Part shown: in pieces, positions 1 through 64,000 of the stretch
Numbering within the stretch: the first letter of the stretch is position 1
How the letters are laid out: every line of letters begins with the position of its first letter
NCBI GenBank assembly: GCA_017555905.1
Contig: JAFZFP010000008.1
Span: forward strand, 1-64,000
Length of the DNA stretch: 64,000 bases
Direction: 5' to 3'
Source: Alistipes sp.
Lineage (GTDB): Bacteria > Bacteroidota > Bacteroidia > Bacteroidales > Rikenellaceae
The notes under the pieces: generated by a model
What the model was told of the DNA's origin: nothing
Seen by the model: only the letters and a program-made list of their open reading frames with translations
Database searches by the model: none
Made by a program: the position numbers and the translations under genes

Positions 1-28
1 CCTGAGCCAGGATCAAACTCTCCATTGT
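1..28 (-). rRNA. 16S rRNA, 5' end only (partial)
   Basis: The reverse strand reads AGAGTTTGATCCTGGCTCAG, the conserved start of bacterial 16S rRNA. Aligning with the E. coli mature 5' end places base 1 near position 28. Only this tip lies in the window; the rest of the rRNA operon continues off the left edge. Confidence 0.95.
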
Positions 29-186
29 AAAAAAATTTATAATGTATTGTTAGAGTCCTGACTGTTTCAATTTTTCCTAAAAGGAAATTGACAGATAAAT
101 ACTACACTTTTCTCTCAATATAAAAACCAGTAAATCAAAGAACCATTTTTAGTTCACTTTCGAACCTCATTTTTGAGGTGGGAAAG
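29..186 (-). promoter_or_regulatory. rRNA operon leader
   Basis: This is the transcribed leader between the nearest rRNA promoter and the 16S 5' end. It is AT-rich and contains an imperfect stem-loop at about 62-94, with arms around CAATTT and AAATTG. This could be part of the precursor processing stem; the partner lies outside the window. No open reading frame here looks real. Confidence 0.5.
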
Positions 187-191
187 TGGTG

Positions 192-223
192 CAAAGGTAA
201 GGCAAATTTTTCAAACCACCAAA
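192..223 (-). promoter_or_regulatory. rRNA promoter P1 (nearest the 16S gene)
   Basis: On the reverse strand a TTTG (220-223) is followed after 20 bases by TACCTTTG (192-199). This fits the Bacteroidetes primary sigma factor consensus TTTG, 19-21 bases, TAnnTTTG exactly. The start point would be near 185. Confidence 0.8.
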
Positions 224-303
224 TTTTTGGAAGATTTTTTTTTAAAAATTTTTTCTAAGAACCTTTTGCGTTGCCTCGCCAGTTTTAGAGGCGAAAGCGG
301 TTG

Positions 304-335
304 CAAAGGTAAGGCAAAATTTTTAAACTACCAAA
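304..335 (-). promoter_or_regulatory. rRNA promoter P2
   Basis: On the reverse strand TTTG (332-335), 20 bases, TACCTTTG (304-311). The -7 element is identical to that of the unit closer to the 16S gene and the spacing is the same. Confidence 0.8.
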
Positions 336-417
336 TTTTTGATGAACTTTTTTTCATCACCTTTTTAAAGAACCTTTGTGCTTTCAAGTCATACGCTGTA
401 TTTCTTGATTGCGGGTG

Positions 418-448
418 CAAAGGTAGTACATATTTTTTAATCTCCAAA
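418..448 (-). promoter_or_regulatory. rRNA promoter P3 (farthest upstream)
   Basis: On the reverse strand TTTG (445-448), 19 bases, TACCTTTG (418-425). Third copy of the same promoter, in the most diverged repeat unit. Confidence 0.75.
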
Positions 449-470
449 CATTTTTGAAACTTTTTTCACA

Positions 471-804
471 TTATTTTTAGCCACTTTTTTAAACTGCGTT
501 GTATTTCAATACTTTACGTTATAAAGATTTTTCAGAGACATTTTCCCTTTATATAATATATATAGGTATAGTCCTTTTTCCCTATTTTGGTACAATCGAG
601 AGGATGTGAAACTTTTTCGGCAAAAGCATCCATTTATCCCCTTCTAAGTCCGAATTTTTCTTGATTTTAATTTGCTCAATCCCCCAAAAAGGGAATTAAT
701 CCATCTGATATAATGGTAAGATTACTCGCAATTTTCTTCTATAGAGATGCCGAACAGGTTGCATCAGCAAGTGAAACTATCGTGAAACAGTCCGCAAAAA
801 GATA
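471..804. other. Intergenic stretch without a recognised gene
   Basis: AT-rich spacer between the rRNA promoters and the purA terminator. It holds short homopolymer runs and the motif TATATATAGGTATAG near 557-571, which recurs near 5254-5268. I see no convincing coding region or RNA gene. Confidence 0.6.
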
Positions 805-844
805 GAATAAAAAAGAGGAGCCACCCGAAAATATCGGATGGCTC
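805..844 (-). terminator. purA: Rho-independent terminator of purA
   Basis: An 11-bp stem (818-828 with 834-844, one wobble pair) with a 5-base loop is followed on the reverse strand by a run of T (about 805-815). It lies 45 bp beyond the purA stop. Confidence 0.85.
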
Positions 845-888
845 GCTACAGAGAGGGGCAACTACCCCACTACTTTCTTAGAAATTTC

Positions 889-2251
<1,363 letters not shown>

Positions 2252-2302
2252 CATTTCGCCAAAGGAAAGTTATCAACAGATTATAAAATTATCACCTCCC
2301 GA

Positions 2303-3559
2303 CTACTTAGCAGGGCGATTTATGAGGTGTTCCATCACAATAACCATAATAACGCCCATAGCGAAGCCATTTCCAACGAGTGGCTCAATGACCGAAGGAA
2401 CGATTCCGCGAGGCATCATCTGGAAGAGGAGTGCCACCATAATAGGAAGACCTATGGTGAGACCATCGGCAAAACTCTGGACAGATTTTGTGTTGTGTGT
2501 CATCTCTAGACCAGCAGCCAACTGCGTACCCATCAAGAAGAGGAGTATAACTCCGATAACGGGATTAGGGATATTGAGCAACACCCAGATAAGGTCGGGC
2601 CACAAGGCACACAGCGCCAACAGAATAGTTGCGGGTACCAATGCCCAACGTGAGGCACAACCAGTAGAGGCGATAACGCCTGGACTCATCGAGTAGTTCA
2701 CAGGGCCAAGGACTCCCATTGCGCCAGACACAATGTTCATCGCTCCCGTGATGCGGACACCACGCTTTAGGCGCGAGTCCATACCTTCGAGGTTGAGCAT
2801 ACGGCCAAGTGACTCTATAGAGCCGATATCGTTAATCAACAGAGCGATATAACAAATAACAAAGGCTACTACAAGGCTCGCACTAACCTCCACATCGCTA
2901 AGGAAGAGGCCACGAAGCGATACAGCACTCTCGGCCGACTCAGGCATAGGAAAGATGAGATAGTAGGCAACACTTCCCACGACCAGAGCAATGGGGATAA
3001 CCAAACTCTTAGCCACATCCTTCAACGTGCGATTCATAACAACCATAGCGACACACCCCACAACGGCAAATACAAGGCCAAAGAGGTGAACACCCTCAGA
3101 GGCACCTGCAGGGAATACAAGTCCCTTGATGACTGTTGAGAGGGTGAAGGCTATGAGCATAAGGATAACGATGACTATGCGTGGGGTGAAGAGGCGTTGT
3201 ACGAAGCGCAACATATTGCCAAAGGTGAGCAGAGACACCAACGCTCCTCCAAGGGCTATTGAGGTATAGATAGCCGAGACACTCGCTCCAGCACCCAACG
3301 ACGACAACACGCCGACGAGAAGTACCGCAGCAGGGCCTACGACCAACGGCATACGGTGGCCCCAAAGCACTTGTACGAGTCCCGTGATGCCCATCACGGC
3401 AAAGAGTTTCTGAGCATAGAAGAGTTTCTCGCCAGGCGTACCCTGCGCCACGAAGACACTCGTAGCGACCACAGCAACAGCCAAGATAAACCACTGCATA
3501 GCATAGAGCGCCATCTGGCCGATGGGCAACCTATCGTCGATATTATACTTTAGTTTCAT
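2303..3559 (-). CDS. NCS2-family nucleobase permease (uracil/xanthine type)
   Basis: Inner-membrane transporter predicted to import a purine or pyrimidine base with a cation. From the ATG at 3559 it has 418 residues, the usual size for NCS2 proteins such as UraA and XanP, with about a dozen hydrophobic segments. The stretch PVNYSMSPGVIASTGCASRW corresponds to the conserved substrate region of the family (residues about 285-305). An upstream in-frame extension to 3640 adds 27 residues unlike a transporter N-terminus and was not used. The substrate cannot be read from the sequence; being next to purA makes a purine plausible. It follows the GadC-like gene on the same strand, but a hairpin lies between them. 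Confidence 0.85.
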   Translation of the reverse strand: MKLKYNIDDRLPIGQMALYAMQWFILAVAVVATSVFVAQGTPGEKLFYAQKLFAVMGITGLVQVLWGHRMPLVVGPAAVLLVGVLSSLGAGASVSAIYTSIALGGALVSLLTFGNMLRFVQRLFTPRIVIVILMLIAFTLSTVIKGLVFPAGASEGVHLFGLVFAVVGCVAMVVMNRTLKDVAKSLVIPIALVVGSVAYYLIFPMPESAESAVSLRGLFLSDVEVSASLVVAFVICYIALLINDIGSIESLGRMLNLEGMDSRLKRGVRITGAMNIVSGAMGVLGPVNYSMSPGVIASTGCASRWALVPATILLALCALWPDLIWVLLNIPNPVIGVILLFLMGTQLAAGLEMTHNTKSVQSFADGLTIGLPIMVALLFQMMPRGIVPSVIEPLVGNGFAMGVIMVIVMEHLINRPAK

Positions 3560-3583
3560 ACATCTATTTTTTAAGCACAAGGG

Positions 3584-3591
3584 CAAATATA
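3584..3591 (-). promoter_or_regulatory. Candidate -7 element for the NCS2 permease
   Basis: Reverse-strand TATATTTG, 25 bp before the start codon. No good -33 element is seen at the right distance, so this is weak. Confidence 0.35.
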
Positions 3592-3643
3592 CAAAAATTA
3601 TTTTAGTTTCTAACCCAAACCTCACTACCCTTTTACACAAGAA

Positions 3644-3671
3644 GGGGCCGAATCTCTAACGACCCGGCCCC
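3644..3671 (-). terminator. Hairpin terminator after the amino-acid antiporter
   Basis: GGGGCCG (3644-3650) pairs with CGGCCCC (3665-3671). On the reverse strand the stem is followed by CTTCTTGTGT, a poor T-run, so termination may be partial. Confidence 0.5.
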
Positions 3672-3699
3672 GAAAAGAGTACTATGTAATACCCCACGC

Positions 3700-5157
3700 C
3701 TACTTCTCCCACTCGAACTTCTCGAAATCGGAATCGGCACTGCGCCACGTAGGACGACGCAAGGCGTAGATGATGAATGGTATGCCCACGAAGATAATAG
3801 CACCTACGATAAGCACCACGAACCACACCGTCTTGCTACCTACGGCAATCTGTGAAGGTGGAATGAAACTTAGGACAAAGGCCAAGAGCGAACCACAGAA
3901 TCCCAAGCCCGCCAAGATCCACATAAGGCCGTTACCCTTAGCACCAAGGCGGAAGGGGCGATCCCTCTTTGGGAGTTTATAGCGGAGGGTGATAGCAGCA
4001 GCGAACATCAACATATACATAATCAAGTAGAGCAACACGGTCATCTGCGAGAGAATCTGGTAGAAACTCTGCACCGAAGGCATCACCACGAACAACAGGC
4101 CGAGGATGGTGACGATGACACCCTGCACAAGAAGGATATTACGCTGAACACCCTGGTTGTTTGTCTTCTGGAAGAATGGGGGCAGATATCCTGCACGACC
4201 CACGGTGAAGATACCCTTCGAAGGACCTGCAACCCACGTAAGCACACCTGCCAAGACACCAAAGACCAACATAATGGCTATCACCGAGCCCATCCACGAC
4301 ATACGCAAGTAACTGAAATAGTTGTCGAAGCCGATGAGCAGGGTCTGCGTAAGGCTAATATCCTTAGCAGGAACGATGATACCGAGGGCAAACGTACCTA
4401 AGATAAATATCAATACCGTGATGAGCGAGCCAATGATGATAGCACGTGGGTAGTTACGCTTGGGGTTATCGACCTCCATAACATGGATACCCATCATCTC
4501 CATACCAGCATAGAAGAGGAAGATACTACTTGCCAAGACGAGGTTATCGAAATTCGTGAGGTCGGGGAAGAAGCCATTCTTCATCGGCAAGTTATTGTGA
4601 CCACCCGTGGCGAGGTAGATTATAGCGAGGATGATGAGCAGACCCGCAGGGATGATCGTACCGATGATACCACCCCACTTACTCACCTTGCCGACCCAGC
4701 CGAGACCCTTGAGCGAGATAAACGTCGCAATCCAATAGATGGCCAAAACGACGATGAGCGTGAAGAGCCTATTTGAGGCCAGTGCTGCATCGGTGGTGGT
4801 GTCCATACCGATAAAGGCAATGCTCACAGCACCAAAGGTAAGTACCGTAGGGTACCAAATTGTCGATTGGATCCACTGCAACCAAATGGCAAGGAAACCT
4901 GCTCGCGCGCCAAAGGCTTCACCAACCCAGCGGAAGACACCGCCCTGCTTATCTGCAAACATAGCGGCAAGTTCGGCCGCAACCATCGCCGTAGGGATGA
5001 GGAAGACTATGGCAGCAAAGAGGTAGTAGAATGCCGATTGCAAACCATAGATGGCCTCTGTGGCCAGACCTCGAAGGCTCACCACGGCCGTAACATTCAT
5101 TATAGCCAACGTCATCACACTAAGACGAAAGGCCATAGACTTACTATTACTCTGCAT
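3700..5157 (-). CDS. APC-family amino-acid antiporter, GadC-like
   Basis: Inner-membrane transporter of the amino acid-polyamine-organocation superfamily with about 12 membrane segments (485 residues from the ATG at 5157). Several blocks resemble the glutamate/GABA antiporter GadC: GGVFRWVGEAFG near residue 75, FFPDLTNFDNLV near 205, a glycine/methionine-rich helix with NPKRNYPRA near 250, and WVAGPSKGIF near 310. GadC works with glutamate decarboxylase in acid resistance, but no decarboxylase is seen in the window, so the exchange substrates are unknown. The start at 5157 is chosen because the next 13 in-frame codons upstream look untranslated; Met at 5136 is an alternative. It is transcribed alone, with a hairpin downstream. 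Confidence 0.8.
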   Translation of the reverse strand: MQSNSKSMAFRLSVMTLAIMNVTAVVSLRGLATEAIYGLQSAFYYLFAAIVFLIPTAMVAAELAAMFADKQGGVFRWVGEAFGARAGFLAIWLQWIQSTIWYPTVLTFGAVSIAFIGMDTTTDAALASNRLFTLIVVLAIYWIATFISLKGLGWVGKVSKWGGIIGTIIPAGLLIILAIIYLATGGHNNLPMKNGFFPDLTNFDNLVLASSIFLFYAGMEMMGIHVMEVDNPKRNYPRAIIIGSLITVLIFILGTFALGIIVPAKDISLTQTLLIGFDNYFSYLRMSWMGSVIAIMLVFGVLAGVLTWVAGPSKGIFTVGRAGYLPPFFQKTNNQGVQRNILLVQGVIVTILGLLFVVMPSVQSFYQILSQMTVLLYLIMYMLMFAAAITLRYKLPKRDRPFRLGAKGNGLMWILAGLGFCGSLLAFVLSFIPPSQIAVGSKTVWFVVLIVGAIIFVGIPFIIYALRRPTWRSADSDFEKFEWEK

Positions 5158-5459
5158 AACATTGAAGTTTAAATAATACCACCCTCCATTACGCAATTAT
5201 AGTGCAAATCGAAAAAATTATAGAGGCCAATCACACCGCGCGTGCGTATATTATATATATAGGTATAGGTCAAACTCCCACAATTTTAGGACGTTTTGAG
5301 AGTTTCATATACAGTTTAGGGCAATTAAACGTAGCCCTATACCACTATCTTGTTGATATTCAACATTAAACACCATAAAGGCGATAGACTGTGCCTTTAG
5401 CAATTACCTGTACTATAAATATTCCTTATACCCAAATAAAAACAAAGAATAGAAAACCT
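5158..5459. other. Intergenic region between divergent genes
   Basis: About 300 bp of AT-rich sequence between the leftward antiporter and rightward rubrerythrin. It contains TATATATAGGTATAG (about 5254-5268), also found near 557, and a weak stem AAAGGC/GCCTTT (5377-5398). No gene recognised. Confidence 0.6.
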
Positions 5460-5490
5460 ATTGCAATTGACGAAATATGTATTATCTTTG
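5460..5490 (+). promoter_or_regulatory. Rubrerythrin promoter
   Basis: ATTG (5460-5463), 19 bases, TATCTTTG (5483-5490): a good Bacteroidetes promoter. Start near 5497 gives a leader of about 50 bases. Confidence 0.75.
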
Positions 5491-5545
5491 CAACAGGAAA
5501 AGGAAATAACAACAAAAACAATAAACCTATAAAACTTAAAAGAGT

Positions 5546-6082
5546 ATGAAAGATTTGAAAGGAACTAAGACTGAGAAGAACTTGTGGGAGGCTTTTGCTG
5601 GTGAGTCACAGGCACGCAACAAGTATACATATTTTGCATCAAAGGCAAAGAAGGACGGCTACGTTCAGATTGCTAAGATTTTCGAGGAGACTGCTGCTAA
5701 CGAGAAGGAGCACGCTGAGATTTGGTTCAAGTTGCTCAAAGGCATCGGTTCAACTGCTGAGAACCTCAAGTCTGCTGCCGAGGGTGAGAACTACGAGTGG
5801 ACAGATATGTACGCTCAGATGGCAGTAGATGCTCGTGAGGAGGGCTTCGACCACATCGCATTCCTCTTCGAGGAGGTTGGTAAGATCGAGCGCGAGCACG
5901 AGGAGCGTTACCGCAAACTCTTGGCTAACGTAGAGGGTGGCTTAGTATTCTCTCGCGACGGCGATATGATCTGGCAGTGCTCAAACTGCGGTCACATCCA
6001 CGTAGGCCAGAAGGCTCCTGAGGTATGTCCAGTATGTGTTCACCCACAGGCTTACTTCCAGATCAAGGCTGAGAACTATTAA
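5546..6082 (+). CDS. rbr: Rubrerythrin
   Basis: Rubrerythrin reduces hydrogen peroxide in the cytosol of anaerobes and is a standard oxidative-stress defence of Bacteroidales. The 178 residues show the two-part structure: an N-terminal four-helix diiron domain (residues about 8-140) with glutamates and histidines in EKEHAEIW and EREHEERY, and a C-terminal rubredoxin-like domain with C-x2-C (CSNCGH, near 150) and C-x2-C (CPVC, near 166). All four iron-binding cysteines are present. It has its own promoter and a strong terminator, so it is probably a single-gene unit, although read-through into the ZIP transporter 71 bp downstream is possible. Confidence 0.96.
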   Translation: MKDLKGTKTEKNLWEAFAGESQARNKYTYFASKAKKDGYVQIAKIFEETAANEKEHAEIWFKLLKGIGSTAENLKSAAEGENYEWTDMYAQMAVDAREEGFDHIAFLFEEVGKIEREHEERYRKLLANVEGGLVFSRDGDMIWQCSNCGHIHVGQKAPEVCPVCVHPQAYFQIKAENY

Positions 6083-6105
6083 TAGTCTACAAAACCAATA
6101 GAAAT

Positions 6106-6138
6106 AGCCCTGCCCCAATCGGGGTTGGGCTATTTTTT
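6106..6138 (+). terminator. Rubrerythrin terminator
   Basis: Stem AGCCC-x2-CCCC pairing with GGGG-x2-GGGCT, followed by six T residues (6133-6138). It ends 15 bp before the ZIP gene starts. Confidence 0.85.
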
Positions 6139-6153
6139 GCTTAAGGAGATTCT

Positions 6154-6930
6154 ATGAACACTCTATCAATCATAGCAATTCCATTTTTAGGAACAATCCT
6201 CGGTGCTTCGACGGTACTTTTCGCGCGTCGAAGTGTCTCGGCACGGCTCAACAATGCCCTACTCGGCTTTGCGGCAGGAGTGATGGTGGCAGCCTCTGTT
6301 TGGTCACTCATCATCCCCTCGATAGATCTCGCCGAATGGATGGGACGCTTAAGTTGGATACCTGCTGCCGTAGGCATCATCCTCGGTATGCTCTTCCTAC
6401 TACTGCTCGACAGCCTCGTGCCTCATACCCACCCTGGCACCGACACACGCGAGGGACTTAAGTCATCGTTGGGTAAGCGACAGATGCTTATGCTTGCCGT
6501 GACACTACACAACATCCCCGAGGGTATGGCCGTGGGAGCAGTTATTGCGGGTGCGCTTACGGGAAATACGGGAATCACCGTAGCCTCAGCAACCGCCTTG
6601 GCGATAGGTATGGCAATACAGAATGTACCTGAGGGGGCTATAATATCTCTTCCGCTACGTGCCGATGGAGCGAGTCGTCGTCGAGCATTCTCACTCGGAG
6701 CGCTCTCTGGCATCGTCGAGCCTATATCGGCAATAGTGATGATACTCCTATTCGACCATATAGCCCCTCTACTACCCTACTTGCTCTCCTTCTCGGCAGG
6801 AGCGATGCTCTACGTCGTAGTCGAGGAGTTAATCCCCGAAACGCAGCAGGGGCAACACTCCGACATCGGAACTATAGCCTTTGCCGTAGGTTTTGTAATA
6901 ATGATGATCTTGGATGTAGCGCTATCATAG
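6154..6930 (+). CDS. ZIP-family metal transporter (ZupT-like)
   Basis: Inner-membrane carrier predicted to import divalent metal such as zinc, iron or manganese. The 258 residues form about eight membrane helices. The two hallmark metal-binding motifs of ZIP proteins are present: HNIPEG (residues about 115-120) and NVPEG (about 152-156). A histidine-containing loop HTHPG precedes helix 4. The start ATG at 6154 follows a purine-rich AAGGAG, unusually strong for this group. It follows the rubrerythrin terminator closely and has no obvious promoter, so expression may depend on read-through. Metal preference cannot be told from sequence. Confidence 0.88.
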   Translation: MNTLSIIAIPFLGTILGASTVLFARRSVSARLNNALLGFAAGVMVAASVWSLIIPSIDLAEWMGRLSWIPAAVGIILGMLFLLLLDSLVPHTHPGTDTREGLKSSLGKRQMLMLAVTLHNIPEGMAVGAVIAGALTGNTGITVASATALAIGMAIQNVPEGAIISLPLRADGASRRRAFSLGALSGIVEPISAIVMILLFDHIAPLLPYLLSFSAGAMLYVVVEELIPETQQGQHSDIGTIAFAVGFVIMMILDVALS

Positions 6931-6935
6931 CCAAC

Positions 6936-6973
6936 ATAAAAAAGAGTGAGGGTGTCCCGAAACGGACACCCTC
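6936..6973. terminator. Convergent terminator
   Basis: GAGGGTGTCC (6948-6957) pairs perfectly with GGACACCCTC (6964-6973). On the reverse strand it is followed by TCTTTTTTATG, so it best serves the leftward FKBP operon; it can also stop the rightward ZIP gene. Confidence 0.85.
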
Positions 6974-7001
6974 ATCATTTATCGAATCTCTTCTACAAAG
7001 A

Positions 7002-8006
7002 TTACTCCTCTGGGTTTACCTTGTGAAGCTCAACCTTGAACTCCAAAGCCTCGTTAGGACCAATCTTTGGAGCTGAACCACGCTCCTTGTAAGCCAACTC
7101 AGATGGGATCCACAAAGTGATCTGGCCACCCTCGCCAACGAGTTTCATACCCTCAGTCCAACCGCTGATAACACGGTTCAAAGCGAATGAGATAGGCTCA
7201 CCACGCTCATAGCTTGAGTCGAAGACCTCACCAGTGCGAGTCTTACCCTCGTAGTCTACCTTTACTACATCGGTATCCTCAGTAGCGAAAACGTCGTTAC
7301 CCTCGCGGTCGATACGATAGAGCAAGCCAGAAGCGGTCTTAACAACGCCCTCCTGAGCCTCTACCTCCTCCAACCACTTAGCTGAAGCAGCGGCATTCTC
7401 CTCCTTAGCCTTTGCGAACTCTGCAGCAGCCTTCTCCTGCATACGCTTAGAGTGGTTAGCGAAAGCCTGGTTGATCTGCTGAGTGTTCATACGAAGCAAT
7501 GAGTCAGCCAACTCAACACTCTCCAACGCAAAAGCATCGTCCATAGCGCCAAGGATATCCTTCAACACGATATCTGCCTCTACTGACTTAACAGCAGCAC
7601 CGAAGTTCTTACCAATCATAGTAGATACACGCTCGCGTGTGAACTCCTCATTGAATACTGGAGGCAATGCTGGAAGTGTATCAGGCTGGTCGCTACCAGA
7701 CATCTCGCGCATACGCTTAGTGTTCATAAATGGCATCAACACAGTGAACTGGTACTGCATCATATCGTTGCGAAGCTGCTGTACCTCCTCGCCCTCGAGG
7801 TCACCATTCTTGTAGAAATCCTTGAGGTTTGTAATGATGATGTCGCGATCCAAGTCCAAATCCTCCATACCGAAGCGGAGGTTCATACCCAAATCAACAC
7901 CGATAGCGTAAGACAATGAATCGATCTGCTTAGATCGGTTGCTGCCACAACCTGTGACACTCAACAAGGTAGCAACAGCTACCACAAAAAGAACTACTTT
8001 TTTCAT
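7002..8006 (-). CDS. FKBP-type peptidyl-prolyl isomerase lipoprotein
   Basis: Predicted periplasmic folding catalyst anchored by lipid. The first 20 residues form a lipoprotein signal with lipobox SVTGC (Cys20). Residues about 25-215 are helical and resemble the FKBP N-terminal dimerisation domain of Mip/FkpA proteins. Residues about 235-332 form the FKBP domain with VDYEGKTRTGEVFDSSY and a GWTEGM-type segment, and the conserved aliphatic/aromatic core appears intact. It lies 37 bp after the AsmA-like gene and ends the steroid-reductase operon, followed by a strong terminator. The co-transcription suggests envelope maintenance, but a link to steroid chemistry is not shown. Confidence 0.9.
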   Translation of the reverse strand: MKKVVLFVVAVATLLSVTGCGSNRSKQIDSLSYAIGVDLGMNLRFGMEDLDLDRDIIITNLKDFYKNGDLEGEEVQQLRNDMMQYQFTVLMPFMNTKRMREMSGSDQPDTLPALPPVFNEEFTRERVSTMIGKNFGAAVKSVEADIVLKDILGAMDDAFALESVELADSLLRMNTQQINQAFANHSKRMQEKAAAEFAKAKEENAAASAKWLEEVEAQEGVVKTASGLLYRIDREGNDVFATEDTDVVKVDYEGKTRTGEVFDSSYERGEPISFALNRVISGWTEGMKLVGEGGQITLWIPSELAYKERGSAPKIGPNEALEFKVELHKVNPEE

Positions 8007-8043
8007 CGTTTAATTAATTTTAAAATATTGTTTATATGCTTTT

Positions 8044-10515
8044 CTATTCCTTGATTTCCTGCTCCTCAGTCGCTACAACCTCCTCGGTCTCTGGAGTCTC
8101 CTCGCCCTCTGCTACCTCCTCGGCCTCCTCTTTCTCTGGAGCATCAACTTCGACCTCGTCGTCGCCAATAATCAACGACACGCCATACTTATCCTTGCCG
8201 AGATACTCCTTGAGACTCTCAATGGTCACATCCTTAAGGGTAAACGCATCGGCAGGAAGTTCCTTATGTTGGAAAGCAACATAACGCGAGACGATATTAT
8301 TACGTTGGCTGATAAGTCTTAGCAACTGCTCGTCGGCCATATCGCCATAGAGTCTCTTGGCTTTGTCGTGCGAGGTCATACCGTGTGGGTCGATACCTCG
8401 TGCCACGAGCATAGAGTCTGCAAAGTCACGCACGGCACTACCCGAAATCTTCATATCGTTGATACGGGCGAAATCCAACATATCGAGGAAACCGCTCTGG
8501 CTACCCTCAGTAGCATTGTAATAGGCAATCTTGAGGTTGAGATCACTAATCTTCTGCACGGCACGCTTGTAGTTCACACGTGGTGTTAGGCGCACCTTGA
8601 GCGTAGTATCTGCCTTGATAGCCTCGGCCATAGCATCGATACGAGCATAGTCCTCAGAATCAAGACCTAGGGCCAAGATATCGATAGGTACACTCTGGAA
8701 TGTCTCCTGCTTAAGTGGGTTCATCCACTGGAAAGGTGAGGCAGCGACCTTCAACAACACATTACCCACAGCACGCCAGATAACCTTGCGCAACGAGAAC
8801 TCCGGAGAGTTTATATCTCCCGAGATAGGTATATCGAGGTCGATATGTTTGTTATGGTCGGTGAGTACGTAGATGCCGAGTTTCATAGGCAACTTATACT
8901 CTACATCAAGGCTCTTATCCTTGTCGCCCACCTGGAAGTTGTATGTTCCAAACTGGTTTACACCGCTAAGCGCACCATTCGTTACGACATTTTGCGAACG
9001 TATAGTCATATTTCCCGACTCCACGGGGAAGGCAGTAAAATGCTCGACGTAGGTCGAAAAGGCCTGCATATCTACATTCGAGAGCATCGCCAAGATGCTC
9101 TGGTTGTAGAAGTCGGTGAGCGAACCCTCCCACTGAATCATAGCATCACCCTGCTTAGGAAGGCGCGAGCGGACAATAATCCTATTCTTTGACATCAACT
9201 CGAAACCCTTGCTATCCACCGAGAGGTTGCTAAGTGCATAAGTGAAAGGCTCGTGCATAGTATAGTCCTCATAACTAACCTCACCACCACGAAAACGTAG
9301 TGTGCCGACGCTAAACTTAACATCCTCGAAAGGTGCCTCCTCCTCGGAAGTTGTCACCGTTACACGCTCCTTGACATCATACATCTGGTCGCCAACAGAC
9401 TCAGCGGTACTCTCCACACTAATCTCAGGGTCGCTAAAGAAGAGTTCGTCGAAGTTGGTTGTACCATCCTCGAAGAGCGCAAAACGTGTGGCGTAGTTAT
9501 CAACGGCGATGGTGCTAAAGGCAAATAACTGCTCGTCGAGGTTAAGTCTTTCGGCCGTGAGATCGATGGTCTCGGCACTAAAGAGGTTGCTACCATCCTT
9601 AGCACTAATCTTCATCGACTTTGCCAACACATTACCCTCGATATTCATCGCCATAACATCATCAACATTTCCCTTAAGGCTACAATCTACCGACAACGTA
9701 CCCTCCAAAGCCGATATGTTGAGTGTCGAGGTGAGGTAATTGTATGTATCTGCCAAGTTGAAGTTGCTAAGACGACCGTCGAAGATAAAGTCAAGAGTAC
9801 CCATATTGAAGTTCAACTCTCCATCCAAAGCACCCTCCTGGTTGATTGCCGTAGAGAGGGCTACAACCATAGGCTCCTCGCCCAACTCCACACTTGGGGT
9901 AGAGACATTGAGAGCCGTAAGCGACCAATCCTGATCGATAGTCTCATCACGATAGAGGACCTCTCCTCCCTCCAACGATACATTATTTATAGATATAGTC
10001 CACGCCGAAGGCTCGCTCTCCTCCTCTGGTTCCTCCTCGGAGGTATATGTAGCAAGGATATAATCGACGAGTGAGTCGAAATTGAAACTCTCTTCACCCT
10101 GCAACACCTGCACCTTTGGCGACTGCACCCTAACAAAATCGACTTGCACAAGGCTACTCAACAGATCCCAAACCGAGAGTTTGGTCTCGAAACGGTCGAT
10201 GCGCACAAACTCTGCCACGCAGTCCTCCTCGTAGAGAACGAGGTTATCCACCGCAACATCGCCCGAGAACAACTTAATCGAGAGGTTGTCCATCGTAAGG
10301 CTACGGCCAATAAGTTCCGTGTCGTGGTTCTCGACATACTTCTCGGCGATAGGGCCAAGCCATATAATAGCAACGGCCAAGACCACAAACAAGAGCGCAA
10401 CAATAGCGCCAAGCGTAGTAAGCATTATACGCCAAAATCCCCACTTACGACGTGGCTTAGGCTCCTCATTTGTGACGACATCGTTCAACTCTGCTTTCAT
10501 ATCGACCTGATGCAT
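8044..10515 (-). CDS. AsmA-like / DUF748 membrane-anchored protein
   Basis: Large envelope protein (823 residues) with one N-terminal membrane helix (about 28-52) and a long beta-rich part facing the periplasm. It resembles AsmA/DUF748 proteins: repeated segments of the form 'LxVxNLxL' and 'VxSPxVxV' after the helix, and a C-terminal region with 'IDAMAEAIKADTTLKVRLTP', as in DUF748. Large AsmA relatives (TamB, YhdP) are thought to carry lipid between membranes. The last 45 residues are mostly Glu and look disordered. Met at 10500 is an alternative start. It sits 33 bp after the dehydrogenase gene and 37 bp before the FKBP gene, in the steroid-reductase operon. Confidence 0.75.
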   Translation of the reverse strand: MHQVDMKAELNDVVTNEEPKPRRKWGFWRIMLTTLGAIVALLFVVLAVAIIWLGPIAEKYVENHDTELIGRSLTMDNLSIKLFSGDVAVDNLVLYEEDCVAEFVRIDRFETKLSVWDLLSSLVQVDFVRVQSPKVQVLQGEESFNFDSLVDYILATYTSEEEPEEESEPSAWTISINNVSLEGGEVLYRDETIDQDWSLTALNVSTPSVELGEEPMVVALSTAINQEGALDGELNFNMGTLDFIFDGRLSNFNLADTYNYLTSTLNISALEGTLSVDCSLKGNVDDVMAMNIEGNVLAKSMKISAKDGSNLFSAETIDLTAERLNLDEQLFAFSTIAVDNYATRFALFEDGTTNFDELFFSDPEISVESTAESVGDQMYDVKERVTVTTSEEEAPFEDVKFSVGTLRFRGGEVSYEDYTMHEPFTYALSNLSVDSKGFELMSKNRIIVRSRLPKQGDAMIQWEGSLTDFYNQSILAMLSNVDMQAFSTYVEHFTAFPVESGNMTIRSQNVVTNGALSGVNQFGTYNFQVGDKDKSLDVEYKLPMKLGIYVLTDHNKHIDLDIPISGDINSPEFSLRKVIWRAVGNVLLKVAASPFQWMNPLKQETFQSVPIDILALGLDSEDYARIDAMAEAIKADTTLKVRLTPRVNYKRAVQKISDLNLKIAYYNATEGSQSGFLDMLDFARINDMKISGSAVRDFADSMLVARGIDPHGMTSHDKAKRLYGDMADEQLLRLISQRNNIVSRYVAFQHKELPADAFTLKDVTIESLKEYLGKDKYGVSLIIGDDEVEVDAPEKEEAEEVAEGEETPETEEVVATEEQEIKE

Positions 10516-10548
10516 AGGTTTTTAGTTCTCTTATTATCTAACTTTTGA

Positions 10549-11367
10549 TTATTTCTGCCACTTAATCGTGAAGTTACGCAATGGGCGCACCAAGAAGCCA
10601 GGCAAATAGCGACAGATAGGGATAAAGAGACGGAACCACCAGTCGGGAACAACGATACTCTTTCCCTTGAACATAGCGTTGATACCTCGGCGTGCGCAAC
10701 TCTTGGGTGACATCAATATACCCCACTTAACACCAAACTTCTGCAAATCCTTCGAAAGGCCATAGAGGTCTGTCGCGATACCAGCAGGGCATAGCGCCGT
10801 AACCGTAACACCCGTCTTACGCAACTCCTTAGCAAAGGCCTGAGTAAAACTCTTGACGTAGGCCTTACTTGCGCTATATGATGCAAGACCTGGGAATGGC
10901 ATCCAGATAGAGTATGACGACATATTCAACAGACGACCCTTACCGCGCTTGACCATATCCTGGCCATAGAGACGGCAGAGGGTGGTGACGGTCAAGTCGT
11001 GCAAAAGGATGATGCGCTCAAGGCGCTCCTGAGGGGTGTTCAATATGTCGCAGAACGAGAACATTCCAGCGTTATTAATCACCACATCGAAGGTATATCC
11101 CTCCGAAACGCTCCAGTCGTACAACTCCCTGCCCGCAGAGGCAGTAGCCAAATCCTTGACAACATAGCGACAATCCACCTTATGCTTCTCGGCAATAATC
11201 ATTGCCTCGGTAGCGACCTGCTCAAGGATATCCACCAACACCAAGTTGTAGCCGAGTTCCGCCAAGCGCTCAGCATACTGACGACCGATGCCCAAGGCTG
11301 CGCCAGTGACCAACGCCCAAGCCGAGCCACGAACAACTTCGCCCCTATTCTTTCTCTTAAAGCACAT
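10549..11367 (-). CDS. Short-chain dehydrogenase/reductase, candidate 3-beta-hydroxysteroid dehydrogenase
   Basis: NAD(P)-dependent oxidoreductase with a complete classical SDR set: TGAALGIG (residues 21-28) for cofactor, NNAG (98-101), a serine near 150 and YSASK (164-168) with catalytic Tyr164 and Lys168. The C-terminal 35 residues are aromatic and hydrophobic and may touch the membrane. It is third in an operon with a steroid 5-alpha-reductase and an OYE-type ene-reductase. In the published Odoribacteraceae/Parabacteroides cluster the third enzyme is a 3-beta-hydroxysteroid dehydrogenase that reduces the 3-oxo group, so that role is inferred here from context. SDRs cannot be assigned a substrate from motifs alone. 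It is followed closely by the AsmA-like gene. Confidence 0.75.
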   Translation of the reverse strand: MCFKRKNRGEVVRGSAWALVTGAALGIGRQYAERLAELGYNLVLVDILEQVATEAMIIAEKHKVDCRYVVKDLATASAGRELYDWSVSEGYTFDVVINNAGMFSFCDILNTPQERLERIILLHDLTVTTLCRLYGQDMVKRGKGRLLNMSSYSIWMPFPGLASYSASKAYVKSFTQAFAKELRKTGVTVTALCPAGIATDLYGLSKDLQKFGVKWGILMSPKSCARRGINAMFKGKSIVVPDWWFRLFIPICRYLPGFLVRPLRNFTIKWQK

Positions 11368-11379
11368 AGTTTCTTCGGA

Positions 11380-12627
11380 CTACTTAATTTTGTTGATCTC
11401 CTTCCAAAGACGCTCAGGGATATGCTCCTTGCAGTTGTGACAGCACTGCATATCTACCGAGTACATACGTGCCATACAGTAGTCGCGATGGTCGCAACCA
11501 CTACGTGTGGACATATCGCCCGCCTTGAGTTTATTCACGAAGGCTGGGTCATTGACCAAGGCACGCGCCATCTGCACAAGTTCGAAGCCCTCATCCAAGA
11601 CACGCTCGATACCCTCGCGTGACACCAAACCACCAACATATACCAATGGGCCCTTCAAAGCCTCACGGAACTTCTTTGCATTCTCCAAGAAGTAGCACTC
11701 CTCGAAGTCGTACTGCTTAATAAGCCATTGACCAAAGAGCGACACGACAATCTTCTGCAACCACTCGTTCCAACCCATATAGTAGCCCATAGTCTTTGTA
11801 GGGATACGGCCACGCATAACTGCCATAGGGGCCTTAGAGACGAAGCCCGAAGAGAGTACGATACCATCGACGCCGAAGGTCTCGATCTGCTTAGCAATCT
11901 CGATAGACTCTGGCACCTGGATACCACTCTTGAAGCCATCCTCCATATTATGCTTTACGAGGACACCCATACCACGCTTGCGAGCCATCTCCATAACCTC
12001 CTCCAAGACCATATTCATAAAGCGCATACGGTTCTGGAGTGAGCCACCGAACTCATCGCGACGATGGTTGGTATATGGCGAGAGAAACTGCGAGATAAGG
12101 TAGCCGTGACCTGCGTGAATCTCCACAGAGTCGAAACCTGCGTTGTAGGCTGTATCTACGGCCTTACCAAAATCCTTAGCGAACTCCGTAATCTCGCTCT
12201 TGGTCATTCGACGGTGGAAGGTTGGCGAGTAGAGATTAAAACCATTAGAGGCCGACACAGGGAAACTGCCCGCAGTAGACCAATGGGTCATATTACCACA
12301 GTGGCCCAACTGAATACCCACTGCTGCACCCTCCTTATGTACTGCATCGGTAAGGTCGCGCAACTCTGGCACGATCTCATCGCGAAGCCACAACTGCTTA
12401 TTGAACGAGATACCGCTACGATTGATTGAGGCATAGGCTACAGTAGTCATACCCACACCACCACGAGCCACGCTAACGTGGTAATCCTTCAACGCCTGGG
12501 TAGGGCCGAAATCCTTACCCATTGACTCAAATGCCGCAGAACGTATCACACGGTTGCGGAGCGTCACACTACCTAATTTGTAAGGAGTAAAGAGTTTTGA
12601 CTCCTCCAATTTCTTCTGATTCTCCAT
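11380..12627 (-). CDS. OYE-family NADH:flavin oxidoreductase, candidate 3-oxo-delta-4-steroid 5-beta-reductase
   Basis: FMN enzyme of the Old Yellow Enzyme family, predicted to reduce an activated C=C bond. The TIM barrel (residues about 10-370) begins with LFTPYKLGSVTLRNRV and contains the active-site GYLISQFLSPYTN and RRDEFGG signatures. A cysteine-rich end (C-x5-C and CCHNC, about 383-402) resembles the iron-sulfur site of BaiCD/2,4-dienoyl-CoA reductases, but the protein is 415 residues and lacks their C-terminal FAD/NAD domain. It lies 6 bp after the 5-alpha-reductase gene and 12 bp before the dehydrogenase gene. In the known isoallo-bile-acid cluster the flavoenzyme is called 5-beta-reductase; that name is inferred here. 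Confidence 0.75.
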   Translation of the reverse strand: MENQKKLEESKLFTPYKLGSVTLRNRVIRSAAFESMGKDFGPTQALKDYHVSVARGGVGMTTVAYASINRSGISFNKQLWLRDEIVPELRDLTDAVHKEGAAVGIQLGHCGNMTHWSTAGSFPVSASNGFNLYSPTFHRRMTKSEITEFAKDFGKAVDTAYNAGFDSVEIHAGHGYLISQFLSPYTNHRRDEFGGSLQNRMRFMNMVLEEVMEMARKRGMGVLVKHNMEDGFKSGIQVPESIEIAKQIETFGVDGIVLSSGFVSKAPMAVMRGRIPTKTMGYYMGWNEWLQKIVVSLFGQWLIKQYDFEECYFLENAKKFREALKGPLVYVGGLVSREGIERVLDEGFELVQMARALVNDPAFVNKLKAGDMSTRSGCDHRDYCMARMYSVDMQCCHNCKEHIPERLWKEINKIK

Positions 12628-12633
12628 AATATT

Positions 12634-13416
12634 TTAGTAGATAAATGGAATGATTCGCTTACGGCCCAACGAGGTGAACTCCTCACCAAACTCTCGCTCA
12701 TAGCGCTTGTACAACGATGCTGAACGAGGTGCAAGGTTTGCGAATGTCCACCACGCAAAGACAACACCTGCCCACGACCACGAAGCGATGGCGAAACCCA
12801 CCCACTCCATAAACTCACCGAAGTAGTTTGCCGAAGAGACATAGCGGAACATACCGCCCTTAGGGATATAGTGTTTCGTATCACCTGGCTTGCGCAGGTT
12901 GCGAATTATATAGTCTGAGTGGAGGTTGGTAATGAAGCCGAAGAGGAATACAGCGATTCCGATGTAGATATATGGCTTCGACATCCAACCATCATAGTAG
13001 CCCATCTCGGGAGCGTAGTAGAAGATCCAACCACCCTGCATAATGGCATTAAGTGTATTGAAGATAGCACCCATAAGCACGATACCGATAGGCATCTTCG
13101 AGTTACCACGCATCAAGGCAGGGAAGATGAACGAACGCTGGAAATAGTGCATCTCAAAGATGAGGAAGAGCAACAGAGGGGCTGCCTCCATACCGTAGTC
13201 CGAAGCGTACCACAAAGCCGCCATAGCAAAGAACACGGGACACTCCATCAACACCCAACCCACCTTATTTGGCACAGGAAAGCCAAACTTAGGGTTAAAG
13301 AGATAGCCATAGCCAGCCTCAACAAAGAAGAGGGCAATAAAGACAAAGAGTGCCACAACAGCCATTGCTATAAGGAAGAGATTGTAACTCTCCAACGGTA
13401 TCAATTCAAAAAACAT
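12634..13416 (-). CDS. Steroid 5-alpha-reductase family protein (3-oxo-5-alpha-steroid 4-dehydrogenase)
   Basis: Integral membrane enzyme predicted to reduce the delta-4 double bond of 3-oxo-4-ene steroids or bile acids with NADPH, giving the flat 5-alpha (allo) ring fusion. The 260 residues have about six or seven membrane segments and match the length of vertebrate SRD5A1/2. The C-terminal third carries the family signature in order: HSDYIIRNLRKPGD (near 165), IPKGGMFRYVSSANYFGE (near 185), EWVGFAIASWS, and the terminal RKRIIPFIY. This is close to human SRD5A1 as I remember it. It is the first gene of the operon, behind a good promoter, and is followed at 6 bp by the flavoenzyme gene. Confidence 0.9.
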   Translation of the reverse strand: MFFELIPLESYNLFLIAMAVVALFVFIALFFVEAGYGYLFNPKFGFPVPNKVGWVLMECPVFFAMAALWYASDYGMEAAPLLLFLIFEMHYFQRSFIFPALMRGNSKMPIGIVLMGAIFNTLNAIMQGGWIFYYAPEMGYYDGWMSKPYIYIGIAVFLFGFITNLHSDYIIRNLRKPGDTKHYIPKGGMFRYVSSANYFGEFMEWVGFAIASWSWAGVVFAWWTFANLAPRSASLYKRYEREFGEEFTSLGRKRIIPFIY

Positions 13417-13505
13417 TGCGTTAATAGTTTATTCTATTTTTAACTAAATTACCACTATATTGGTACATTTCTCCACTTTTATCTCTACTAAGAGATATAA
13501 TCGTG

Positions 13506-13537
13506 CAAAGATACTAAAAAAAAAGTTAATAAACAAT
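13506..13537 (-). promoter_or_regulatory. Promoter of the steroid-reductase operon
   Basis: Reverse-strand ATTG (13534-13537), 20 bases, TATCTTTG (13506-13513). A start near 13500 gives a leader of about 83 bases before the 5-alpha-reductase ATG at 13416. Confidence 0.7.
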
Positions 13538-13578
13538 AACCTCTAAAATATCTGAGTGTTACCCTACGACACAGCCCT

Positions 13579-13634
13579 AAAAAAGTCAGTTGGACTACTG
13601 AGTCTCGAAAAAATCAAAACCCAATAATCCAACT
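13579..13634 (-). terminator. Probable terminator of the hut operon
   Basis: On the reverse strand AGTTGGA (from 13634) pairs with TCCAACT (to 13589) across a long loop and is followed by GACTTTTTT (to 13579). It lies between the nitroreductase stop and the steroid-operon promoter. The wide loop lowers confidence. Confidence 0.5.
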
Positions 13635-13655
13635 AAACTAAATATGCGTTACCGC

Positions 13656-14291
13656 CTACTCTACGTAGAATGCCTTAGTAGCATCACGCTCTGGAGCAAC
13701 AGGAATCTCCGAAGCAGGATAACCAAAGGCAATACCCACGAGCAACTTATAACCCTCGGGCAACTGCAAACGCTCTAAATATGGCTTAGCCTCCTCGGAA
13801 TTCATCACTGGAACGACGCTACCCAAACAGCAAGAACCAATACCTTTGCTCCACGCTGCAAGCATCATATTCTGCGACAACAGACCGCAGTCATACTCAC
13901 CGCTATAACTCTCCTCGGGGCAAGCAACAAAGGCCACCGTAGGGGCATTGCGGAAGAAGTTGCGGAAGCCTGGTTGCTCAGCAATCTTAGGATTCTGTTT
14001 CACCGCAATAGCCGTAACACCATCGATAAACTCCTTATTATCAACGACTCTAACGGCCCAAGTCTGCATATTCATTGCACTTGGAGCATAGATACCACAC
14101 TGCAAAATCTCGGCCATAGCCTCACGGCATACTGGCTCCTCCTTATAGTCTCGTATCGAGCGACGGGTAAGAATTGTCTCCTTCACCGCCTCCTCCTTCG
14201 CACGACAGTCGTCGCACTTAACAGCCTCAGAGCAACCAACAGATGCCATAACTGTAGCAAACAAAATTAGCGATTTTACAAACTTTTTCAT
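13656..14291 (-). CDS. Nitroreductase-family lipoprotein
   Basis: FMN-dependent oxidoreductase fold of the nitroreductase family. Residues 1-20 form a lipoprotein signal with lipobox ASVGC, followed by C-x2-C (CDDC) near 27-30, so the protein is predicted outside the cytosol. The core begins at ILTRRSIRDYKEEPV (about 41-55), the usual phosphate-binding start of the family, continues through APSAMNMQTW (FMN contact), and has GSCCLGSVVP near 150. The total of 211 residues fits a single-domain enzyme. It starts 7 bp after the hutI stop, so it appears to be the last gene of the histidine operon. Its substrate is unknown, and how FMN reaches an exported enzyme is unclear. Confidence 0.82.
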   Translation of the reverse strand: MKKFVKSLILFATVMASVGCSEAVKCDDCRAKEEAVKETILTRRSIRDYKEEPVCREAMAEILQCGIYAPSAMNMQTWAVRVVDNKEFIDGVTAIAVKQNPKIAEQPGFRNFFRNAPTVAFVACPEESYSGEYDCGLLSQNMMLAAWSKGIGSCCLGSVVPVMNSEEAKPYLERLQLPEGYKLLVGIAFGYPASEIPVAPERDATKAFYVE

Positions 14292-14298
14292 AACTCCA

Positions 14299-15537
14299 CT
14301 ATTTAATCAATTGACCCTTAAGCACAACACGCTTGATGATAGGTGTCTGGTGTGCGTAAGGCAAATAAGCCAACGATGGCAAAGGCTTAGTAATGTAGAA
14401 GTTAGCCACCTTGCCACGTGTTATAGAGCCATAGTCGTTGCTCTCGCCCATAGCCGCAGCACTATTGAGCGTAGCAGCATTGAGAGCCTCCGCAGGGGTC
14501 ATCTTCATCTTGATAGATGCCAACGACACCACAAAGCGCATATTACCCGATGGGGCAGTTCCAGGATTGAAGTCCGAAGCCAACGCCACAGCCAAGCCCG
14601 CATTAATCATCTTGCGTGCTGGAGGGTAGGTAATACCGAGGAAGAAGGCACAACCAGGCAACATCGTAGGCATAGTATTCGTGCCACGCAATGCCTCTAT
14701 CTGCTCGTCGCCCATAGACTCCAAGTGGTCCACCGACAAGGCGTTATGCTCAACACCGACCTCTACGCCACCCGACACAGCCAACTCGTTGGCGTGAATC
14801 TTAGCACGTAGACCATACTCGGCTCCCACCTTCATAATCTTTGCTGTCTCCTCCACGGTAAAGAAACCCTTATCGCAGAAGACATCGACGAAGTCGGTAA
14901 GACCCTCCTTAGCCACCGCAGGAATCATATCACGGCATACGTGGTCCACGTAGTCGCTCTGACGACCCTTATAGGCACGACCTACGGCGTGTGCGCCAAG
15001 GAATGTAGCACGTACAGCGATAGGCGAAGTCTCGCGGATACGCTTAATGACGCGCAATATTTTGAGCTCATCCTCCAACGTGAGACCATAGCCAGACTTA
15101 ATCTCCACAAGGCCAGTACCCATAGCGATAATCTCATCGATACGCTCCATAGCCTGACGGTAGAGTTCATCCTCAGAGGTATCGTGCAAGCGGTCCGCAG
15201 AGTTCAAGATACCTCCTCCACGCTTAGCAATCTCCTCATACGACAAGCCATTAATCTTATCCAAGAACTCCTGCTCGCGACTACCAGCATAGACGATATG
15301 TGTGTGCGAGTCGCAGAAGGATGGGAAGAGCCAACCACCCTCGGCATCGAGGACCTCACAGTCCTCCTCCGAAGGGAGGTTATCCATAGTGCCATAGTCA
15401 CAGATGCGACCCTCCTCGGCCAAGAGCCACGCACCTTCGAGCGTAGCAATATTGGCCATATCAGAGCCACACACCCTCAATCGGCCACTCTCGTCGATAC
15501 CGACGAGAGTGCCTATATTTTTAACGAGCAATCTCAT
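14299..15537 (-). CDS. hutI: Imidazolonepropionase
   Basis: HutI opens the ring of 4-imidazolone-5-propanoate to N-formimino-L-glutamate, third step of histidine breakdown, in the cytosol. The 412 residues match the family. The metal-binding HTH pair is at 78-80 (CDSHTHIVYAG), IKSGYGL lies near 150, HANELA near 240 and SDFNPG near 318, all typical of this amidohydrolase. The start codon lies 17 bp inside the end of hutH, so translation of the two genes is likely coupled. A nitroreductase lipoprotein gene follows after 7 bp. Confidence 0.96.
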   Translation of the reverse strand: MRLLVKNIGTLVGIDESGRLRVCGSDMANIATLEGAWLLAEEGRICDYGTMDNLPSEEDCEVLDAEGGWLFPSFCDSHTHIVYAGSREQEFLDKINGLSYEEIAKRGGGILNSADRLHDTSEDELYRQAMERIDEIIAMGTGLVEIKSGYGLTLEDELKILRVIKRIRETSPIAVRATFLGAHAVGRAYKGRQSDYVDHVCRDMIPAVAKEGLTDFVDVFCDKGFFTVEETAKIMKVGAEYGLRAKIHANELAVSGGVEVGVEHNALSVDHLESMGDEQIEALRGTNTMPTMLPGCAFFLGITYPPARKMINAGLAVALASDFNPGTAPSGNMRFVVSLASIKMKMTPAEALNAATLNSAAAMGESNDYGSITRGKVANFYITKPLPSLAYLPYAHQTPIIKRVVLKGQLIK

Positions 15538-17017
15538 AGTCGTTGAGGAACTTAACCGATGTAGCGATATGTGGATACATCACCGTATCGTTGTCCACGA
15601 ATGGGACAACCTTGCGGTATGCCTCGAACATAGCCTCCACAGTTGCTGAAGAGCGAACATCCTCCTTGTGGCGGAACTCCAAGGCCTGAGCCGAATTCAT
15701 CAACTCGATAGCCAACACACGCTCGGTGTTATTAACCACCTTCCACAACTTAGTAGCGGCGTTAGAACCCATACTTACGTGATCCTCCTGACCCTGCGAC
15801 GATGGGATAGAGTCGCACGATGCTGGCCAGCACAAGCCCTTAGACTGGCTCACGATAGAGGCAGCGGTGTACTGAGGAATCATAAAGCCACTGTTGAGAC
15901 CTGGGTTAGCAACCAAGAAGTTAGGCAACTGACGTGCGCCCGAGATAAGTTTATAAGTACGACGCTCAGAGATATTACCAAGCTCCGCTACGGCGATAGC
16001 CAAGAAATCCATAGCCACAGCGATAGGCTGGCCGTGGAAGTTACCTGCTGAGATCACCTCGTCGCTATCAGGGAATACGGTTGGGTTGTCGGTAGCAGAG
16101 TTAATCTCTGTCTCCAAGACTGTAGCAACGTATGCGATAGTATCCTTCGAAGCACCGTGTACCTGTGGGATACAACGGAATGAGTAAGGATCCTGAACGT
16201 GGCTCTTAGCACGTGCGCCAATCTGACTACCAGCCAAAATCTCGCGGAAGTTCTTAGCAGTCTCAATCTGGCCGTTATGAGGACGGATGGCGTGTACGTT
16301 ATGCTCGAATGGCTCCATACGGCCATCGAAAGCATCCAACGACATAGCACCGATATAGTCAGCCAAGAGGCTGAGACGCTGTGCGTTGATAAGTGAATAA
16401 ACACCGTATGCCGACATAAACTGTGTACCGTTCAAAAGCGCAAGACCCTCCTTAGAGCAGAGTGTGATAGGCTCCCAGCCCATCTTCTCCATCATCACGC
16501 TACCCTCAACAACCTCGCCGTCGATCTCAACGTGGCCCAAGCCAAGAAGTGGCAAACACATATGAGCCAAAGGTGAAAGGTCGCCCGAAGCACCCAACGA
16601 ACCCTGCTCATAGACTACAGGGATGATATCGTTGTTGAACATCTCGATAAGACGCTCTACGGTAATGAGCTGTACGCCTGAATGGCCATAAGACAACGAC
16701 TGCACCTTGAGCAAAATCATAAGACGTGCTATCTCACGTGGCACACGGTCGCCAGTACCGCAAGCGTGCGACATCATAAGGTTCTTCTGCAACTGCGACA
16801 AACCCTCCTTCTCTACCGAGATATTGCACAACGAGCCAAAGCCAGTGGTGACACCATAGATAGGACGACCAGCATCCTCCATCTTTTTATCGAGATACTC
16901 ACGACACTTGATGATACGAGCCTTAGCATCGTCGCTCAAGGCGAGTTTATAACCTTTGGTAAGAATCTCCTCAACACGTGCGATTGTGAGGCGCTCTGAA
17001 CTAATATAGTGAATCAT
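15521..17017 (-). CDS. hutH: Histidine ammonia-lyase
   Basis: HutH removes ammonia from L-histidine to give trans-urocanate, first step of the pathway. The Ala-Ser-Gly that cyclises into the MIO cofactor is at residues 143-145 in GSLGASGDLSPLAHM, as in the family. YGVTTGFGSL (54-63) provides the active-site loop. Length 498 is normal. It follows hutU by 22 bp and overlaps hutI by 17 bp. The gene is mid-operon and shows no promoter of its own. Confidence 0.97.
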   Translation of the reverse strand: MIHYISSERLTIARVEEILTKGYKLALSDDAKARIIKCREYLDKKMEDAGRPIYGVTTGFGSLCNISVEKEGLSQLQKNLMMSHACGTGDRVPREIARLMILLKVQSLSYGHSGVQLITVERLIEMFNNDIIPVVYEQGSLGASGDLSPLAHMCLPLLGLGHVEIDGEVVEGSVMMEKMGWEPITLCSKEGLALLNGTQFMSAYGVYSLINAQRLSLLADYIGAMSLDAFDGRMEPFEHNVHAIRPHNGQIETAKNFREILAGSQIGARAKSHVQDPYSFRCIPQVHGASKDTIAYVATVLETEINSATDNPTVFPDSDEVISAGNFHGQPIAVAMDFLAIAVAELGNISERRTYKLISGARQLPNFLVANPGLNSGFMIPQYTAASIVSQSKGLCWPASCDSIPSSQGQEDHVSMGSNAATKLWKVVNNTERVLAIELMNSAQALEFRHKEDVRSSATVEAMFEAYRKVVPFVDNDTVMYPHIATSVKFLNDYEIAR

Positions 17018-17039
17018 AACTTATTCTTCGTTAAATCAA

Positions 17040-19055
17040 TTATTTATTCTCGTTAAAAATCTTCTCGATAAGATCCATATCCGCCAAGTTAGGCATAGTG
17101 ACCTTAAGAAGTGGCGTGCGCTCCATCTGGCGCTTGATAGCAAACATAGCGCCCTCGTTACGAGCCCAGCTACGACGAGCGATACCGTTGTTCACATCCC
17201 ACAACAACATCTCCTCGATGTGGCGACGAGAGTCGTCAGAGCCATCGATAACCATACCGAAGCCACCATTCATAACCTCGCCCCAGCCTACGCCACCACC
17301 ATTGTGGATAGATACCCAGGTAGCGCCACGGAATGAGTCGCCGATGACGTTGTGTACGGCCATATCGGCGCAGAAGTGCGAGCCGTCATAAATATTTGAA
17401 GTCTCACGGTATGGAGAGTCGGTACCAGATACGTCGTGGTGGTCACGACCCAAGACTACTGGAGCCTTCAACTCGCCACGCTTAATCGCCTCGTTAAAGG
17501 CCAAAGCGATACGTGTACGACCCTCAGAGTCGGCATAGAGAATACGAGCCTGTGAGCCAACGACGAGTTTGTTCTGCTTAGCCTCACGAATCCAGTGGAG
17601 GTTATCCTCCATCTGGCCCTGAATCTCCTTTGGAGACTCCTTGAGCATCTCCTCCAACACCTCTGCAGCAATGCGGTCGGTGGTCTCAAGATCCTCCTCC
17701 AAGCCTGAAGTACAAACCCAACGGAATGGGCCGAAGCCGTAGTCGAAGAACATAGGACCCATAATATCCTGAACGTATGATGGATAGCGGAACTTACCGC
17801 CCTCAGCCATAATATCTGCGCCAGCACGTGAAGCCTCCAAGAGGAAGGCGTTACCGTAGTCGAAGAAGTACATACCACGTGCAGTGAGTTTGTTGATAGC
17901 AGCCACCTGACGACGCAACGACTCACGAACACACTCGTGGAAACGCTCAGGCTCCTCGGCCATCATACGGTTAGACTCCTCGTAAGAGTAGCCCACTGGG
18001 TAGTAGCCACCAGCCCAAGGGTTGTGCAACGATGTCTGGTCAGAGCCAAGATCTACGTTGATATTCTCCTCAGCCAAACGCTCCCAGAGGTCTACGACAT
18101 TACCTACGTAGGCAAACGAGATAACCTCCTTATTCTCCACAGCCTTGCGAACACGTGGGATAAGTTCGTCGAGTGAGGTGTACAACTCATCCACCCAACC
18201 CTGCTTGTGACGCTTCTCCGCAGCCGCGATATTCACCTCGGCAGTGATACTCACCACACCCGAGATATTACCTGCCTTAGGCTGTGCACCCGACATACCA
18301 CCAAGACCTGCGGTTACGAACAACATACCACGCAAATCCTTCTGACCTGGCTTCATACGCTTTCTGGCAGCATTCATAACGGTAATTGTTGTACCGTGAA
18401 CGATACCCTGAGGGCCAATGTACATATATGAGCCCGCAGTCATCTGACCATACTGCGATACGCCCATAGCGTTCATACGCTCCCAATCGTCCTGTGACGA
18501 GTGGTTAGGGATAACCATACCGTTGGTAACAACCACACGTGGAGCATCCTTATGTGATGGGAAGAGACCAAATGGGTGACCAGAGTACATAACCAATGTC
18601 TGCTCGTCGGTCATCTCAGCCAAATACTTCATCGCCAAGCGATACTGAGCCCAGTTCTGGAACACCGCACCGTTACCACCATAGGTAATAAGTTCGTGAG
18701 GGTGCTGAGCAACAGCCTTGTCGAGGTTGTTCTGAATCATAAGCATAATCGCTGCTGCCTGGCGTGAGCGTGCTGGATACTCCTCGATAGGACGAGCATA
18801 CATCTCATACTCTGGGCGCAAACGATACATATAGATACGACCATAGGTCTTCAACTCCTCCAAGAACTCAGGAATCAACTCCGCATGGTGCTTTTCGGGG
18901 AAGTAGCGCAAAGCGTTAGCCAAGGCCAACTTCTTCTCCTCGTCGGTAAGGATATCCTTACGCTTTGGGGCGTGGTTAGCCGCAGGGTCGTAGGCTCTCT
19001 TTGCTGGCAATGGATCAGGAATACCGGCCAATATATCTTTCTGAAAATCTGTCAT
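17040..19055 (-). CDS. hutU: Urocanate hydratase
   Basis: HutU adds water to urocanate to form imidazolonepropionate, using tightly bound NAD as an electrophile. Family blocks are clear: YSGHPFGLFPS, NGMVIPNHSS and GQMTAGSYMYIGPQGIVHGT in the first half, and a nucleotide-binding segment rich in glycine (TAGLGGMSGAQPKA). With the ATG at 19055 it has 671 residues, closer to the vertebrate enzyme than to the roughly 555 residues of the Pseudomonas type; this long form is common in Bacteroidetes. In-frame Met at 19064 or 19082 would add 3 or 9 residues. It lies 27 bp after ftcD and 22 bp before hutH. Confidence 0.95.
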   Translation of the reverse strand: MTDFQKDILAGIPDPLPAKRAYDPAANHAPKRKDILTDEEKKLALANALRYFPEKHHAELIPEFLEELKTYGRIYMYRLRPEYEMYARPIEEYPARSRQAAAIMLMIQNNLDKAVAQHPHELITYGGNGAVFQNWAQYRLAMKYLAEMTDEQTLVMYSGHPFGLFPSHKDAPRVVVTNGMVIPNHSSQDDWERMNAMGVSQYGQMTAGSYMYIGPQGIVHGTTITVMNAARKRMKPGQKDLRGMLFVTAGLGGMSGAQPKAGNISGVVSITAEVNIAAAEKRHKQGWVDELYTSLDELIPRVRKAVENKEVISFAYVGNVVDLWERLAEENINVDLGSDQTSLHNPWAGGYYPVGYSYEESNRMMAEEPERFHECVRESLRRQVAAINKLTARGMYFFDYGNAFLLEASRAGADIMAEGGKFRYPSYVQDIMGPMFFDYGFGPFRWVCTSGLEEDLETTDRIAAEVLEEMLKESPKEIQGQMEDNLHWIREAKQNKLVVGSQARILYADSEGRTRIALAFNEAIKRGELKAPVVLGRDHHDVSGTDSPYRETSNIYDGSHFCADMAVHNVIGDSFRGATWVSIHNGGGVGWGEVMNGGFGMVIDGSDDSRRHIEEMLLWDVNNGIARRSWARNEGAMFAIKRQMERTPLLKVTMPNLADMDLIEKIFNENK

Positions 19056-19082
19056 AATCGTCATTTTTAGGGATTGCCACAA

Positions 19083-20789
19083 TTACTTAATTTTGCTCTC
19101 TACGACGGCCAAAACCTCAGCCTCAGCCTTCTGAGCCAAAGCCTGAATCTCCTCAGCCTCCTTAACCAAAGCATCGGCCATAGCACGATCCTTAAGGCCT
19201 GCAGCATTAATCTTAACATTGAGGCAAGCACCCATAACTGCTGAACGAGCAGCCAAAGCACCTACACCAGCATCAGAAACAGAGTTAGGGTTACCCTCCT
19301 CGGCCATAGCACGAACAACATCGAACGCCTTATATGCTGCCTTCATAGTACGCAAAGGCACCTGAGTAGCATACAATGTAGCAGCCTCCATAGCCTCAGC
19401 ACGTGCAGCCTTCTCCTCGTCAGTACCCTTAGGCATACCGAACACATCCATAATCTTATTGAATGCTGCGGTATCCTCATCCACGAGATACAACAACTCG
19501 TTCATAACAGCCATACCGTTGTCTGCCCAATCTGAGAAGAACTCCCAGCGGTCATCCCAACCAGCCTTGTGTGACGAGAGGTTAGCAACCATAGTACCCA
19601 ACGCAGCAGCCAAAGCACCCATATAAGCCGAAATAGAGCCACCACCAGGGGCTGGAGACTCACTCGCTGTCTCCTCAGCAAAGCCCGCACAGGTCATATC
19701 CACAAGTTTCTTGATGCCCTTCTGCTGATCAGCCTCCAAGATATACTCTACGACCTTCTCATCTGGGTTGAAAGGCTTGAGGTTAGAAAGACCCATAGAC
19801 TCGATAGCGATACGCACCAACTCTCTCTCAGGAAGACCTGTAGAGCGATTCTGCTTACGCAAGAAGTGACGACCAGCATCTACCAAAGCGCTCTTTGGCA
19901 CAAGACCTACAATCTCGGCACCAGTTACACGCACACCGCGAGCCTCAGCAGCACGGCACACCTCGTCGAAGGCTACGTGCAAAGGAGTGATCGAGAGGTT
20001 AGTCATATTCATAGATACCTGAGCGATACCATACTCCTCGATAAACCAGCCAATAGCCTTACAAGCCTTCAACGTACCTGGCTTCATAATGGTATTGCCA
20101 TTCTCGTCCTTCATAATCTTACCTACGATAGGGTTACCCTCACGCATAGGACGACCCTTCTCGCGAACGTCGAATGCAATAGCATTAGCACGACGTGTAG
20201 AGGTTGTATTGAGGTTGTAGTTTACAGCAACGAGGAAGTCACGTGCGCCAACGGCTGTAGCACCGCTCTTCGCTACACCCTCATCAAATGGGCGAGCGCC
20301 AAAGTCTGGCTTACTCTTCTCATCCATCATCTTCTCTGGCAACGCCTCATACTCACCTGCACGGCAAACAGCCAAGTTGCGACGCTCAGGGGTGAAGGCT
20401 GCAGCCTCGTAGCAATATGTAGGCACGTTAAGCTCCTCAGCGATACGCTTAGCAAGAGCACGCGCCAACTCAGCACACTCCTCCAAAGTGATACCAGATA
20501 CAGGAATCAAAGGACATACGTCGCAAGCACCCATACGTGGGTGAGCGCCCTTATGCTGACGCATATCAATAAGTTCGGTTGCGCGCTTAATAGCAGCAAC
20601 AGCAGCATCACACACTGCCTCAGGCTCACCTACGAAGGTTACAACAGTTCGGTTTGTAGCCTCGCCTGGATCAACGTCCAAAAGTTTAACGCCCTTAGCA
20701 GCCTCGATTACATCGGTAATCTGCTTGATAGTCTCAGCATTGCGACCCTCAGAAAAGTTAGGTACGCACTCAACGATTCTCTTTTGCAT
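19083..20789 (-). CDS. ftcD: Glutamate formimidoyltransferase / formimidoyltetrahydrofolate cyclodeaminase fusion
   Basis: Two-domain enzyme that passes the formimino group from formiminoglutamate to tetrahydrofolate and then releases ammonia to give methenyl-THF, feeding one-carbon metabolism. Residues about 1-335 are the transferase (IVECVPNFSEGRN at 5-17, HKGAHPRMGACDVCP near 80). Residues about 355-565 are the cyclodeaminase, starting at TASESPAPGGGSISAYMGAL. The domain order equals that of mammalian FTCD. This replaces HutG or HutF/HutE routes, none of which is present. It lies second in the operon after the Dabb gene (41 bp) and before hutU. Confidence 0.95.
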   Translation of the reverse strand: MQKRIVECVPNFSEGRNAETIKQITDVIEAAKGVKLLDVDPGEATNRTVVTFVGEPEAVCDAAVAAIKRATELIDMRQHKGAHPRMGACDVCPLIPVSGITLEECAELARALAKRIAEELNVPTYCYEAAAFTPERRNLAVCRAGEYEALPEKMMDEKSKPDFGARPFDEGVAKSGATAVGARDFLVAVNYNLNTTSTRRANAIAFDVREKGRPMREGNPIVGKIMKDENGNTIMKPGTLKACKAIGWFIEEYGIAQVSMNMTNLSITPLHVAFDEVCRAAEARGVRVTGAEIVGLVPKSALVDAGRHFLRKQNRSTGLPERELVRIAIESMGLSNLKPFNPDEKVVEYILEADQQKGIKKLVDMTCAGFAEETASESPAPGGGSISAYMGALAAALGTMVANLSSHKAGWDDRWEFFSDWADNGMAVMNELLYLVDEDTAAFNKIMDVFGMPKGTDEEKAARAEAMEAATLYATQVPLRTMKAAYKAFDVVRAMAEEGNPNSVSDAGVGALAARSAVMGACLNVKINAAGLKDRAMADALVKEAEEIQALAQKAEAEVLAVVESKIK

Positions 20790-20830
20790 AGTTTTGTAGT
20801 ATTTAAGTTAAATTTTGATTATCTCTTGTC

Positions 20831-21130
20831 CTATAGTTCGTAATCTACGTCGATGCGTGACTCGCGACGGCTCTTGCAGTAGTCGCTGATGACGACGTGG
20901 AGTGGGTTTACCTTATAGGCCTCCATAGCCTCCCACGTTGGAAAGTCGGCAGTGAGGACTGCGTCGTACGACGAAGCGGTCTCCTTGAGGTTAATGCCTA
21001 CTTCGGCTCTTAACAAGCCCTCGATTTTGCCATTCAATGCCTCGAGACGGCTCTTCATCTGCTCGGCAATCTGCTGTGGAGTCTCCTCCAAATCGCGACG
21101 GAATTTCCACATTACGATGTGACGTATCAT
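20831..21130 (-). CDS. Dabb (stress-responsive alpha/beta barrel) domain protein
   Basis: Small cytosolic protein of 99 residues, a single Dabb domain: it starts MIRHIVMWKF, has the central helix with AEVGINLKE, and the end block ADFPTWEAMEAYKVNPLH typical of the family. Dabb proteins are dimeric ferredoxin-like folds with varied or unknown roles. It is the first gene of the histidine-degradation operon, 41 bp ahead of ftcD. A role in histidine breakdown is only suggested by this position. Confidence 0.85.
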   Translation of the reverse strand: MIRHIVMWKFRRDLEETPQQIAEQMKSRLEALNGKIEGLLRAEVGINLKETASSYDAVLTADFPTWEAMEAYKVNPLHVVISDYCKSRRESRIDVDYEL

Positions 21131-21172
21131 ACTCTATCTCTTAGTTTAAGGGTTACTAATTCTTCAATCGAA

Positions 21173-21180
21173 CAAATATA
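21173..21180 (-). promoter_or_regulatory. Candidate -7 element of the hut operon
   Basis: Reverse-strand TATATTTG, 43 bp before the Dabb start codon. No clear -33 element lies 19-21 bases upstream. Confidence 0.4.
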
Positions 21181-21250
21181 CAATTTATTTTATAAATTCT
21201 CCCATTTTTTTTCATCTATTTACATACGCTTTTAATTTTTTTGCATAGTC

Positions 21251-21282
21251 GTTGTCTATCCAAATATTTTTCACTACCTTTG
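21251..21282 (+). promoter_or_regulatory. Promoter of the NfeD/SPFH pair
   Basis: GTTG (21251-21254), 20 bases, TACCTTTG (21275-21282). Start near 21289 leaves a leader of about 45 bases. Confidence 0.7.
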
Positions 21283-21333
21283 ATAGAATTTAAAAATCAA
21301 CCCCCTCTTTAACTCAAAACATAGTTCGCAAAT

Positions 21334-21768
21334 ATGGAAATTTGGATTTATTGGACCATCGCAGCACTCCTGCTCTTCATCGTAGAACTTATGACCGCAG
21401 GCTTTGCCGTCATCTGCTTAGCCTTTGGTGCAGGTGCTGCCGCCATCGCTGCAGCGTGCGACGCTACGCTAAACACCCAGTTGCTCATCTTCGCCATCGT
21501 CTCGGTGGTAGCCATCGCTTGTGTGCGCCCAATCCTTAAGCGTACGATCTTCAAGAGTGGCGAGAAGGTTGCCACAAATGCCTCAGCCATAGTGGGTAAG
21601 CACGGCGTTGTGTGCAACGATGTCGAGGGCGACGACGACACCGGCCGTGTCATAATTGATGGCATCGATTGGCGCGCCAAGAGCCTCGATGGTGAGACCC
21701 TTCCGAAGGGCACAAAGGTCGTAGTTACGGCCATCGACAGCGTAGTATTAACCGTTAAAAAACTATAA
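21334..21768 (+). CDS. NfeD-like membrane protein
   Basis: Short NfeD-family protein (144 residues): membrane helices at about 5-70 followed by a soluble OB-fold-like domain (about 80-144) with GKHGVVCNDVEGDDDTGRV and the end VVVTAIDSVVLTVKKL. NfeD proteins are encoded next to SPFH proteins and are thought to support membrane-microdomain organisation or quality control. The SPFH gene follows 3 bp later, so the two are surely co-transcribed. Confidence 0.87.
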   Translation: MEIWIYWTIAALLLFIVELMTAGFAVICLAFGAGAAAIAAACDATLNTQLLIFAIVSVVAIACVRPILKRTIFKSGEKVATNASAIVGKHGVVCNDVEGDDDTGRVIIDGIDWRAKSLDGETLPKGTKVVVTAIDSVVLTVKKL

Positions 21769-21771
21769 TCT

Positions 21772-22755
21772 ATGGATTCTACATTGCTTATTTTCCTTAT
21801 CATTGCCCTTATCGCAGTGATATACGTACTCAAGGGTTTCAAGATTGTGCCACAGTCCGAGACGCGCGTTGTTGAGCGCTTGGGTCGCTACGACAGAACT
21901 CTTCAGTCGGGTATCAACTTCCTCTTCCCCATCATCGACCGAGCGCGCGAGGTTATTCAGCGCGACGAGATTAAGTATGGCGATGGCTCGAAGAGCGTGA
22001 TTATGCGCACCACCTCTCGTATCGACCTCCGTGAGCAGGTCTACGACTTCGACAAGCAGAGTGTGATTACCAAGGATAACGTGACCACCACCATCAACGC
22101 CTTGCTCTACTTCCAGATTGTGGACCCCGTTAAGTCGGTCTACGAGATTGACAACCTCCCTAACGCTATCGAGAAACTCACACAGACAACCCTTCGTAAC
22201 GTCATCGGAGAGTTGGAGTTAGACGAGACCCTCACCTCACGCGACACCATCAACTCGAAGTTGCGCCTTGTGCTTGACGAGGCTACAAACAAGTGGGGCG
22301 TAAAGGTAAACCGCGTTGAGTTGCAGGATATTACACCTCCTGAGTCGGTACGTCGTGCTATGGAGCAACAGATGCAGGCCGAGCGTGAGCGCCGTGCAAA
22401 GGTCCTTGAGGCACGTGGTCATAAGGAGGCTATGATTTTGCAGTCGGAGGGTGAGAAGGAGTCGCAGATCAACCAGGCCGAGGCAGAGCGTCAGACACAG
22501 ATTCTCAAGGCTCAGGGTGAGGCCGACGCCAAGGTTTTGCAGGCTACAGCCGAGGCTGAGGCTATCCGTAAGGTTGCCGAGGCTATCGCCGAGTCGAAGA
22601 CCGACCCAGCAACCTATATGCTTCTTATGAAGTATGTCGAGACGTTGAAGGAGATTGGCGCTGGCGACCAGGCTAAGACCGTCTTCCTCCCATTCGAGGC
22701 CAGCAACCTCGTGGGCGCACTTGGTTCGCTCACCGAACTATTGCCTAAGAAGTAG
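21772..22755 (+). CDS. SPFH-domain (stomatin/prohibitin-like, QmcA type) protein
   Basis: Membrane-anchored scaffold protein of 327 residues. One N-terminal membrane segment (about 3-20) is followed by the SPFH domain (VPQSETRVVERLGRYDRTL from about 26; VYEIDNLPNAIEKLTQTTLR near 125) and a long Glu/Ala/Gln-rich coiled coil (about 200-275). This is the QmcA/stomatin arrangement; such proteins form large oligomeric cages at the membrane and often modulate proteases. Paired with the NfeD-like gene. Confidence 0.92.
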   Translation: MDSTLLIFLIIALIAVIYVLKGFKIVPQSETRVVERLGRYDRTLQSGINFLFPIIDRAREVIQRDEIKYGDGSKSVIMRTTSRIDLREQVYDFDKQSVITKDNVTTTINALLYFQIVDPVKSVYEIDNLPNAIEKLTQTTLRNVIGELELDETLTSRDTINSKLRLVLDEATNKWGVKVNRVELQDITPPESVRRAMEQQMQAERERRAKVLEARGHKEAMILQSEGEKESQINQAEAERQTQILKAQGEADAKVLQATAEAEAIRKVAEAIAESKTDPATYMLLMKYVETLKEIGAGDQAKTVFLPFEASNLVGALGSLTELLPKK

Positions 22756-22780
22756 TAACTAAATAGGTATCAACAAAAAA

Positions 22781-22821
22781 ACAATGGCTGTCGGATAACT
22801 CCAACAGCCACTGTTTTTTTT
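22781..22821. terminator. Bidirectional terminator
   Basis: TGGCTGT-x-GGA pairs with TCC-x-ACAGCCA (22785-22810). Eight T follow on the plus strand and seven T on the minus strand, so it ends both the SPFH operon and the convergent leftward operon. Confidence 0.9.
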
Positions 22822-22884
22822 AATTTATTATTGCCAAATAACAATTACAAATTTCACCATCCAAGGTTTGTTATTAAACGACTT

Positions 22885-23520
22885 CTATTTCACTCTAATC
22901 ATATTGATTCCGTCACGTATAGGAACAATAACATTATCTACCCTATCGTCCTCTTTGACTTTGCGATTAAACTCTACGATAGCCTCGGTATGTCGGTCGT
23001 TATGGGCGATAGGCTCTGCCACCTTGCCATACCATAATATGTTGTCAGCCAATAGTATAGAGCCACTACGCACGTAGCCACCATCCATTAGCATATCGTA
23101 GTAGGCGGGGTACTCTCGTTTATCGCCATCAATAAAAACCATATCGTAGACCTCGCCAAGGCGTGGCACAACATCGAGGGCCGAGCCTATATGTTGGCGG
23201 ATACGTGAGCCGTAGCCAGACTTGTCGAAGTAGTTGGCTGCGATATCCTCCAACTCATCATCCACCTCGATAGTGTCGAGGATAGCACCCTCCTCCAAGC
23301 CTCGGGCGATGCTGAGGGCCGAGTAGCCTGTGAAGGTACCAATCTCAAGGACTCGCTTAGGGCGCATCATACGCACCAACATCTCGAGGAGCTTGCCTTG
23401 AAGATGTCCCGAAATCATACGTGGGTTGATAACACGGAGGTAGGTCTCTCGCTCCAACTGGTGCATCAACGCCTCCTCCTCAGAGGTGTTATCCAAGATA
23501 TACTGTTCCAACTTATCCAT
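22885..23520 (-). CDS. O-methyltransferase, caffeoyl-CoA/catechol type
   Basis: SAM-dependent methyltransferase of 211 residues. The SAM-binding glycine loop is VLEIGTFTGYSAL (about 57-69), an acidic residue follows at TIEVDDE, and metal-binding/catalytic positions fit FIDGDK (near 128) and LLADNILW (near 157), the pattern of Mg-dependent class I O-methyltransferases. The acceptor is unknown. It is the last gene of the operon running from dapB, 5 bp after the M16 protease gene. Confidence 0.88.
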   Translation of the reverse strand: MDKLEQYILDNTSEEEALMHQLERETYLRVINPRMISGHLQGKLLEMLVRMMRPKRVLEIGTFTGYSALSIARGLEEGAILDTIEVDDELEDIAANYFDKSGYGSRIRQHIGSALDVVPRLGEVYDMVFIDGDKREYPAYYDMLMDGGYVRSGSILLADNILWYGKVAEPIAHNDRHTEAIVEFNRKVKEDDRVDNVIVPIRDGINMIRVK

Positions 23521-23525
23521 ATCGC

Positions 23526-24746
23526 TTATTTTTTATATATCAGTCGAGAGAGCGAGGTAAGACTCTCATTTGCCACCCTGCATATATCCTCGGCAGTGAT
23601 GGCCATAACCTTCTTATATGCCTCCTCGAGCGTATCAATATCTTTATAGAGTAGGTAACTCTTTCCTGCACCTAACATATAACCCTCGTTTGACTCCATC
23701 GAGATAGCCATCTGTGCCACGAATTGGCGCTTGGCAATAGCCAGACGACGCTGCGATATAGGCTTGTGCGAGAGGTTGGCGATATTCTCCTCTATGAGAC
23801 CTACACACTCCTCCATATTGTCGTGGTCCGAAGAGAAGTAGACACCAACAATTCCGCAATCGGAGTAAGGGGTATAGGTTGCCTCAACATTATACGACAG
23901 GCCTCGCTTCTCCCTCAACTCGATGTTAAGTAACGAGTTAGCCGAAGGACCACCCAATATATTCACCAACAGCGCGAGGGGTAGACGACGCTCGTCGGAG
24001 ATGCCATAACCACGCGCTCCGATGATGCCGTGAGCCTGGTGGGTATGTCGCGAGAGCATCTCGTTAAAGGGCTGATACTCCAGTGGAGCAACACGTTCAA
24101 AACCACGTACCGTAGGTTCGAAGTCCCCGAAGTAGCGCTCGACGACGGCCTTAGCCCTCTCCACGGAGAAGTTGCCGATAGAGGAGAAGACCATCTGGTC
24201 GGTGGTATAGGTGCGACGCACAAAACTCTTCAGCGAGTCACTCGTAAATCGCGCTATAGTAGTCTTAGAGCCAAGGATATTATGCCCCAATTCCGACCCC
24301 TTGAACATCAAATCCTCGAAGTCGTCATATATACGCTCCGAGGGGGAATCCTTATAAGAGTTTATCTCGTCGGCAATCACCTCTCGCTCCTTAACCAACT
24401 CCCTATCGGGGAAGGTAGAGCAAAACATAACGTCGGCCATAAGTTCCACAGCACGCTGAAAATCACGACGTAACACCGTAGCGTGGAGCGTGGTATCCTC
24501 CTTGGTGGTGTAGGCGTTGAGTTCTCCACCGAGGTTCTCCAAACGGCAATTCACCTGATAGGCCTTACGGCGCTTAGTACCCTTGAAGAGGGCGTGCTCG
24601 GTAAAGTGGGCGATGCCATACTCTCCCTTCAACTCATCGCGACAGCCCGCATTAACAACAAGGGCGCAATGGACTACCCCACTACGCACCTGACGGTGTA
24701 TTCCCCTAATGCCATTCGGCAATATATATGTCTCGAACTCCTTCAC
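23526..24746 (-). CDS. M16-family zinc protease
   Basis: Predicted processing peptidase-like metalloprotease, 406 residues (one half-clamshell of the M16 family). The inverted zinc motif HxxEH is HFTEH (about 47-51), and the third metal-binding Glu is in the following TTKEDTTLHAT segment. A second, non-catalytic M16 domain covers about 165-390. There is no signal peptide, so it is probably cytosolic. It starts 8 bp after uvrA. Natural substrate unknown. Confidence 0.9.
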   Translation of the reverse strand: MKEFETYILPNGIRGIHRQVRSGVVHCALVVNAGCRDELKGEYGIAHFTEHALFKGTKRRKAYQVNCRLENLGGELNAYTTKEDTTLHATVLRRDFQRAVELMADVMFCSTFPDRELVKEREVIADEINSYKDSPSERIYDDFEDLMFKGSELGHNILGSKTTIARFTSDSLKSFVRRTYTTDQMVFSSIGNFSVERAKAVVERYFGDFEPTVRGFERVAPLEYQPFNEMLSRHTHQAHGIIGARGYGISDERRLPLALLVNILGGPSANSLLNIELREKRGLSYNVEATYTPYSDCGIVGVYFSSDHDNMEECVGLIEENIANLSHKPISQRRLAIAKRQFVAQMAISMESNEGYMLGAGKSYLLYKDIDTLEEAYKKVMAITAEDICRVANESLTSLSRLIYKK

Positions 24747-24754
24747 CTTAGAAA

Positions 24755-27550
24755 CTACTTTTTACTCCTGAGTTGCTCAATAAACTGCTTTAGATATTGA
24801 CCCGTATAACTCTCCTTGCAGGCCATAACCTCCTCGGGTGTGCCAGCAACCACGACACTACCGCCACCACTACCAGCCTCAGGGCCTAAGTCGATAACCC
24901 AGTCGGCACACTTGATGACATCCATATTATGCTCCACGACCACTACCGTATGTCCTCTTTCGATAAGCAACTCAAAGGCACACAACAAGCGACCAATGTC
25001 GTGGAAATGGAGGCCCGTAGTAGGCTCGTCGAAGATAAACATTATCCTATCGCTACTTCGCTCCTTGGTAAGGAACGAGGCGAGTTTCACACGCTGTGAC
25101 TCACCTCCCGAGAGCGTAGAGGATGATTGGCCGAGTTTCACATAACCCAAACCCACCAACTGCAAGGGGCGGATTCGCTCGACAATACGTCGACAGGTGG
25201 CACTGTCCCTATCCTCCTCGAAGAAAGCGACAGCCTCATCCACAGACATATTCAATATGTCATATATATTCTTTCCGCGGTATTTGACCTCCAGAATCTC
25301 GGATTTGAAGCGCATACCCTTACACACCTCACACTGCAACTCCACGTCGGCCATAAACTGCATACTCACCTTGATAACACCCTCGCCCTCACACTCCTCG
25401 CAACGGCCACCAGGCATATTAAACGAGAAGGCCGTAGGCTGGATGCCCGTGTGTTTGGCGTATGGCTGGTCGGCAAAGAGTTTACGTATCTCGTCGTAGG
25501 CCTTGATATAGGTCACTGGGTTGGAGCGTGTAGATTTGCCGATAGGCGACTGAGAGACCATCTCCACACCGTGCAATAGACGCTTATCGACATCCAAGCC
25601 ATCGTGGTCACCAGGAATAAGCGTAGTCTCCGAGAGGCAACGTCTAAGGGCTGGGTACAACACATCGTCGGCTAACGACGACTTACCCGAGCCAGAGACT
25701 CCCGTAATGCAGGTTAGCACACCCATCGGAATTTCAACATCTATATTTTTGAGGTTGTGGTGTCTAACGCCTCGCAAACGCACCACTCCAGCCGAGGCCC
25801 TACGGCGCTCAGGCACAGGGATACTACGTCGGCCCGTGAGGTAGTCGGCCGTGAGCGAATTCTCTGCCGACTCAATCTCCGAGGCAGGGCCACTAAAGAC
25901 CACCTCGCCACCATTAACACCCGCCTCAGGCCCCATATCCACAATCCAGTCTGCCGCACGCATAACCTCCTCCTCGTGTTCTACGACGATGACCGTATTA
26001 TCCAAGTCTCGCAACTGCTTGAGTACTCCGATAAGGCGGTTCGTATCGCGCGGATGAAGTCCGATGCTCGGCTCATCAAGGATATACATCGAGCCTACGA
26101 GGTTGCTACCCAACGACGTTGATAGGTTAATGCGCTGGGACTCTCCTCCCGAAAGGGTTGCCGAGAGTCGGTCGAGGGTGAGATAGTGCAAACCCACATC
26201 CATCAAGTAGCCGAGGCGATTGCGAATCTCGGTAAGCACACGCTCCGCAGTCTTTGCATCGTACTCGTCGAGGGTAAGGTTGTCGAAGAAGGCGACAAGT
26301 TCGCCAATAGTCATAGAGACCAACTCAGCGATATTCTTACCTCCTACCTTGACATATAGCACCTCCTTGCGTAGGCGAGCGCCACGACACTCAGGGCAAA
26401 GGGTCTTGCCCATATATCTCGATTTGAGAACTCTATATTGAACCTTATGTCGCTGAGTATCAACGTAAGCAAAGAAGTCGTCGATACCTCCGAAATAGTC
26501 GTTACCGTGCCATAACAACTCCCTATCCTCTTCGCTCAGAGCATAATAGGGCGTATGTATCGGAAAACCAAATTTCGAGGAGTTAAGTATGAGGTCATTC
26601 TTCCAGCGACTCATCGTAGCGCCATTCCAGCACGCCACAGCACCATTATAGACACTCTTCGACTTGTCGGGAATCACCAAATCCTCGTCAATACCCGTAA
26701 CCTTGCCATAGCCCTCACATACGGGGCAGGCGCCAAGCGGATTATTGAACGAGAAGAGATGTTCGGTGGGGCGCTCATAGTTGATACCATCCTCGTCGTA
26801 GTGCGACGAAAAACTCTCCACCTTATCGCTGATGACGTGAACAACGCCTGAGCCATAGCCCATAGCACGAGCCACCGAGTCGGTAAGGCGCGAAATGGTG
26901 TCGGCCTCGTGGCGCACGACAACTCGATCCACCACAATCATAATATCCTCAAGCGCCATATCGTCGCTGACCAAAGGCATAAACTGCTCCAGTAGCATAA
27001 CTTCGCCCTTGTAGCGCACCCTATTCACACCATCGCCCATAAGCGTAAGCATACGCTCAATGATGCCCTCGGATTGCTTGAGCAAGAGGGGGGCTGCGAT
27101 AACGAGGCGCGTATCGTCGGCCTTAAGCATTATATGGTCTACGACATCATCGACCTCATAGCAACGTATCTCAAGTCCCGTAACTGGCGAGTAGGTCTTT
27201 CCCACACGCGCAAAGAGGAGTTTGAGGTAGTCGTAAATCTCTGTTGTAGTACCCACCGTAGAGCGTGGGTTACGCGAAATAACCTTCTGCTCGATAGCGA
27301 TAGCGGGGGCAACACCCTCAATCAAATCGACATCTGGTTTCTCCACACGACCCAAGAACTGGCGTGCATAGGCCGAGAGGCTCTCGACATAGCGTCGCTG
27401 GCCCTCAGCAAAGATGGTATCGAAGGCAAGGGTGGACTTTCCCGAGCCCGAAAGACCCGTGACAACAACAAACTTAGAGTGCGGAATCTCCACGTCCACA
27501 CCCTTGAGGTTATGCACCCTCGCACCCTTTATCTTTATCTTGTTATCCAA
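24755..27550 (-). CDS. uvrA: Excinuclease ABC subunit A
   Basis: DNA-damage sensor of nucleotide-excision repair, working with UvrB and UvrC. The 931 residues hold two ABC ATPase modules: Walker [11 protein letters not shown] (about 32-41) and [10 protein letters not shown] (about 625), ABC signatures [11 protein letters not shown] and [11 protein letters not shown], and zinc-binding cysteine pairs CPVC, CPEC, CEEC and CEVC. All expected parts are intact. It lies in a housekeeping operon between the YigZ gene (24 bp upstream) and the M16 protease gene (8 bp downstream). Confidence 0.98.
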
Positions 27551-27574
27551 CCCTTCAACTCTTTACTCTAAAAA

Positions 27575-28183
27575 TTACTCCTCGACGACCTCCACCGTAG
27601 CGCCCTCAACCTTCTCCAAGCGACCTATAAGTTGCTCGGAATCACCCTCACGGATGGTGAGGGTCATAGTGCAGAGGTTATCGAACTGCTGATCGACGAT
27701 GCGCGGTTGCATATCCTTGACGATGCGCATAACATCGTTCATCGCCATATACGAGAACGACACATTGATACGCACATCTACCGTGCACTCAACAATCTCG
27801 CACTCCGACAATACCAAGGCCGTAGACTCCTTATAGGCAGCGATAAGACCTGGCACACCGAGTTTCGTACCTCCGAAGTAGCGCACAACGACCACCAAGC
27901 AGTTGGTGACCTCCTGCGAGAGCAACTGGCCAAGGATTGGCTTTCCCGCCGTAGAGGAGGGTTCACCATCGTCATTAGCCCTAAAATGCTCGCCCTGAGG
28001 ACCCAAACGCCAAGCGTAGCAGTGGTGTGTAGCATCGAACCACCTCTTGCGCAACGCATCGAGATACTCCTTGATCTCCTCCTCGCTCTCGACGGGGTAG
28101 GCATAGACAAGGAACTTGCTACTTAGTTGGCGGTAGGTGGTCTCCGCAGCCCGCGCTATGGTCTTATAACTATCCTTCGACAC
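27575..28183 (-). CDS. YigZ/IMPACT-family protein
   Basis: Cytosolic protein of 202 residues. The N-terminal UPF0029/IMPACT domain carries the signature A-x-H-x2-YAW ([11 protein letters not shown]), [14 protein letters not shown] and [16 protein letters not shown]; the C-terminal 60 residues form a second small domain. YigZ relatives are linked to translation, and the eukaryotic IMPACT protein to control of Gcn2; the bacterial role is not settled. It lies between lepB (19 bp) and uvrA. Confidence 0.92.
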
Positions 28184-28202
28184 AACGACAACTGCTTAAA
28201 AA

Positions 28203-29693
28203 TTACTCGATTGAGGTAAATATTCTATTCCAACGGACTCCCGTACCTGCAGGATCTACCGAGAACCATATATACGAGGCCTTACCCACGATGTGGTCCT
28301 CTGGGACAAAGCCCCAGAAGCGAGAATCCAACGAGCCGTGGCGGTTGTCACCCATCATAAAGTAGTAGTCCCTCAAGAAGGTATATGTCGTAGCGAGTTG
28401 GCCATCGATGTAGATACCATCCTCCTTACGCTCCACCAGACGCTGCTCATAGACCTCGATACAGCGACCATACATCGCCATATTATCCTCCGTAAGTTCT
28501 ATCACACCACCCGCCTTTGGCACCCAGATAGGGCCCATATCGTCAAGGGTCCAGAAGGGCTTGATACCCTCCTTATGTGGGATGAGCGCACTGCCATAGA
28601 CCGCACCACCAATCTTATGCAGGCGGTAGCGTGTGGTATCGGCATAGACTCCCAACTCGTCATCCGTAACAGGCATCTCAAGGTACTCGCCCGTGAGGTT
28701 GTCGATACCCATCTTAAGGGGTCGAGAGGTGTAGTCGTTATAGTAGATATACTGACGCTTAGGCACATAGGCCTCCTCTACGCCATTGGTATAGACCGTG
28801 CCATTGATGATCTGGAGCGTATCGCCAGGCATAGCGACACAGCGCTTAATATAGTTCTCCTTCTTATCCATCGGGCGCACAGCGATAGTGTAGTCCTCAG
28901 CGAGTCGCTTGCGACGCTCGGCAACCGTAGCACCCAACTGCTTCTCACGCAGCAACTCATAGTAACTTGTTGCGGGCATCTCCATAACCACGGTATCTCC
29001 CTCAGGGAAGTTGAACACCACAACGTCGCCACGCTCAATCTGGCCAGTACCAGCCAAACGACGGTAAGAGCGCTCCCACACCGTGCTAAACGAAGGCTTA
29101 GTGTCGTTCATCGGCATAGTGTTATGCACAAAGGGGAACGACAGTGGGGTCATTGGCACACGTGGGCCATACGTAACCTTGTTCACAAGGATATAGTCTC
29201 CAGCCAAGAGCGTACTCTCCATAGAGCCTGTGGGGATAACATACATCTGAAACCAATAGGTCTGTATCAGCGTAGCCACCACCGTAGCAAAGACAATGGC
29301 ATTTACCCAACCATAGACCCACTCATAGGCCTTGGTCATACTCTTTAGTTCGCTCCACAAGGCAATGGCCAAGCATACGACGAAGGTGATGATGAAGGGA
29401 AACTCCCATCTAAAGAGCAACATATTGGCGATACAGCCCACCACAACGGCAAAGACCAACGAACACCATACGGCCCACAACACACGCCACCAACCATAGC
29501 GCTCCGACATACGCTCGTGGAAGCGACGAATATTATGTCCTACGTAGATGTCGTAGATGAGTGGCAACGCCACAATTAAAGACCACCACGCTCCATACCA
29601 CACAGCAAAGAGGCCAACGACAATGGCAACGGCCACCGCCTTGAACCAGTCGCTGCTAAAGAAGGCCCCTATCTTATTAAAAAACTCTTTCAT
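28203..29693 (-). CDS. lepB: Signal peptidase I
   Basis: Membrane serine protease that removes signal peptides from exported proteins. From the ATG at 29693 it has 496 residues. The catalytic serine is Ser157 in IPTGSMESTLLAGD, and the general base is Lys283 in ENYIKRCVAMPGD; box E follows with MMGDNRHGSLDSRFWGFV. Before the serine lie about 150 residues with four or five membrane segments, more than in E. coli LepB, a form common in Bacteroidetes. A non-ATG extension upstream (to 29705) was not used. It follows dapB by 21 bp. Confidence 0.95.
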   Translation of the reverse strand: MKEFFNKIGAFFSSDWFKAVAVAIVVGLFAVWYGAWWSLIVALPLIYDIYVGHNIRRFHERMSERYGWWRVLWAVWCSLVFAVVVGCIANMLLFRWEFPFIITFVVCLAIALWSELKSMTKAYEWVYGWVNAIVFATVVATLIQTYWFQMYVIPTGSMESTLLAGDYILVNKVTYGPRVPMTPLSFPFVHNTMPMNDTKPSFSTVWERSYRRLAGTGQIERGDVVVFNFPEGDTVVMEMPATSYYELLREKQLGATVAERRKRLAEDYTIAVRPMDKKENYIKRCVAMPGDTLQIINGTVYTNGVEEAYVPKRQYIYYNDYTSRPLKMGIDNLTGEYLEMPVTDDELGVYADTTRYRLHKIGGAVYGSALIPHKEGIKPFWTLDDMGPIWVPKAGGVIELTEDNMAMYGRCIEVYEQRLVERKEDGIYIDGQLATTYTFLRDYYFMMGDNRHGSLDSRFWGFVPEDHIVGKASYIWFSVDPAGTGVRWNRIFTSIE

Positions 29694-29714
29694 AGCGTTT
29701 CTCAAAATTTTAGA

Positions 29715-30425
29715 CTACAACAGGTTATCCATAGTATGCACACCCTGCTTATCGCTCAGATACTCACCCGCAATAACGGCTCCGAGAGCCAAGGCACGAC
29801 GGTTCGTAATCGAGTGCTTCAACTGCAAAACATCGTCTGCCGAGGTGTAGGTAATGGTGTGGATACCAGGAACCATACCCTCTCTGAATGACTCAATCTC
29901 CAACATCGAGGCATCCGTAGCCTTGTCGTTCACCCAACTGCTCTTGCGGTCGAGATTCTCGATTATACCCTCAGCCAAGGTGATAGCCGTACCACTTGGC
30001 GCATCCTTCTTCCACATATGGTGGGTCTCCTCGACACGCACCTCATACTCCGAATAGGGATTCATCAACTCGGCCAAACGACGATTTATGCGAAACATAA
30101 TGTTTACGCCAATCGAGAAGTTCGAAGCATAGAAGAGCGCACCACCCTTGCTCTGAGCCAACTCCTCCATCTCCTTGAGGCGAGACAACCAACCCGTAGT
30201 GCCACACACTACACGACCTCCTTCCTGCAACACCTTTGCCACATTATCAGCTGCCGTATCGGGGGTAGTAAACTCAAATGCTACATCCACCTTCGCTATA
30301 TTCTCTGCGGTCAAATCCTCAACATTCGACTCATCAACAACCAACTCAACATTATGACCACGCTCCACAAGGATTCGCTCAATCTCGCGACCCATTTTAC
30401 CGTGTCCTATAATTGCACATTTCAT
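29715..30425 (-). CDS. dapB: 4-hydroxy-tetrahydrodipicolinate reductase
   Basis: DapB reduces hydroxy-tetrahydrodipicolinate with NAD(P)H in the diaminopimelate/lysine pathway, needed for peptidoglycan. The 236 residues begin with the nucleotide loop MKCAIIGHGKMGREIERIL. The catalytic region EETHHMWKKDAPSGTA (about 129-144) contains the His pair, Lys and the substrate-binding SGTA. It heads the leftward operon dapB-lepB-yigZ-uvrA-M16-OMT. A near-consensus TATCTTTA lies just upstream (30456-30463), but I see no -33 element. Confidence 0.96.
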   Translation of the reverse strand: MKCAIIGHGKMGREIERILVERGHNVELVVDESNVEDLTAENIAKVDVAFEFTTPDTAADNVAKVLQEGGRVVCGTTGWLSRLKEMEELAQSKGGALFYASNFSIGVNIMFRINRRLAELMNPYSEYEVRVEETHHMWKKDAPSGTAITLAEGIIENLDRKSSWVNDKATDASMLEIESFREGMVPGIHTITYTSADDVLQLKHSITNRRALALGAVIAGEYLSDKQGVHTMDNLL

Positions 30426-30507
30426 ACTCCTATTTCATTTAGATAAATAACGCGGTAAAGATAGTAAAAATTTTGGAAAGGATGTAGCCACTCTCCCATA
30501 TTTTGCA

Positions 30508-30515
30508 TATCTTTG
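30508..30515 (+). promoter_or_regulatory. Candidate -7 element of the amidase/BASS operon
   Basis: TATCTTTG ends 17 bp before the ATG at 30533, implying a leader of only about 10-12 bases. No clear -33 box is seen. Confidence 0.5.
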
Positions 30516-30532
30516 GACGTTCGTTTTATGCT

Positions 30533-33517
30533 ATGAGAAGATATATACTTTACAACATATTGGCTTTAGCCACTTTAGTACTTTTTTCACTACCCCTCAC
30601 CGCCCAGAGCAAGTTACCTAAGTCGGTGAGCGACTCAATATGCGTTGCCCTACGCCGCATCACCCTGGAGGAGGTGGCAGGTAGTTATATCAAGGTCGAG
30701 AGTGTTCGTCTGCGCCAGCGTGGCAAGAGCGACGTGGTGGAGGTGCGTACCTCAGCGGAGTTGGCCTACTACCCTATGCGCCCCAACAACATCGACAAAC
30801 TCTACGATGCCGTGCGCAAGATGCTCCCCGAGAAGTACCGCAACCACACGATACTTATCTACTCCGACGGACAACTAATCGATAACCTCACTCCGCAATA
30901 CTACCGCAAGAGCGAGGGCGATCGCAGTTTCACAAACGAGGTGACGACACCGCTTATCACCCGAGAGAGCGCCCTTTCGCAACCCACCAAGGGCCTAACA
31001 AACAGACATATAGCCCTCTGGCAGAGCCACGGTAGATACTTCAAGCAGACAGCGAATATGTGGAGTTGGCAACGTTCACGCCTCTGGGAGACGGTCGAGG
31101 ATCTATACACTCAGGGCTATGTACTACCCTACCTCGTACCTATGCTGGAGCGTGCGGGTGCTTCGGTGCTTCTGCCCCGTGAGCGCAGTGTGCAACTCCA
31201 GGAGTTAATCATCGACAACGACAAGGGCATCGAGGAACACCCCTACAGCGAGCATAACGGAAAGCACCGCTGGGAGCGTGGCACAAAGGGCTTCGCACAC
31301 CTCAACCACACCTACCCCACGGGCCACAACCCCTTCTTGGATGGCACTGTGCGTCAGACAAAGAGTGCAACCGAGGGCGACACACCCAGTTGGATATACT
31401 GGGGTGGCAAAATCGAGAAGAGTGGCATCTACAGCGTCTATGTGTCGTATGCCACCACCGACGAAAGTGTTAGCGATGCTCACTACGTCGTTCACGCCTC
31501 GGGAGGTGACCGCACCTTTAGGGTAAACCAAAGGATGGGAGGTGCAATGTGGGTCTGCTTAGGAGATTTCTTTTTCGAGGCTGGCAACCACTCTAAACTA
31601 ATAAGCCTCAGCAACATATCGAGCCAAGAGGGTATCGTCACTGCGGATGCGGTAAAGATTGGTGGAGGTATGGGAAACATACGTCGTAGCGTAGACCCTT
31701 CGCTCAGGGTCGAGGGCGAGGAGTATGAGGAGACGACGAGCGGCTACCCCCGTTTCACCGAGGGCGCACGCTACTGGTTGCAGTGGTCGGGATTCGACAC
31801 GAATGTCTATTCGGCAAAGGATAATCTCGACGACTACAAGGAGGATTATATGTCGCGTGCCCACTGGGTAAATGCCCTTATGGGAGGTAGCAAACACCTC
31901 TGCGACGAGGAGGGTAAAAACATCCCCGTAGACCTCGCCTTTGCCTTCCATTCGGACGCTGGCGTTCGCCTCAACGACGACGTTATCGGAACACTCGGCA
32001 TCTACTCCACAAAAGAGAATCACGGAGAGTTCGACGATGACATATCACGTCTCCGCTCACGCGACCTTACCGACCTGATAATGACGCAGATAGTCGATGA
32101 CGTAAGGGCTAAATATGAGCCTCAGTGGGTACGTCGCGGAATGTGGAACAGAGCCTACTACGAGGCGCGAATACCTGCCTGCCCAACGATGCTTTTGGAG
32201 TTATTGTCACACCAGAATTTTGCAGATATGCGCTACGGTCTCGACCCTCAATTTAGGTTCGATATCAGCCGTGCGGTATATAAGGGAATGTTGCGCTACT
32301 TGTCGAGCCAGTATGATGTCGCATACGTCGTAGCACCACTCCCAATCAATAGTTTTGCCATCGACCTCAACGGCTCAACAGCAAGGCTTAGTTGGCAACC
32401 TACCGCCGACCCCTTGGAGCCTACAGCGACTGCGGACTACTACATTTTATATACGCGCGTGGGAGATTCGGGATTCGACTGCGGAAAGCGTATCGAGGGC
32501 ACATCCACCACCATAGAACTACACGAGGGCAAGGAGTATAGTTTCCGTGTTACGGCAGTAAATAGCGGAGGTGAAAGTTTCGATTCCGAAACCCTAAGTG
32601 CTTGTTATTTAAAGCGTAGCAAGGGTACGGTGATGATAGTAAATGGCTTTGACCGCGTAGCAGCACCTATGAGTATGCAGGGCGACTCCATAGCGGGATT
32701 CTTCAACCGTTACGACAGTGGCGTGGCCTACATCGAGGATATATCGTTCATCGGCGAGCAGACTATTTTTGACCGCAAGTTATCTAAGTCCGAGAACGAC
32801 AACTACGCCCTCGGCACATCCTACAACGACTACGAAACAGAGGTTATCGCAGGCAACACCTTCGACTACCCCAAGCTCCACGGCAAGGCGATAAAGGAGG
32901 CTGGATACTCTTTCACCTCAGCCTCGCACAAGGCTGTAGCAGAGGAGTATATATCCCTCACAAAGTACGACATTGTGGACCTTATCCTTGGCAAACAGCG
33001 CTCCACAGCGATAGGTCGTGGCACGTCGGGTTACCACTTCGAGGTACTCCCCGAAGAGTTGCAACAGCCTATAAAAGAGTACACCAAACAGGGAGGTGCG
33101 CTCCTACTCTCGGGAAGTTACATCTTTAGCGACCTCTGGCACTCGCCCACAGCAACAGATGGTGACAGAGCCTTTGCTCAAGAGACTCTACACGCCTCGT
33201 TTGGTGGAAATATGGCCTCACGTACAGGCGAGGTGACGATGCCTTCGACGAAGTTTTCGCGCAAGAAGTTAGAGATAACCTTCAACACCACACCTTCGTC
33301 GGAGATATACCCCGTGGAGTCTCCCGAAGTGGTACTCCCCGTAGGCAAGAGCGCCTATACCATACTGCGCTACGCCCACACGCAACAATCTGCTGGAGTG
33401 GCCTACGATGGTGCATACCGCAGCATCACCCTTGGCTTCCCCTTCGAGACTATCACCGACGGTAAAACGCGCGAGGAGTTGATGAAGCATATAATAAAGT
33501 ATCTTTCAAACAAATAG
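30533..33517 (+). CDS. Secreted N-acetylmuramoyl-L-alanine amidase-like protein with inserted golvesin-like domain and Fn3 domain
   Basis: Large exported protein (994 residues from the ATG at 30533; the promoter overlaps any longer form). Signal peptide about 1-25. An Amidase_3-like fold appears split: the first half has SHG with a candidate zinc His near 166, Glu in LWETVED near 187 and LLPRERS; the second half has AFHSDAG (zinc His near 473) and LLELLSHQNFADM (catalytic Glu candidate, near 560). Between them, about 260-385, lies a golvesin/xanthan-lyase-type carbohydrate-binding domain. An Fn3-like domain follows (about 610-705) and then an unassigned C-terminal region. Such proteins are sometimes labelled xanthan lyase; the metal-site residues favour a cell-wall amidase. 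The BASS gene follows 8 bp later. Confidence 0.7.
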   Translation: MRRYILYNILALATLVLFSLPLTAQSKLPKSVSDSICVALRRITLEEVAGSYIKVESVRLRQRGKSDVVEVRTSAELAYYPMRPNNIDKLYDAVRKMLPEKYRNHTILIYSDGQLIDNLTPQYYRKSEGDRSFTNEVTTPLITRESALSQPTKGLTNRHIALWQSHGRYFKQTANMWSWQRSRLWETVEDLYTQGYVLPYLVPMLERAGASVLLPRERSVQLQELIIDNDKGIEEHPYSEHNGKHRWERGTKGFAHLNHTYPTGHNPFLDGTVRQTKSATEGDTPSWIYWGGKIEKSGIYSVYVSYATTDESVSDAHYVVHASGGDRTFRVNQRMGGAMWVCLGDFFFEAGNHSKLISLSNISSQEGIVTADAVKIGGGMGNIRRSVDPSLRVEGEEYEETTSGYPRFTEGARYWLQWSGFDTNVYSAKDNLDDYKEDYMSRAHWVNALMGGSKHLCDEEGKNIPVDLAFAFHSDAGVRLNDDVIGTLGIYSTKENHGEFDDDISRLRSRDLTDLIMTQIVDDVRAKYEPQWVRRGMWNRAYYEARIPACPTMLLELLSHQNFADMRYGLDPQFRFDISRAVYKGMLRYLSSQYDVAYVVAPLPINSFAIDLNGSTARLSWQPTADPLEPTATADYYILYTRVGDSGFDCGKRIEGTSTTIELHEGKEYSFRVTAVNSGGESFDSETLSACYLKRSKGTVMIVNGFDRVAAPMSMQGDSIAGFFNRYDSGVAYIEDISFIGEQTIFDRKLSKSENDNYALGTSYNDYETEVIAGNTFDYPKLHGKAIKEAGYSFTSASHKAVAEEYISLTKYDIVDLILGKQRSTAIGRGTSGYHFEVLPEELQQPIKEYTKQGGALLLSGSYIFSDLWHSPTATDGDRAFAQETLHASFGGNMASRTGEVTMPSTKFSRKKLEITFNTTPSSEIYPVESPEVVLPVGKSAYTILRYAHTQQSAGVAYDGAYRSITLGFPFETITDGKTREELMKHIIKYLSNK

Positions 33518-33525
33518 AGTTACCG

Positions 33526-34434
33526 ATGGGACTATCCAAACAGACTATTAAAAGTATCGTTATGCCCTTGGCAATGGTCGTGGGAGCGCTCCTATGCCGA
33601 CCTTTAGGGGTGTTGGAAACCTTGACACACAACACACTCACACCGCTGCTCATCGCAGCGATGCTCTTCATCACCTTTTGTCGTGTGGAGTTGCGCTCGA
33701 TGCGCCTTTCGAAGATACATATATGGATGCTCCTGGTGCAGTTCCTCGGCTCTATCCTTGTCTATTACATCACTGCCCCACTCTTGGGCGATGTAGTGGG
33801 TCAGGGTGCAATGATATGTGTGCTTGCACCGATTGCTATGGCTGCGGTAGTGATAGGCGGAATGCTCGGTGCTAATGTTGCTACTATGGTGACTTACAGC
33901 CTATTATGCAACATCGCAACTGCACTTATCGCGCCCTTCATACTCCACCATTTCGGAAATGGCGAGTGTACCTTTATGGATATCTTCTCGCGCGTCGTAC
34001 CTACGTTGGTAGCCCCATTCGTCTTGGCACAACTACTGCGCTGGCTATGGCGCAAAGGGGCGGAATGGGTTACTGCCCACTCCTACCTATCGTTCTATCT
34101 TTGGCTTATATCGTTGGTATTGGTATTGGGACGCACCACAGCATTTATCCTCGACACAGAGGCAAGTCTCCTCATCGAGATAGAACTCGCCCTCGTAGCC
34201 CTACTTTTGTGCTTTGTGCAGTTCGCCATAGGCCGCTGGTTGGGTCGTATGGCTGGCGACGAGGCCGCAGGAGGTCAGTCCGTAGGACAGAAGAACACCA
34301 TCCTTGCGGTGTGGATGTCGCTAAACTTCCTCGACCCAATAGTGTCGATTGCCCCTACGGCATATATCGTATGGCAAAACTTCGTAAATAGTTATCAACT
34401 ATATAGTTACGACAAGAAACAGCGTCGCAAATAG
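33526..34434 (+). CDS. Bile acid:sodium symporter (BASS) family transporter
   Basis: Inner-membrane transporter of 302 residues with about ten hydrophobic segments. Family blocks: CVLAPIAMAAVVIGGMLGAN (about 104-123) with VTYSLLCN after it, and the crossing-helix motif GQKNTILAVWMSLN (near 263) followed by PTAYIVWQNFVNSYQL. BASS proteins move bile acids, pantoate or other organic anions with sodium. Most bacterial members are not proven bile-acid carriers, so the substrate is open; a steroid-reductase operon 20 kb away makes a bile acid worth testing. Co-transcribed with the amidase-like gene. Confidence 0.83.
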   Translation: MGLSKQTIKSIVMPLAMVVGALLCRPLGVLETLTHNTLTPLLIAAMLFITFCRVELRSMRLSKIHIWMLLVQFLGSILVYYITAPLLGDVVGQGAMICVLAPIAMAAVVIGGMLGANVATMVTYSLLCNIATALIAPFILHHFGNGECTFMDIFSRVVPTLVAPFVLAQLLRWLWRKGAEWVTAHSYLSFYLWLISLVLVLGRTTAFILDTEASLLIEIELALVALLLCFVQFAIGRWLGRMAGDEAAGGQSVGQKNTILAVWMSLNFLDPIVSIAPTAYIVWQNFVNSYQLYSYDKKQRRK

Positions 34435-34438
34435 TATA

Positions 34439-34475
34439 GTAATGATGCAAAAAGCGACGCTTTTTGCATCATTAC
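34439..34475. terminator. Perfect-palindrome bidirectional terminator
   Basis: Arms of 18 bp (34439-34456 and 34458-34475) are exact reverse complements around a single central base. The GC core GCG-A-CGC is flanked by five A and five T, so it can stop both the BASS gene and the convergent hypothetical gene. Confidence 0.85.
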
Positions 34476-34492
34476 CAACAGTATCTATATGC

Positions 34493-34837
34493 CTATCTAA
34501 ACTCCTTGTCGTCACCCCATTCGAGCGTAAGTCTAAAGAAGTAGGACCACTCGCCAAACATATAATTATAACTCGACTCATTGCCCACATACAACTTATA
34601 TGGGCCACCGCAGAGGTTGCCACGATTGTTCTTGACATCCACCACAACCTTATCATTATCCAACTCCTTGACTATGACGGTGTGGTCGGGGCTACTCTTC
34701 GATGCCCAATCCACCTTTCCTTTTTTAAGCGCCCATAAAGGCTTGTAGTAGGTAGTCGTACCTCCCATATCCCTTCCTGTGACCTCACACTCCTTAGATG
34801 AACCATCAACAAATTTCAACATCAGACTCCTTGCCAT
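34493..34837 (-). CDS. Hypothetical protein (114 aa)
   Basis: I do not recognise this protein. It has no signal peptide or membrane segment, is hydrophilic and rich in Lys, Asp, Tyr and Trp. Its pattern of short strands (MLKFVDGSSKECEV, HTVIVKELDNDKVVVDV) suggests a small beta-rich fold. The end is FFRLTLEWGDDKEFR. Reading is leftward, toward a shared terminator. Codon use is similar to neighbours, which supports a real gene. Confidence 0.6.
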   Translation of the reverse strand: MARSLMLKFVDGSSKECEVTGRDMGGTTTYYKPLWALKKGKVDWASKSSPDHTVIVKELDNDKVVVDVKNNRGNLCGGPYKLYVGNESSYNYMFGEWSYFFRLTLEWGDDKEFR

Positions 34838-34943
34838 AACTATACGATTTTGAAGTTATCTTCTCTCTGTTCCCGATTATACTAAACAGGGGCATAACAC
34901 CATCGTTACTCCCCCGTCGATTATATCTGCTGTGGCAAGGCCA

Positions 34944-35396
34944 CTACTTATTGCGCTTATTCTGTTCGAGCGACTTGATACGAGCAATCTCGGCCTTGGC
35001 CTGCGCTATGGCACTCTTCTGCTGAGCCTCCACAGCCTTGGTATTTGCCTTAGCAGCAGCAATCTCCTGCTTTGTGCGAGTGACCTCCTGCTTATACTTA
35101 TCAGCGGCATTATTATACCTCTGCTTCTCCTCCTTCAAGCGACGCTTCTGCTCCTCGACAGCCAAACGATAATACTCCTTCTTCATCTCGAACTCCTCTC
35201 TGGCCTGAACAAGGCGATCGTTGGCAGCAGAGGTGATGCGACGCTCGTTGCTACGAGCCTCGTTTATTTCGGTCTTAGACAACGCCACAGCATTGTCGTA
35301 GGCTATCTGTGCCTCGGCTAAACTCTTCTCGAACATCTGTGCCGAGAGTGTGGACATTGACATCATCGCCACAAGAATCAATACAAATCTCTTCAT
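34944..35396 (-). CDS. Secreted coiled-coil protein (150 aa)
   Basis: Signal peptide at about 1-19 (ending TLSAQ), then a nearly unbroken charged helix rich in Ala, Lys, Glu, Arg and Gln (about 24-148) that should form a coiled coil. Predicted periplasmic. No family recognised; it looks somewhat like OmpH/Skp-type or spacer proteins, but without a matching motif. It has a textbook promoter and is probably a single-gene unit. Confidence 0.72.
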   Translation of the reverse strand: MKRFVLILVAMMSMSTLSAQMFEKSLAEAQIAYDNAVALSKTEINEARSNERRITSAANDRLVQAREEFEMKKEYYRLAVEEQKRRLKEEKQRYNNAADKYKQEVTRTKQEIAAAKANTKAVEAQQKSAIAQAKAEIARIKSLEQNKRNK

Positions 35397-35469
35397 AACC
35401 TATTCATATTTAAATTAGTAGACCATAAAATTCATCTCCTCTGTGGTTTCACCACCCAAAGAGTCTTTA

Positions 35470-35501
35470 CAAATATATAACTTTTTTCTAAATTTTGCAA
35501 A
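35470..35501 (-). promoter_or_regulatory. Promoter of the coiled-coil protein
   Basis: Reverse-strand TTTG (35498-35501), 20 bases, TATATTTG (35470-35477). Start near 35463, leader about 67 bases. The -33 box abuts the T-run of the terminator ending the starch operon. Confidence 0.78.
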
Positions 35502-35538
35502 AAAAATGGCGACTCTCCACCAAAGGAAAGTCGCCATT
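35498..35538 (-). terminator. Terminator of the starch-utilisation operon
   Basis: AATGGCGACT (35505-35514) pairs perfectly with AGTCGCCATT (35529-35538). On the reverse strand eight T follow directly. Confidence 0.87.
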
Positions 35539-35562
35539 ATCAGCAAATTACTATGCGACGTG

Positions 35563-37425
35563 TTATCTCTTAAACTCAACAACCAATGCCGACATAGGCT
35601 CCACCGTAACGCGCTCCATAGAGAGAGTCTCGCCCGTAACGACATTGCGACCCTCGGTCAAACCACTGGTAATCTCTGCATAGCGAGTCCAAGGAATTTC
35701 GTGCGAGAGGTTGCTGTTGTTGATATAGACAAAGACCACCTCCTGGTCGTTATAGCGGAAGAAGCCATAGGTGTTGTCGCGGTTGATAAAGTGCAAGGTC
35801 TTTCCCGAGTGAATCACCTCCTTCGACTTACGCCAATTCATAAGCGCACGTGTGTAGTCGAACAACTCCTTAGCATCGCCCTCGTGCTGTGTCCTATCGA
35901 AGAGGTTTTGAGCATCACCCTCCCAGCCTCCGGGGAAGTCGATACGTAGGGTTGGGTGACCCTTAGAACGATCCGTAGAACGGAACATCAACTCGTCGCC
36001 ATAGAGCATCTGTGGCATACCACGCAACGTAGCCAAGAGCGTATGCACAATCTTCATACGACGCACATCACCCTCGCATACATCACCAACACGGTCGGTA
36101 TCGTGGTTGCCCGCCATAATCATCATATTCTGAAGGTCGTGGTAGACGAAGTCGTGCGACAATATGTCATAAACACGAGTCATACCCTGACCCCAGCCAC
36201 AATCTCCCGACTCGGTCATAGCGCTACGGATAGCGTCGTGGAGTGGGAAGTCCATAATAGACTTAAGGTGCGAGTCGAAGCCATCCTTATTGGCATTTCC
36301 ACCCTGCCAGTAGGCCAACTGTGGAATAGACGAAGTCCACACCTCACCTACAATATTGAGGTTAGGATACTCCTCCATAACGCTCTGACACCACTCGCTC
36401 ATAGGACCCTTCTCGTTATAAGGGTAGGTATCTACGCGCAAGCCATCCAAGCCCGAGAACTCAATCCACCATACTATCCACTGCTTGAAGTAGTGGAGCA
36501 AGTATGGGTTATCAAGGTTCATATCTGCCATACTACGGTCGAACCAACCACTCTCCATCTGGTAGAGGTCGGCCTTAGAGGCATTGAAATCCATATTTGT
36601 TGAGAAGGTCCAGTTCGACTGAGTGTACTCATCCCACTGGTGGGTCCAATCCTCGAATGGCAAATCACCATACCACCAATGAGAGGTAGAACTATGGTTT
36701 GGCACAACATCCATAATCACCTTAAGATTGTGCTTATGGCACTCCTCGACATATCTCTTGAAGAGGTCGTTACTACCGAAACGTGGGTCGATACGGTAGT
36801 AGTCACTACACGAGTAGCCGTGGTACGACGCACCATTCTCATCATCCAGTAGCAGTGGTGTAGACCACACTGCCGTAGCACCCAAGTCTGCGATATAATC
36901 CAAATGGGCAATCATACCCTCAAGGTCGCCACCATGACGACGTCCAGGATTTGAGCGCAAGGCCCTCTCCTGAGTATCTGCCGTAGAATCATTCGATGGG
37001 TTGCCATTGGCAAAACGGTCGGGCATAATGAGGTAAACGAAGTCGGCATTCGTAAAACTTGCTCGCTCGCGAGAACCCTCCTTGCGCGAAGCAATCACGT
37101 AAGGAACATCATACGAGCGCTTACCCTCCTTAAAGCGCAAGGTGTACTCCATAGGGGTAGCATCCTGAGCCACAGCGACATCCACGAAGAGGTAGTTAGG
37201 GCTATCGGCCTTATGTATCTGCTTAACCTCGACACCCTGGCCCGCAGGTAGAATCTCTACGTCGTAATTAGAGACACCCTCGCCATTAATCATAAGTTGT
37301 AGAGGGGTCGTCATACCCACCCACCACGACAACGGCTCGACGTGGCTAACGACGAGTTTTGGCTGTGCCGCAACGGCTGTTGTCGCAACGGCAAGGAACA
37401 TTATAAATGAAAAAACTCTCTTCAT
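35563..37425 (-). CDS. GH13 cyclomaltodextrinase/neopullulanase, SusA-like
   Basis: Periplasmic glycoside hydrolase predicted to split maltodextrins or pullulan. Signal peptide about 1-20 without lipobox. Residues about 22-110 are a beta domain of the type found in front of cyclomaltodextrinases. The GH13 barrel carries all four regions: DVVPNH (I), GLRVDTYPY with the nucleophile Asp (II), GEVW with the acid Glu (III) and NHDTDR (IV). The C-terminal beta domain ends in VEPMSALVVEFKR. At 620 residues it matches Bacteroides SusA (about 617). It is the last gene of the locus, 12 bp after the cytoplasmic GH13 gene. Confidence 0.92.
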   Translation of the reverse strand: MKRVFSFIMFLAVATTAVAAQPKLVVSHVEPLSWWVGMTTPLQLMINGEGVSNYDVEILPAGQGVEVKQIHKADSPNYLFVDVAVAQDATPMEYTLRFKEGKRSYDVPYVIASRKEGSRERASFTNADFVYLIMPDRFANGNPSNDSTADTQERALRSNPGRRHGGDLEGMIAHLDYIADLGATAVWSTPLLLDDENGASYHGYSCSDYYRIDPRFGSNDLFKRYVEECHKHNLKVIMDVVPNHSSTSHWWYGDLPFEDWTHQWDEYTQSNWTFSTNMDFNASKADLYQMESGWFDRSMADMNLDNPYLLHYFKQWIVWWIEFSGLDGLRVDTYPYNEKGPMSEWCQSVMEEYPNLNIVGEVWTSSIPQLAYWQGGNANKDGFDSHLKSIMDFPLHDAIRSAMTESGDCGWGQGMTRVYDILSHDFVYHDLQNMMIMAGNHDTDRVGDVCEGDVRRMKIVHTLLATLRGMPQMLYGDELMFRSTDRSKGHPTLRIDFPGGWEGDAQNLFDRTQHEGDAKELFDYTRALMNWRKSKEVIHSGKTLHFINRDNTYGFFRYNDQEVVFVYINNSNLSHEIPWTRYAEITSGLTEGRNVVTGETLSMERVTVEPMSALVVEFKR

Positions 37426-37437
37426 ACTCTCTCTCTT

Positions 37438-38724
37438 TTATTTCACCAATATCTGATAGTGCCAAGGGGCGATATCACGCTCCACGTGCTCGTCGAGGAC
37501 AACCCTCTCACCCGAGATAGCATCTCGGTACTTTCCTGCATAGATACCCGTGCGGAAGTCTGCGTGGATGGTATAAGGCGAGAGATTCACAATAGCCACA
37601 ACACGGCTACCATCCACCTCGCGCACAAAGGTCATCATACAATCCTTGGCGTTGTTCTCAATCTCTATCACGTCGCCACCGCGCTCGCCACTATCCAAGG
37701 CTCGCTGGCTATGCTTAAGGTCGGCAAGTCGGCGATACAACTCCGTAGCGTAGCCCTCCTTATAGAGCTCTTCGGGGATAGGGTCGCGGTCGAAGAAGGC
37801 AAAGGAGTGGTCGTAGCCCACCTCCTGACCTGTGTAGATGAGTGGCATCGTCGAAGGCATCAAGAAGGTCATCGCCGTCATCACCTCAAGGGCGCGACCG
37901 AAGCGTGACTGCTCCGACCCGCTCCACGAATTTTCGTCGTGGTTAGAGGTGAAACTTAGGCGCATAGCCTCACGGGGGTAGCGCTGGCGCTCAGCGTGCA
38001 TAGCATTGCGCATATCCCACACCCTACGTGCGCCCTTAGCGATGTCGCACATAATATGGTGGATATTCCACTGATAACTCATATTGAAAGCCCCCTCGAA
38101 GAGATTATCCTCTTCGGCCTCAGCCAACATAAAGATATCGGACTTGATGGCGTGGAGTTCTGCCGAAGCCTCCTGCCAGAACTCTATTGGCACGAGCATA
38201 GCCATATCGCAACGGAAACCGTCGATACCGAACTGCTCGACCCAATAGCGCATAGCATCGATTTGGCCACGCCAAACCTCCCTGTTAGCATAGTTCAACT
38301 TTGCCGTGTCGGACCAGTCCCAAGGCACCTTAGCCCTACCCTCCGAGTCGCGTTCATACCAATCCACGGGGCGCTCGCTAATCCAGCGGGCATCGCGGGC
38401 TGTATGGTTAGCCACCCAGTCGAACAGAATCTTTATGCCGAGGGCGTGAGCCTTAGTGATGAAGTCACGAAGGTCGGCCTCAGAACCAAACTCAGGATTT
38501 ACCCCCTTATAGTCGCGAATGGAGTAGTAGGAGCCGAGACTACCCTTGCGATCCTCCTCACCAATAGGATAGATGGGCATCAGCCAAATGGCATCGACAC
38601 CTATGGAGCGCAAGAAGGGGAGGCGCTCACTCGCAGCACGAAAAGTACCCTCCGTGGTGAACTGTCGTATGTTCATCTCGTAGAGTACCGCAGAGTAACT
38701 CCACTCAGGATTTTTATACATCAT
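37438..38724 (-). CDS. GH13 alpha-amylase family protein, cytoplasmic
   Basis: Glycoside hydrolase of about 428 residues with no signal peptide, so probably acting on maltodextrin inside the cell. All GH13 regions are present: FDWVANHT (I), GIDGFRCDMAML (II), MLAEAEE (III), TSNHDENSW (IV). It is a clear paralogue of the next gene upstream: both start with VLYE-MNIRQ or VVYE-LNIRQ and share LPLAS-free blocks such as GSYYSI-x-DYK-x-VNPEFG. Start: Met at 38724 or 38721; an extension to 38769 runs into a promoter-like sequence on the other strand and is not favoured. A 64-bp inverted repeat lies in the gap before it. Confidence 0.88.
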   Translation of the reverse strand: MMYKNPEWSYSAVLYEMNIRQFTTEGTFRAASERLPFLRSIGVDAIWLMPIYPIGEEDRKGSLGSYYSIRDYKGVNPEFGSEADLRDFITKAHALGIKILFDWVANHTARDARWISERPVDWYERDSEGRAKVPWDWSDTAKLNYANREVWRGQIDAMRYWVEQFGIDGFRCDMAMLVPIEFWQEASAELHAIKSDIFMLAEAEEDNLFEGAFNMSYQWNIHHIMCDIAKGARRVWDMRNAMHAERQRYPREAMRLSFTSNHDENSWSGSEQSRFGRALEVMTAMTFLMPSTMPLIYTGQEVGYDHSFAFFDRDPIPEELYKEGYATELYRRLADLKHSQRALDSGERGGDVIEIENNAKDCMMTFVREVDGSRVVAIVNLSPYTIHADFRTGIYAGKYRDAISGERVVLDEHVERDIAPWHYQILVK

Positions 38725-38740
38725 ACGTGGTGAAATTCTA

Positions 38741-38748
38741 TATCTTTG
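38741..38748 (+). promoter_or_regulatory. Isolated -7 element pointing rightward
   Basis: TATCTTTG on the plus strand, followed by GCA, inside the gap between two leftward genes. No -33 box is apparent. If active it would make RNA antisense to the operon through the 38778-38841 inverted repeat. Confidence 0.3.
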
Positions 38749-38777
38749 CAACGCACAAGGCGTTGGCAATTAACTAA

Positions 38778-38841
38778 GACGTGTATAAGAGGAAGAGCAT
38801 ACCTCCTTTTATACGAAGTCCCTCTACCCCCTATACACGTC
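38778..38841. repeat. Inverted repeat in the gap between two GH13 genes
   Basis: GACGTGTATA (38778-38787) and its exact complement TATACACGTC (38832-38841) enclose 44 bp, which contains further weak pairing. No T-run follows on either strand, so it is not a standard terminator. It could be an RNA stability element, an attenuator or a small mobile-element remnant. Confidence 0.65.
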
Positions 38842-38860
38842 GATTATTTAGACGCTTGGA

Positions 38861-40258
38861 CTATCGCGCCATAAGCATATATGCCCAAGGCTCGAGTTCT
38901 ACTACGTCACCAGCCTTATAAGTCATCACCTTACCGCAGAGGCAGTTGTACTCACCAGCCTCAGCCTCGGTCAAAGTGAGGCTCTGTGGCTCAGCCGAGA
39001 AGTTGAAGAAGCAAAGCACCTTATTCTCCTCGTTCTCACGAGCGAAAGCCAAAACTGACTCAGGAGCGCCCTCGACATATACCATAGGTGCCACGTTTGC
39101 ACCAGCAGCCAAAGCAGAGTTGTTGTGACGGAAGGCGATGAGGCCCTTGTAGAAGTCGCGATACTCCTTACCGTACTCCAAATCAACCAACTCAACTACA
39201 GAGTCCTTCTCGAAGAACTCCAAACGACGGTTGAGACCAATCTCCTGACCAGTGTAGAGGAGTGGCTGGCTCTTTGGCAACACGAAAGTAAGTGCTGCAA
39301 AGGTCTTGTGTGCATCGCCCATACGCTCGAACTCGGTACCTGCCCAAGAGTTCTCATCGTGGTTAGAGGTAAACATAAGACGCATAGCAGGTGCTGGATA
39401 CTTAACGTCGTCACGCTCGAGGTACTCCTTCAAGTCGGCAACACTCTTAGCATCTGTCTTGATGGTGCCATCACCAGCAACATTCTTAGTCTCGCTACCG
39501 CCCTTAGCCATAGCGTTGAAGATGTGATGCAACTCCCAAGCGTATGTAGCCTCGAAGCCGCTCTCGTGCAACCACTGCTCCTCACCCTCAGCCAAGAGGT
39601 AAACATCAGGATTGATTGCGCGAACCTCCTCCCAGGCTCTCTTCCAGAAGTCACCAGGAACATTCATAGCAACGTCGCAACGGTAGCCATCGAGACCCAA
39701 CTCTACCCAGAACTTAAGAGCGTCAATCATAGCGTTGCGCATATCCTCGTTCTTGTAGTTAAGTTTTGCGATATCGGTCCAGTCGTACTCTACGATAGGC
39801 AAACCTGTAGCCTCGTCCATAACATACCAGTCGGTCTTACCCTCTTTCCACCAATTAGCATCGCGTGAAGTGTGGTTAGCAACCCAGTCGAGAATAACCT
39901 TAAGGCCGAGGTCGTGAGCAGTAGCGAGGAAACTCTTGAAGTCCTCCATAGTACCGAACTCAGGGTTCACAGCCTTATAGTCGATGATTGAGTAGTATGA
40001 GCCGAGGGTACCCTTACGGCCATCGATACCGATAGGACTGATTGGCATAAGCCATACGATATCTACACCCATCTCCTTCAACTCTGGCAAGTACTTCTCC
40101 GCAGCAGCGAAGGTACCCTCCTCAGTTGCCTGACGGATATTGAGCTCATAAACTACCGAGTTGAACTTGTCGAACTCACGTGCTGTCTCCTGCGTCTTAC
40201 AGTTGCAGCAGCCCACGAATGTCGCAATGGCAGCGACGAACAATAAAAACTTCTTCAT
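38861..40258 (-). CDS. GH13 alpha-amylase family lipoprotein
   Basis: Lipoprotein (signal 1-16, lipobox TFVGC with Cys17, then C-x-C) of 465 residues. The GH13 barrel is complete: LDWVANHTSRD (I), GLDGYRCDVAMNV (II), LLAEGEE (III), TSNHDENSW (IV). It is the exported paralogue of the cytoplasmic GH13 gene that follows it. The residues after the lipid cysteine are Cys, Asn, Cys, Lys, not the acidic run that marks surface export in Bacteroidetes, so a periplasmic face is more likely. It starts 18 bp after the larger GH13 gene. Confidence 0.9.
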   Translation of the reverse strand: MKKFLLFVAAIATFVGCCNCKTQETAREFDKFNSVVYELNIRQATEEGTFAAAEKYLPELKEMGVDIVWLMPISPIGIDGRKGTLGSYYSIIDYKAVNPEFGTMEDFKSFLATAHDLGLKVILDWVANHTSRDANWWKEGKTDWYVMDEATGLPIVEYDWTDIAKLNYKNEDMRNAMIDALKFWVELGLDGYRCDVAMNVPGDFWKRAWEEVRAINPDVYLLAEGEEQWLHESGFEATYAWELHHIFNAMAKGGSETKNVAGDGTIKTDAKSVADLKEYLERDDVKYPAPAMRLMFTSNHDENSWAGTEFERMGDAHKTFAALTFVLPKSQPLLYTGQEIGLNRRLEFFEKDSVVELVDLEYGKEYRDFYKGLIAFRHNNSALAAGANVAPMVYVEGAPESVLAFARENEENKVLCFFNFSAEPQSLTLTEAEAGEYNCLCGKVMTYKAGDVVELEPWAYMLMAR

Positions 40259-40276
40259 ACTATTTTAAATTTAAGA

Positions 40277-42406
40277 TTAATTATTCAAAATTACATAGCC
40301 GTATGCAGGTACTGCAACCTCCAAGGTGCGACCCTCAACAACCGAAGCATTACCACCCTCAGTAGCGATAGCGACCTCGACCTCCTGGCACTCAACGAAC
40401 TCAGGCAAAGTAACCTGAATTGCCTTGTTCTGACCACGCACGTTAAGAGCAACAACTGCCCAGTCACCCATATAGTGGCGCAAGAATACCCAAGCCTCAT
40501 CATCAACATAGAGAGTACGCAAATCGCCATACATCAAAGGCATAGAGCCACGGCGATACTTCAACAACGCCTGAGTAGAGGCATACTCCTTCTGCTGGTA
40601 GTCGTTGTAACCCTCGAAGGTCATCATATCGCGGTTATCTGGGTCGTTAGCTCCAGGAACACCATACTCATCGCCCTGATAGATACAAGGAACACCTGGC
40701 ACGGTGCTAATAACAGCCTTCAACAACTGCAAGCCTGCGTGGCCCTTATCCATATCGCCAACAACGACCTCACGATTCCAGCCCTCAGCCTTATCGTCGA
40801 TACCCCACAAAGGCATATCGCCACCAGCCAACGAGATGAAGCGTGGTTTGTCGTGGTTGCCTGTGATGTTACCCATAGTGTGGTGTGAGCCATAAGCGGC
40901 CTCAGACTCCTCCACCGTAGCAGCGATGGTGCGCATTGAGCGGTTCTCATCGACGATGACATCACGAGAGTTGTGGTAGAGGTTGAAGTCGAACTGCGAG
41001 TCGATCATACCTGTCTTAACGTATGAGCCAATAAGTTCTACCGAACCATAGGTCTCACCAATCTGCCACATCTGGCGATCTGGCATCGACGACTTCATCT
41101 TATGGGTAAGCATACGCCAGTAGTTCAAAGGAATATGCTTGCACGCATCGTGGCGGTAGCCATCGAAGTCGAAGTTACGTACCCAATGTAAAGCCGAGTC
41201 GGTCATAGGCTCACATACCTCCTCACGCTCAAGATCCAAGGTAGGGATATGCTTGTCGAACCAAGTGGTGAGGCGCTGCTCATCCCACAAAGCGATATTC
41301 TCGCGACCATCAGGCAGGATAAGATCAGTAGTCCAATCGGGATGCTCCTGCAATACTGGAGAGTTGATATGCAAGTGGTTAGCCACGTAGTCGAGAATCA
41401 CGTTCATCTGGTTGCCGTGAGCCTTATCGAGCATCTCACGCAACTCCTCCTCAGTACCGAAACGCTTATCAACCACAGTGCTATAGATAGGCCAGTAGCC
41501 GTGGTAGCCCGAGAACTTAGTGTCGGGATTCACATTTTGACCCCACGCATCGTAAGGGTTCTGCGTGATAGGCGAAATCCAGATGGTGGTAACACCCAAA
41601 TCGGCGAAGAAGCCATCCTCGATTTTTGCGGTGATACCTGCAAGGTCACCACCCTGATAGTCCACCTTATCCAATACCTCTGGAGAGTTAATCTTCCAGT
41701 CGTTGGCGCTATTGCCATTGTTGAAACGGTCAATCATCAACGAGTACAAAATCTGTGACTGGCTATCCTGACGGCGGATATCCTCAGAATCGGTGACAAT
41801 CTCGCCACGCTCCAATGGGAGCAACACGTCGTTGAAACGGCCACTCTCAGAGGCTGCAAAGATGCGAACTACAGAGCGTGAGAACTCCTCAGCGCACTCA
41901 GGGATAGCTACACGGATAGTGTTGCCATCGACCTCAACCTCGTCGATAACATTGTTCTGCCACAAAGCGACAGCCTCAACCACTGGCTTAGTAGCCACAA
42001 CGGTAATGCGGTCGTCGTCGCCAACAACCGAAGACATATAGCTACCCTCGGTGTCGCGCTTGCCGCCCAAAACTACCACTGAGAGAGCCTCCTCGCCGTG
42101 CCATACGTCGATGGTAGATACAAGCACCTCGGCCTCGGTAGCGAGGTCGAACGTAGACCAATCCTCTGAAGTGTTAGTAAGCGTGATACGCTCGTCAGAG
42201 GTAGTTACGTTGTCGGCACCCACCCACTGAGGATAGTAGTCTGTGGTGTAGTGCGAAGTAGTGCCAGCGGTAACTGTCATAGGCACAACTGCCGAGTTGT
42301 TACCCAAGGCGAAGGTACCCTCCTTTGGGGCACCACACGTGCAGCACGCAGTCATCATAGCCGCGAGGGCGATGCACGCAAGAGTAAAGAGTGACTTTAG
42401 TCTCAT
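40277..42406 (-). CDS. GH13 alpha-amylase family lipoprotein with N-terminal beta domain
   Basis: Lipoprotein of 709 residues (lipobox MTACC, Cys21 or 22). Residues about 30-200 form a beta-rich front part without a recognised family. The GH13 catalytic part shows ILDYVANHLH (I), FDFDGYRHDACKH (II), QIGETYG (III) and GNHDKPRF (IV), then the C-terminal beta domain. By position it takes the place of the surface amylase SusG, but its post-cysteine residues (CTCGAPKEG) lack a clear acidic surface-export signal. It follows the binding-protein gene after a 134-bp gap containing two strong hairpins. Confidence 0.9.
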   Translation of the reverse strand: MRLKSLFTLACIALAAMMTACCTCGAPKEGTFALGNNSAVVPMTVTAGTTSHYTTDYYPQWVGADNVTTSDERITLTNTSEDWSTFDLATEAEVLVSTIDVWHGEEALSVVVLGGKRDTEGSYMSSVVGDDDRITVVATKPVVEAVALWQNNVIDEVEVDGNTIRVAIPECAEEFSRSVVRIFAASESGRFNDVLLPLERGEIVTDSEDIRRQDSQSQILYSLMIDRFNNGNSANDWKINSPEVLDKVDYQGGDLAGITAKIEDGFFADLGVTTIWISPITQNPYDAWGQNVNPDTKFSGYHGYWPIYSTVVDKRFGTEEELREMLDKAHGNQMNVILDYVANHLHINSPVLQEHPDWTTDLILPDGRENIALWDEQRLTTWFDKHIPTLDLEREEVCEPMTDSALHWVRNFDFDGYRHDACKHIPLNYWRMLTHKMKSSMPDRQMWQIGETYGSVELIGSYVKTGMIDSQFDFNLYHNSRDVIVDENRSMRTIAATVEESEAAYGSHHTMGNITGNHDKPRFISLAGGDMPLWGIDDKAEGWNREVVVGDMDKGHAGLQLLKAVISTVPGVPCIYQGDEYGVPGANDPDNRDMMTFEGYNDYQQKEYASTQALLKYRRGSMPLMYGDLRTLYVDDEAWVFLRHYMGDWAVVALNVRGQNKAIQVTLPEFVECQEVEVAIATEGGNASVVEGRTLEVAVPAYGYVILNN

Positions 42407-42433
42407 AATGTTTGTGTATTAGTTGTTTTTGGG

Positions 42434-42463
42434 GGTCGGGAGGCCGATCAAAGCCACCCGACC
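42434..42463. other. Intercistronic stem-loop A
   Basis: GGTCGGGAGGC (42434-42444) pairs with GCCACCCGACC (42453-42463), 10 of 11 positions, with an 8-base loop. There is no T-run on either strand. Confidence 0.75.
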
Positions 42464-42497
42464 AAGGTCGTTAGCACTTAAGGCTAACATATTAATA

Positions 42498-42525
42498 CTA
42501 CCGCGCGCACGCATACGCGCGGTAG
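42498..42525. other. Intercistronic stem-loop B
   Basis: CTACCGCGCG (42498-42507) pairs perfectly with CGCGCGGTAG (42516-42525), 8-base loop. On the reverse strand it lies just after the SusE/F-like stop and is not followed by T's. Confidence 0.8.
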
Positions 42526-42540
42526 CAAACGTAGATTTAA

Positions 42541-44982
42541 CTACTTAGCGATAAGCTTCATCTTAGCTACATTATCAACGATGGTGAAGTAAACATCGTA
42601 AGTTCCTGTAGTCTCAACCAACATATCCTTACCGTTGAAGGCAAGCTCATACACCTCGCCTACCTTAGCGTTCTGGCCATCCTCTGCGTGACCGTAGCTG
42701 ATAGCCCAAGCACCATCAGCACGAATCTTGAACTTCTTGCCAGCCTCCAAAGCCAAGTCCTTAGCTACAACCCAGCCATCCTCAGCTGTCATTGCACTAT
42801 CACCCCAGCCATTGTGTTCGCCAGCAACGCCCCATGTGTGCTCACCAAGAACGATAGACTTGCTCTCGCCATCCATAGTGTATGACAAGTCGGCATTCAC
42901 TACGAAGTGGTGATCCTTATCCAAGACAACACCATTGATGTCGGCAGTCTGTGCAGTACCATTGTTGAAGATTACATTGATAGTCTTGCCAACAGCCTCT
43001 GCTGGTGCAGTCCATACATACTTGCCATCCTCCAATGTAAGAGCCTGGCCTGGCCAATTACCACCAGAGTAGTTAGCATCGCTATCCCAAGCCCAGATAT
43101 TACAGTTCTCCCAACCAGGAGCTGTTACATCGACTGTAAGTTTAATCTCTGATGGGGTTGGAGCCTCGCCATCGATAGTGTATGACAAGTCGGCGTTCAA
43201 AACGAATGTGTGATCCTTGTCCATTACTACGCCAGTGATATCAGCAGTCTGGCTAGTACCATTATTGAAGATTACGCTAATAGTCTTGCCTGTAACCTCT
43301 GCTGGTGCAGTCCATACATACTTGCCATCCTCCAATGTAAGAGCCTGGCCTGGCCAGTTACCACCAGAGTAGTTAGCAGCGCTATCCCAAGCCCAGATAT
43401 TACAGTTCTCCCAACCTGTAGCAGTTACATCAACATACAACTTATAGCTCTTCAAGGTAATATCGCTTGGAACCTGACCCTCGGTCATAACCCATACCTT
43501 CTCCTCTGCGAGGCTAAAGTAAATATCATATGTACCATCAGCAGGCACCATCATATTGCATGAACCACCGCTGGTGATTACTGCGAAACCTACGTTGAGC
43601 TCTACAACACCCGCAGTCTCCAAACCGTAGTTCTTAGCATCGTTCCACTCGTCGTTGAAACGAATCTTAAACTCATCAGTAGTAGTCAAAGCAACAGCAC
43701 GACGAACGTAGAGGTCAGCACCAACCTCGTCCATATAGAAGTCAGGCTTCTCACCCCAACCAGTGATTGTACCTACAAGGCCCCAACGGTTAGGCTCCTT
43801 CTCTGCTGGAGTCTCTGGATTCTCAGGAGTCTCAGGAGTCTCAGGGGTCTGACCACCTACTGGCTCTGTCTGGCCATACATATCTGCGTTCAACTCATAC
43901 TTCATCTCTGCAGAGTTAGACAAGTAGAGGTAAACACGATAGTTACCAGCCTCAGCGCAATTGAGGTTATCACCCTCCTCACCGAAGGCACCACCGCCCC
44001 AGTTCTTAGTCCAAGAACCATCAGTACGGAACTTAAACTCACCTGAGAAGTTCTCGATATCAACCCAGAAGCGACGCTTAGCAGCATTGAACTCCATCAC
44101 CTTATCCTGACCATCAGCCCAGTTAGTGAATGCGCCAACAACACCAACCTGGTCGAATGAGTAGTTGTGCTTCAACTCGCCTGAGTTAGTATCCATTGAG
44201 AAGTGGTAGAAACGCTTAGCGGTGTAAGCAGTGATGTTACCGCCACCACTTGAGAGCAATGTAAGGCTTGCAGCCTCTGGATCTACAGTGTCGCCATCCT
44301 GGCCCCACTCGCCATTGTTCCAACCATTGCCATCACCATCCTCATCAGGATTAGTAAACTTCCACTGACGAGCAGTGTCGTTAGAAGCACCGAAGTCAGC
44401 AATACCCTCATAGACACCTTTGCCCTCGAAGTCGTAAAGAACCTCGAAGCGTGTGAAACCACCAAGTGGATCCCAACCCTGGTAAGAACCTGGCATTGAA
44501 ATCATAGGATAAACCTTCTCAGCAGATGTAGGAGTGATGCTTACAGTAAATGCGTTAGACTCCACGCGCTGGTTACCTACCGCAGCAACGATATAGAGTT
44601 CTACGTCGGCTGCAATCTCAGGAACAAGACCCAAACCGCCATCCTTAACAGCAAGAGCCATAGCAGAGTTGATAGCCTCATAAGTAACCTCCATTGTCAA
44701 GTCACCAGTAGAGCTGATAAGAACCTCGTTACCTGCATTTCTGGCTGCCAAAGAGTAGCTTACAACTACCTGAGCGCCAAAATCGGCCTTACTCCACGCG
44801 AAAGAAACCTTCTCGCCCATATTCTTTGAGGTGATAACAATCTCCTCGAAGCCCAAATCCTCAAGAACAGGTGCTGTCACCTGATCCAAAGGCAATATCT
44901 GGACCTGCTCCAAATCGGTGGTACAAGCTGCTGAGAGCGATACCACAGCGATAAGAGACATTATATACTTTAAAAATTTCAT
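42541..44982 (-). CDS. SusE/SusF-like multi-domain starch-binding lipoprotein
   Basis: Outer-surface starch-binding protein of 813 residues, about twice the size of SusE or SusF. Lipobox SAAC (Cys20) followed by TTDLE, a likely surface-export signal. A SusE-type N-terminal domain (about 25-150) comes first, then two binding modules (about 165-385, with SYQGWDPLGG and VVGAFTNWADG), a Pro/Glu/Thr linker (about 392-408), a module starting WGLVGTITGWGEKPDFY, two nearly identical CBM26-like modules (about 514-605 and 614-705) and a final module (WGVAGEHNGWGDS). Tryptophans recur as in starch-binding sites. It follows susD by 38 bp. Confidence 0.88.
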   Translation of the reverse strand: MKFLKYIMSLIAVVSLSAACTTDLEQVQILPLDQVTAPVLEDLGFEEIVITSKNMGEKVSFAWSKADFGAQVVVSYSLAARNAGNEVLISSTGDLTMEVTYEAINSAMALAVKDGGLGLVPEIAADVELYIVAAVGNQRVESNAFTVSITPTSAEKVYPMISMPGSYQGWDPLGGFTRFEVLYDFEGKGVYEGIADFGASNDTARQWKFTNPDEDGDGNGWNNGEWGQDGDTVDPEAASLTLLSSGGGNITAYTAKRFYHFSMDTNSGELKHNYSFDQVGVVGAFTNWADGQDKVMEFNAAKRRFWVDIENFSGEFKFRTDGSWTKNWGGGAFGEEGDNLNCAEAGNYRVYLYLSNSAEMKYELNADMYGQTEPVGGQTPETPETPENPETPAEKEPNRWGLVGTITGWGEKPDFYMDEVGADLYVRRAVALTTTDEFKIRFNDEWNDAKNYGLETAGVVELNVGFAVITSGGSCNMMVPADGTYDIYFSLAEEKVWVMTEGQVPSDITLKSYKLYVDVTATGWENCNIWAWDSAANYSGGNWPGQALTLEDGKYVWTAPAEVTGKTISVIFNNGTSQTADITGVVMDKDHTFVLNADLSYTIDGEAPTPSEIKLTVDVTAPGWENCNIWAWDSDANYSGGNWPGQALTLEDGKYVWTAPAEAVGKTINVIFNNGTAQTADINGVVLDKDHHFVVNADLSYTMDGESKSIVLGEHTWGVAGEHNGWGDSAMTAEDGWVVAKDLALEAGKKFKIRADGAWAISYGHAEDGQNAKVGEVYELAFNGKDMLVETTGTYDVYFTIVDNVAKMKLIAK
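42868..43441 (-). repeat. Tandem duplication of a CBM26-like module (300-bp period)
   Basis: Two copies of about 274 bp (42868-43141 and 43168-43441) are offset by exactly 300 bp. Long stretches are identical at the DNA level, such as the part coding for NYSGGNWPGQALTLEDGKYV, with mainly third-position and few amino-acid differences, so the duplication is recent or kept similar by recombination. Confidence 0.9.
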
Positions 44983-45020
44983 AAACTTTCTGTCTTTAAA
45001 ATTCTACATTTACACCTCTA

Positions 45021-46763
45021 TTAATAGCCTACAGGGTTGTTCAAACCTGGGTTAGCCTTAATCTGTGATGCTGGGATAGCAAAGAGCTTCTTATAGTCAG
45101 CGAATGCCTGACCAAGAACTGCCTCTTCGCCGCCCTTGAATGGCCACAAGTACTCAGCAGATGTGAACAAGCCATAGCGGATAAGGTCGGTACGACGGTG
45201 ACCCTCCCACAAGAGCTCACGTGCGCGCTCAGCAACGAACCAGTCACGAGCCTCGTTGTCCCAAGAGCCCAACTTATCGAAGCCATAGTCTACACCTGCA
45301 CGCTCTGCCAACTGAGCCATATACTGCTGTGCAGGAGCACCGCTACCCAAACGCAAGCAAGCCTCAGCATAGATCAAGTAGATCTCACCCAAACGAATCA
45401 TTGGGAAGTCGATGTTAGTAGACTTATCAGGGTTCTGAGTACGAAGCCAGTACTCACGACCATCCTCTGTAGATGGGATGTTGTTGTACTTGTAGCAACC
45501 CCAACCATCATAGAAGGTGTTAGTAAGTGTTGTAAATGTACCACCAGAACGCTTCTCAGTAGTGAAGATGTTAGCACCACGCTTATCTGCGATAGTGTAA
45601 GTACCATTAGCCCAATCTACGTCTGTTGGGTTATAGAACTTATTGATGAACTGCTCGTGGATATGCAAACCATTCCAACCGTTACCAGTACCGATACGCG
45701 AAATCTTAACCTTCAATGGGTTACCTTTGTCGTCCTTCTGAACCTCGCCATCTTTAACCCAATCCTCGTCAGTTTCAGTCTCCTTATCCTCAGCACCGAT
45801 AGCAGCGCAAGTGAGGTAGGTACCACCACCCCAAGACTGTGCCTTATCCTGATCGTAAGAGACAGCATACAAGAACTCGTTGTAAGCATCAGCGTTCTCG
45901 CCGTTGTCGCCACGGAACAAGTGCTCGTAGTTAGAGCAGAGTGAGTAGCCCAAACCGAAGATACGCTCGCAAGTAGACTTAGCCTTATCGTAAGCAGCCT
46001 CACCGCTATAAACCTCTGCATTGAGGTATACACGTGCCAAAAGACCAAGAACAGAGCCCTTGTCAGCACGTGGACGGTTAGACTTAGCAACTGGCATTGC
46101 AGAGGCATCTGCAGCCAAATCCTCCAACTCGCTTACTACGAAGTTATAGATGCTCTTGCTTGATGCCTGCGTTGGAGCCTCAGCACCAAATGGAGAGTCC
46201 TCTGTAGTGAAAGGAACAGCACCGAAGATATCCATAGCCATCCAGTAGAAGTAAGCGCGCAAGAAACGAGCCTCAGCACGGAAACCATCGATCTTAGCAG
46301 CAAGCGCAGCGTCTACACCACGGTCGGACAACTTCTCAGGAGCAGTCTGACGCAAATACTCGTTTACATAAGAGATACCCTGCAAGGTACGAACAAAGAC
46401 ACCATAGACCATATCGTTCTCGGCATCTGTCCAAGTGTTAGAGTTGATAGCCATAGCCCAAGTATCACCCCAAGCACACTTACAAGCGTCGGTAGATACC
46501 TCGTTACAAGTCCAGAAACAACGAATCAACTCAGATGCACCACCATCACTTACCAACAAGTCGGTGGTGTCGTTAGAAGTAAAGTTAAAGTAAAGCTTAG
46601 CAAGGCCCTGTACATAAGCCTGCTCGCTTGTGCCGTATGCGGTCTCCGACGTAGTATCCCAATCGTTCATCGGAAGTGTCTCAAGATCGTTGATACACGA
46701 AGTGAGAGTAAACAACGCACCAGCTATTGCAGCAACAATATATTTTGCTTTCATTGTCGTCAT
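45021..46763 (-). CDS. susD: RagB/SusD-family glycan-binding lipoprotein
   Basis: Outer-membrane lipoprotein that forms the lid on the SusC channel and binds the glycan. Lipobox LTSC followed by INDLE, the acidic surface signal. The N-terminal ETLPMNDWDTTSE and the helix-rich middle (FRAEARFLRAYFYWMAMDIFG) are SusD hallmarks; the end has REAR-like GHRRTDLIRYG and a final NPGLNNPVGY. Length 580 is normal. Met at 46754 (3 codons later) is an equally good start and places the signal peptide better. It lies 11 bp after susC. Confidence 0.95.
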   Translation of the reverse strand: MTTMKAKYIVAAIAGALFTLTSCINDLETLPMNDWDTTSETAYGTSEQAYVQGLAKLYFNFTSNDTTDLLVSDGGASELIRCFWTCNEVSTDACKCAWGDTWAMAINSNTWTDAENDMVYGVFVRTLQGISYVNEYLRQTAPEKLSDRGVDAALAAKIDGFRAEARFLRAYFYWMAMDIFGAVPFTTEDSPFGAEAPTQASSKSIYNFVVSELEDLAADASAMPVAKSNRPRADKGSVLGLLARVYLNAEVYSGEAAYDKAKSTCERIFGLGYSLCSNYEHLFRGDNGENADAYNEFLYAVSYDQDKAQSWGGGTYLTCAAIGAEDKETETDEDWVKDGEVQKDDKGNPLKVKISRIGTGNGWNGLHIHEQFINKFYNPTDVDWANGTYTIADKRGANIFTTEKRSGGTFTTLTNTFYDGWGCYKYNNIPSTEDGREYWLRTQNPDKSTNIDFPMIRLGEIYLIYAEACLRLGSGAPAQQYMAQLAERAGVDYGFDKLGSWDNEARDWFVAERARELLWEGHRRTDLIRYGLFTSAEYLWPFKGGEEAVLGQAFADYKKLFAIPASQIKANPGLNNPVGY

Positions 46764-46774
46764 TGTTTAATTGA

Positions 46775-49700
46775 TTAGAAATTAAGATTTACTCGGAGTG
46801 AGTAGATACGTGGACGTGGCCAGATTGTGCCATCGATACCAGTTACGCCTGAAACCTCAGGATCTACACCACTATACTTGGTGATAACGAATACGTTCTG
46901 AACACCTGCTGCTACGCGAATGTTAAGATCGGTATTGCCAACCTTCTCGAAGGTGTAACCAAGGTTGATATCATCCATACGGAAGAATGAAGCATCCTCA
47001 AGGTAGAGATCAGAGTAATCCTGCTCAGAGATACCTGTTGCGGTCCAACCTGTACGAAGAACTGTAGTAGCGAAGTTAGACAAACCACCACGAGTATCGA
47101 ATGCTGAAGATGCGTGAGCCGCGAAGTAACTATTGAATGCGTAGTTACCTACAGAACCGTGGCCGTTGAAGCCGAAGTCCCAATTCTTGTAACTGAGTTT
47201 GAGGTTCAAACCGTAGAAGAAGTCTGGGGCTGGGCTCTTACCAGTGTTGTAACGGTCACCCTGGTCGAGTTGGCCATTCTTGTTGCGATCAACGAATGCG
47301 TTCTGGATTGGGTTGCCATCAGCATCGTAAACCTGCTGGAAGGTGTAGAATGTGTAAGGAGCAGAGCCTACAGTATGCATCTGAAGGTCCGCACCACCTG
47401 TACGACCTGTACCTGGTGAACTTGTGTAGATAGCGTAGTTAGGATCGTTGATATTGTTCAACTTTGTGAAGTAAGTATCCTGGAAAGTACCGTTGAAGCC
47501 AATACGCAAACTCCAATCTGCTGTACGGATAGGATTAACGTCTACAGAGAACTCAACACCCTCGTTACGCATAGAACCTACGTTAGTCATAAGGTTGGTA
47601 CCGAAGTTAGCACCCATAGGAGTAGTAACCCAGTTGAGGAGATCCTTAGTGTCGCGACGATAAACATCAACACTTGCATTTACCAAACCATCCCAAAGAC
47701 CGAAGTCTACACCAACATTATAAGTAGTAGTAGTCTCCCACTTGATGTTAGGGTTGTAAGCCTTTGGAGAGAGCAAGTGGCTATAGCCTGCATCACCCAT
47801 GTTTGCCATGTGGCTCATATCGTTTGAAGATACAGAGTAGCGAGCGAGGTACTGGTAGTTACCAATCTCCTGCTGACCTGTCTGACCATAACCCAAACGA
47901 ACCTTCAATGTAGAAACTACATCAACATCCTTCAAGAATGACTCATTCTTAGCATTCCAAGCAAACGCTGCTGATGGGAAGTAACCCCAGCGGTTATCCT
48001 TAGAGAACTTTGAAGAACCATCGGCACGAAGAGTGAATGTGAACAAGTAGCGTGAGTCGTAAGAGTAGTTGATACGACCGTAGAATGATACGAGGAAACT
48101 CTCCTCCTGGCTCAAAGCACCAGTACTCTTCTCATACTGCTGGAGAGTCTCGTTGTAGTAAGTTACGCTGCGGTCTGCACCGTAGAAGTGCTGCCAAGAG
48201 TAACCCAACATAGCGTCGAGATTGTGCTTGCCCCAAGTCTCGTTGTAGTTACCGTAGAAGTCGAGTACCTGGTTGCGACGAAGCCAATTCTTCTTGGTGT
48301 GCATACCCCAACCCTTAGCATCGCCATCCTTCCAAGCCTGGATAGAGCCTGGACGAACACCGTCATACTCGTAAGTCTTTGACCAGTCCAAACCGAGGTT
48401 AAGGTTGAAGCGCAAAGCCTCCAAGCCGTGTACCTTGTAGTCCAAAGCGAGGTTGCCCAAAGTACGCCAAGTCTCAGCATACTTCTCCTTGTCGTAAAGC
48501 ATAGAGAGTGGGTTCTCTGCTGCAAGACCAAGTGGAGAGAAGGCCTGACCACGGCCAGTACCTACGTTGTAGTAACCGTTAGTGGTGCTTGTATCGATAG
48601 TACCATCCTCGTTGTACCAGTATGGATCAACAGTTGGGTTGTAGAACGCTGCTGTACCAACAACGCCACCATCTGCATAGTTCTGGTGAGTGTAAACACC
48701 CTTAGCGTTGAGTGCTACGGTGAGGTGCTCCTTGAAGAACTTTGGAGAGAGGCTAACGTCGAGAGTAGCACGGTCGAAGTTAGATGTCTGCAAAGTACCC
48801 TGCTGGCCTGTGTAACCCAAAGATGCACGGTATGGCAAGATGTTCTCGTAGTTGCCATAAACGCTTGCATTGTGGTCGTGAGAGAGACCAGTGCGGAAGA
48901 TGAGGCTCTGCCAATCGGTGTTTGCATCGCCCATATACTTAGTAGCATCAGCCAAAGAAGCAGTACCAGCGAAGGTAGTAGTAATGTAGTCACGGAACTG
49001 CTCAGGGCTCATAACTGGCATTGTGTCAGAGTTAGTTGATACGCTGAAAGAACCGTTGTACGATACATTAACCTTGTTACCCTTACCCTTCTTAGTGGTG
49101 ATGATGATGACACCGTTAGATGCACGTGAACCGTAGATAGCGGCTGCAGAAGCATCCTTCAATACGGTGAACGACTCGATATCGTTAGGGTTTACCAATG
49201 ACAATGGGTTAGACATACCTGAACCAGCATCGCTTGCTACAGGCACGCCGTCAATAACGATAAGTGGATCGTTAGATGCGTTCAAAGATGCAGCACCACG
49301 GATACGGATAGTAGAGCCTGAGTTAGGACCACCATCACCAGGGATAATCTGCAAACCTGGAACCTTACCCTGCATCATATCCTGTGTAGATACGACAGCA
49401 CCACGGTTAAGCTCCTCAGCCTTGATGGCTACAACAGAACCTGTGAGGTCATCCTTCTTTACCGTACCATAACCGATGACAACAACGTCATCAATCATAG
49501 CAGAGTCGTCCTCGAGGACTACGTACTGCAACTCGGTAGATGATGCAGCAAGACTCTTTGTTACATAGCCGATAAAGCTAATCTGCACGATAGACTGCTC
49601 GCCCTGTACATAGAGTACGAACTGTCCATTAACGTCGGTGGTGATACCGTTTGTCGTGCCCTGCTCTACTACAGAGGCTCCGATAACCGGCGTTCCGGTA

Positions 49701-49813
49701 GAATCAACTACCACACCTTTAACCTCGTATTTACCCGATTGAGCAAACACTTGGGCGGGAATTGCCATCGCTAAGAGGGCCAAACCCAAACACATAGTTA
49801 AGAATTTTCTCAT
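46775..49813 (-). CDS. susC: SusC/RagA-family TonB-dependent outer-membrane transporter
   Basis: Outer-membrane channel for maltooligosaccharide or similar glycans, energised by TonB. Signal peptide about 1-25; a carboxypeptidase-D-like regulatory domain (about 28-110, VKGVVVDSTGTPVIGASVVEQGT); plug domain with VVIGYGTVKKDDLTGSV and GSRASNGVIIITTKKGK; a 22-strand barrel ending in aromatic YSLRVNLNF. The 1012 residues are normal for the family. It follows the MFS gene after 80 bp of AT-rich sequence and precedes susD. Confidence 0.97.
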   Translation of the reverse strand: MRKFLTMCLGLALLAMAIPAQVFAQSGKYEVKGVVVDSTGTPVIGASVVEQGTTNGITTDVNGQFVLYVQGEQSIVQISFIGYVTKSLAASSTELQYVVLEDDSAMIDDVVVIGYGTVKKDDLTGSVVAIKAEELNRGAVVSTQDMMQGKVPGLQIIPGDGGPNSGSTIRIRGAASLNASNDPLIVIDGVPVASDAGSGMSNPLSLVNPNDIESFTVLKDASAAAIYGSRASNGVIIITTKKGKGNKVNVSYNGSFSVSTNSDTMPVMSPEQFRDYITTTFAGTASLADATKYMGDANTDWQSLIFRTGLSHDHNASVYGNYENILPYRASLGYTGQQGTLQTSNFDRATLDVSLSPKFFKEHLTVALNAKGVYTHQNYADGGVVGTAAFYNPTVDPYWYNEDGTIDTSTTNGYYNVGTGRGQAFSPLGLAAENPLSMLYDKEKYAETWRTLGNLALDYKVHGLEALRFNLNLGLDWSKTYEYDGVRPGSIQAWKDGDAKGWGMHTKKNWLRRNQVLDFYGNYNETWGKHNLDAMLGYSWQHFYGADRSVTYYNETLQQYEKSTGALSQEESFLVSFYGRINYSYDSRYLFTFTLRADGSSKFSKDNRWGYFPSAAFAWNAKNESFLKDVDVVSTLKVRLGYGQTGQQEIGNYQYLARYSVSSNDMSHMANMGDAGYSHLLSPKAYNPNIKWETTTTYNVGVDFGLWDGLVNASVDVYRRDTKDLLNWVTTPMGANFGTNLMTNVGSMRNEGVEFSVDVNPIRTADWSLRIGFNGTFQDTYFTKLNNINDPNYAIYTSSPGTGRTGGADLQMHTVGSAPYTFYTFQQVYDADGNPIQNAFVDRNKNGQLDQGDRYNTGKSPAPDFFYGLNLKLSYKNWDFGFNGHGSVGNYAFNSYFAAHASSAFDTRGGLSNFATTVLRTGWTATGISEQDYSDLYLEDASFFRMDDINLGYTFEKVGNTDLNIRVAAGVQNVFVITKYSGVDPEVSGVTGIDGTIWPRPRIYSLRVNLNF

Positions 49814-49893
49814 AGTGTTTTAGTGTTAGTTAATAAAGTTAATTGATTAATTGAATTGATTGTATATCGATTTTCGATTTTCAACACAATACC

Positions 49894-51228
49894 CTACTCG
49901 CGCTTAGTAGAGATGCCGAATACTGCAACAGCACCAAACAACAAGGCAACACCCGCTACCACAAGCATAGCGATCTGGCCAGTCTGAACACCATTGACAA
50001 CCTCGCCACCTACAACGCCAAGGATGAGACCTCCGACCAACGATGCAACAATCTGAGGCAAACAGATGGTGCAGTTGAATAGACCGAGGTATGAGCCCAT
50101 AGCCTTACCCGAGAGCGAGTTGGTGAGCAACGCGAATGGCATAGCAAGCATCGCTGCCCAAGCACAACCGATGAGCAAGAACGATACGAAGAGCATATAC
50201 TGGTCGTGGATGAAGTAGGTAGAGATGAAACCGATGGCACCAAGCACCAAACTTGAAGCATAGGCCATCTTAACACGCTTGAACATTGGCAACACCATAG
50301 CCCAGAGGATTGAGCCTACGGCCTGAACAGCGAACAACACGCCAGTCCAGTCACCCGCAGCCTGATACTCTGCCGAAGAGGTGTTGATAGTATTCCAAAT
50401 AGAGATGTTCTCAGCGATACCTCCAGTGGTATAGGTCCACATAAAGAGGAACGCAAACCACGAGAAGAACTGAACAAGACCAATCTGCCAGAATGCCTTA
50501 GGCGCCTTAACCAAGAGGGTCAAGAGGTTCTCCTTAGGCTCAGACTCGCTCTCAGTCTTGATATTGTTGTACTTTGCGTACTCCTCAGGATTCCACTCCT
50601 TAACCTTTGCACCTGTGTAGAGAACACAGAGGATAAGGATGATGGCACCAGCGTAGAACGACCAAGTCACCGAGTCTGGCACAACGCCCTCTGGTGCTAC
50701 GCTCTGAACGCCAATCCAAGTGAAGAAGTATGGGAAGAGGAAGCCAATCAACGAGCCAGCGTTACACAAGAGGCTCTGGATTGAGTAGGCCTTAGTCTTC
50801 TGCTCCTCATTAACCATATCGCCAACCATCATCTTGAATGGCTGCATCGCCATATTGATTGATGTGTCGAGCAACATCAACATAATAGCACCGAAGGCCA
50901 ACGCTGCCTTTACGGTCATATGGAAACTACCCGCATTTGGCAACAACGCCATTACGACGATTGCCACGAGGGCTCCAACATAGAGATAGGGCTTACGACG
51001 GCCCCACTTACACCAAGTCTTGTCGCTCATCGCTCCCACGATAGGCTGAACGATCATACCCATCAATGGAGGCAAGACCCAGAAGAAACTCAACGTGTGG
51101 GGATCAGCACCCAACGTCGCGAAGATACGGCTGATGTTAGCACTCTGCAACGCATAAGCGATCTGCACGCCGAAGAATCCAAAACTGAGATTCCACATCT
51201 GCCAGAATGAAAGTGTAGGTTTTTGCAT
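49894..51228 (-). CDS. MFS sugar transporter, SLC45/GPH-like (maltose/maltodextrin type)
   Basis: Inner-membrane carrier of 444 residues with 12 hydrophobic segments. WNLSFGFFGVQIAYALQSAN at the start and the loop DKTWCKWGRRKPYLYVG match the glycoside/SLC45-type major facilitator proteins that import disaccharides such as maltose or sucrose. It is the first gene of the starch locus, so it probably brings the products of the periplasmic amylases into the cytosol, where the cytoplasmic GH13 would act. A perfect 20-bp palindrome lies 50 bp before its start. Confidence 0.87.
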   Translation of the reverse strand: MQKPTLSFWQMWNLSFGFFGVQIAYALQSANISRIFATLGADPHTLSFFWVLPPLMGMIVQPIVGAMSDKTWCKWGRRKPYLYVGALVAIVVMALLPNAGSFHMTVKAALAFGAIMLMLLDTSINMAMQPFKMMVGDMVNEEQKTKAYSIQSLLCNAGSLIGFLFPYFFTWIGVQSVAPEGVVPDSVTWSFYAGAIILILCVLYTGAKVKEWNPEEYAKYNNIKTESESEPKENLLTLLVKAPKAFWQIGLVQFFSWFAFLFMWTYTTGGIAENISIWNTINTSSAEYQAAGDWTGVLFAVQAVGSILWAMVLPMFKRVKMAYASSLVLGAIGFISTYFIHDQYMLFVSFLLIGCAWAAMLAMPFALLTNSLSGKAMGSYLGLFNCTICLPQIVASLVGGLILGVVGGEVVNGVQTGQIAMLVVAGVALLFGAVAVFGISTKRE

Positions 51229-51277
51229 AAAAATTTATTTTGTTTGTAGTTTGTTCGTTTCCCCGAGGCGGAGAGGT

Positions 51278-51297
51278 ATATTAAAATATTTTAATAT
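51278..51297. promoter_or_regulatory. Perfect 20-bp palindrome, possible operator of the starch operon
   Basis: Both halves (ATATTAAAAT and its complement) match perfectly. It lies between the candidate starch-operon promoter and the MFS start codon, in the predicted leader. It is fully AT, so chance is more likely than for a mixed sequence. Confidence 0.5.
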
Positions 51298-51316
51298 CTC
51301 CACACTCTCTACACTA

Positions 51317-51348
51317 CAAATTTTAAAAAAATTAGCGAGACTTCCAAA
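51317..51348 (-). promoter_or_regulatory. Candidate promoter of the starch operon
   Basis: Reverse-strand TTTG (51345-51348), 19 bases, then TAAAATTTG (51317-51325), one base longer than the TAnnTTTG consensus. No better match exists in the leader, so an activator may be needed. Confidence 0.4.
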
Positions 51349-51654
51349 TAAAAGCAACCAAATTGAACGATTATCGAGATGAATTGCAGAATGTGGCTAC
51401 CGAACGGTAATTTCCGCCCTTTACAATAAAGGTTGTGTTATTAGCCTAACACTCCATTGCAGGGTTATATAGTCCCCTTTGACTATGTCAATAGACTCTC
51501 ATCTGCGAAGAAAATATGCACACTTTTTTAGTCTTTTTCACAACCTCCCAATAGCCAAAACAGGTGGATAAACACCCAATTTACAACCCCATTCACACCA
51601 CCTTATCCCCCGACTTAGCGAGCCAAGTAGAGAGCAACTATCAGCGGATAAAAT
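51349..51654. other. Regulatory gap between starch operon and two-component system
   Basis: About 300 bp between divergent genes, without a credible gene. It holds short imperfect repeats but nothing I can name. It is the likely place for activator sites for one or both sides. Confidence 0.5.
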
Positions 51655-51685
51655 TTTGGAATTATAGTTTTTATTTTTAATTTTG
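51655..51685 (+). promoter_or_regulatory. Promoter of the two-component system
   Basis: TTTG (51655-51658), 19 bases, TAATTTTG (51678-51685). The ATG at 51692 lies only 6 bases beyond the -7 box, so transcription may begin at or beside the start codon. Confidence 0.72.
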
Positions 51686-51691
51686 CAAAAT

Positions 51692-53080
51692 ATGACCACC
51701 CGAAGAAACATACAAGATTTTGCCATAATTATGCTATTTGCGGCACTCCATTTCGTGACTGCCGTGATTAGCCGTGCCTTCGACTACTACGACGATATCC
51801 CTCTCACGGTGCTGACGATAACGATGGTGATATTGATTTCGATGCGCAACAATGCACGTGTGGAGTTGATGGCAATTCTAACTCTTGCAACCACACTAAC
51901 TGGATTTGTGATAGGCACTTGGTTACGCGAGCCAATGACCCTTTTGGTACATAGCGACATAATCGCCCCTGCCATCACCACATTCCTTATCACGTTGGTT
52001 CTCGGCCTTGTAACTCAGTATGTTACACAACACACTGTGCGTTTTAGAAATAGAGAACAGAATTTTTCTATTTCAACCCAAAGCATCATAATAATCGCCC
52101 TCTCCATTCTCGTACTACGAATGGTCTACGTGGCTATGGATCGAGCGCAAGTATTTACCCAAGGTATGCTCTTCGACAGCATAGTACATCTGTTTGGTAA
52201 TAGTTGGGCATTGCTGTTCCTACTCGCCAGCAACATCGTGCTATCTATTCACCTAACGCGTAACGAGGGAAAAGAGGCACACACCCACTACCGAAACATC
52301 GCCATTCTCTCGGTTTCGGTGCTTGTCATACCAGCCCTCTGTGCCACACTAATTTTCTTCGACATACCACTTCTGAACTCACCATTTTCGACCCCAAAGG
52401 AGTTCCTACAGATACTCTCTGGCACAGTACTTATCAACCTGATAACCATCACTATATGTATATTAGTCAGGCTATCCATCACCTCTCGCAACCAACTTCT
52501 TCAGGAGCGAGAACTCAAGCACCGAAGCCAATACCAATACGAGCGACTTAAGCAACAGATAAACCCCCACTTTCTGTTCAACTCCTTGGGCATCCTCGAC
52601 TACCTCGTACAGGAGAATGAGACCGAGCGCGCGAGTGCCTTTATCCACAAACTTGCGTGTATGTATCGCTATCTGCTCAGCAACGACGACAAGGTATTGG
52701 TAAAACTCTCCGACGAACTCGACTTCACCTCCAAATACATAGATCTTCTTGCTGAGCGTTTCCCCGAAGGAATGGTCTTTGAGGTAGATATTGACGAGGC
52801 AAAACACGATCTCTATGTTGTCCCTTGTGCGCTACAACTTTTGGTCGAAAACGCCACAAAACACAATATCGTTAGTTGCGATATGCCACTACATATATCT
52901 ATTAGTAGCCACGAAGAGTATATTGTGGTGAGGAACAATCTCCAGAAGCGTGTTCACGGACAACCCTCGACACACCTCGGCTTGGAGAACATTCGCCAAC
53001 AATACCTCGACATCACAGGCAAGGATATATGCGTCGAAAAGACTGAAACAGAATTTATTGTAAAACTCCCAATAGTATGA
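51692..53080 (+). CDS. LytS/YehU-type sensor histidine kinase
   Basis: Membrane sensor kinase of 462 residues. About eight membrane segments cover residues 10-260; then a short coiled coil and the His_kinase domain with phospho-accepting His in QINPHFLFNSL (about 286-296) and the ATPase N-box ALQLLVENATKHNI (near 390). The ATG at 51692 is chosen because the in-frame codons before it belong to the -7 element. The response-regulator gene overlaps its end by 4 bp (ATGA), so they form a pair. No periplasmic sensor domain is obvious; the signal may be in or near the membrane. Confidence 0.9.
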   Translation: MTTRRNIQDFAIIMLFAALHFVTAVISRAFDYYDDIPLTVLTITMVILISMRNNARVELMAILTLATTLTGFVIGTWLREPMTLLVHSDIIAPAITTFLITLVLGLVTQYVTQHTVRFRNREQNFSISTQSIIIIALSILVLRMVYVAMDRAQVFTQGMLFDSIVHLFGNSWALLFLLASNIVLSIHLTRNEGKEAHTHYRNIAILSVSVLVIPALCATLIFFDIPLLNSPFSTPKEFLQILSGTVLINLITITICILVRLSITSRNQLLQERELKHRSQYQYERLKQQINPHFLFNSLGILDYLVQENETERASAFIHKLACMYRYLLSNDDKVLVKLSDELDFTSKYIDLLAERFPEGMVFEVDIDEAKHDLYVVPCALQLLVENATKHNIVSCDMPLHISISSHEEYIVVRNNLQKRVHGQPSTHLGLENIRQQYLDITGKDICVEKTETEFIVKLPIV

Positions 53081-53853
53081 TTAAGGTACTCATCGTAGAG
53101 GACGAGATTCCTGCTCAGATAAACCTCAAGAAACTTATCGACAAATGTTGCGACCAGAGCCGTATCGTTATGACTCTGAGTTCAGTGCGTTCTACAATCA
53201 AGTGGCTTCAGGAGAATCCCGAAGGTGCCGACGTGATATTTATGGATGTGGAACTCTCGGACGGCACCTGCTTCGAAGTCTTCGAAGAGGTGGAGGTTTC
53301 GGCACAAGTAATCATCACTACGGCATACGACAACTATGCCATTAATGCCTTCAAAGTCAATACTATAGACTACCTCCTTAAGCCAATCATCGAGAGCGAT
53401 CTCAGGCGCGCTTGGGAGCGTTGCAAGGAGCGTCTCGAACACCGCACAACACCCAATATCGAGACCCTTTTGGATATCGTCTCGAAGGCAAACACCTCAA
53501 ATGGCAAGGAGTATAAGAAGCGTTTTACGGTGAAGATGGGCGAAAAAATTATCATCATCCCAGTAGAGGATATCGCCTATTTCTACTCCGAGGACAAGAG
53601 TACGTATGCCGTGAATCGCAACGGCACACGCCGACTACTCGACTACTCGCTCGACACAATGCAAGATATGCTCGACCCGAAGATATTCTTCAGAGTATCA
53701 CGCAGTTGCATCGTCTCTATAAACTCCATAGAGAATATCTCGAAGCACCTCGGCACACGCCTAAAGATACAACTCACACCCCACTCCGACGACGAGATCG
53801 TCGTAAGTCGAAGTCGCACATCCGACTTCTTAGAGTGGCTCGACAACAACTAA
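53077..53853 (+). CDS. LytTR-family response regulator
   Basis: Transcription regulator of 258 residues: receiver domain (about 1-120) with acidic pair in VEDE, phospho-acceptor Asp in IFMDVELSDG (near 53), and Lys in LLKPI (near 105); LytTR DNA-binding domain (about 150-255) with DIAYFYSEDKSTYAV and FFRVSRSCIVSINSIENI. Such regulators bind direct repeats near promoters. Overlap with the kinase gene shows they act together. Target could be the starch operon on one side or the capsule genes on the other. Confidence 0.94.
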   Translation: MIKVLIVEDEIPAQINLKKLIDKCCDQSRIVMTLSSVRSTIKWLQENPEGADVIFMDVELSDGTCFEVFEEVEVSAQVIITTAYDNYAINAFKVNTIDYLLKPIIESDLRRAWERCKERLEHRTTPNIETLLDIVSKANTSNGKEYKKRFTVKMGEKIIIIPVEDIAYFYSEDKSTYAVNRNGTRRLLDYSLDTMQDMLDPKIFFRVSRSCIVSINSIENISKHLGTRLKIQLTPHSDDEIVVSRSRTSDFLEWLDNN

Positions 53854-53900
53854 AGTTTCAACTTTAGATGCGCTACCTACCATTATTTGCATAATTTTTG

Positions 53901-53908
53901 TACCTTTG
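53901..53908 (+). promoter_or_regulatory. Candidate -7 element of the capsule-export genes
   Basis: TACCTTTG, about 60 bp before the Wza-like gene. The -33 position is poor, which would suit a regulated promoter. Confidence 0.5.
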
Positions 53909-53968
53909 TACAAATTAATCAGCGCACACATTTTTTAGGGTGTAAAACATTTTACCGCATTAGTAATT

Positions 53969-54757
53969 ATGAACTATCTAAGAGTTGTTATCGTGGCGTT
54001 TGCGCTCCTCTTTGCGGGTTGCAACGCACAGAAGAACGTCCTCTACATACAAGACATTGAGAGTGGCACCGAGGTATCGCTCCCTGAGGAGTATATCATA
54101 CGCCTGAAACCCCTCGACCAAATTACCGTGGTGGTGAATAGCAAGAATCCCGAGTTGGCCACCCCATTCAACTCATCATCGAGTTATAACGCCTTGGTGG
54201 GTACGGTAGCAAATACCGCTACAGAGAGCAACTTGCAGGTACTTACCATCGACGAGGAGGGCTACATCACCCTTCCTATCATTGGCAAGATTCAGTGTGC
54301 TGGGCTTACCCGTATGGAACTTGCACACAACATCGAAAACCGTATCCGCGAGGCTGGCTACATCGCTGACCCTCAGGTAAACGTGCGCTTTGCAAACCTC
54401 ACTATATCTGTTGTGGGCGAGGTGAACAAGCCTGGCCGTTACGACATCGAGCGCGACCAGTTATCTATATTCGAGGCTTTGGCCTTGGCTGGCGATATGA
54501 CCATCTATGGTAGCCGTGAGGATGTAGCAATAATAAGGGAGCAGAACGGCAAAAACATAATCACGAAACTCGACCTTCGTAACCCCGAATGTCTCTCGTC
54601 AGACTACTATTACCTCGAGCAGAACGACGTAATCATCGTAAGCCCAAACAAGTATAAGGCTGCTACGGCAGAGATAAATCAGAATCGCACATTCTGGATA
54701 TCAATCACCTCAACAGCGATAGCCTTGGCTACCCTATTACTCACAATCTTCCTTTAG
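53969..54757 (+). CDS. Polysaccharide export lipoprotein, Wza-like
   Basis: Periplasmic/outer-membrane export protein of 262 residues. Lipobox LFAGC (Cys18). A polysaccharide-export domain (about 40-135; LKPLDQITVVVNSKNPELA and EEGYITLPIIGKIQCAG) precedes an SLBB domain (about 140-225; SVVGEVNKPGRYDI). A C-terminal membrane helix (about 238-260) is present. The Wzc-like gene follows after 41 bp. The pair should export a capsule or exopolysaccharide. Confidence 0.92.
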   Translation: MNYLRVVIVAFALLFAGCNAQKNVLYIQDIESGTEVSLPEEYIIRLKPLDQITVVVNSKNPELATPFNSSSSYNALVGTVANTATESNLQVLTIDEEGYITLPIIGKIQCAGLTRMELAHNIENRIREAGYIADPQVNVRFANLTISVVGEVNKPGRYDIERDQLSIFEALALAGDMTIYGSREDVAIIREQNGKNIITKLDLRNPECLSSDYYYLEQNDVIIVSPNKYKAATAEINQNRTFWISITSTAIALATLLLTIFL

Positions 54758-54798
54758 TCTAAGAGGCTAATAATAAGAATCATAACATCCACTATAAT

Positions 54799-57204
54799 AT
54801 GGCAGATATCAACGAATCGATGAAGAACAAGGAGGCCATAATAAATAGGCTCTCCATACACGACATCCTCAACATCATACTTTCGAATTGGTACTGGTTT
54901 ATCATCTCGCTCCTCCTCTTTGGTGCTGGAGCCTACGCCTACCTACGCTACACTACCCCTATCTATCAGCGTACCGCAACGGTGCTTGTGAAGGACTCAC
55001 GTAAGGGCTCAGGTAGCGAGGTTACTGCCTTCAACGACATCATCGGTGGCATTAGCCGTCGCTCGGTGGACAACGAGTTGCACATCTTCCAGTCGCGCCA
55101 CCTTATGGAGCAGGTGGTGAAGCGCTACGACCTCACCACACAATATCTCTCGAAGGGTCGCGTATATACTGCGGATATGTACGGCAGAACACCCGTTATT
55201 GTGAAGTTCCTCGGAGCAACACCCTCGGGCATCACATCCTTCAAATATAACATATCCGACAACGGAGGACTCAGACTCACGAACTTCACCGACAACGAGG
55301 ACGTGACAATCGAGTGTGCCATAGGAGATACTATCGTCACCCCTCTGGGAGAGATTACAACCATCGCAACACCCTATATAGCACGCTATGGCGACAACGA
55401 GATTATCGTGCGCCACCTGCCACTAAATGAGGTTACGGAGACCTACCGCAAGCGTCTCAAGTGTGAGATTTCGGACAAGCAGGCCTCGGTGATACGCCTT
55501 ACGATGGTAGATGCTGTACCACTTAGGGCCGAGAACGTAATCAACGGAATTATTGATGCTTATAACGTAGATGCTATCAAGGATAAGCAGGCTATATCGA
55601 ACCTAACCGAGGAGTTTATCAACGAGCGTTTGGAGACCCTCAGCCACGAGTTGAACCTTGCCGACAGCGACATCGCCACCTACAAGCAGGAGAATCGCCT
55701 CTACAACATTGCCGAGGAGGCCGCTATGAGTGCCGAGGAGGCTAAGCGCCTCAAGCGCGATGCACTCTCATTAGAGGCCAACTTGGAGATGGCCGAGTAC
55801 ATCTACAACTACCTAAACGACGAGAGCCGTGCCTTGGCGATGATTCCAGCCTCAACCATAACCCTCAGCGATGCATCATCGGCATTGGCTACGCAGATAG
55901 ACCTCTACAACAAGAGTCTATTGGAGTATCAGCGCCTCATCGCTGGCTCGTCGGAGAGCAACCCCACTATAGTGGACCTACGCAATGACATCTCAAATAT
56001 GCGCTCGGCGATTATCCTATCGTTGGAGTCTCACATAGAGGGACTTAAGTTACAGATGGGCCATATCGCTCGCCAGCAGACCGAGACCGACAGATATATG
56101 CAGAGTTCGCCAAAGAGGGAGAAGGAGATGCTCTCAAAGGCTCGCCAGCAGAAGGTTAAGGAGGAGTTATACATCTACCTGCTCACCAAACTCGAGGAGA
56201 ACTCCTTGGCAGGTGCTACGGCCGAGAGCAACGCCCGCATCATCGACAAGGCCTACGGTAGCAACAAGCCTATAAGTCCAAAGCGACGAATGACGATAGC
56301 GGTAGCCCTCCTCTTGGGTCTTGCTACCCCATTCGTAATCCTCTACCTACGCGAGATAATGAATACCTCAGTGCGTTCACGCCGAGACCTCGACGATGTC
56401 CTCACCATACCTTTCTTGGGCGACATCCCTGAGCATAGTGGCCACCTCGACAGCCCTATCGTTGTGCGTGACGAGAGTCGTGATGCCATATCGGAGGCCT
56501 TCCGTATGATACGTACCAACCTCAGCTTTATGGCTGTAGATAGACCTATTCAGGTGATTATGTTCACCTCATCGATACCTCATAGTGGCAAAACCTTCGT
56601 GTCGTCGAACCTCGCAATGACGCTCACCACATCGGGCAAGCGTGTGCTTATCATCGATATCGACCTTCGTCGTAGAACACTTTCAAAGATACTTGGCCAT
56701 CGCAACGACAGACGAGGACTGACAAGCTATCTTAGCGGAAAAATCGCCTCACTCGATGGCATAATTTCGCCAAGTGGCATCGACGAAAACCTCGACATCA
56801 TCTATGCTGGTCCTCAGCCACCAAACCCTGCCGAGATGCTTATGTCGTCGCACATAGACGACCTATTCAAGGAGTTGCGCTCACGCTACGACTACATCAT
56901 CCTCGACAGCGTACCAGCAATGGCCGTGGCCGATGCTATGATTATCGACCGTCTGGTAGACCTTACGGTTTATGTCATCCGTGAGGGCCACCTCGACCGT
57001 CGCCACCTCCCTGAGATCGAGAAACTATACCGCGAAAAGAAGTTCCATAATCTCAGCACCATACTCAATGGCGTGACCACTCGCAAGCGTGCCTACGGCT
57101 ATGGCTACACCTATGGCTACGGCTACTTTGCCGAGAATGAGCAGAATACGAAGTGGAGTCGAGGTTGGAACTACATCAGGAGCCTATTCCGTCGTCGCAA
57201 CTAA
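54799..57204 (+). CDS. Wzc-like chain-length determinant / tyrosine kinase
   Basis: Inner-membrane co-polymerase and BY-kinase of 801 residues controlling polysaccharide length and export. Wzz domain with membrane helices near 35-55 and 500-520 and a long coiled coil between. The kinase part begins near 570: Walker A SIPHSGKTF, Walker A' VLIIDIDLRRRT and Walker B-like YIILDSVPAMA. The C-terminus has a tyrosine cluster, YGYGYTYGYGYF (about 766-778), the autophosphorylation tail. It is fused in one chain, as in Proteobacteria. Confidence 0.93.
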   Translation: MADINESMKNKEAIINRLSIHDILNIILSNWYWFIISLLLFGAGAYAYLRYTTPIYQRTATVLVKDSRKGSGSEVTAFNDIIGGISRRSVDNELHIFQSRHLMEQVVKRYDLTTQYLSKGRVYTADMYGRTPVIVKFLGATPSGITSFKYNISDNGGLRLTNFTDNEDVTIECAIGDTIVTPLGEITTIATPYIARYGDNEIIVRHLPLNEVTETYRKRLKCEISDKQASVIRLTMVDAVPLRAENVINGIIDAYNVDAIKDKQAISNLTEEFINERLETLSHELNLADSDIATYKQENRLYNIAEEAAMSAEEAKRLKRDALSLEANLEMAEYIYNYLNDESRALAMIPASTITLSDASSALATQIDLYNKSLLEYQRLIAGSSESNPTIVDLRNDISNMRSAIILSLESHIEGLKLQMGHIARQQTETDRYMQSSPKREKEMLSKARQQKVKEELYIYLLTKLEENSLAGATAESNARIIDKAYGSNKPISPKRRMTIAVALLLGLATPFVILYLREIMNTSVRSRRDLDDVLTIPFLGDIPEHSGHLDSPIVVRDESRDAISEAFRMIRTNLSFMAVDRPIQVIMFTSSIPHSGKTFVSSNLAMTLTTSGKRVLIIDIDLRRRTLSKILGHRNDRRGLTSYLSGKIASLDGIISPSGIDENLDIIYAGPQPPNPAEMLMSSHIDDLFKELRSRYDYIILDSVPAMAVADAMIIDRLVDLTVYVIREGHLDRRHLPEIEKLYREKKFHNLSTILNGVTTRKRAYGYGYTYGYGYFAENEQNTKWSRGWNYIRSLFRRRN

Positions 57205-57217
57205 CCATTAAGAGACT

Positions 57218-57604
57218 ATGAGCCAAATATATACCATCGCCGTAGACTTCGACGGCACCTGCGTAGAACACGACTATCCAGAGGTAGGTCTTGATGTCGA
57301 GGGTGCTGTGGAGACCCTCAGAGAGTTGCAGAGCCGTGGCCACAGAATCATACTCTACACTATGCGTTCAGGCTCGAAACTCGACGCTGCGGTGAGGTGG
57401 TTCAAGGAGCGTAAGATAGCGCTTTGGGCAGTAAACGAGAACCCCGAGCAGAGGAAGTGGACCGAGTCACCAAAGGTATATGCCGACTTCTACATCGACG
57501 ACAGCGCATTGGGTTGTCCCATAACCTTTATCGACGGAGTGCGCCACCACGTAGTCAATTGGGCCAAGGTGCGGACCTTACTGGAATATAACCGTCTACT
57601 ATAA
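57218..57604 (+). CDS. Small HAD-superfamily hydrolase
   Basis: Cytosolic protein of 128 residues with the HAD nucleophile motif DFDGTC (Asp10, Asp12), motif II in YTMRSG (near 49), and the acidic motif DFYIDDSA (near 91). It resembles the small BT0820-like Bacteroides HAD proteins. It starts 13 bp after the Wzc-like gene, so it is probably co-transcribed. Substrate unknown; a sugar-phosphate or nucleotide-sugar role is possible from context. Confidence 0.88.
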   Translation: MSQIYTIAVDFDGTCVEHDYPEVGLDVEGAVETLRELQSRGHRIILYTMRSGSKLDAAVRWFKERKIALWAVNENPEQRKWTESPKVYADFYIDDSALGCPITFIDGVRHHVVNWAKVRTLLEYNRLL

Positions 57605-57623
57605 TATATAAGGTATACAAATA

Positions 57624-57667
57624 GAGAGGAGTGACCCCACGTGGGAATCACTCCTCTCTATCTTTTT
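57624..57667 (+). terminator. Terminator of the capsule-export operon
   Basis: GAGAGGAGTGA (57624-57634) pairs perfectly with TCACTCCTCTC (57648-57658), with an inner CCCACGTGGG palindrome, followed by a T-rich run. Confidence 0.87.
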
Positions 57668-57676
57668 GCGCTCTGT

Positions 57677-58387
57677 TTACGACAATGTCGCAATCTTACA
57701 ATACTGATCGTACTTACGCATAACCTCGCTAACGTAGTTTAACGTCTGGCCACTACCCGAGAACTTACCACACTGGACAACATCCAACTGGTAGTAGGCA
57801 GGATCCGACATCAACTTGAGATAGTTGCTCACAACTACCCACGAATTGGGGTTCTCGCCCTGGTGGCGCGCTATGCGTCGAGCATCGAGAACGTGGCCAA
57901 TGCCTGCGTTATAACTCGCAAGAATGATACTCAAGCGGTCGGCATCTGGCGTAGAGGCTGGGAGTCGCAACATATTGTCGAGTTCCGAAAGCAACATACC
58001 AGCCAAGCGAATATTGGTCTCCGTGTCGTCGATACTCTCGACAGGCATATTGAAGTGGCGTGCCACGACGGGACGTATCTGCATAATGCCCGAAGCACCC
58101 CTATTCGACTTGAGGTTCTCAATAAAACGTGATTCGCTATAGGCAATGGCACTCATCAAGCGCCAATCGAGGCCCTGCTCCTCACCCACCTTGCGCATTA
58201 CATTATCGAAGCGCGAAATAACATACGAGAGTTCTGCCGTCTCGGCACACTGCTCGCTACGAAGTTGGTCAGCGACAATGGCCTCCTCAACACTCGGAGT
58301 ATCCATCGGACGCGACTGACCTAATGATGATCCGTAGTGGGCAAGAAACATTGCCACGAGGATCACAAAAGATACTTTTTTTAACAT
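57677..58387 (-). CDS. Lytic transglycosylase (SLT family)
   Basis: Peptidoglycan-cleaving enzyme of 236 residues. Signal peptide about 1-23 with no lipobox. The SLT domain (about 62-190) has catalytic Glu in AYSESRF, then GASGIMQIRP and SYNAGIGHV, all normal. A short C-terminal tail ends the protein. Third gene of a leftward operon after pssA and a porin-like gene (43 bp gap). It may open the wall for envelope assembly. Confidence 0.92.
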   Translation of the reverse strand: MLKKVSFVILVAMFLAHYGSSLGQSRPMDTPSVEEAIVADQLRSEQCAETAELSYVISRFDNVMRKVGEEQGLDWRLMSAIAYSESRFIENLKSNRGASGIMQIRPVVARHFNMPVESIDDTETNIRLAGMLLSELDNMLRLPASTPDADRLSIILASYNAGIGHVLDARRIARHQGENPNSWVVVSNYLKLMSDPAYYQLDVVQCGKFSGSGQTLNYVSEVMRKYDQYCKIATLS

Positions 58388-58430
58388 TTTTTGGTACTTT
58401 GTGGGCTGCTTGTACCGGGCAAAACACGCC

Positions 58431-60602
58431 TTAGTCGTAGAACGACCACGAGATACCCAACTTGAACATTCGTGGATTTAGCGGATAGCGAGCCACCTGG
58501 AAGTATTCGCCATTGCCAAACAGATTCTGGTTCAAGTGCTGGAATTTCAGCAGGATACGCATACGCTTCCATTTCGCCGACACAAACGCATCGATATAAG
58601 GATAGTTGCCTATCTTTACCTCGCGCTGGTTGTAGAAGGTCGAAATTGCAGGGTTGTAACCTGGAGCGTGGTACGCCGTATTATAGCGACCATCCAAGCC
58701 AATCTGCACACGTAGTACGTCGCGCTTCACCCAAAACTCGTAGTAGTACGAGAGGAAGGCGCTGAACGTAGGTACGGGAAGCACACTCTCATCGGATGTG
58801 ATTTGCACCAATGCCCTATGGTCAAGGTGGAATCCCGCAAAGCGGAAATCCTTGCGAGCATACAAACTCGTCAGGCTCACTACATCAGAACTCTGAGCAA
58901 CACGGCTATCACTGCCGTAGTAGATCATATTTCCGATGACGCCCTGCCAAGCACCCAACTCGAGTGCTATATCGGGGACTGAGAAGTTTACCTCGAAACG
59001 AGTTTCAGACTCCTTATCGAAGGAGTTAAACCACACATAGTGGTTTGAGAATAGATTCTCCTGCCAATAGGATGGCGAGCGCAGGTCTTGCTTAAAGCGA
59101 CCTGTGAGAATCAGGGGATGTTCACGAATATAGGCCCTAAGGGTGATTTCAGCACCCAAAGAGAGATCTCCACCTCGGTAGCCTGAAGGGTGATACTTAG
59201 CATCTACACCCCAATCGGCATAGTGCTTAATCTTACCTCCCGTAGCACCATAGACATACCACGAAGTGAACTTATCCTTGGTCATAGAGCCACTTATGTA
59301 GTCTTTGAGGTTGAGATATGAGTAGGTATGCAGATCGACGCCGACACCAGCATCGATGGTAGAGATCACACCATTGCGATCCCAAGGCTGTATCTGCACA
59401 AAGAGTTTATTCGAAATAACACGCTCAGAAATGGAGTCGCGCGAGGCCTCTGGGTCGATAAACCAATCGTCGTAATAGGTCAGGCCATCCACACTCTCCC
59501 ACTTATCCGTTTCATCGTTATACTTACCACGTAGGTTGCTATAGGTAGCATACTTATCGGTATAGACCTTCGACCACGTATTCAACTCAAACTGGTGTCC
59601 GATATAGACTGCCGAGAGGTCGGCCAACGAGAAGTCGTATTCGGTAACTCGCTGAAGCGGAATGGCATAGGCCTGCTTCACGAAGAGGGAGTTATTGCGA
59701 TAGTGGTTATGAGCCTGTGCCGAAGCCAAACGCATAGGCACACCCGACGGCATCTCAAATACCGTATCGGCAATGGCCCACTCACCCACGACACCACCAT
59801 TCTCACGGGCATCCACCGTATTACGCATATAGCCAGCGTGAATCGAGTAGCGCTTTCCCGTATGAGCAAAGCCCAATGAGAGGGCGTGGTTCTTGGTACG
59901 TTGCCAGTCGTAGCGACCCATAGTGCTACGAGCCTTATAACTCACATTCGCTGAGGTCGATGGCGATATGTTCTGGGCGTGCAACAGTTCGAAATGCTCC
60001 TCACGATAGCGCTTCTGACCCGACTCAAGGTAGGTTAAATTCGTAATCGGGGTCTTGCTGTTATAGAACGGCATATTGTCGATACGAGCGGTATAGGCAT
60101 CGTAACTACGTGCAAAGATAAAGTCTGGATCCTGGCGACGGTCGAACCAATTGACAGCCTGAGAGGATTGGCCGAGACCTCCGAGAGCCATATCACCTAC
60201 TCCCTTTCGATAGAATACGTAGTCGATACGCCAATCGGCAAGCGTAGTATCGAGTGGCTGGATATCTACTCTGTTATAGTCTCTATCTACATTCCATTTC
60301 CAATTCTTCAGGGCACGTACCGTGTCCTCGAAATAGTAGGACTCAAGAGCCTTCTTCTCTCGCTTCTTGCGTGTTTCGGTCGAATCAATGACCTCTCCCT
60401 CAAGGCCCTCGCCACCATCCATACCTGGTATACCACCATACATTCCGCCCATACCTGTCTGGTCTCTTCCGCCCAAGCCCATAGCCTGCTCACGCTGTGC
60501 GCGAGCCATAGATGCAGCATCCATCTGTGCGTACGACAACTCTGGTAGCACAATTGCCACCATAGCGCACACAACAGATATTATCAACTGCAACCTCTTC
60601 AT
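58431..60602 (-). CDS. Putative porin (outer-membrane beta-barrel)
   Basis: Exported protein of 723 residues. Signal peptide about 1-25 (ending SYAQ), then a Gly/Met-rich segment (MGLGGRDQTGMGGMYGG, about 40-60), then a long part made of alternating strands with aromatic belts. It matches in style the Bacteroidetes 'putative porin' family, including NWFDRRQDPDFIFARSY near the front and an end in KLGISWSFYD. Predicted outer-membrane channel; substrate unknown. It sits 7 bp after pssA. Confidence 0.8.
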   Translation of the reverse strand: MKRLQLIISVVCAMVAIVLPELSYAQMDAASMARAQREQAMGLGGRDQTGMGGMYGGIPGMDGGEGLEGEVIDSTETRKKREKKALESYYFEDTVRALKNWKWNVDRDYNRVDIQPLDTTLADWRIDYVFYRKGVGDMALGGLGQSSQAVNWFDRRQDPDFIFARSYDAYTARIDNMPFYNSKTPITNLTYLESGQKRYREEHFELLHAQNISPSTSANVSYKARSTMGRYDWQRTKNHALSLGFAHTGKRYSIHAGYMRNTVDARENGGVVGEWAIADTVFEMPSGVPMRLASAQAHNHYRNNSLFVKQAYAIPLQRVTEYDFSLADLSAVYIGHQFELNTWSKVYTDKYATYSNLRGKYNDETDKWESVDGLTYYDDWFIDPEASRDSISERVISNKLFVQIQPWDRNGVISTIDAGVGVDLHTYSYLNLKDYISGSMTKDKFTSWYVYGATGGKIKHYADWGVDAKYHPSGYRGGDLSLGAEITLRAYIREHPLILTGRFKQDLRSPSYWQENLFSNHYVWFNSFDKESETRFEVNFSVPDIALELGAWQGVIGNMIYYGSDSRVAQSSDVVSLTSLYARKDFRFAGFHLDHRALVQITSDESVLPVPTFSAFLSYYYEFWVKRDVLRVQIGLDGRYNTAYHAPGYNPAISTFYNQREVKIGNYPYIDAFVSAKWKRMRILLKFQHLNQNLFGNGEYFQVARYPLNPRMFKLGISWSFYD

Positions 60603-60609
60603 CCGACTA

Positions 60610-61335
60610 TTATTTCTGAGTTACCGTCTCACGCGCGAACAACCAGCGAAGTGTAGACACCACGATATAGAGAACGATGATTAGGAGTACAGAGTATGTG
60701 GGAACACAGATAATTATTGCCACCGAGAGCAACAAGAAGAGGTAACGCAACCTATTCTCCTTGAAGCCAAAACCCTTGAACTTAAGGGCAAACATTCTGA
60801 TAGGACTGATGAGCAACAACGATGATGCAACGGCGATAATGGCTATCTGCTCCTGATATATTACCAACTCGCCACTCTGGCACAACATAGCCAACGACAA
60901 GAGCATCAACGCATTTGCTGGGGTTGGAAGGCCACAGAACTCTGTTGTTTGGCTGTCATCGATATTGAACTTAGCCAAGCGCAACACCGAGAAGGCAGCG
61001 ATAAGGAGCGTCACATAACCGACGTAGTGCATAACCTCTGCATTGAGACCATAAAGCGAGGTGGTCGAGCCGTAGAGGTCGAACATCACCACCGCAGGGG
61101 CCAAACCAAAGGTCACGTCGTCGGCCAACGAGTCGAGCTGAACACCGAGGGGTGACTGCTGTTTGAGTAGACGTGCCACAAAACCATCGAAGAAATCGAA
61201 GACTGCAGCCACGATGATTAGCCAGAAGGCTGTCTCGTAGGCGTGGTATCTAAGCGTAAAGATAATAGCCAACGCTCCGGCAATCAAATTGCCGAGTGTG
61301 AGCATATTCGGTATTGTGAACAGCCTGATATTCAT
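60610..61335 (-). CDS. pssA: CDP-diacylglycerol--serine O-phosphatidyltransferase
   Basis: Membrane enzyme making phosphatidylserine, the precursor of phosphatidylethanolamine. The CDP-alcohol phosphotransferase motif D-G-x2-A-R-x8-G-x3-D-x3-D is complete (about residues 50-72, starting FDFFDGFVAR). Six to eight membrane segments; 241 residues as in Bacteroidetes members. IPNMLTLGNL at the start is typical for PssA. First gene of an operon with the porin and transglycosylase. Confidence 0.94.
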   Translation of the reverse strand: MNIRLFTIPNMLTLGNLIAGALAIIFTLRYHAYETAFWLIIVAAVFDFFDGFVARLLKQQSPLGVQLDSLADDVTFGLAPAVVMFDLYGSTTSLYGLNAEVMHYVGYVTLLIAAFSVLRLAKFNIDDSQTTEFCGLPTPANALMLLSLAMLCQSGELVIYQEQIAIIAVASSLLLISPIRMFALKFKGFGFKENRLRYLFLLLSVAIIICVPTYSVLLIIVLYIVVSTLRWLFARETVTQK

Positions 61336-61398
61336 ATCTTTATTCCTATATTTCGTTTCGTTTTTGGCACGATAATCGTTTTAAATTGTGCCAAATAT

Positions 61399-61430
61399 TT
61401 TGCAAAGATACAAAAATAATTTTATCTTTG
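61399..61430 (+). promoter_or_regulatory. Promoter of the mannose-1-phosphate guanylyltransferase gene
   Basis: TTTG (61399-61402), 20 bases, TATCTTTG (61423-61430), a perfect consensus. Start near 61437, 17 bases before the ATG. Confidence 0.8.
61403..61410 (-). promoter_or_regulatory. Candidate -7 element of the pssA operon
   Basis: Reverse-strand TATCTTTG starts directly beside the -33 box of the opposite promoter. A leader of about 60 bases would result. Its own -33 box is unclear. Confidence 0.5.
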
Positions 61431-61453
61431 TGTAAATTTGTAAAATTTAGGCT

Positions 61454-62527
61454 ATGAAAAATCATCGTTATTGTGTAATTATGGCAGGTGGCATAGGCAC
61501 TCGCTTCTGGCCTATGAGCCGACAGAGTTGTCCAAAGCAGTTCCTCGACATCCTCGATACGGGCCGTTCATTCATACGTCACACGTTCGAGAGATTTGCC
61601 AAAATTGTACCAACCGAGAACTTCATAGTCGTAACCAACCGTCGTTACAAAGACCTCGTCTTGGAACATATACCCGAGTTAAAGGAGGAGCAGATTCTCT
61701 GTGAGCCAATCGGCCGTAATACCGCCCCTTGCATCGCATACGCTGCCTACACCTTAAAGCGTCGCGACCCCAAGGCCGAGATGATTGTAACACCTTCAGA
61801 CCACCTGATACTCAACGAGGAGGAGTTTATCCGTGTCGTGGAGAGTTCGCTCGAATTTGTGGAGTATCGCAACGCCCTAATGACCATCGGCATACAGCCC
61901 ACACGCCCCGAAACAGGCTACGGCTACATCCAAAAATCGAATGCCGAGAAGATTTGCAAGGTCAAGTGTTTTACCGAGAAGCCTAACCGCGAAATGGCTG
62001 AAGTATTTTTGGAGAGTGGTGAATTTTTATGGAACTCCGGAATCTTCATCTGGAAAGTGGGCGACATCATCTCGGCCATCGAGAAACACCTCCCCGAACA
62101 CGCCTCGCTATTCAGCAGTATCGAGGGCGACTTAGGCACAGAAAATGAGATCAAGTCCATCGAACGAGTATTTTCGGCTTGTCGCACCATCTCCATCGAC
62201 TATGGCGTTATGGAGTGCGCCGACAACGTATATGTCCACAACGGCAACTTCGGTTGGAGCGATGTCGGAACGTGGGGTTCGGTCTACCAGCACGGCAAGA
62301 AGGATAGGTACGCCAATGCCCTAAGTAGCGACAGTATAAATGTTTACGACACACGCAACTCCCTCATCACCGTACCCAAGGAGAAGATTGCCGTGGTGAG
62401 CGGTCTCAAAGATTATATCGTCGTGGACACTGCCGATGTACTGCTTATATGCCCTATGAGCGACGAGCAGAGCATCAAGAGTTTTATCGAAGACGTAAAA
62501 TTCTCGTCGGGCGACAAACACATCTAA
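61454..62527 (+). CDS. manC: Mannose-1-phosphate guanylyltransferase
   Basis: Cytosolic enzyme making GDP-mannose from mannose-1-phosphate and GTP, precursor for GDP-fucose and capsule or O-antigen sugars. The nucleotidyltransferase signature MAGGIGTRFWPMSRQSCPKQF is present at about residues 10-30 (shortened here: GGIGTRFWP), with CEPIGRNTAPCIAYAA near 83, the VTPSDH metal site near 112 and FTEKPN near 170. At 357 residues it has only the pyrophosphorylase part, without the isomerase domain of longer ManC. It stands between the pssA operon and lon. Confidence 0.94.
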   Translation: MKNHRYCVIMAGGIGTRFWPMSRQSCPKQFLDILDTGRSFIRHTFERFAKIVPTENFIVVTNRRYKDLVLEHIPELKEEQILCEPIGRNTAPCIAYAAYTLKRRDPKAEMIVTPSDHLILNEEEFIRVVESSLEFVEYRNALMTIGIQPTRPETGYGYIQKSNAEKICKVKCFTEKPNREMAEVFLESGEFLWNSGIFIWKVGDIISAIEKHLPEHASLFSSIEGDLGTENEIKSIERVFSACRTISIDYGVMECADNVYVHNGNFGWSDVGTWGSVYQHGKKDRYANALSSDSINVYDTRNSLITVPKEKIAVVSGLKDYIVVDTADVLLICPMSDEQSIKSFIEDVKFSSGDKHI

Positions 62528-62773
62528 GCCACACACCATACCAAGAGGTGCTTTGCACAACATCCACTCGGACATTACGACAATCTCCGAGCGGTTTAGC
62601 ACGCCCTTTTGTCAATAAATTGTTATAAAGATTCTATCTTTATCGGCAAGGAGCAACAAAATAATAGATATTTTTGTACGTTACAAATTAAGACTCTCGC
62701 AAGTTGTAGCGCAGAATGGTATCTATTTTGCGAAACGGGGAGTAATAAACTTTTGATTAACAACAAATTATAT

Positions 62774-64000
62774 ATGAGACATAACGATAAGGATTTTGAC
62801 GATTTGGCTCTCACGCCCGAGTTATTCGATGGACAGCATCAGGTGATTCCCATCGTATCGGGTGGTGACGACATCATCGAAGAGGTAAACCTCCCCGAGG
62901 TACTTCCCATATTGACCCTACGCAGTTCGGTCATCTTCCCAGGTTCGGTGACCCCTATCACCGTGGGCCGTGCTAAGTCTATCGCTTTGGTGCGTGCCGT
63001 GGAGGCTGGCGACAAACTCTTGGGCGCTGTGCTACAGGTAGATGGCTCGGTAGAGGATCCTCAACCAAACGATATGCACAAGGTGGGTACTTCGGCCCGC
63101 ATCCTCAAGGTTTTGGAGATGCCTAACGGCAACCTCACAGTAATCTTGGCAGGCTTAGAGAAAATTGAGGTTGGTGAGTACATCTCTACTCAGCCCTACT
63201 TCAAGGCCACAGTAACCCCAATCAAGGACACCACTCCCGACCCAAAGAATGTGGAGTTCACAGCCTTGGTAGACTCCATCAAGGAGGTGGCGTTGAACAT
63301 CATCAACATATCGCCATTGATGCCTAAGGAGGCGGCCTTTGCCATTAAGAACCTCGACTCGAGCCGTGCTATCATCAACTTCATCTGCTCGAATATGGAT
63401 CTTACGGACGACGACCGCCAGCAACTCCTTGAGGCCCCAGGTCTCCTCGCTCGCTCACGTCGTCTGCTCGAGATATTGGTGCGTGAGCAACAACTCGCCG
63501 AGATAAAGAACGATATCCAGAATCGCGTAAAGCAGGATATCGACAAGCAACAGAAGGACTACTACCTCCAGCAGCAGATGCGTGTGATTCAGGATGAGTT
63601 GGGTGACGGTATGGATGCCGACGTGGAGCGTATGCGCGAGGCAGCAAAGGGTAAAAAGTGGGCAAAGAGTACAGCAGAACTCTTCGAAAAGGAGGTTGCT
63701 AAACTCGAGCGTCTCAACCCTGCTATTGCCGAGTACTCGGTGCAGATTAACTACCTCCAACTTATGCTCGACCTGCCTTGGGAGGAGATGACCGAGGATC
63801 ACCTCGACCTCAACGCTGTGAAGGCACAACTCGACAAGGACCACTTCGGCCTCGACGAGGTCAAGGAGCGCTTGTTGGAGCATCTCGCAGTAATCAAACT
63901 CAAGGGCGACCTTAAGTCCCCAATCCTCTGCCTCTATGGCCCTCCAGGAGTTGGTAAGACCTCGTTGGGTAAGTCGGTAGCGGAGGCTATGGGTCGCAAG
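62774..64000 (+). CDS. lon: Lon protease, N-terminal part (gene runs off the window)
   Basis: ATP-dependent serine protease that degrades damaged and regulatory proteins. The ATG at 62774 opens a frame with no stop to the window edge (409 codons). After an acidic start of about 45 residues, the Lon substrate-binding domain begins at LPEVLPILTLRSSVIFPGSV; a coiled coil follows (near 230-280); the Walker A loop GPPGVGKTSLGKS (about 394-406) lies at the edge. The ATPase remainder and the catalytic Ser-Lys pair are outside. The 246 bp upstream have weak -7-like boxes (TATTTTTG at 62669) but nothing firm. Confidence 0.96.
   Translation, partial: MRHNDKDFDDLALTPELFDGQHQVIPIVSGGDDIIEEVNLPEVLPILTLRSSVIFPGSVTPITVGRAKSIALVRAVEAGDKLLGAVLQVDGSVEDPQPNDMHKVGTSARILKVLEMPNGNLTVILAGLEKIEVGEYISTQPYFKATVTPIKDTTPDPKNVEFTALVDSIKEVALNIINISPLMPKEAAFAIKNLDSSRAIINFICSNMDLTDDDRQQLLEAPGLLARSRRLLEILVREQQLAEIKNDIQNRVKQDIDKQQKDYYLQQQMRVIQDELGDGMDADVERMREAAKGKKWAKSTAELFEKEVAKLERLNPAIAEYSVQINYLQLMLDLPWEEMTEDHLDLNAVKAQLDKDHFGLDEVKERLLEHLAVIKLKGDLKSPILCLYGPPGVGKTSLGKSVAEAMGRK

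Follow-up and report, generated by a model that had tools for sequence, protein, structure and literature searches.

A probable A-ring reduction operon for 3-keto steroids, carrying a distinct short-chain dehydrogenase, in an Alistipes-like gut bacterium

An uncultured gut bacterium of the Alistipes-like Rikenellaceae, represented by a draft genome of 87% completeness, carries a three-gene operon whose enzymes probably reduce and isomerise 3-keto steroids at the A ring; bile acids are the most likely substrates. The operon lies in a window of 64,000 nucleotides, the whole stretch of DNA that was analysed, and codes for an SRD5A-type reductase (5AR), an OYE-type flavoenzyme (OYE) and a classical short-chain dehydrogenase (SDR) of a subfamily termed SDRa. 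In the proposed scheme, the 5AR would convert 3-oxo-delta4 substrates into their 3-oxo-5-alpha (allo) forms by reduction at C5, while the OYE would interconvert 3-oxo-5-beta and 3-oxo-delta4 forms and thereby feed the 5AR. SDRa would interconvert hydroxyl and ketone on the same steroid scaffold, probably at C3. Judged by sequence, the operon is of a kind already known in Bacteroidales, composed of a 5AR, a putative 5-beta-reductase and a hydroxysteroid dehydrogenase; its third gene differs from that of the Parabacteroides sets.

The genes for the 5AR (12634..13416, 260 aa), the OYE (11380..12627, 415 aa) and SDRa (10549..11367, 272 aa) follow each other head to tail on the minus strand and are presumably expressed as a single operon. 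Gaps of 6 and 12 bp in the list of open reading frames agree exactly with the three adjacent leftward genes described in an earlier note on this DNA. The enzyme types named there were also borne out, as Pfam matches above the gathering score were obtained to Steroid_dh (PF02544, E 5.2e-44), Oxidored_FMN (PF00724, E 2.4e-59) and adh_short (PF00106, E 1.4e-37), respectively. The same note had placed a promoter at 13506-13537. A scan for sigma-70 promoters found no site at this position, and a Bacteroidota-type pattern was adopted instead: a pattern search located the -7 element TATCTTTGC at 13505..13513 on the minus strand, some 90 nt upstream of the start codon of the 5AR gene. It matches the Bacteroidota -7 promoter consensus TAnnTTTG, and a partial -33 element was read by eye near 13531-13537. 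The window contains 18 copies of the sequence TANNTTTGC, a count reached in none of 100 shuffles (mean 7.31, sd 2.55). A terminator-like stem-loop identified by a scan behind the upstream nitroreductase gene (13588..13634, minus strand) is assumed to delimit the operon on its upstream side, which is weak evidence, since five such sites are present in the region and 4.7 are expected. Searches with Rfam (gathering score) and ARAGORN gave no matches in the window.

Solved relatives of the 5AR include 7c83 (E 6.1e-54) and SRD5A2 (7bw1, E 8.4e-42), and it shares with this family both the PF02544 domain and a conserved Glu and Tyr. Glu58 and Tyr91 align with the SRD5A2 residues counted as Glu57 and Tyr91, the catalytic ones, and are invariant in an alignment of 12 sequences from the genus, which identifies the enzyme as SRD5A-type. 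It differs from these relatives in its location in a three-gene bacterial operon. NCBIfam gave no matches for the 5AR. Such genes have been noted earlier in chicken Bacteroidetes isolates, in all Odoribacter isolates but two and in P. distasonis (available text of PMC6069880). Given the activity reported in the literature for relatives, the window enzyme likely reduces 3-oxo-4-ene steroids to 5-alpha products.

The OYE is a short form and a putative 3-oxo-5-beta-steroid reductase/delta4-dehydrogenase. Across 142 aligned OYE rows from such clusters, in which duplicates of one genome were kept separate, His171, His174 and Tyr176 are invariant. A C-terminal C-x-H-x3-C-x10-C motif, defined by alignment (Cys378, His380, Cys384 and Cys395; 11443..11496, minus strand), retains its three Cys in all rows and its His in 137 of 142, and may bind a metal or an Fe-S cluster. 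The Fe-S OYEs BaiCD and FadH possess the cluster motif C-x2-C-x3-C-x11-C; this arrangement is absent in the window OYE, where the spacing is C-x5-C-x10-C. The clostridial 5-beta-reductases BaiCD and ci2350 belong to the same barrel family of OYEs and also have the catalytic Tyr, but the window protein has 415 aa, compared with 642 positions in the BaiCD model, which it matches with 183.7 bits against a cut-off of 825 (best stretch, model positions 3-257); no NCBIfam model cut-off was reached. According to passages of PMC12238238, clostridial 5-beta-reductases carry N166/S171 in the hormone clade of ci2350 and Tyr-or-Ser/Glu in the bile-acid clade. By motif position, these places are occupied by Gly175 and Gln180 in the window OYE (Gly in 137/142 and Gln in 142/142 rows), and in this comparison the active-site residues of both clades are absent. 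Length, active-site residues and Cys spacing thus set the window OYE apart from BaiCD. These exchanged residues and the low score would also suit an ene-reductase of another specificity, for example for delta1 or delta6, acting on the same steroids as the 5AR, and a passage of one review terms the role of the OYE as 5-beta-reductase hypothesised (PMC10382948). This alternative is nevertheless considered unlikely, given the tight linkage of the OYE to the 5AR and the conversion of the 5-beta substrates 3-oxoLCA or isoLCA to isoallolithocholic acid (isoalloLCA) reported for several Bacteroidota strains in the same partial source, which would require a delta4-forming enzyme.

The SDR contains the TGxxxGxG and Ser-Tyr-Lys motifs of classical SDRs, and all 75 aligned SDRa sequences share its residues Ser151, Tyr164 and Lys168. 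By sequence comparison, it is not the orthologous counterpart of the SDR in Parabacteroides clusters, which belongs to a second subfamily, SDRb. The best-scoring models are PRK05855, mycolate-SDR and FabG-like for the window protein and PRK06197-like for SDRb. In a single-sequence control, every one of the 77 cluster SDRa gave 135 bits or more with the window SDR, and none of 73 cluster SDRb exceeded 31.7 bits. The best match of the window SDR in four genomes (G504, G392, G186 and G500) was the SDRa of the respective cluster. No SDRa was found in four Parabacteroides and three Bacteroides genomes (best match 33%, 70 bits). Conversely, a search of 61 genomes from the genus of the window detected no SDRb; the best score there was 58 bits (36.8 in the window's own draft genome) compared with 125-302 bits for the same query against genuine cluster SDRb. 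Among the best 25 of 206 NCBIfam models, no cut-off was reached by the window SDR. Its nearest solved structures are mostly FabG-like, with the 3-beta/17-beta-HSDH 1hxh far down the list, and assigning a substrate via a solved hydroxysteroid dehydrogenase was therefore abandoned. Strand 2 ends in Asp in the window protein, at a position that varies between Ser, Gly and Asp among SDRa relatives and was therefore likewise dropped as an indicator of cofactor preference.

A cluster of 5AR, 5BR and 3-beta-HSDH in Bacteroidota goes back to Sato et al. (2021; excerpts of the reviews PMC10382948, PMC9645264 and PMC12692668), and in the first of these the 5AR gene is described as grouped with genes for an NADH:flavin oxidoreductase and a predicted 3-beta-HSDH. 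In agreement with this cluster, the 5AR gene of the window has a related OYE gene directly downstream in the same orientation. The earlier note had assumed the same enzyme set as in Parabacteroides; in an alignment with P. massiliensis (locus L093, chosen from the loci of named Parabacteroides species), this holds for enzyme types, gene order, 5AR (59% identity) and OYE (57%) and fails for the SDR, which falls into a different subfamily. The linkage, conserved across Bacteroidales, was assessed in a non-random, de-duplicated set of 125 loci, each with 3.2 kb or more of downstream sequence. The OYE adjoins the 5AR in 106 of them (104 detected automatically, plus L028 and L162, which exceed the automated gap limit), so that the linkage is not due to chance; 19 close loci have no adjacent OYE. 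In a divergent 5AR clade (at most 41% identity), neither an OYE nor an SDR was found on the same strand within 5 kb in any of 20 cases. The type of SDR downstream varies among lineages. SDRa alone is found in the window's Alistipes-like clade, and two loci titled Alistipes (L128, L131) hold both types. SDRb without SDRa is present in the Parabacteroides loci having an SDR and in 14 of 15 Bacteroides-titled loci, the fifteenth being a MAG (L134) with both, and in L098, titled Coprobacter sp. Both occur together in Butyricimonas, Sanguibacteroides, Barnesiella, Coprobacter secundus and most Odoribacter-family clusters read (L048/L100, L187-L191 and L194). Such four-gene clusters (5AR-OYE-SDRa-SDRb) begin with the same three genes in the same order as the window, which differs in lacking SDRb in the cluster and elsewhere in its draft genome. 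The two-SDR pattern appeared in no title or abstract retrieved by a literature search, and may be contained in Sato et al. or in doi 10.1016/j.chom.2021.07.013.

Host hormones or phytosterol-derived 4-ene-3-ones might be the main substrates, with bile acids being incidental. The closest solved 5AR relatives are steroid reductases, one cluster (L160) is titled sheep reticulum and a 5AR without a cluster (L172) yak rumen. Bile hardly reaches the reticulum and rumen, and bile acids may therefore not be the sole substrate. The division of clostridial 5-beta-reductases into hormone and bile-acid clades (PMC12238238, in part) points in the same direction. However, disruption of the 5AR in P. merdae affected bile acids, preventing alloLCA derivatives (PMC10382948, in part, reviewing Sato et al.), and 31 of the 61 genus genomes matched a model of the bile salt hydrolase (BSH) family, which makes a predominantly non-bile-acid role improbable. 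The window's own draft genome (87% complete) and 29 further genomes of this set gave no match to the BSH model, and a match is no proof of bile-salt hydrolysis, as 4 of 14 control genomes, including Bacillus subtilis, were also matched. Alistipes MAGs from dairy cows have also been described as carrying BSH (PMC9750977, in part).

Bile acids thus remain the favoured substrates, and 5-alpha reduction is likely. That the window organism forms isoalloLCA, as P. merdae and O. laneus reportedly do, and uses its SDR as 3-beta-HSDH, is in contrast quite doubtful: enzyme types and gene order match, and the presence of SDRa beside SDRb in the Odoribacter-family clusters means that SDRa could be the 3-beta-HSDH there, but Parabacteroides clusters carry SDRb and no SDRa, the 61 genus genomes lack SDRb, and Alistipes onderdonkii is tabulated for 3-oxo-delta4-LCA to 3-oxoalloLCA and is absent under 3-beta-HSDH in the available part of PMC12692668 (citing Sato et al.). 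Accordingly, the sequences lend support neither to isoalloLCA formation nor to a particular 3-OH stereochemistry for SDRa, and the earlier proposal that the SDR sets the 3-OH appears questionable. The presence of SDRb was in turn rejected as a predictor of isoalloLCA, since P. goldsteinii and B. theta. are also tabulated as giving 3-oxoalloLCA in that excerpt and Parabacteroides and Bacteroides loci, none of those read being named for these two species, mostly carry SDRb.

A tentative and rather speculative extension of the A-ring reading holds that SDRa and SDRb are 3-HSDHs of opposite handedness, a pair that has been split between lineages, and that the short OYEs form a subfamily of 5-beta-reductases/delta4-dehydrogenases whose C-x-H-x3-C-x10-C site binds a metal or Fe-S cluster. 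If so, the four-gene operon would allow a single cell to convert bile acids from the 5-beta,3-alpha to the 5-alpha,3-beta configuration. The end products would be 3-oxo-allo or 3-alpha-allo compounds in the Alistipes clade with SDRa, and isoallo compounds in the Bacteroides/Parabacteroides clade with SDRb. IsoalloLCA, reported to inhibit gram-positive pathogens (PMC10382948, in part) and, in the accessible text of a review, to promote regulatory T cells, would then partly be a community product. SDRa and SDRb are two small proteins that can be compared directly for which 3-OH each sets. If two lineage-following SDRs accompany 5AR operons, a 5AR alone, or an SDR beside a 5AR, would be a poor predictor of pathway completion in gut bacteria.

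The operon in the window is real, well conserved and of a kind already described. On the minus strand, a gene for an SRD5A-type steroid 5-alpha-reductase (5AR; 12634-13416; Pfam Steroid_dh, E 5.2e-44) is followed by genes for an OYE-type flavoenzyme (OYE; 11380-12627; Oxidored_FMN, E 2.4e-59) and a short-chain dehydrogenase, here termed SDRa (10549-11367; adh_short, E 1.4e-37). The earlier note had read these genes as an operon for steroid/bile-acid A-ring reduction, and the three gene types as well as the pathway type are borne out by the Pfam families, by the gaps of 6 and 12 bp in the window's ORF map and by conserved linkage. A pattern search placed a candidate -7 promoter element, TATCTTTGC, at 13505-13513 (minus strand), which we take to be of the Bacteroidota -7 type; this pattern type is enriched in the window (18 found vs. 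7.31 expected). Upstream of 5AR, the operon strand carries a nitroreductase gene, which is accompanied by a terminator-like stem (13588-13634, minus strand), one of five such sites in the region, where 4.7 are expected. Histidine-degradation genes are also located upstream on this strand (14299-20789): urocanase (TIGR01228) and, named by eye, imidazolonepropionase-like and histidine ammonia-lyase-like ORFs and a long formiminotransferase/cyclodeaminase-like ORF. An AsmA/DUF748-family gene (8044-10515, minus strand) starts 33 bp downstream of the SDR gene and is possibly co-transcribed with the operon. With the window protein as probe, such a gene was found after SDRa only at the 5AR loci L026, L027, L166 and L167 and was therefore left out of the conserved operon.

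Contrary to the match drawn in the earlier note, the SDR is not the counterpart of the Parabacteroides cluster enzyme and belongs to a distinct subfamily. The top models for the window SDR and that of L100 are PRK05855, mycolate-SDR and FabG-like, and those for the P. massiliensis and B. xylanisolvens cluster enzymes (SDRb) are PRK06197-like. With profiles built from 30 SDRa sequences (one of which, L054, is not a cluster gene) and nine SDRb sequences, SDRa sequences scored 274-417 bits against their own profile vs. 27-75 against the other, and SDRb sequences 166-509 vs. 32-84; a double-length ORF at L158 reached 595 bits with the SDRa profile. As a single query, the window SDR reached at least 135 bits with each of 77 cluster SDRa, and no score among 73 SDRb exceeded 31.7. 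Within each of the genomes G504, G392, G186 and G500, its top match is the cluster SDRa (41-46%). The SDRb of L048 gave 125-302 bits with 72/72 other SDRb and at most 45.2 with SDRa; used to search for SDRb in the window's genus, it reached at most 58 bits across 61 genomes and 36.8 in the window genome. Searched for SDRa, seven genomes (four of Parabacteroides, three of Bacteroides) gave matches to the window SDR of at most 33% and 70 bits. Every aligned sequence of both subfamilies (75/75 SDRa, 71/71 SDRb) retains Ser, Tyr and Lys at the catalytic positions. The window genome also contains a solitary second SDRa-like gene (L197:9342-10157; 41% to the window SDR), and genes of this solitary kind occur in G021 and G035 (39%).

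5AR was matched at E ≤ 0.001 in 125 of 392 genomes of the order. Matches of 49-100% identity occur at 56 places in 53 of these genomes, the window's own among them, and the remainder show at most 41% identity or cover short stretches. The loci compared were 53 of the close-match places, 20 loci of a divergent group, 80 named loci (the best 80 of at least 576 matches confirmed in the genome scan), and 20 further loci from Parabacteroides and the Odoribacter family, in which 5AR matches are present in 20/38 and 12/56 genomes, respectively. Merging identical 5AR in this non-random sample of top hits and hand picks left 160 distinct loci, 140 close and 20 divergent. Anatomy was counted in the 125 close loci with at least 3.2 kb downstream: 36 carry OYE, SDRa and SDRb in this order, one has the two SDRs reversed, 30 carry OYE and SDRb, 27 OYE and SDRa, two OYE and two SDRa, and eight OYE only. 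Two have SDRb without OYE, one two SDRa without OYE, 16 no recognised partner, and two (L028, L162) were scored as SDRa only though OYE is present. At L114:919-2545 (MAG ADurb.Bin234), 5AR precedes two SDRa-like genes without OYE; L158 has a similar arrangement within one long ORF. Around the divergent 5AR (L073-L092, at most 41% identity), which come from other genomes of the order, a same-strand search out to 5 kb found OYE or SDR in 0/20 loci; L091 has a 31% OYE match 6 kb away on the opposite strand. In an additional set of 21 loci, partly repeats and including L209, which lacks 5AR and was picked for another gene, 18 showed OYE and SDRb, one SDRb only (L220) and one a 5AR at a contig end (L205); SDRa was found in none of the 21. 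OYE matches at E 1e-90 or better were obtained in 3/392 phylum-wide genomes, all from the window's order, which was sparsely drawn.

Lineages were assigned by record title and anatomies by SDR profiles. Among the 80 named loci of the genome scan, Alistipes-titled records have SDRa only in 10 of 13 cases, both SDRs in two (L128, L131) and a cut-off locus in one, and Bacteroides-titled records have SDRb without SDRa in 14 of 15 and both in one (L134). SDRb is present in three of four Parabacteroides-titled loci, P. gordonii showing neither OYE nor SDR beside 5AR; both SDRs occur in all three Barnesiella-titled loci and in Coprobacter secundus, and SDRb only in the Coprobacter MAG L098. The ten Odoribacter-family loci compared have both SDRs (8/10) or SDRb only (2/10), and each of the seven window-genus regions that extend far enough (L026-L032) shows SDRa alone. 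In a quick 5AR+OYE tree of 60 picked rows, a branch with SH-aLRT 90 sets the 17 SDRb-only rows apart from all others, L128 groups beside Coprobacter rows, apart from the window's group, and some SDRa-only rows belong to other lineages. Counted without direction, SDRa presence requires one change, SDRb presence six and the three states jointly seven. Within the literature searched, this two-SDR anatomy with its lineage split seems to be new.

In the OYE, a putative 5-beta-reductase, His171, His174, Tyr176, Gln180, Cys110, Cys378, Cys384 and Cys395 are invariant across 142 aligned rows (duplicates from one genome kept separate), and His380 is present in 137 of them. Its C-x-H-x3-C-x10-C motif could constitute a putative metal or cluster binding site. 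According to passages of PMC12238238, the clostridial hormone 5-beta-reductase carries N166 and S171 and the clostridial bile-acid clade mostly Tyr or Ser, together with Glu. In the window OYE, Gly175 and Gln180 occupy the corresponding positions of the motif. Against the model of BaiCD, a clostridial 5-beta-reductase, this OYE scores 183.7 of 825 bits, the best stretch covering positions 3-257 of 642. Because active-site residues, model coverage and score differ, the window OYE, judged from its sequence, is not a member of the BaiCD family, though it may work in a BaiCD-like manner.

The draft genome, 1.77 Mb long and 86.85% complete, holds the window as its contig 29. Within 1-425, the contig opens with what is presumably the reverse complement of a 16S rRNA 5' end, after which three TACCTTTGC elements on the minus strand, at 191, 303 and 417 (spacing ~113 bp), are probably tandem rRNA promoters. 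A tandem repeat (42865-43431; 300-bp unit, 1.9 copies, 89% matches) lies inside a large ORF. The 5AR+OYE tree places the window in a group of 11 rows whose other records carry the titles Alistipes, Millionella and Rikenellaceae. Within the genus, 31 of 36 further genomes contain 5AR, the five without a match being drafts of 72-86% completeness. 5AR is also present in a record titled Alistipes sp. An66, described in a passage of PMC6069880 as an isolate from chicken caecum.

Passages of the review PMC10382948 attribute the conversion of 3-oxo-delta4-lithocholic acid (LCA) to isoalloLCA to strains of P. merdae, O. laneus and B. dorei and the formation of 3-oxo-alloLCA to twenty other Bacteroidota strains; disruption of 5AR in P. 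merdae prevented the formation of alloLCA derivatives. For the delta4 intermediate, 3-alpha-HSDH and 5BR are proposed as makers (passage of the review PMC9645264). A review table citing Sato (PMC12692668) lists 5AR, leading to 3-oxoalloLCA, for P. goldsteinii, B. theta. and A. onderdonkii, and 3-beta-HSDH for O. laneus, Odoribacteraceae, P. distasonis and P. merdae. This table does not establish SDRb as a sufficient mark of isoalloLCA production, because most of the loci compared from the genera of P. goldsteinii and B. theta. carry SDRb. In the window, SDRa may set a 3-OH, in either orientation. Isoallolithocholate as end product, suggested by the likeness to the genes of Sato et al., was an overreach, A. 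onderdonkii being tabulated for 3-oxoalloLCA (PMC12692668). The literature on relatives therefore favours, for the window operon, a predicted role in 5-alpha reduction to a 3-oxo-allo product.
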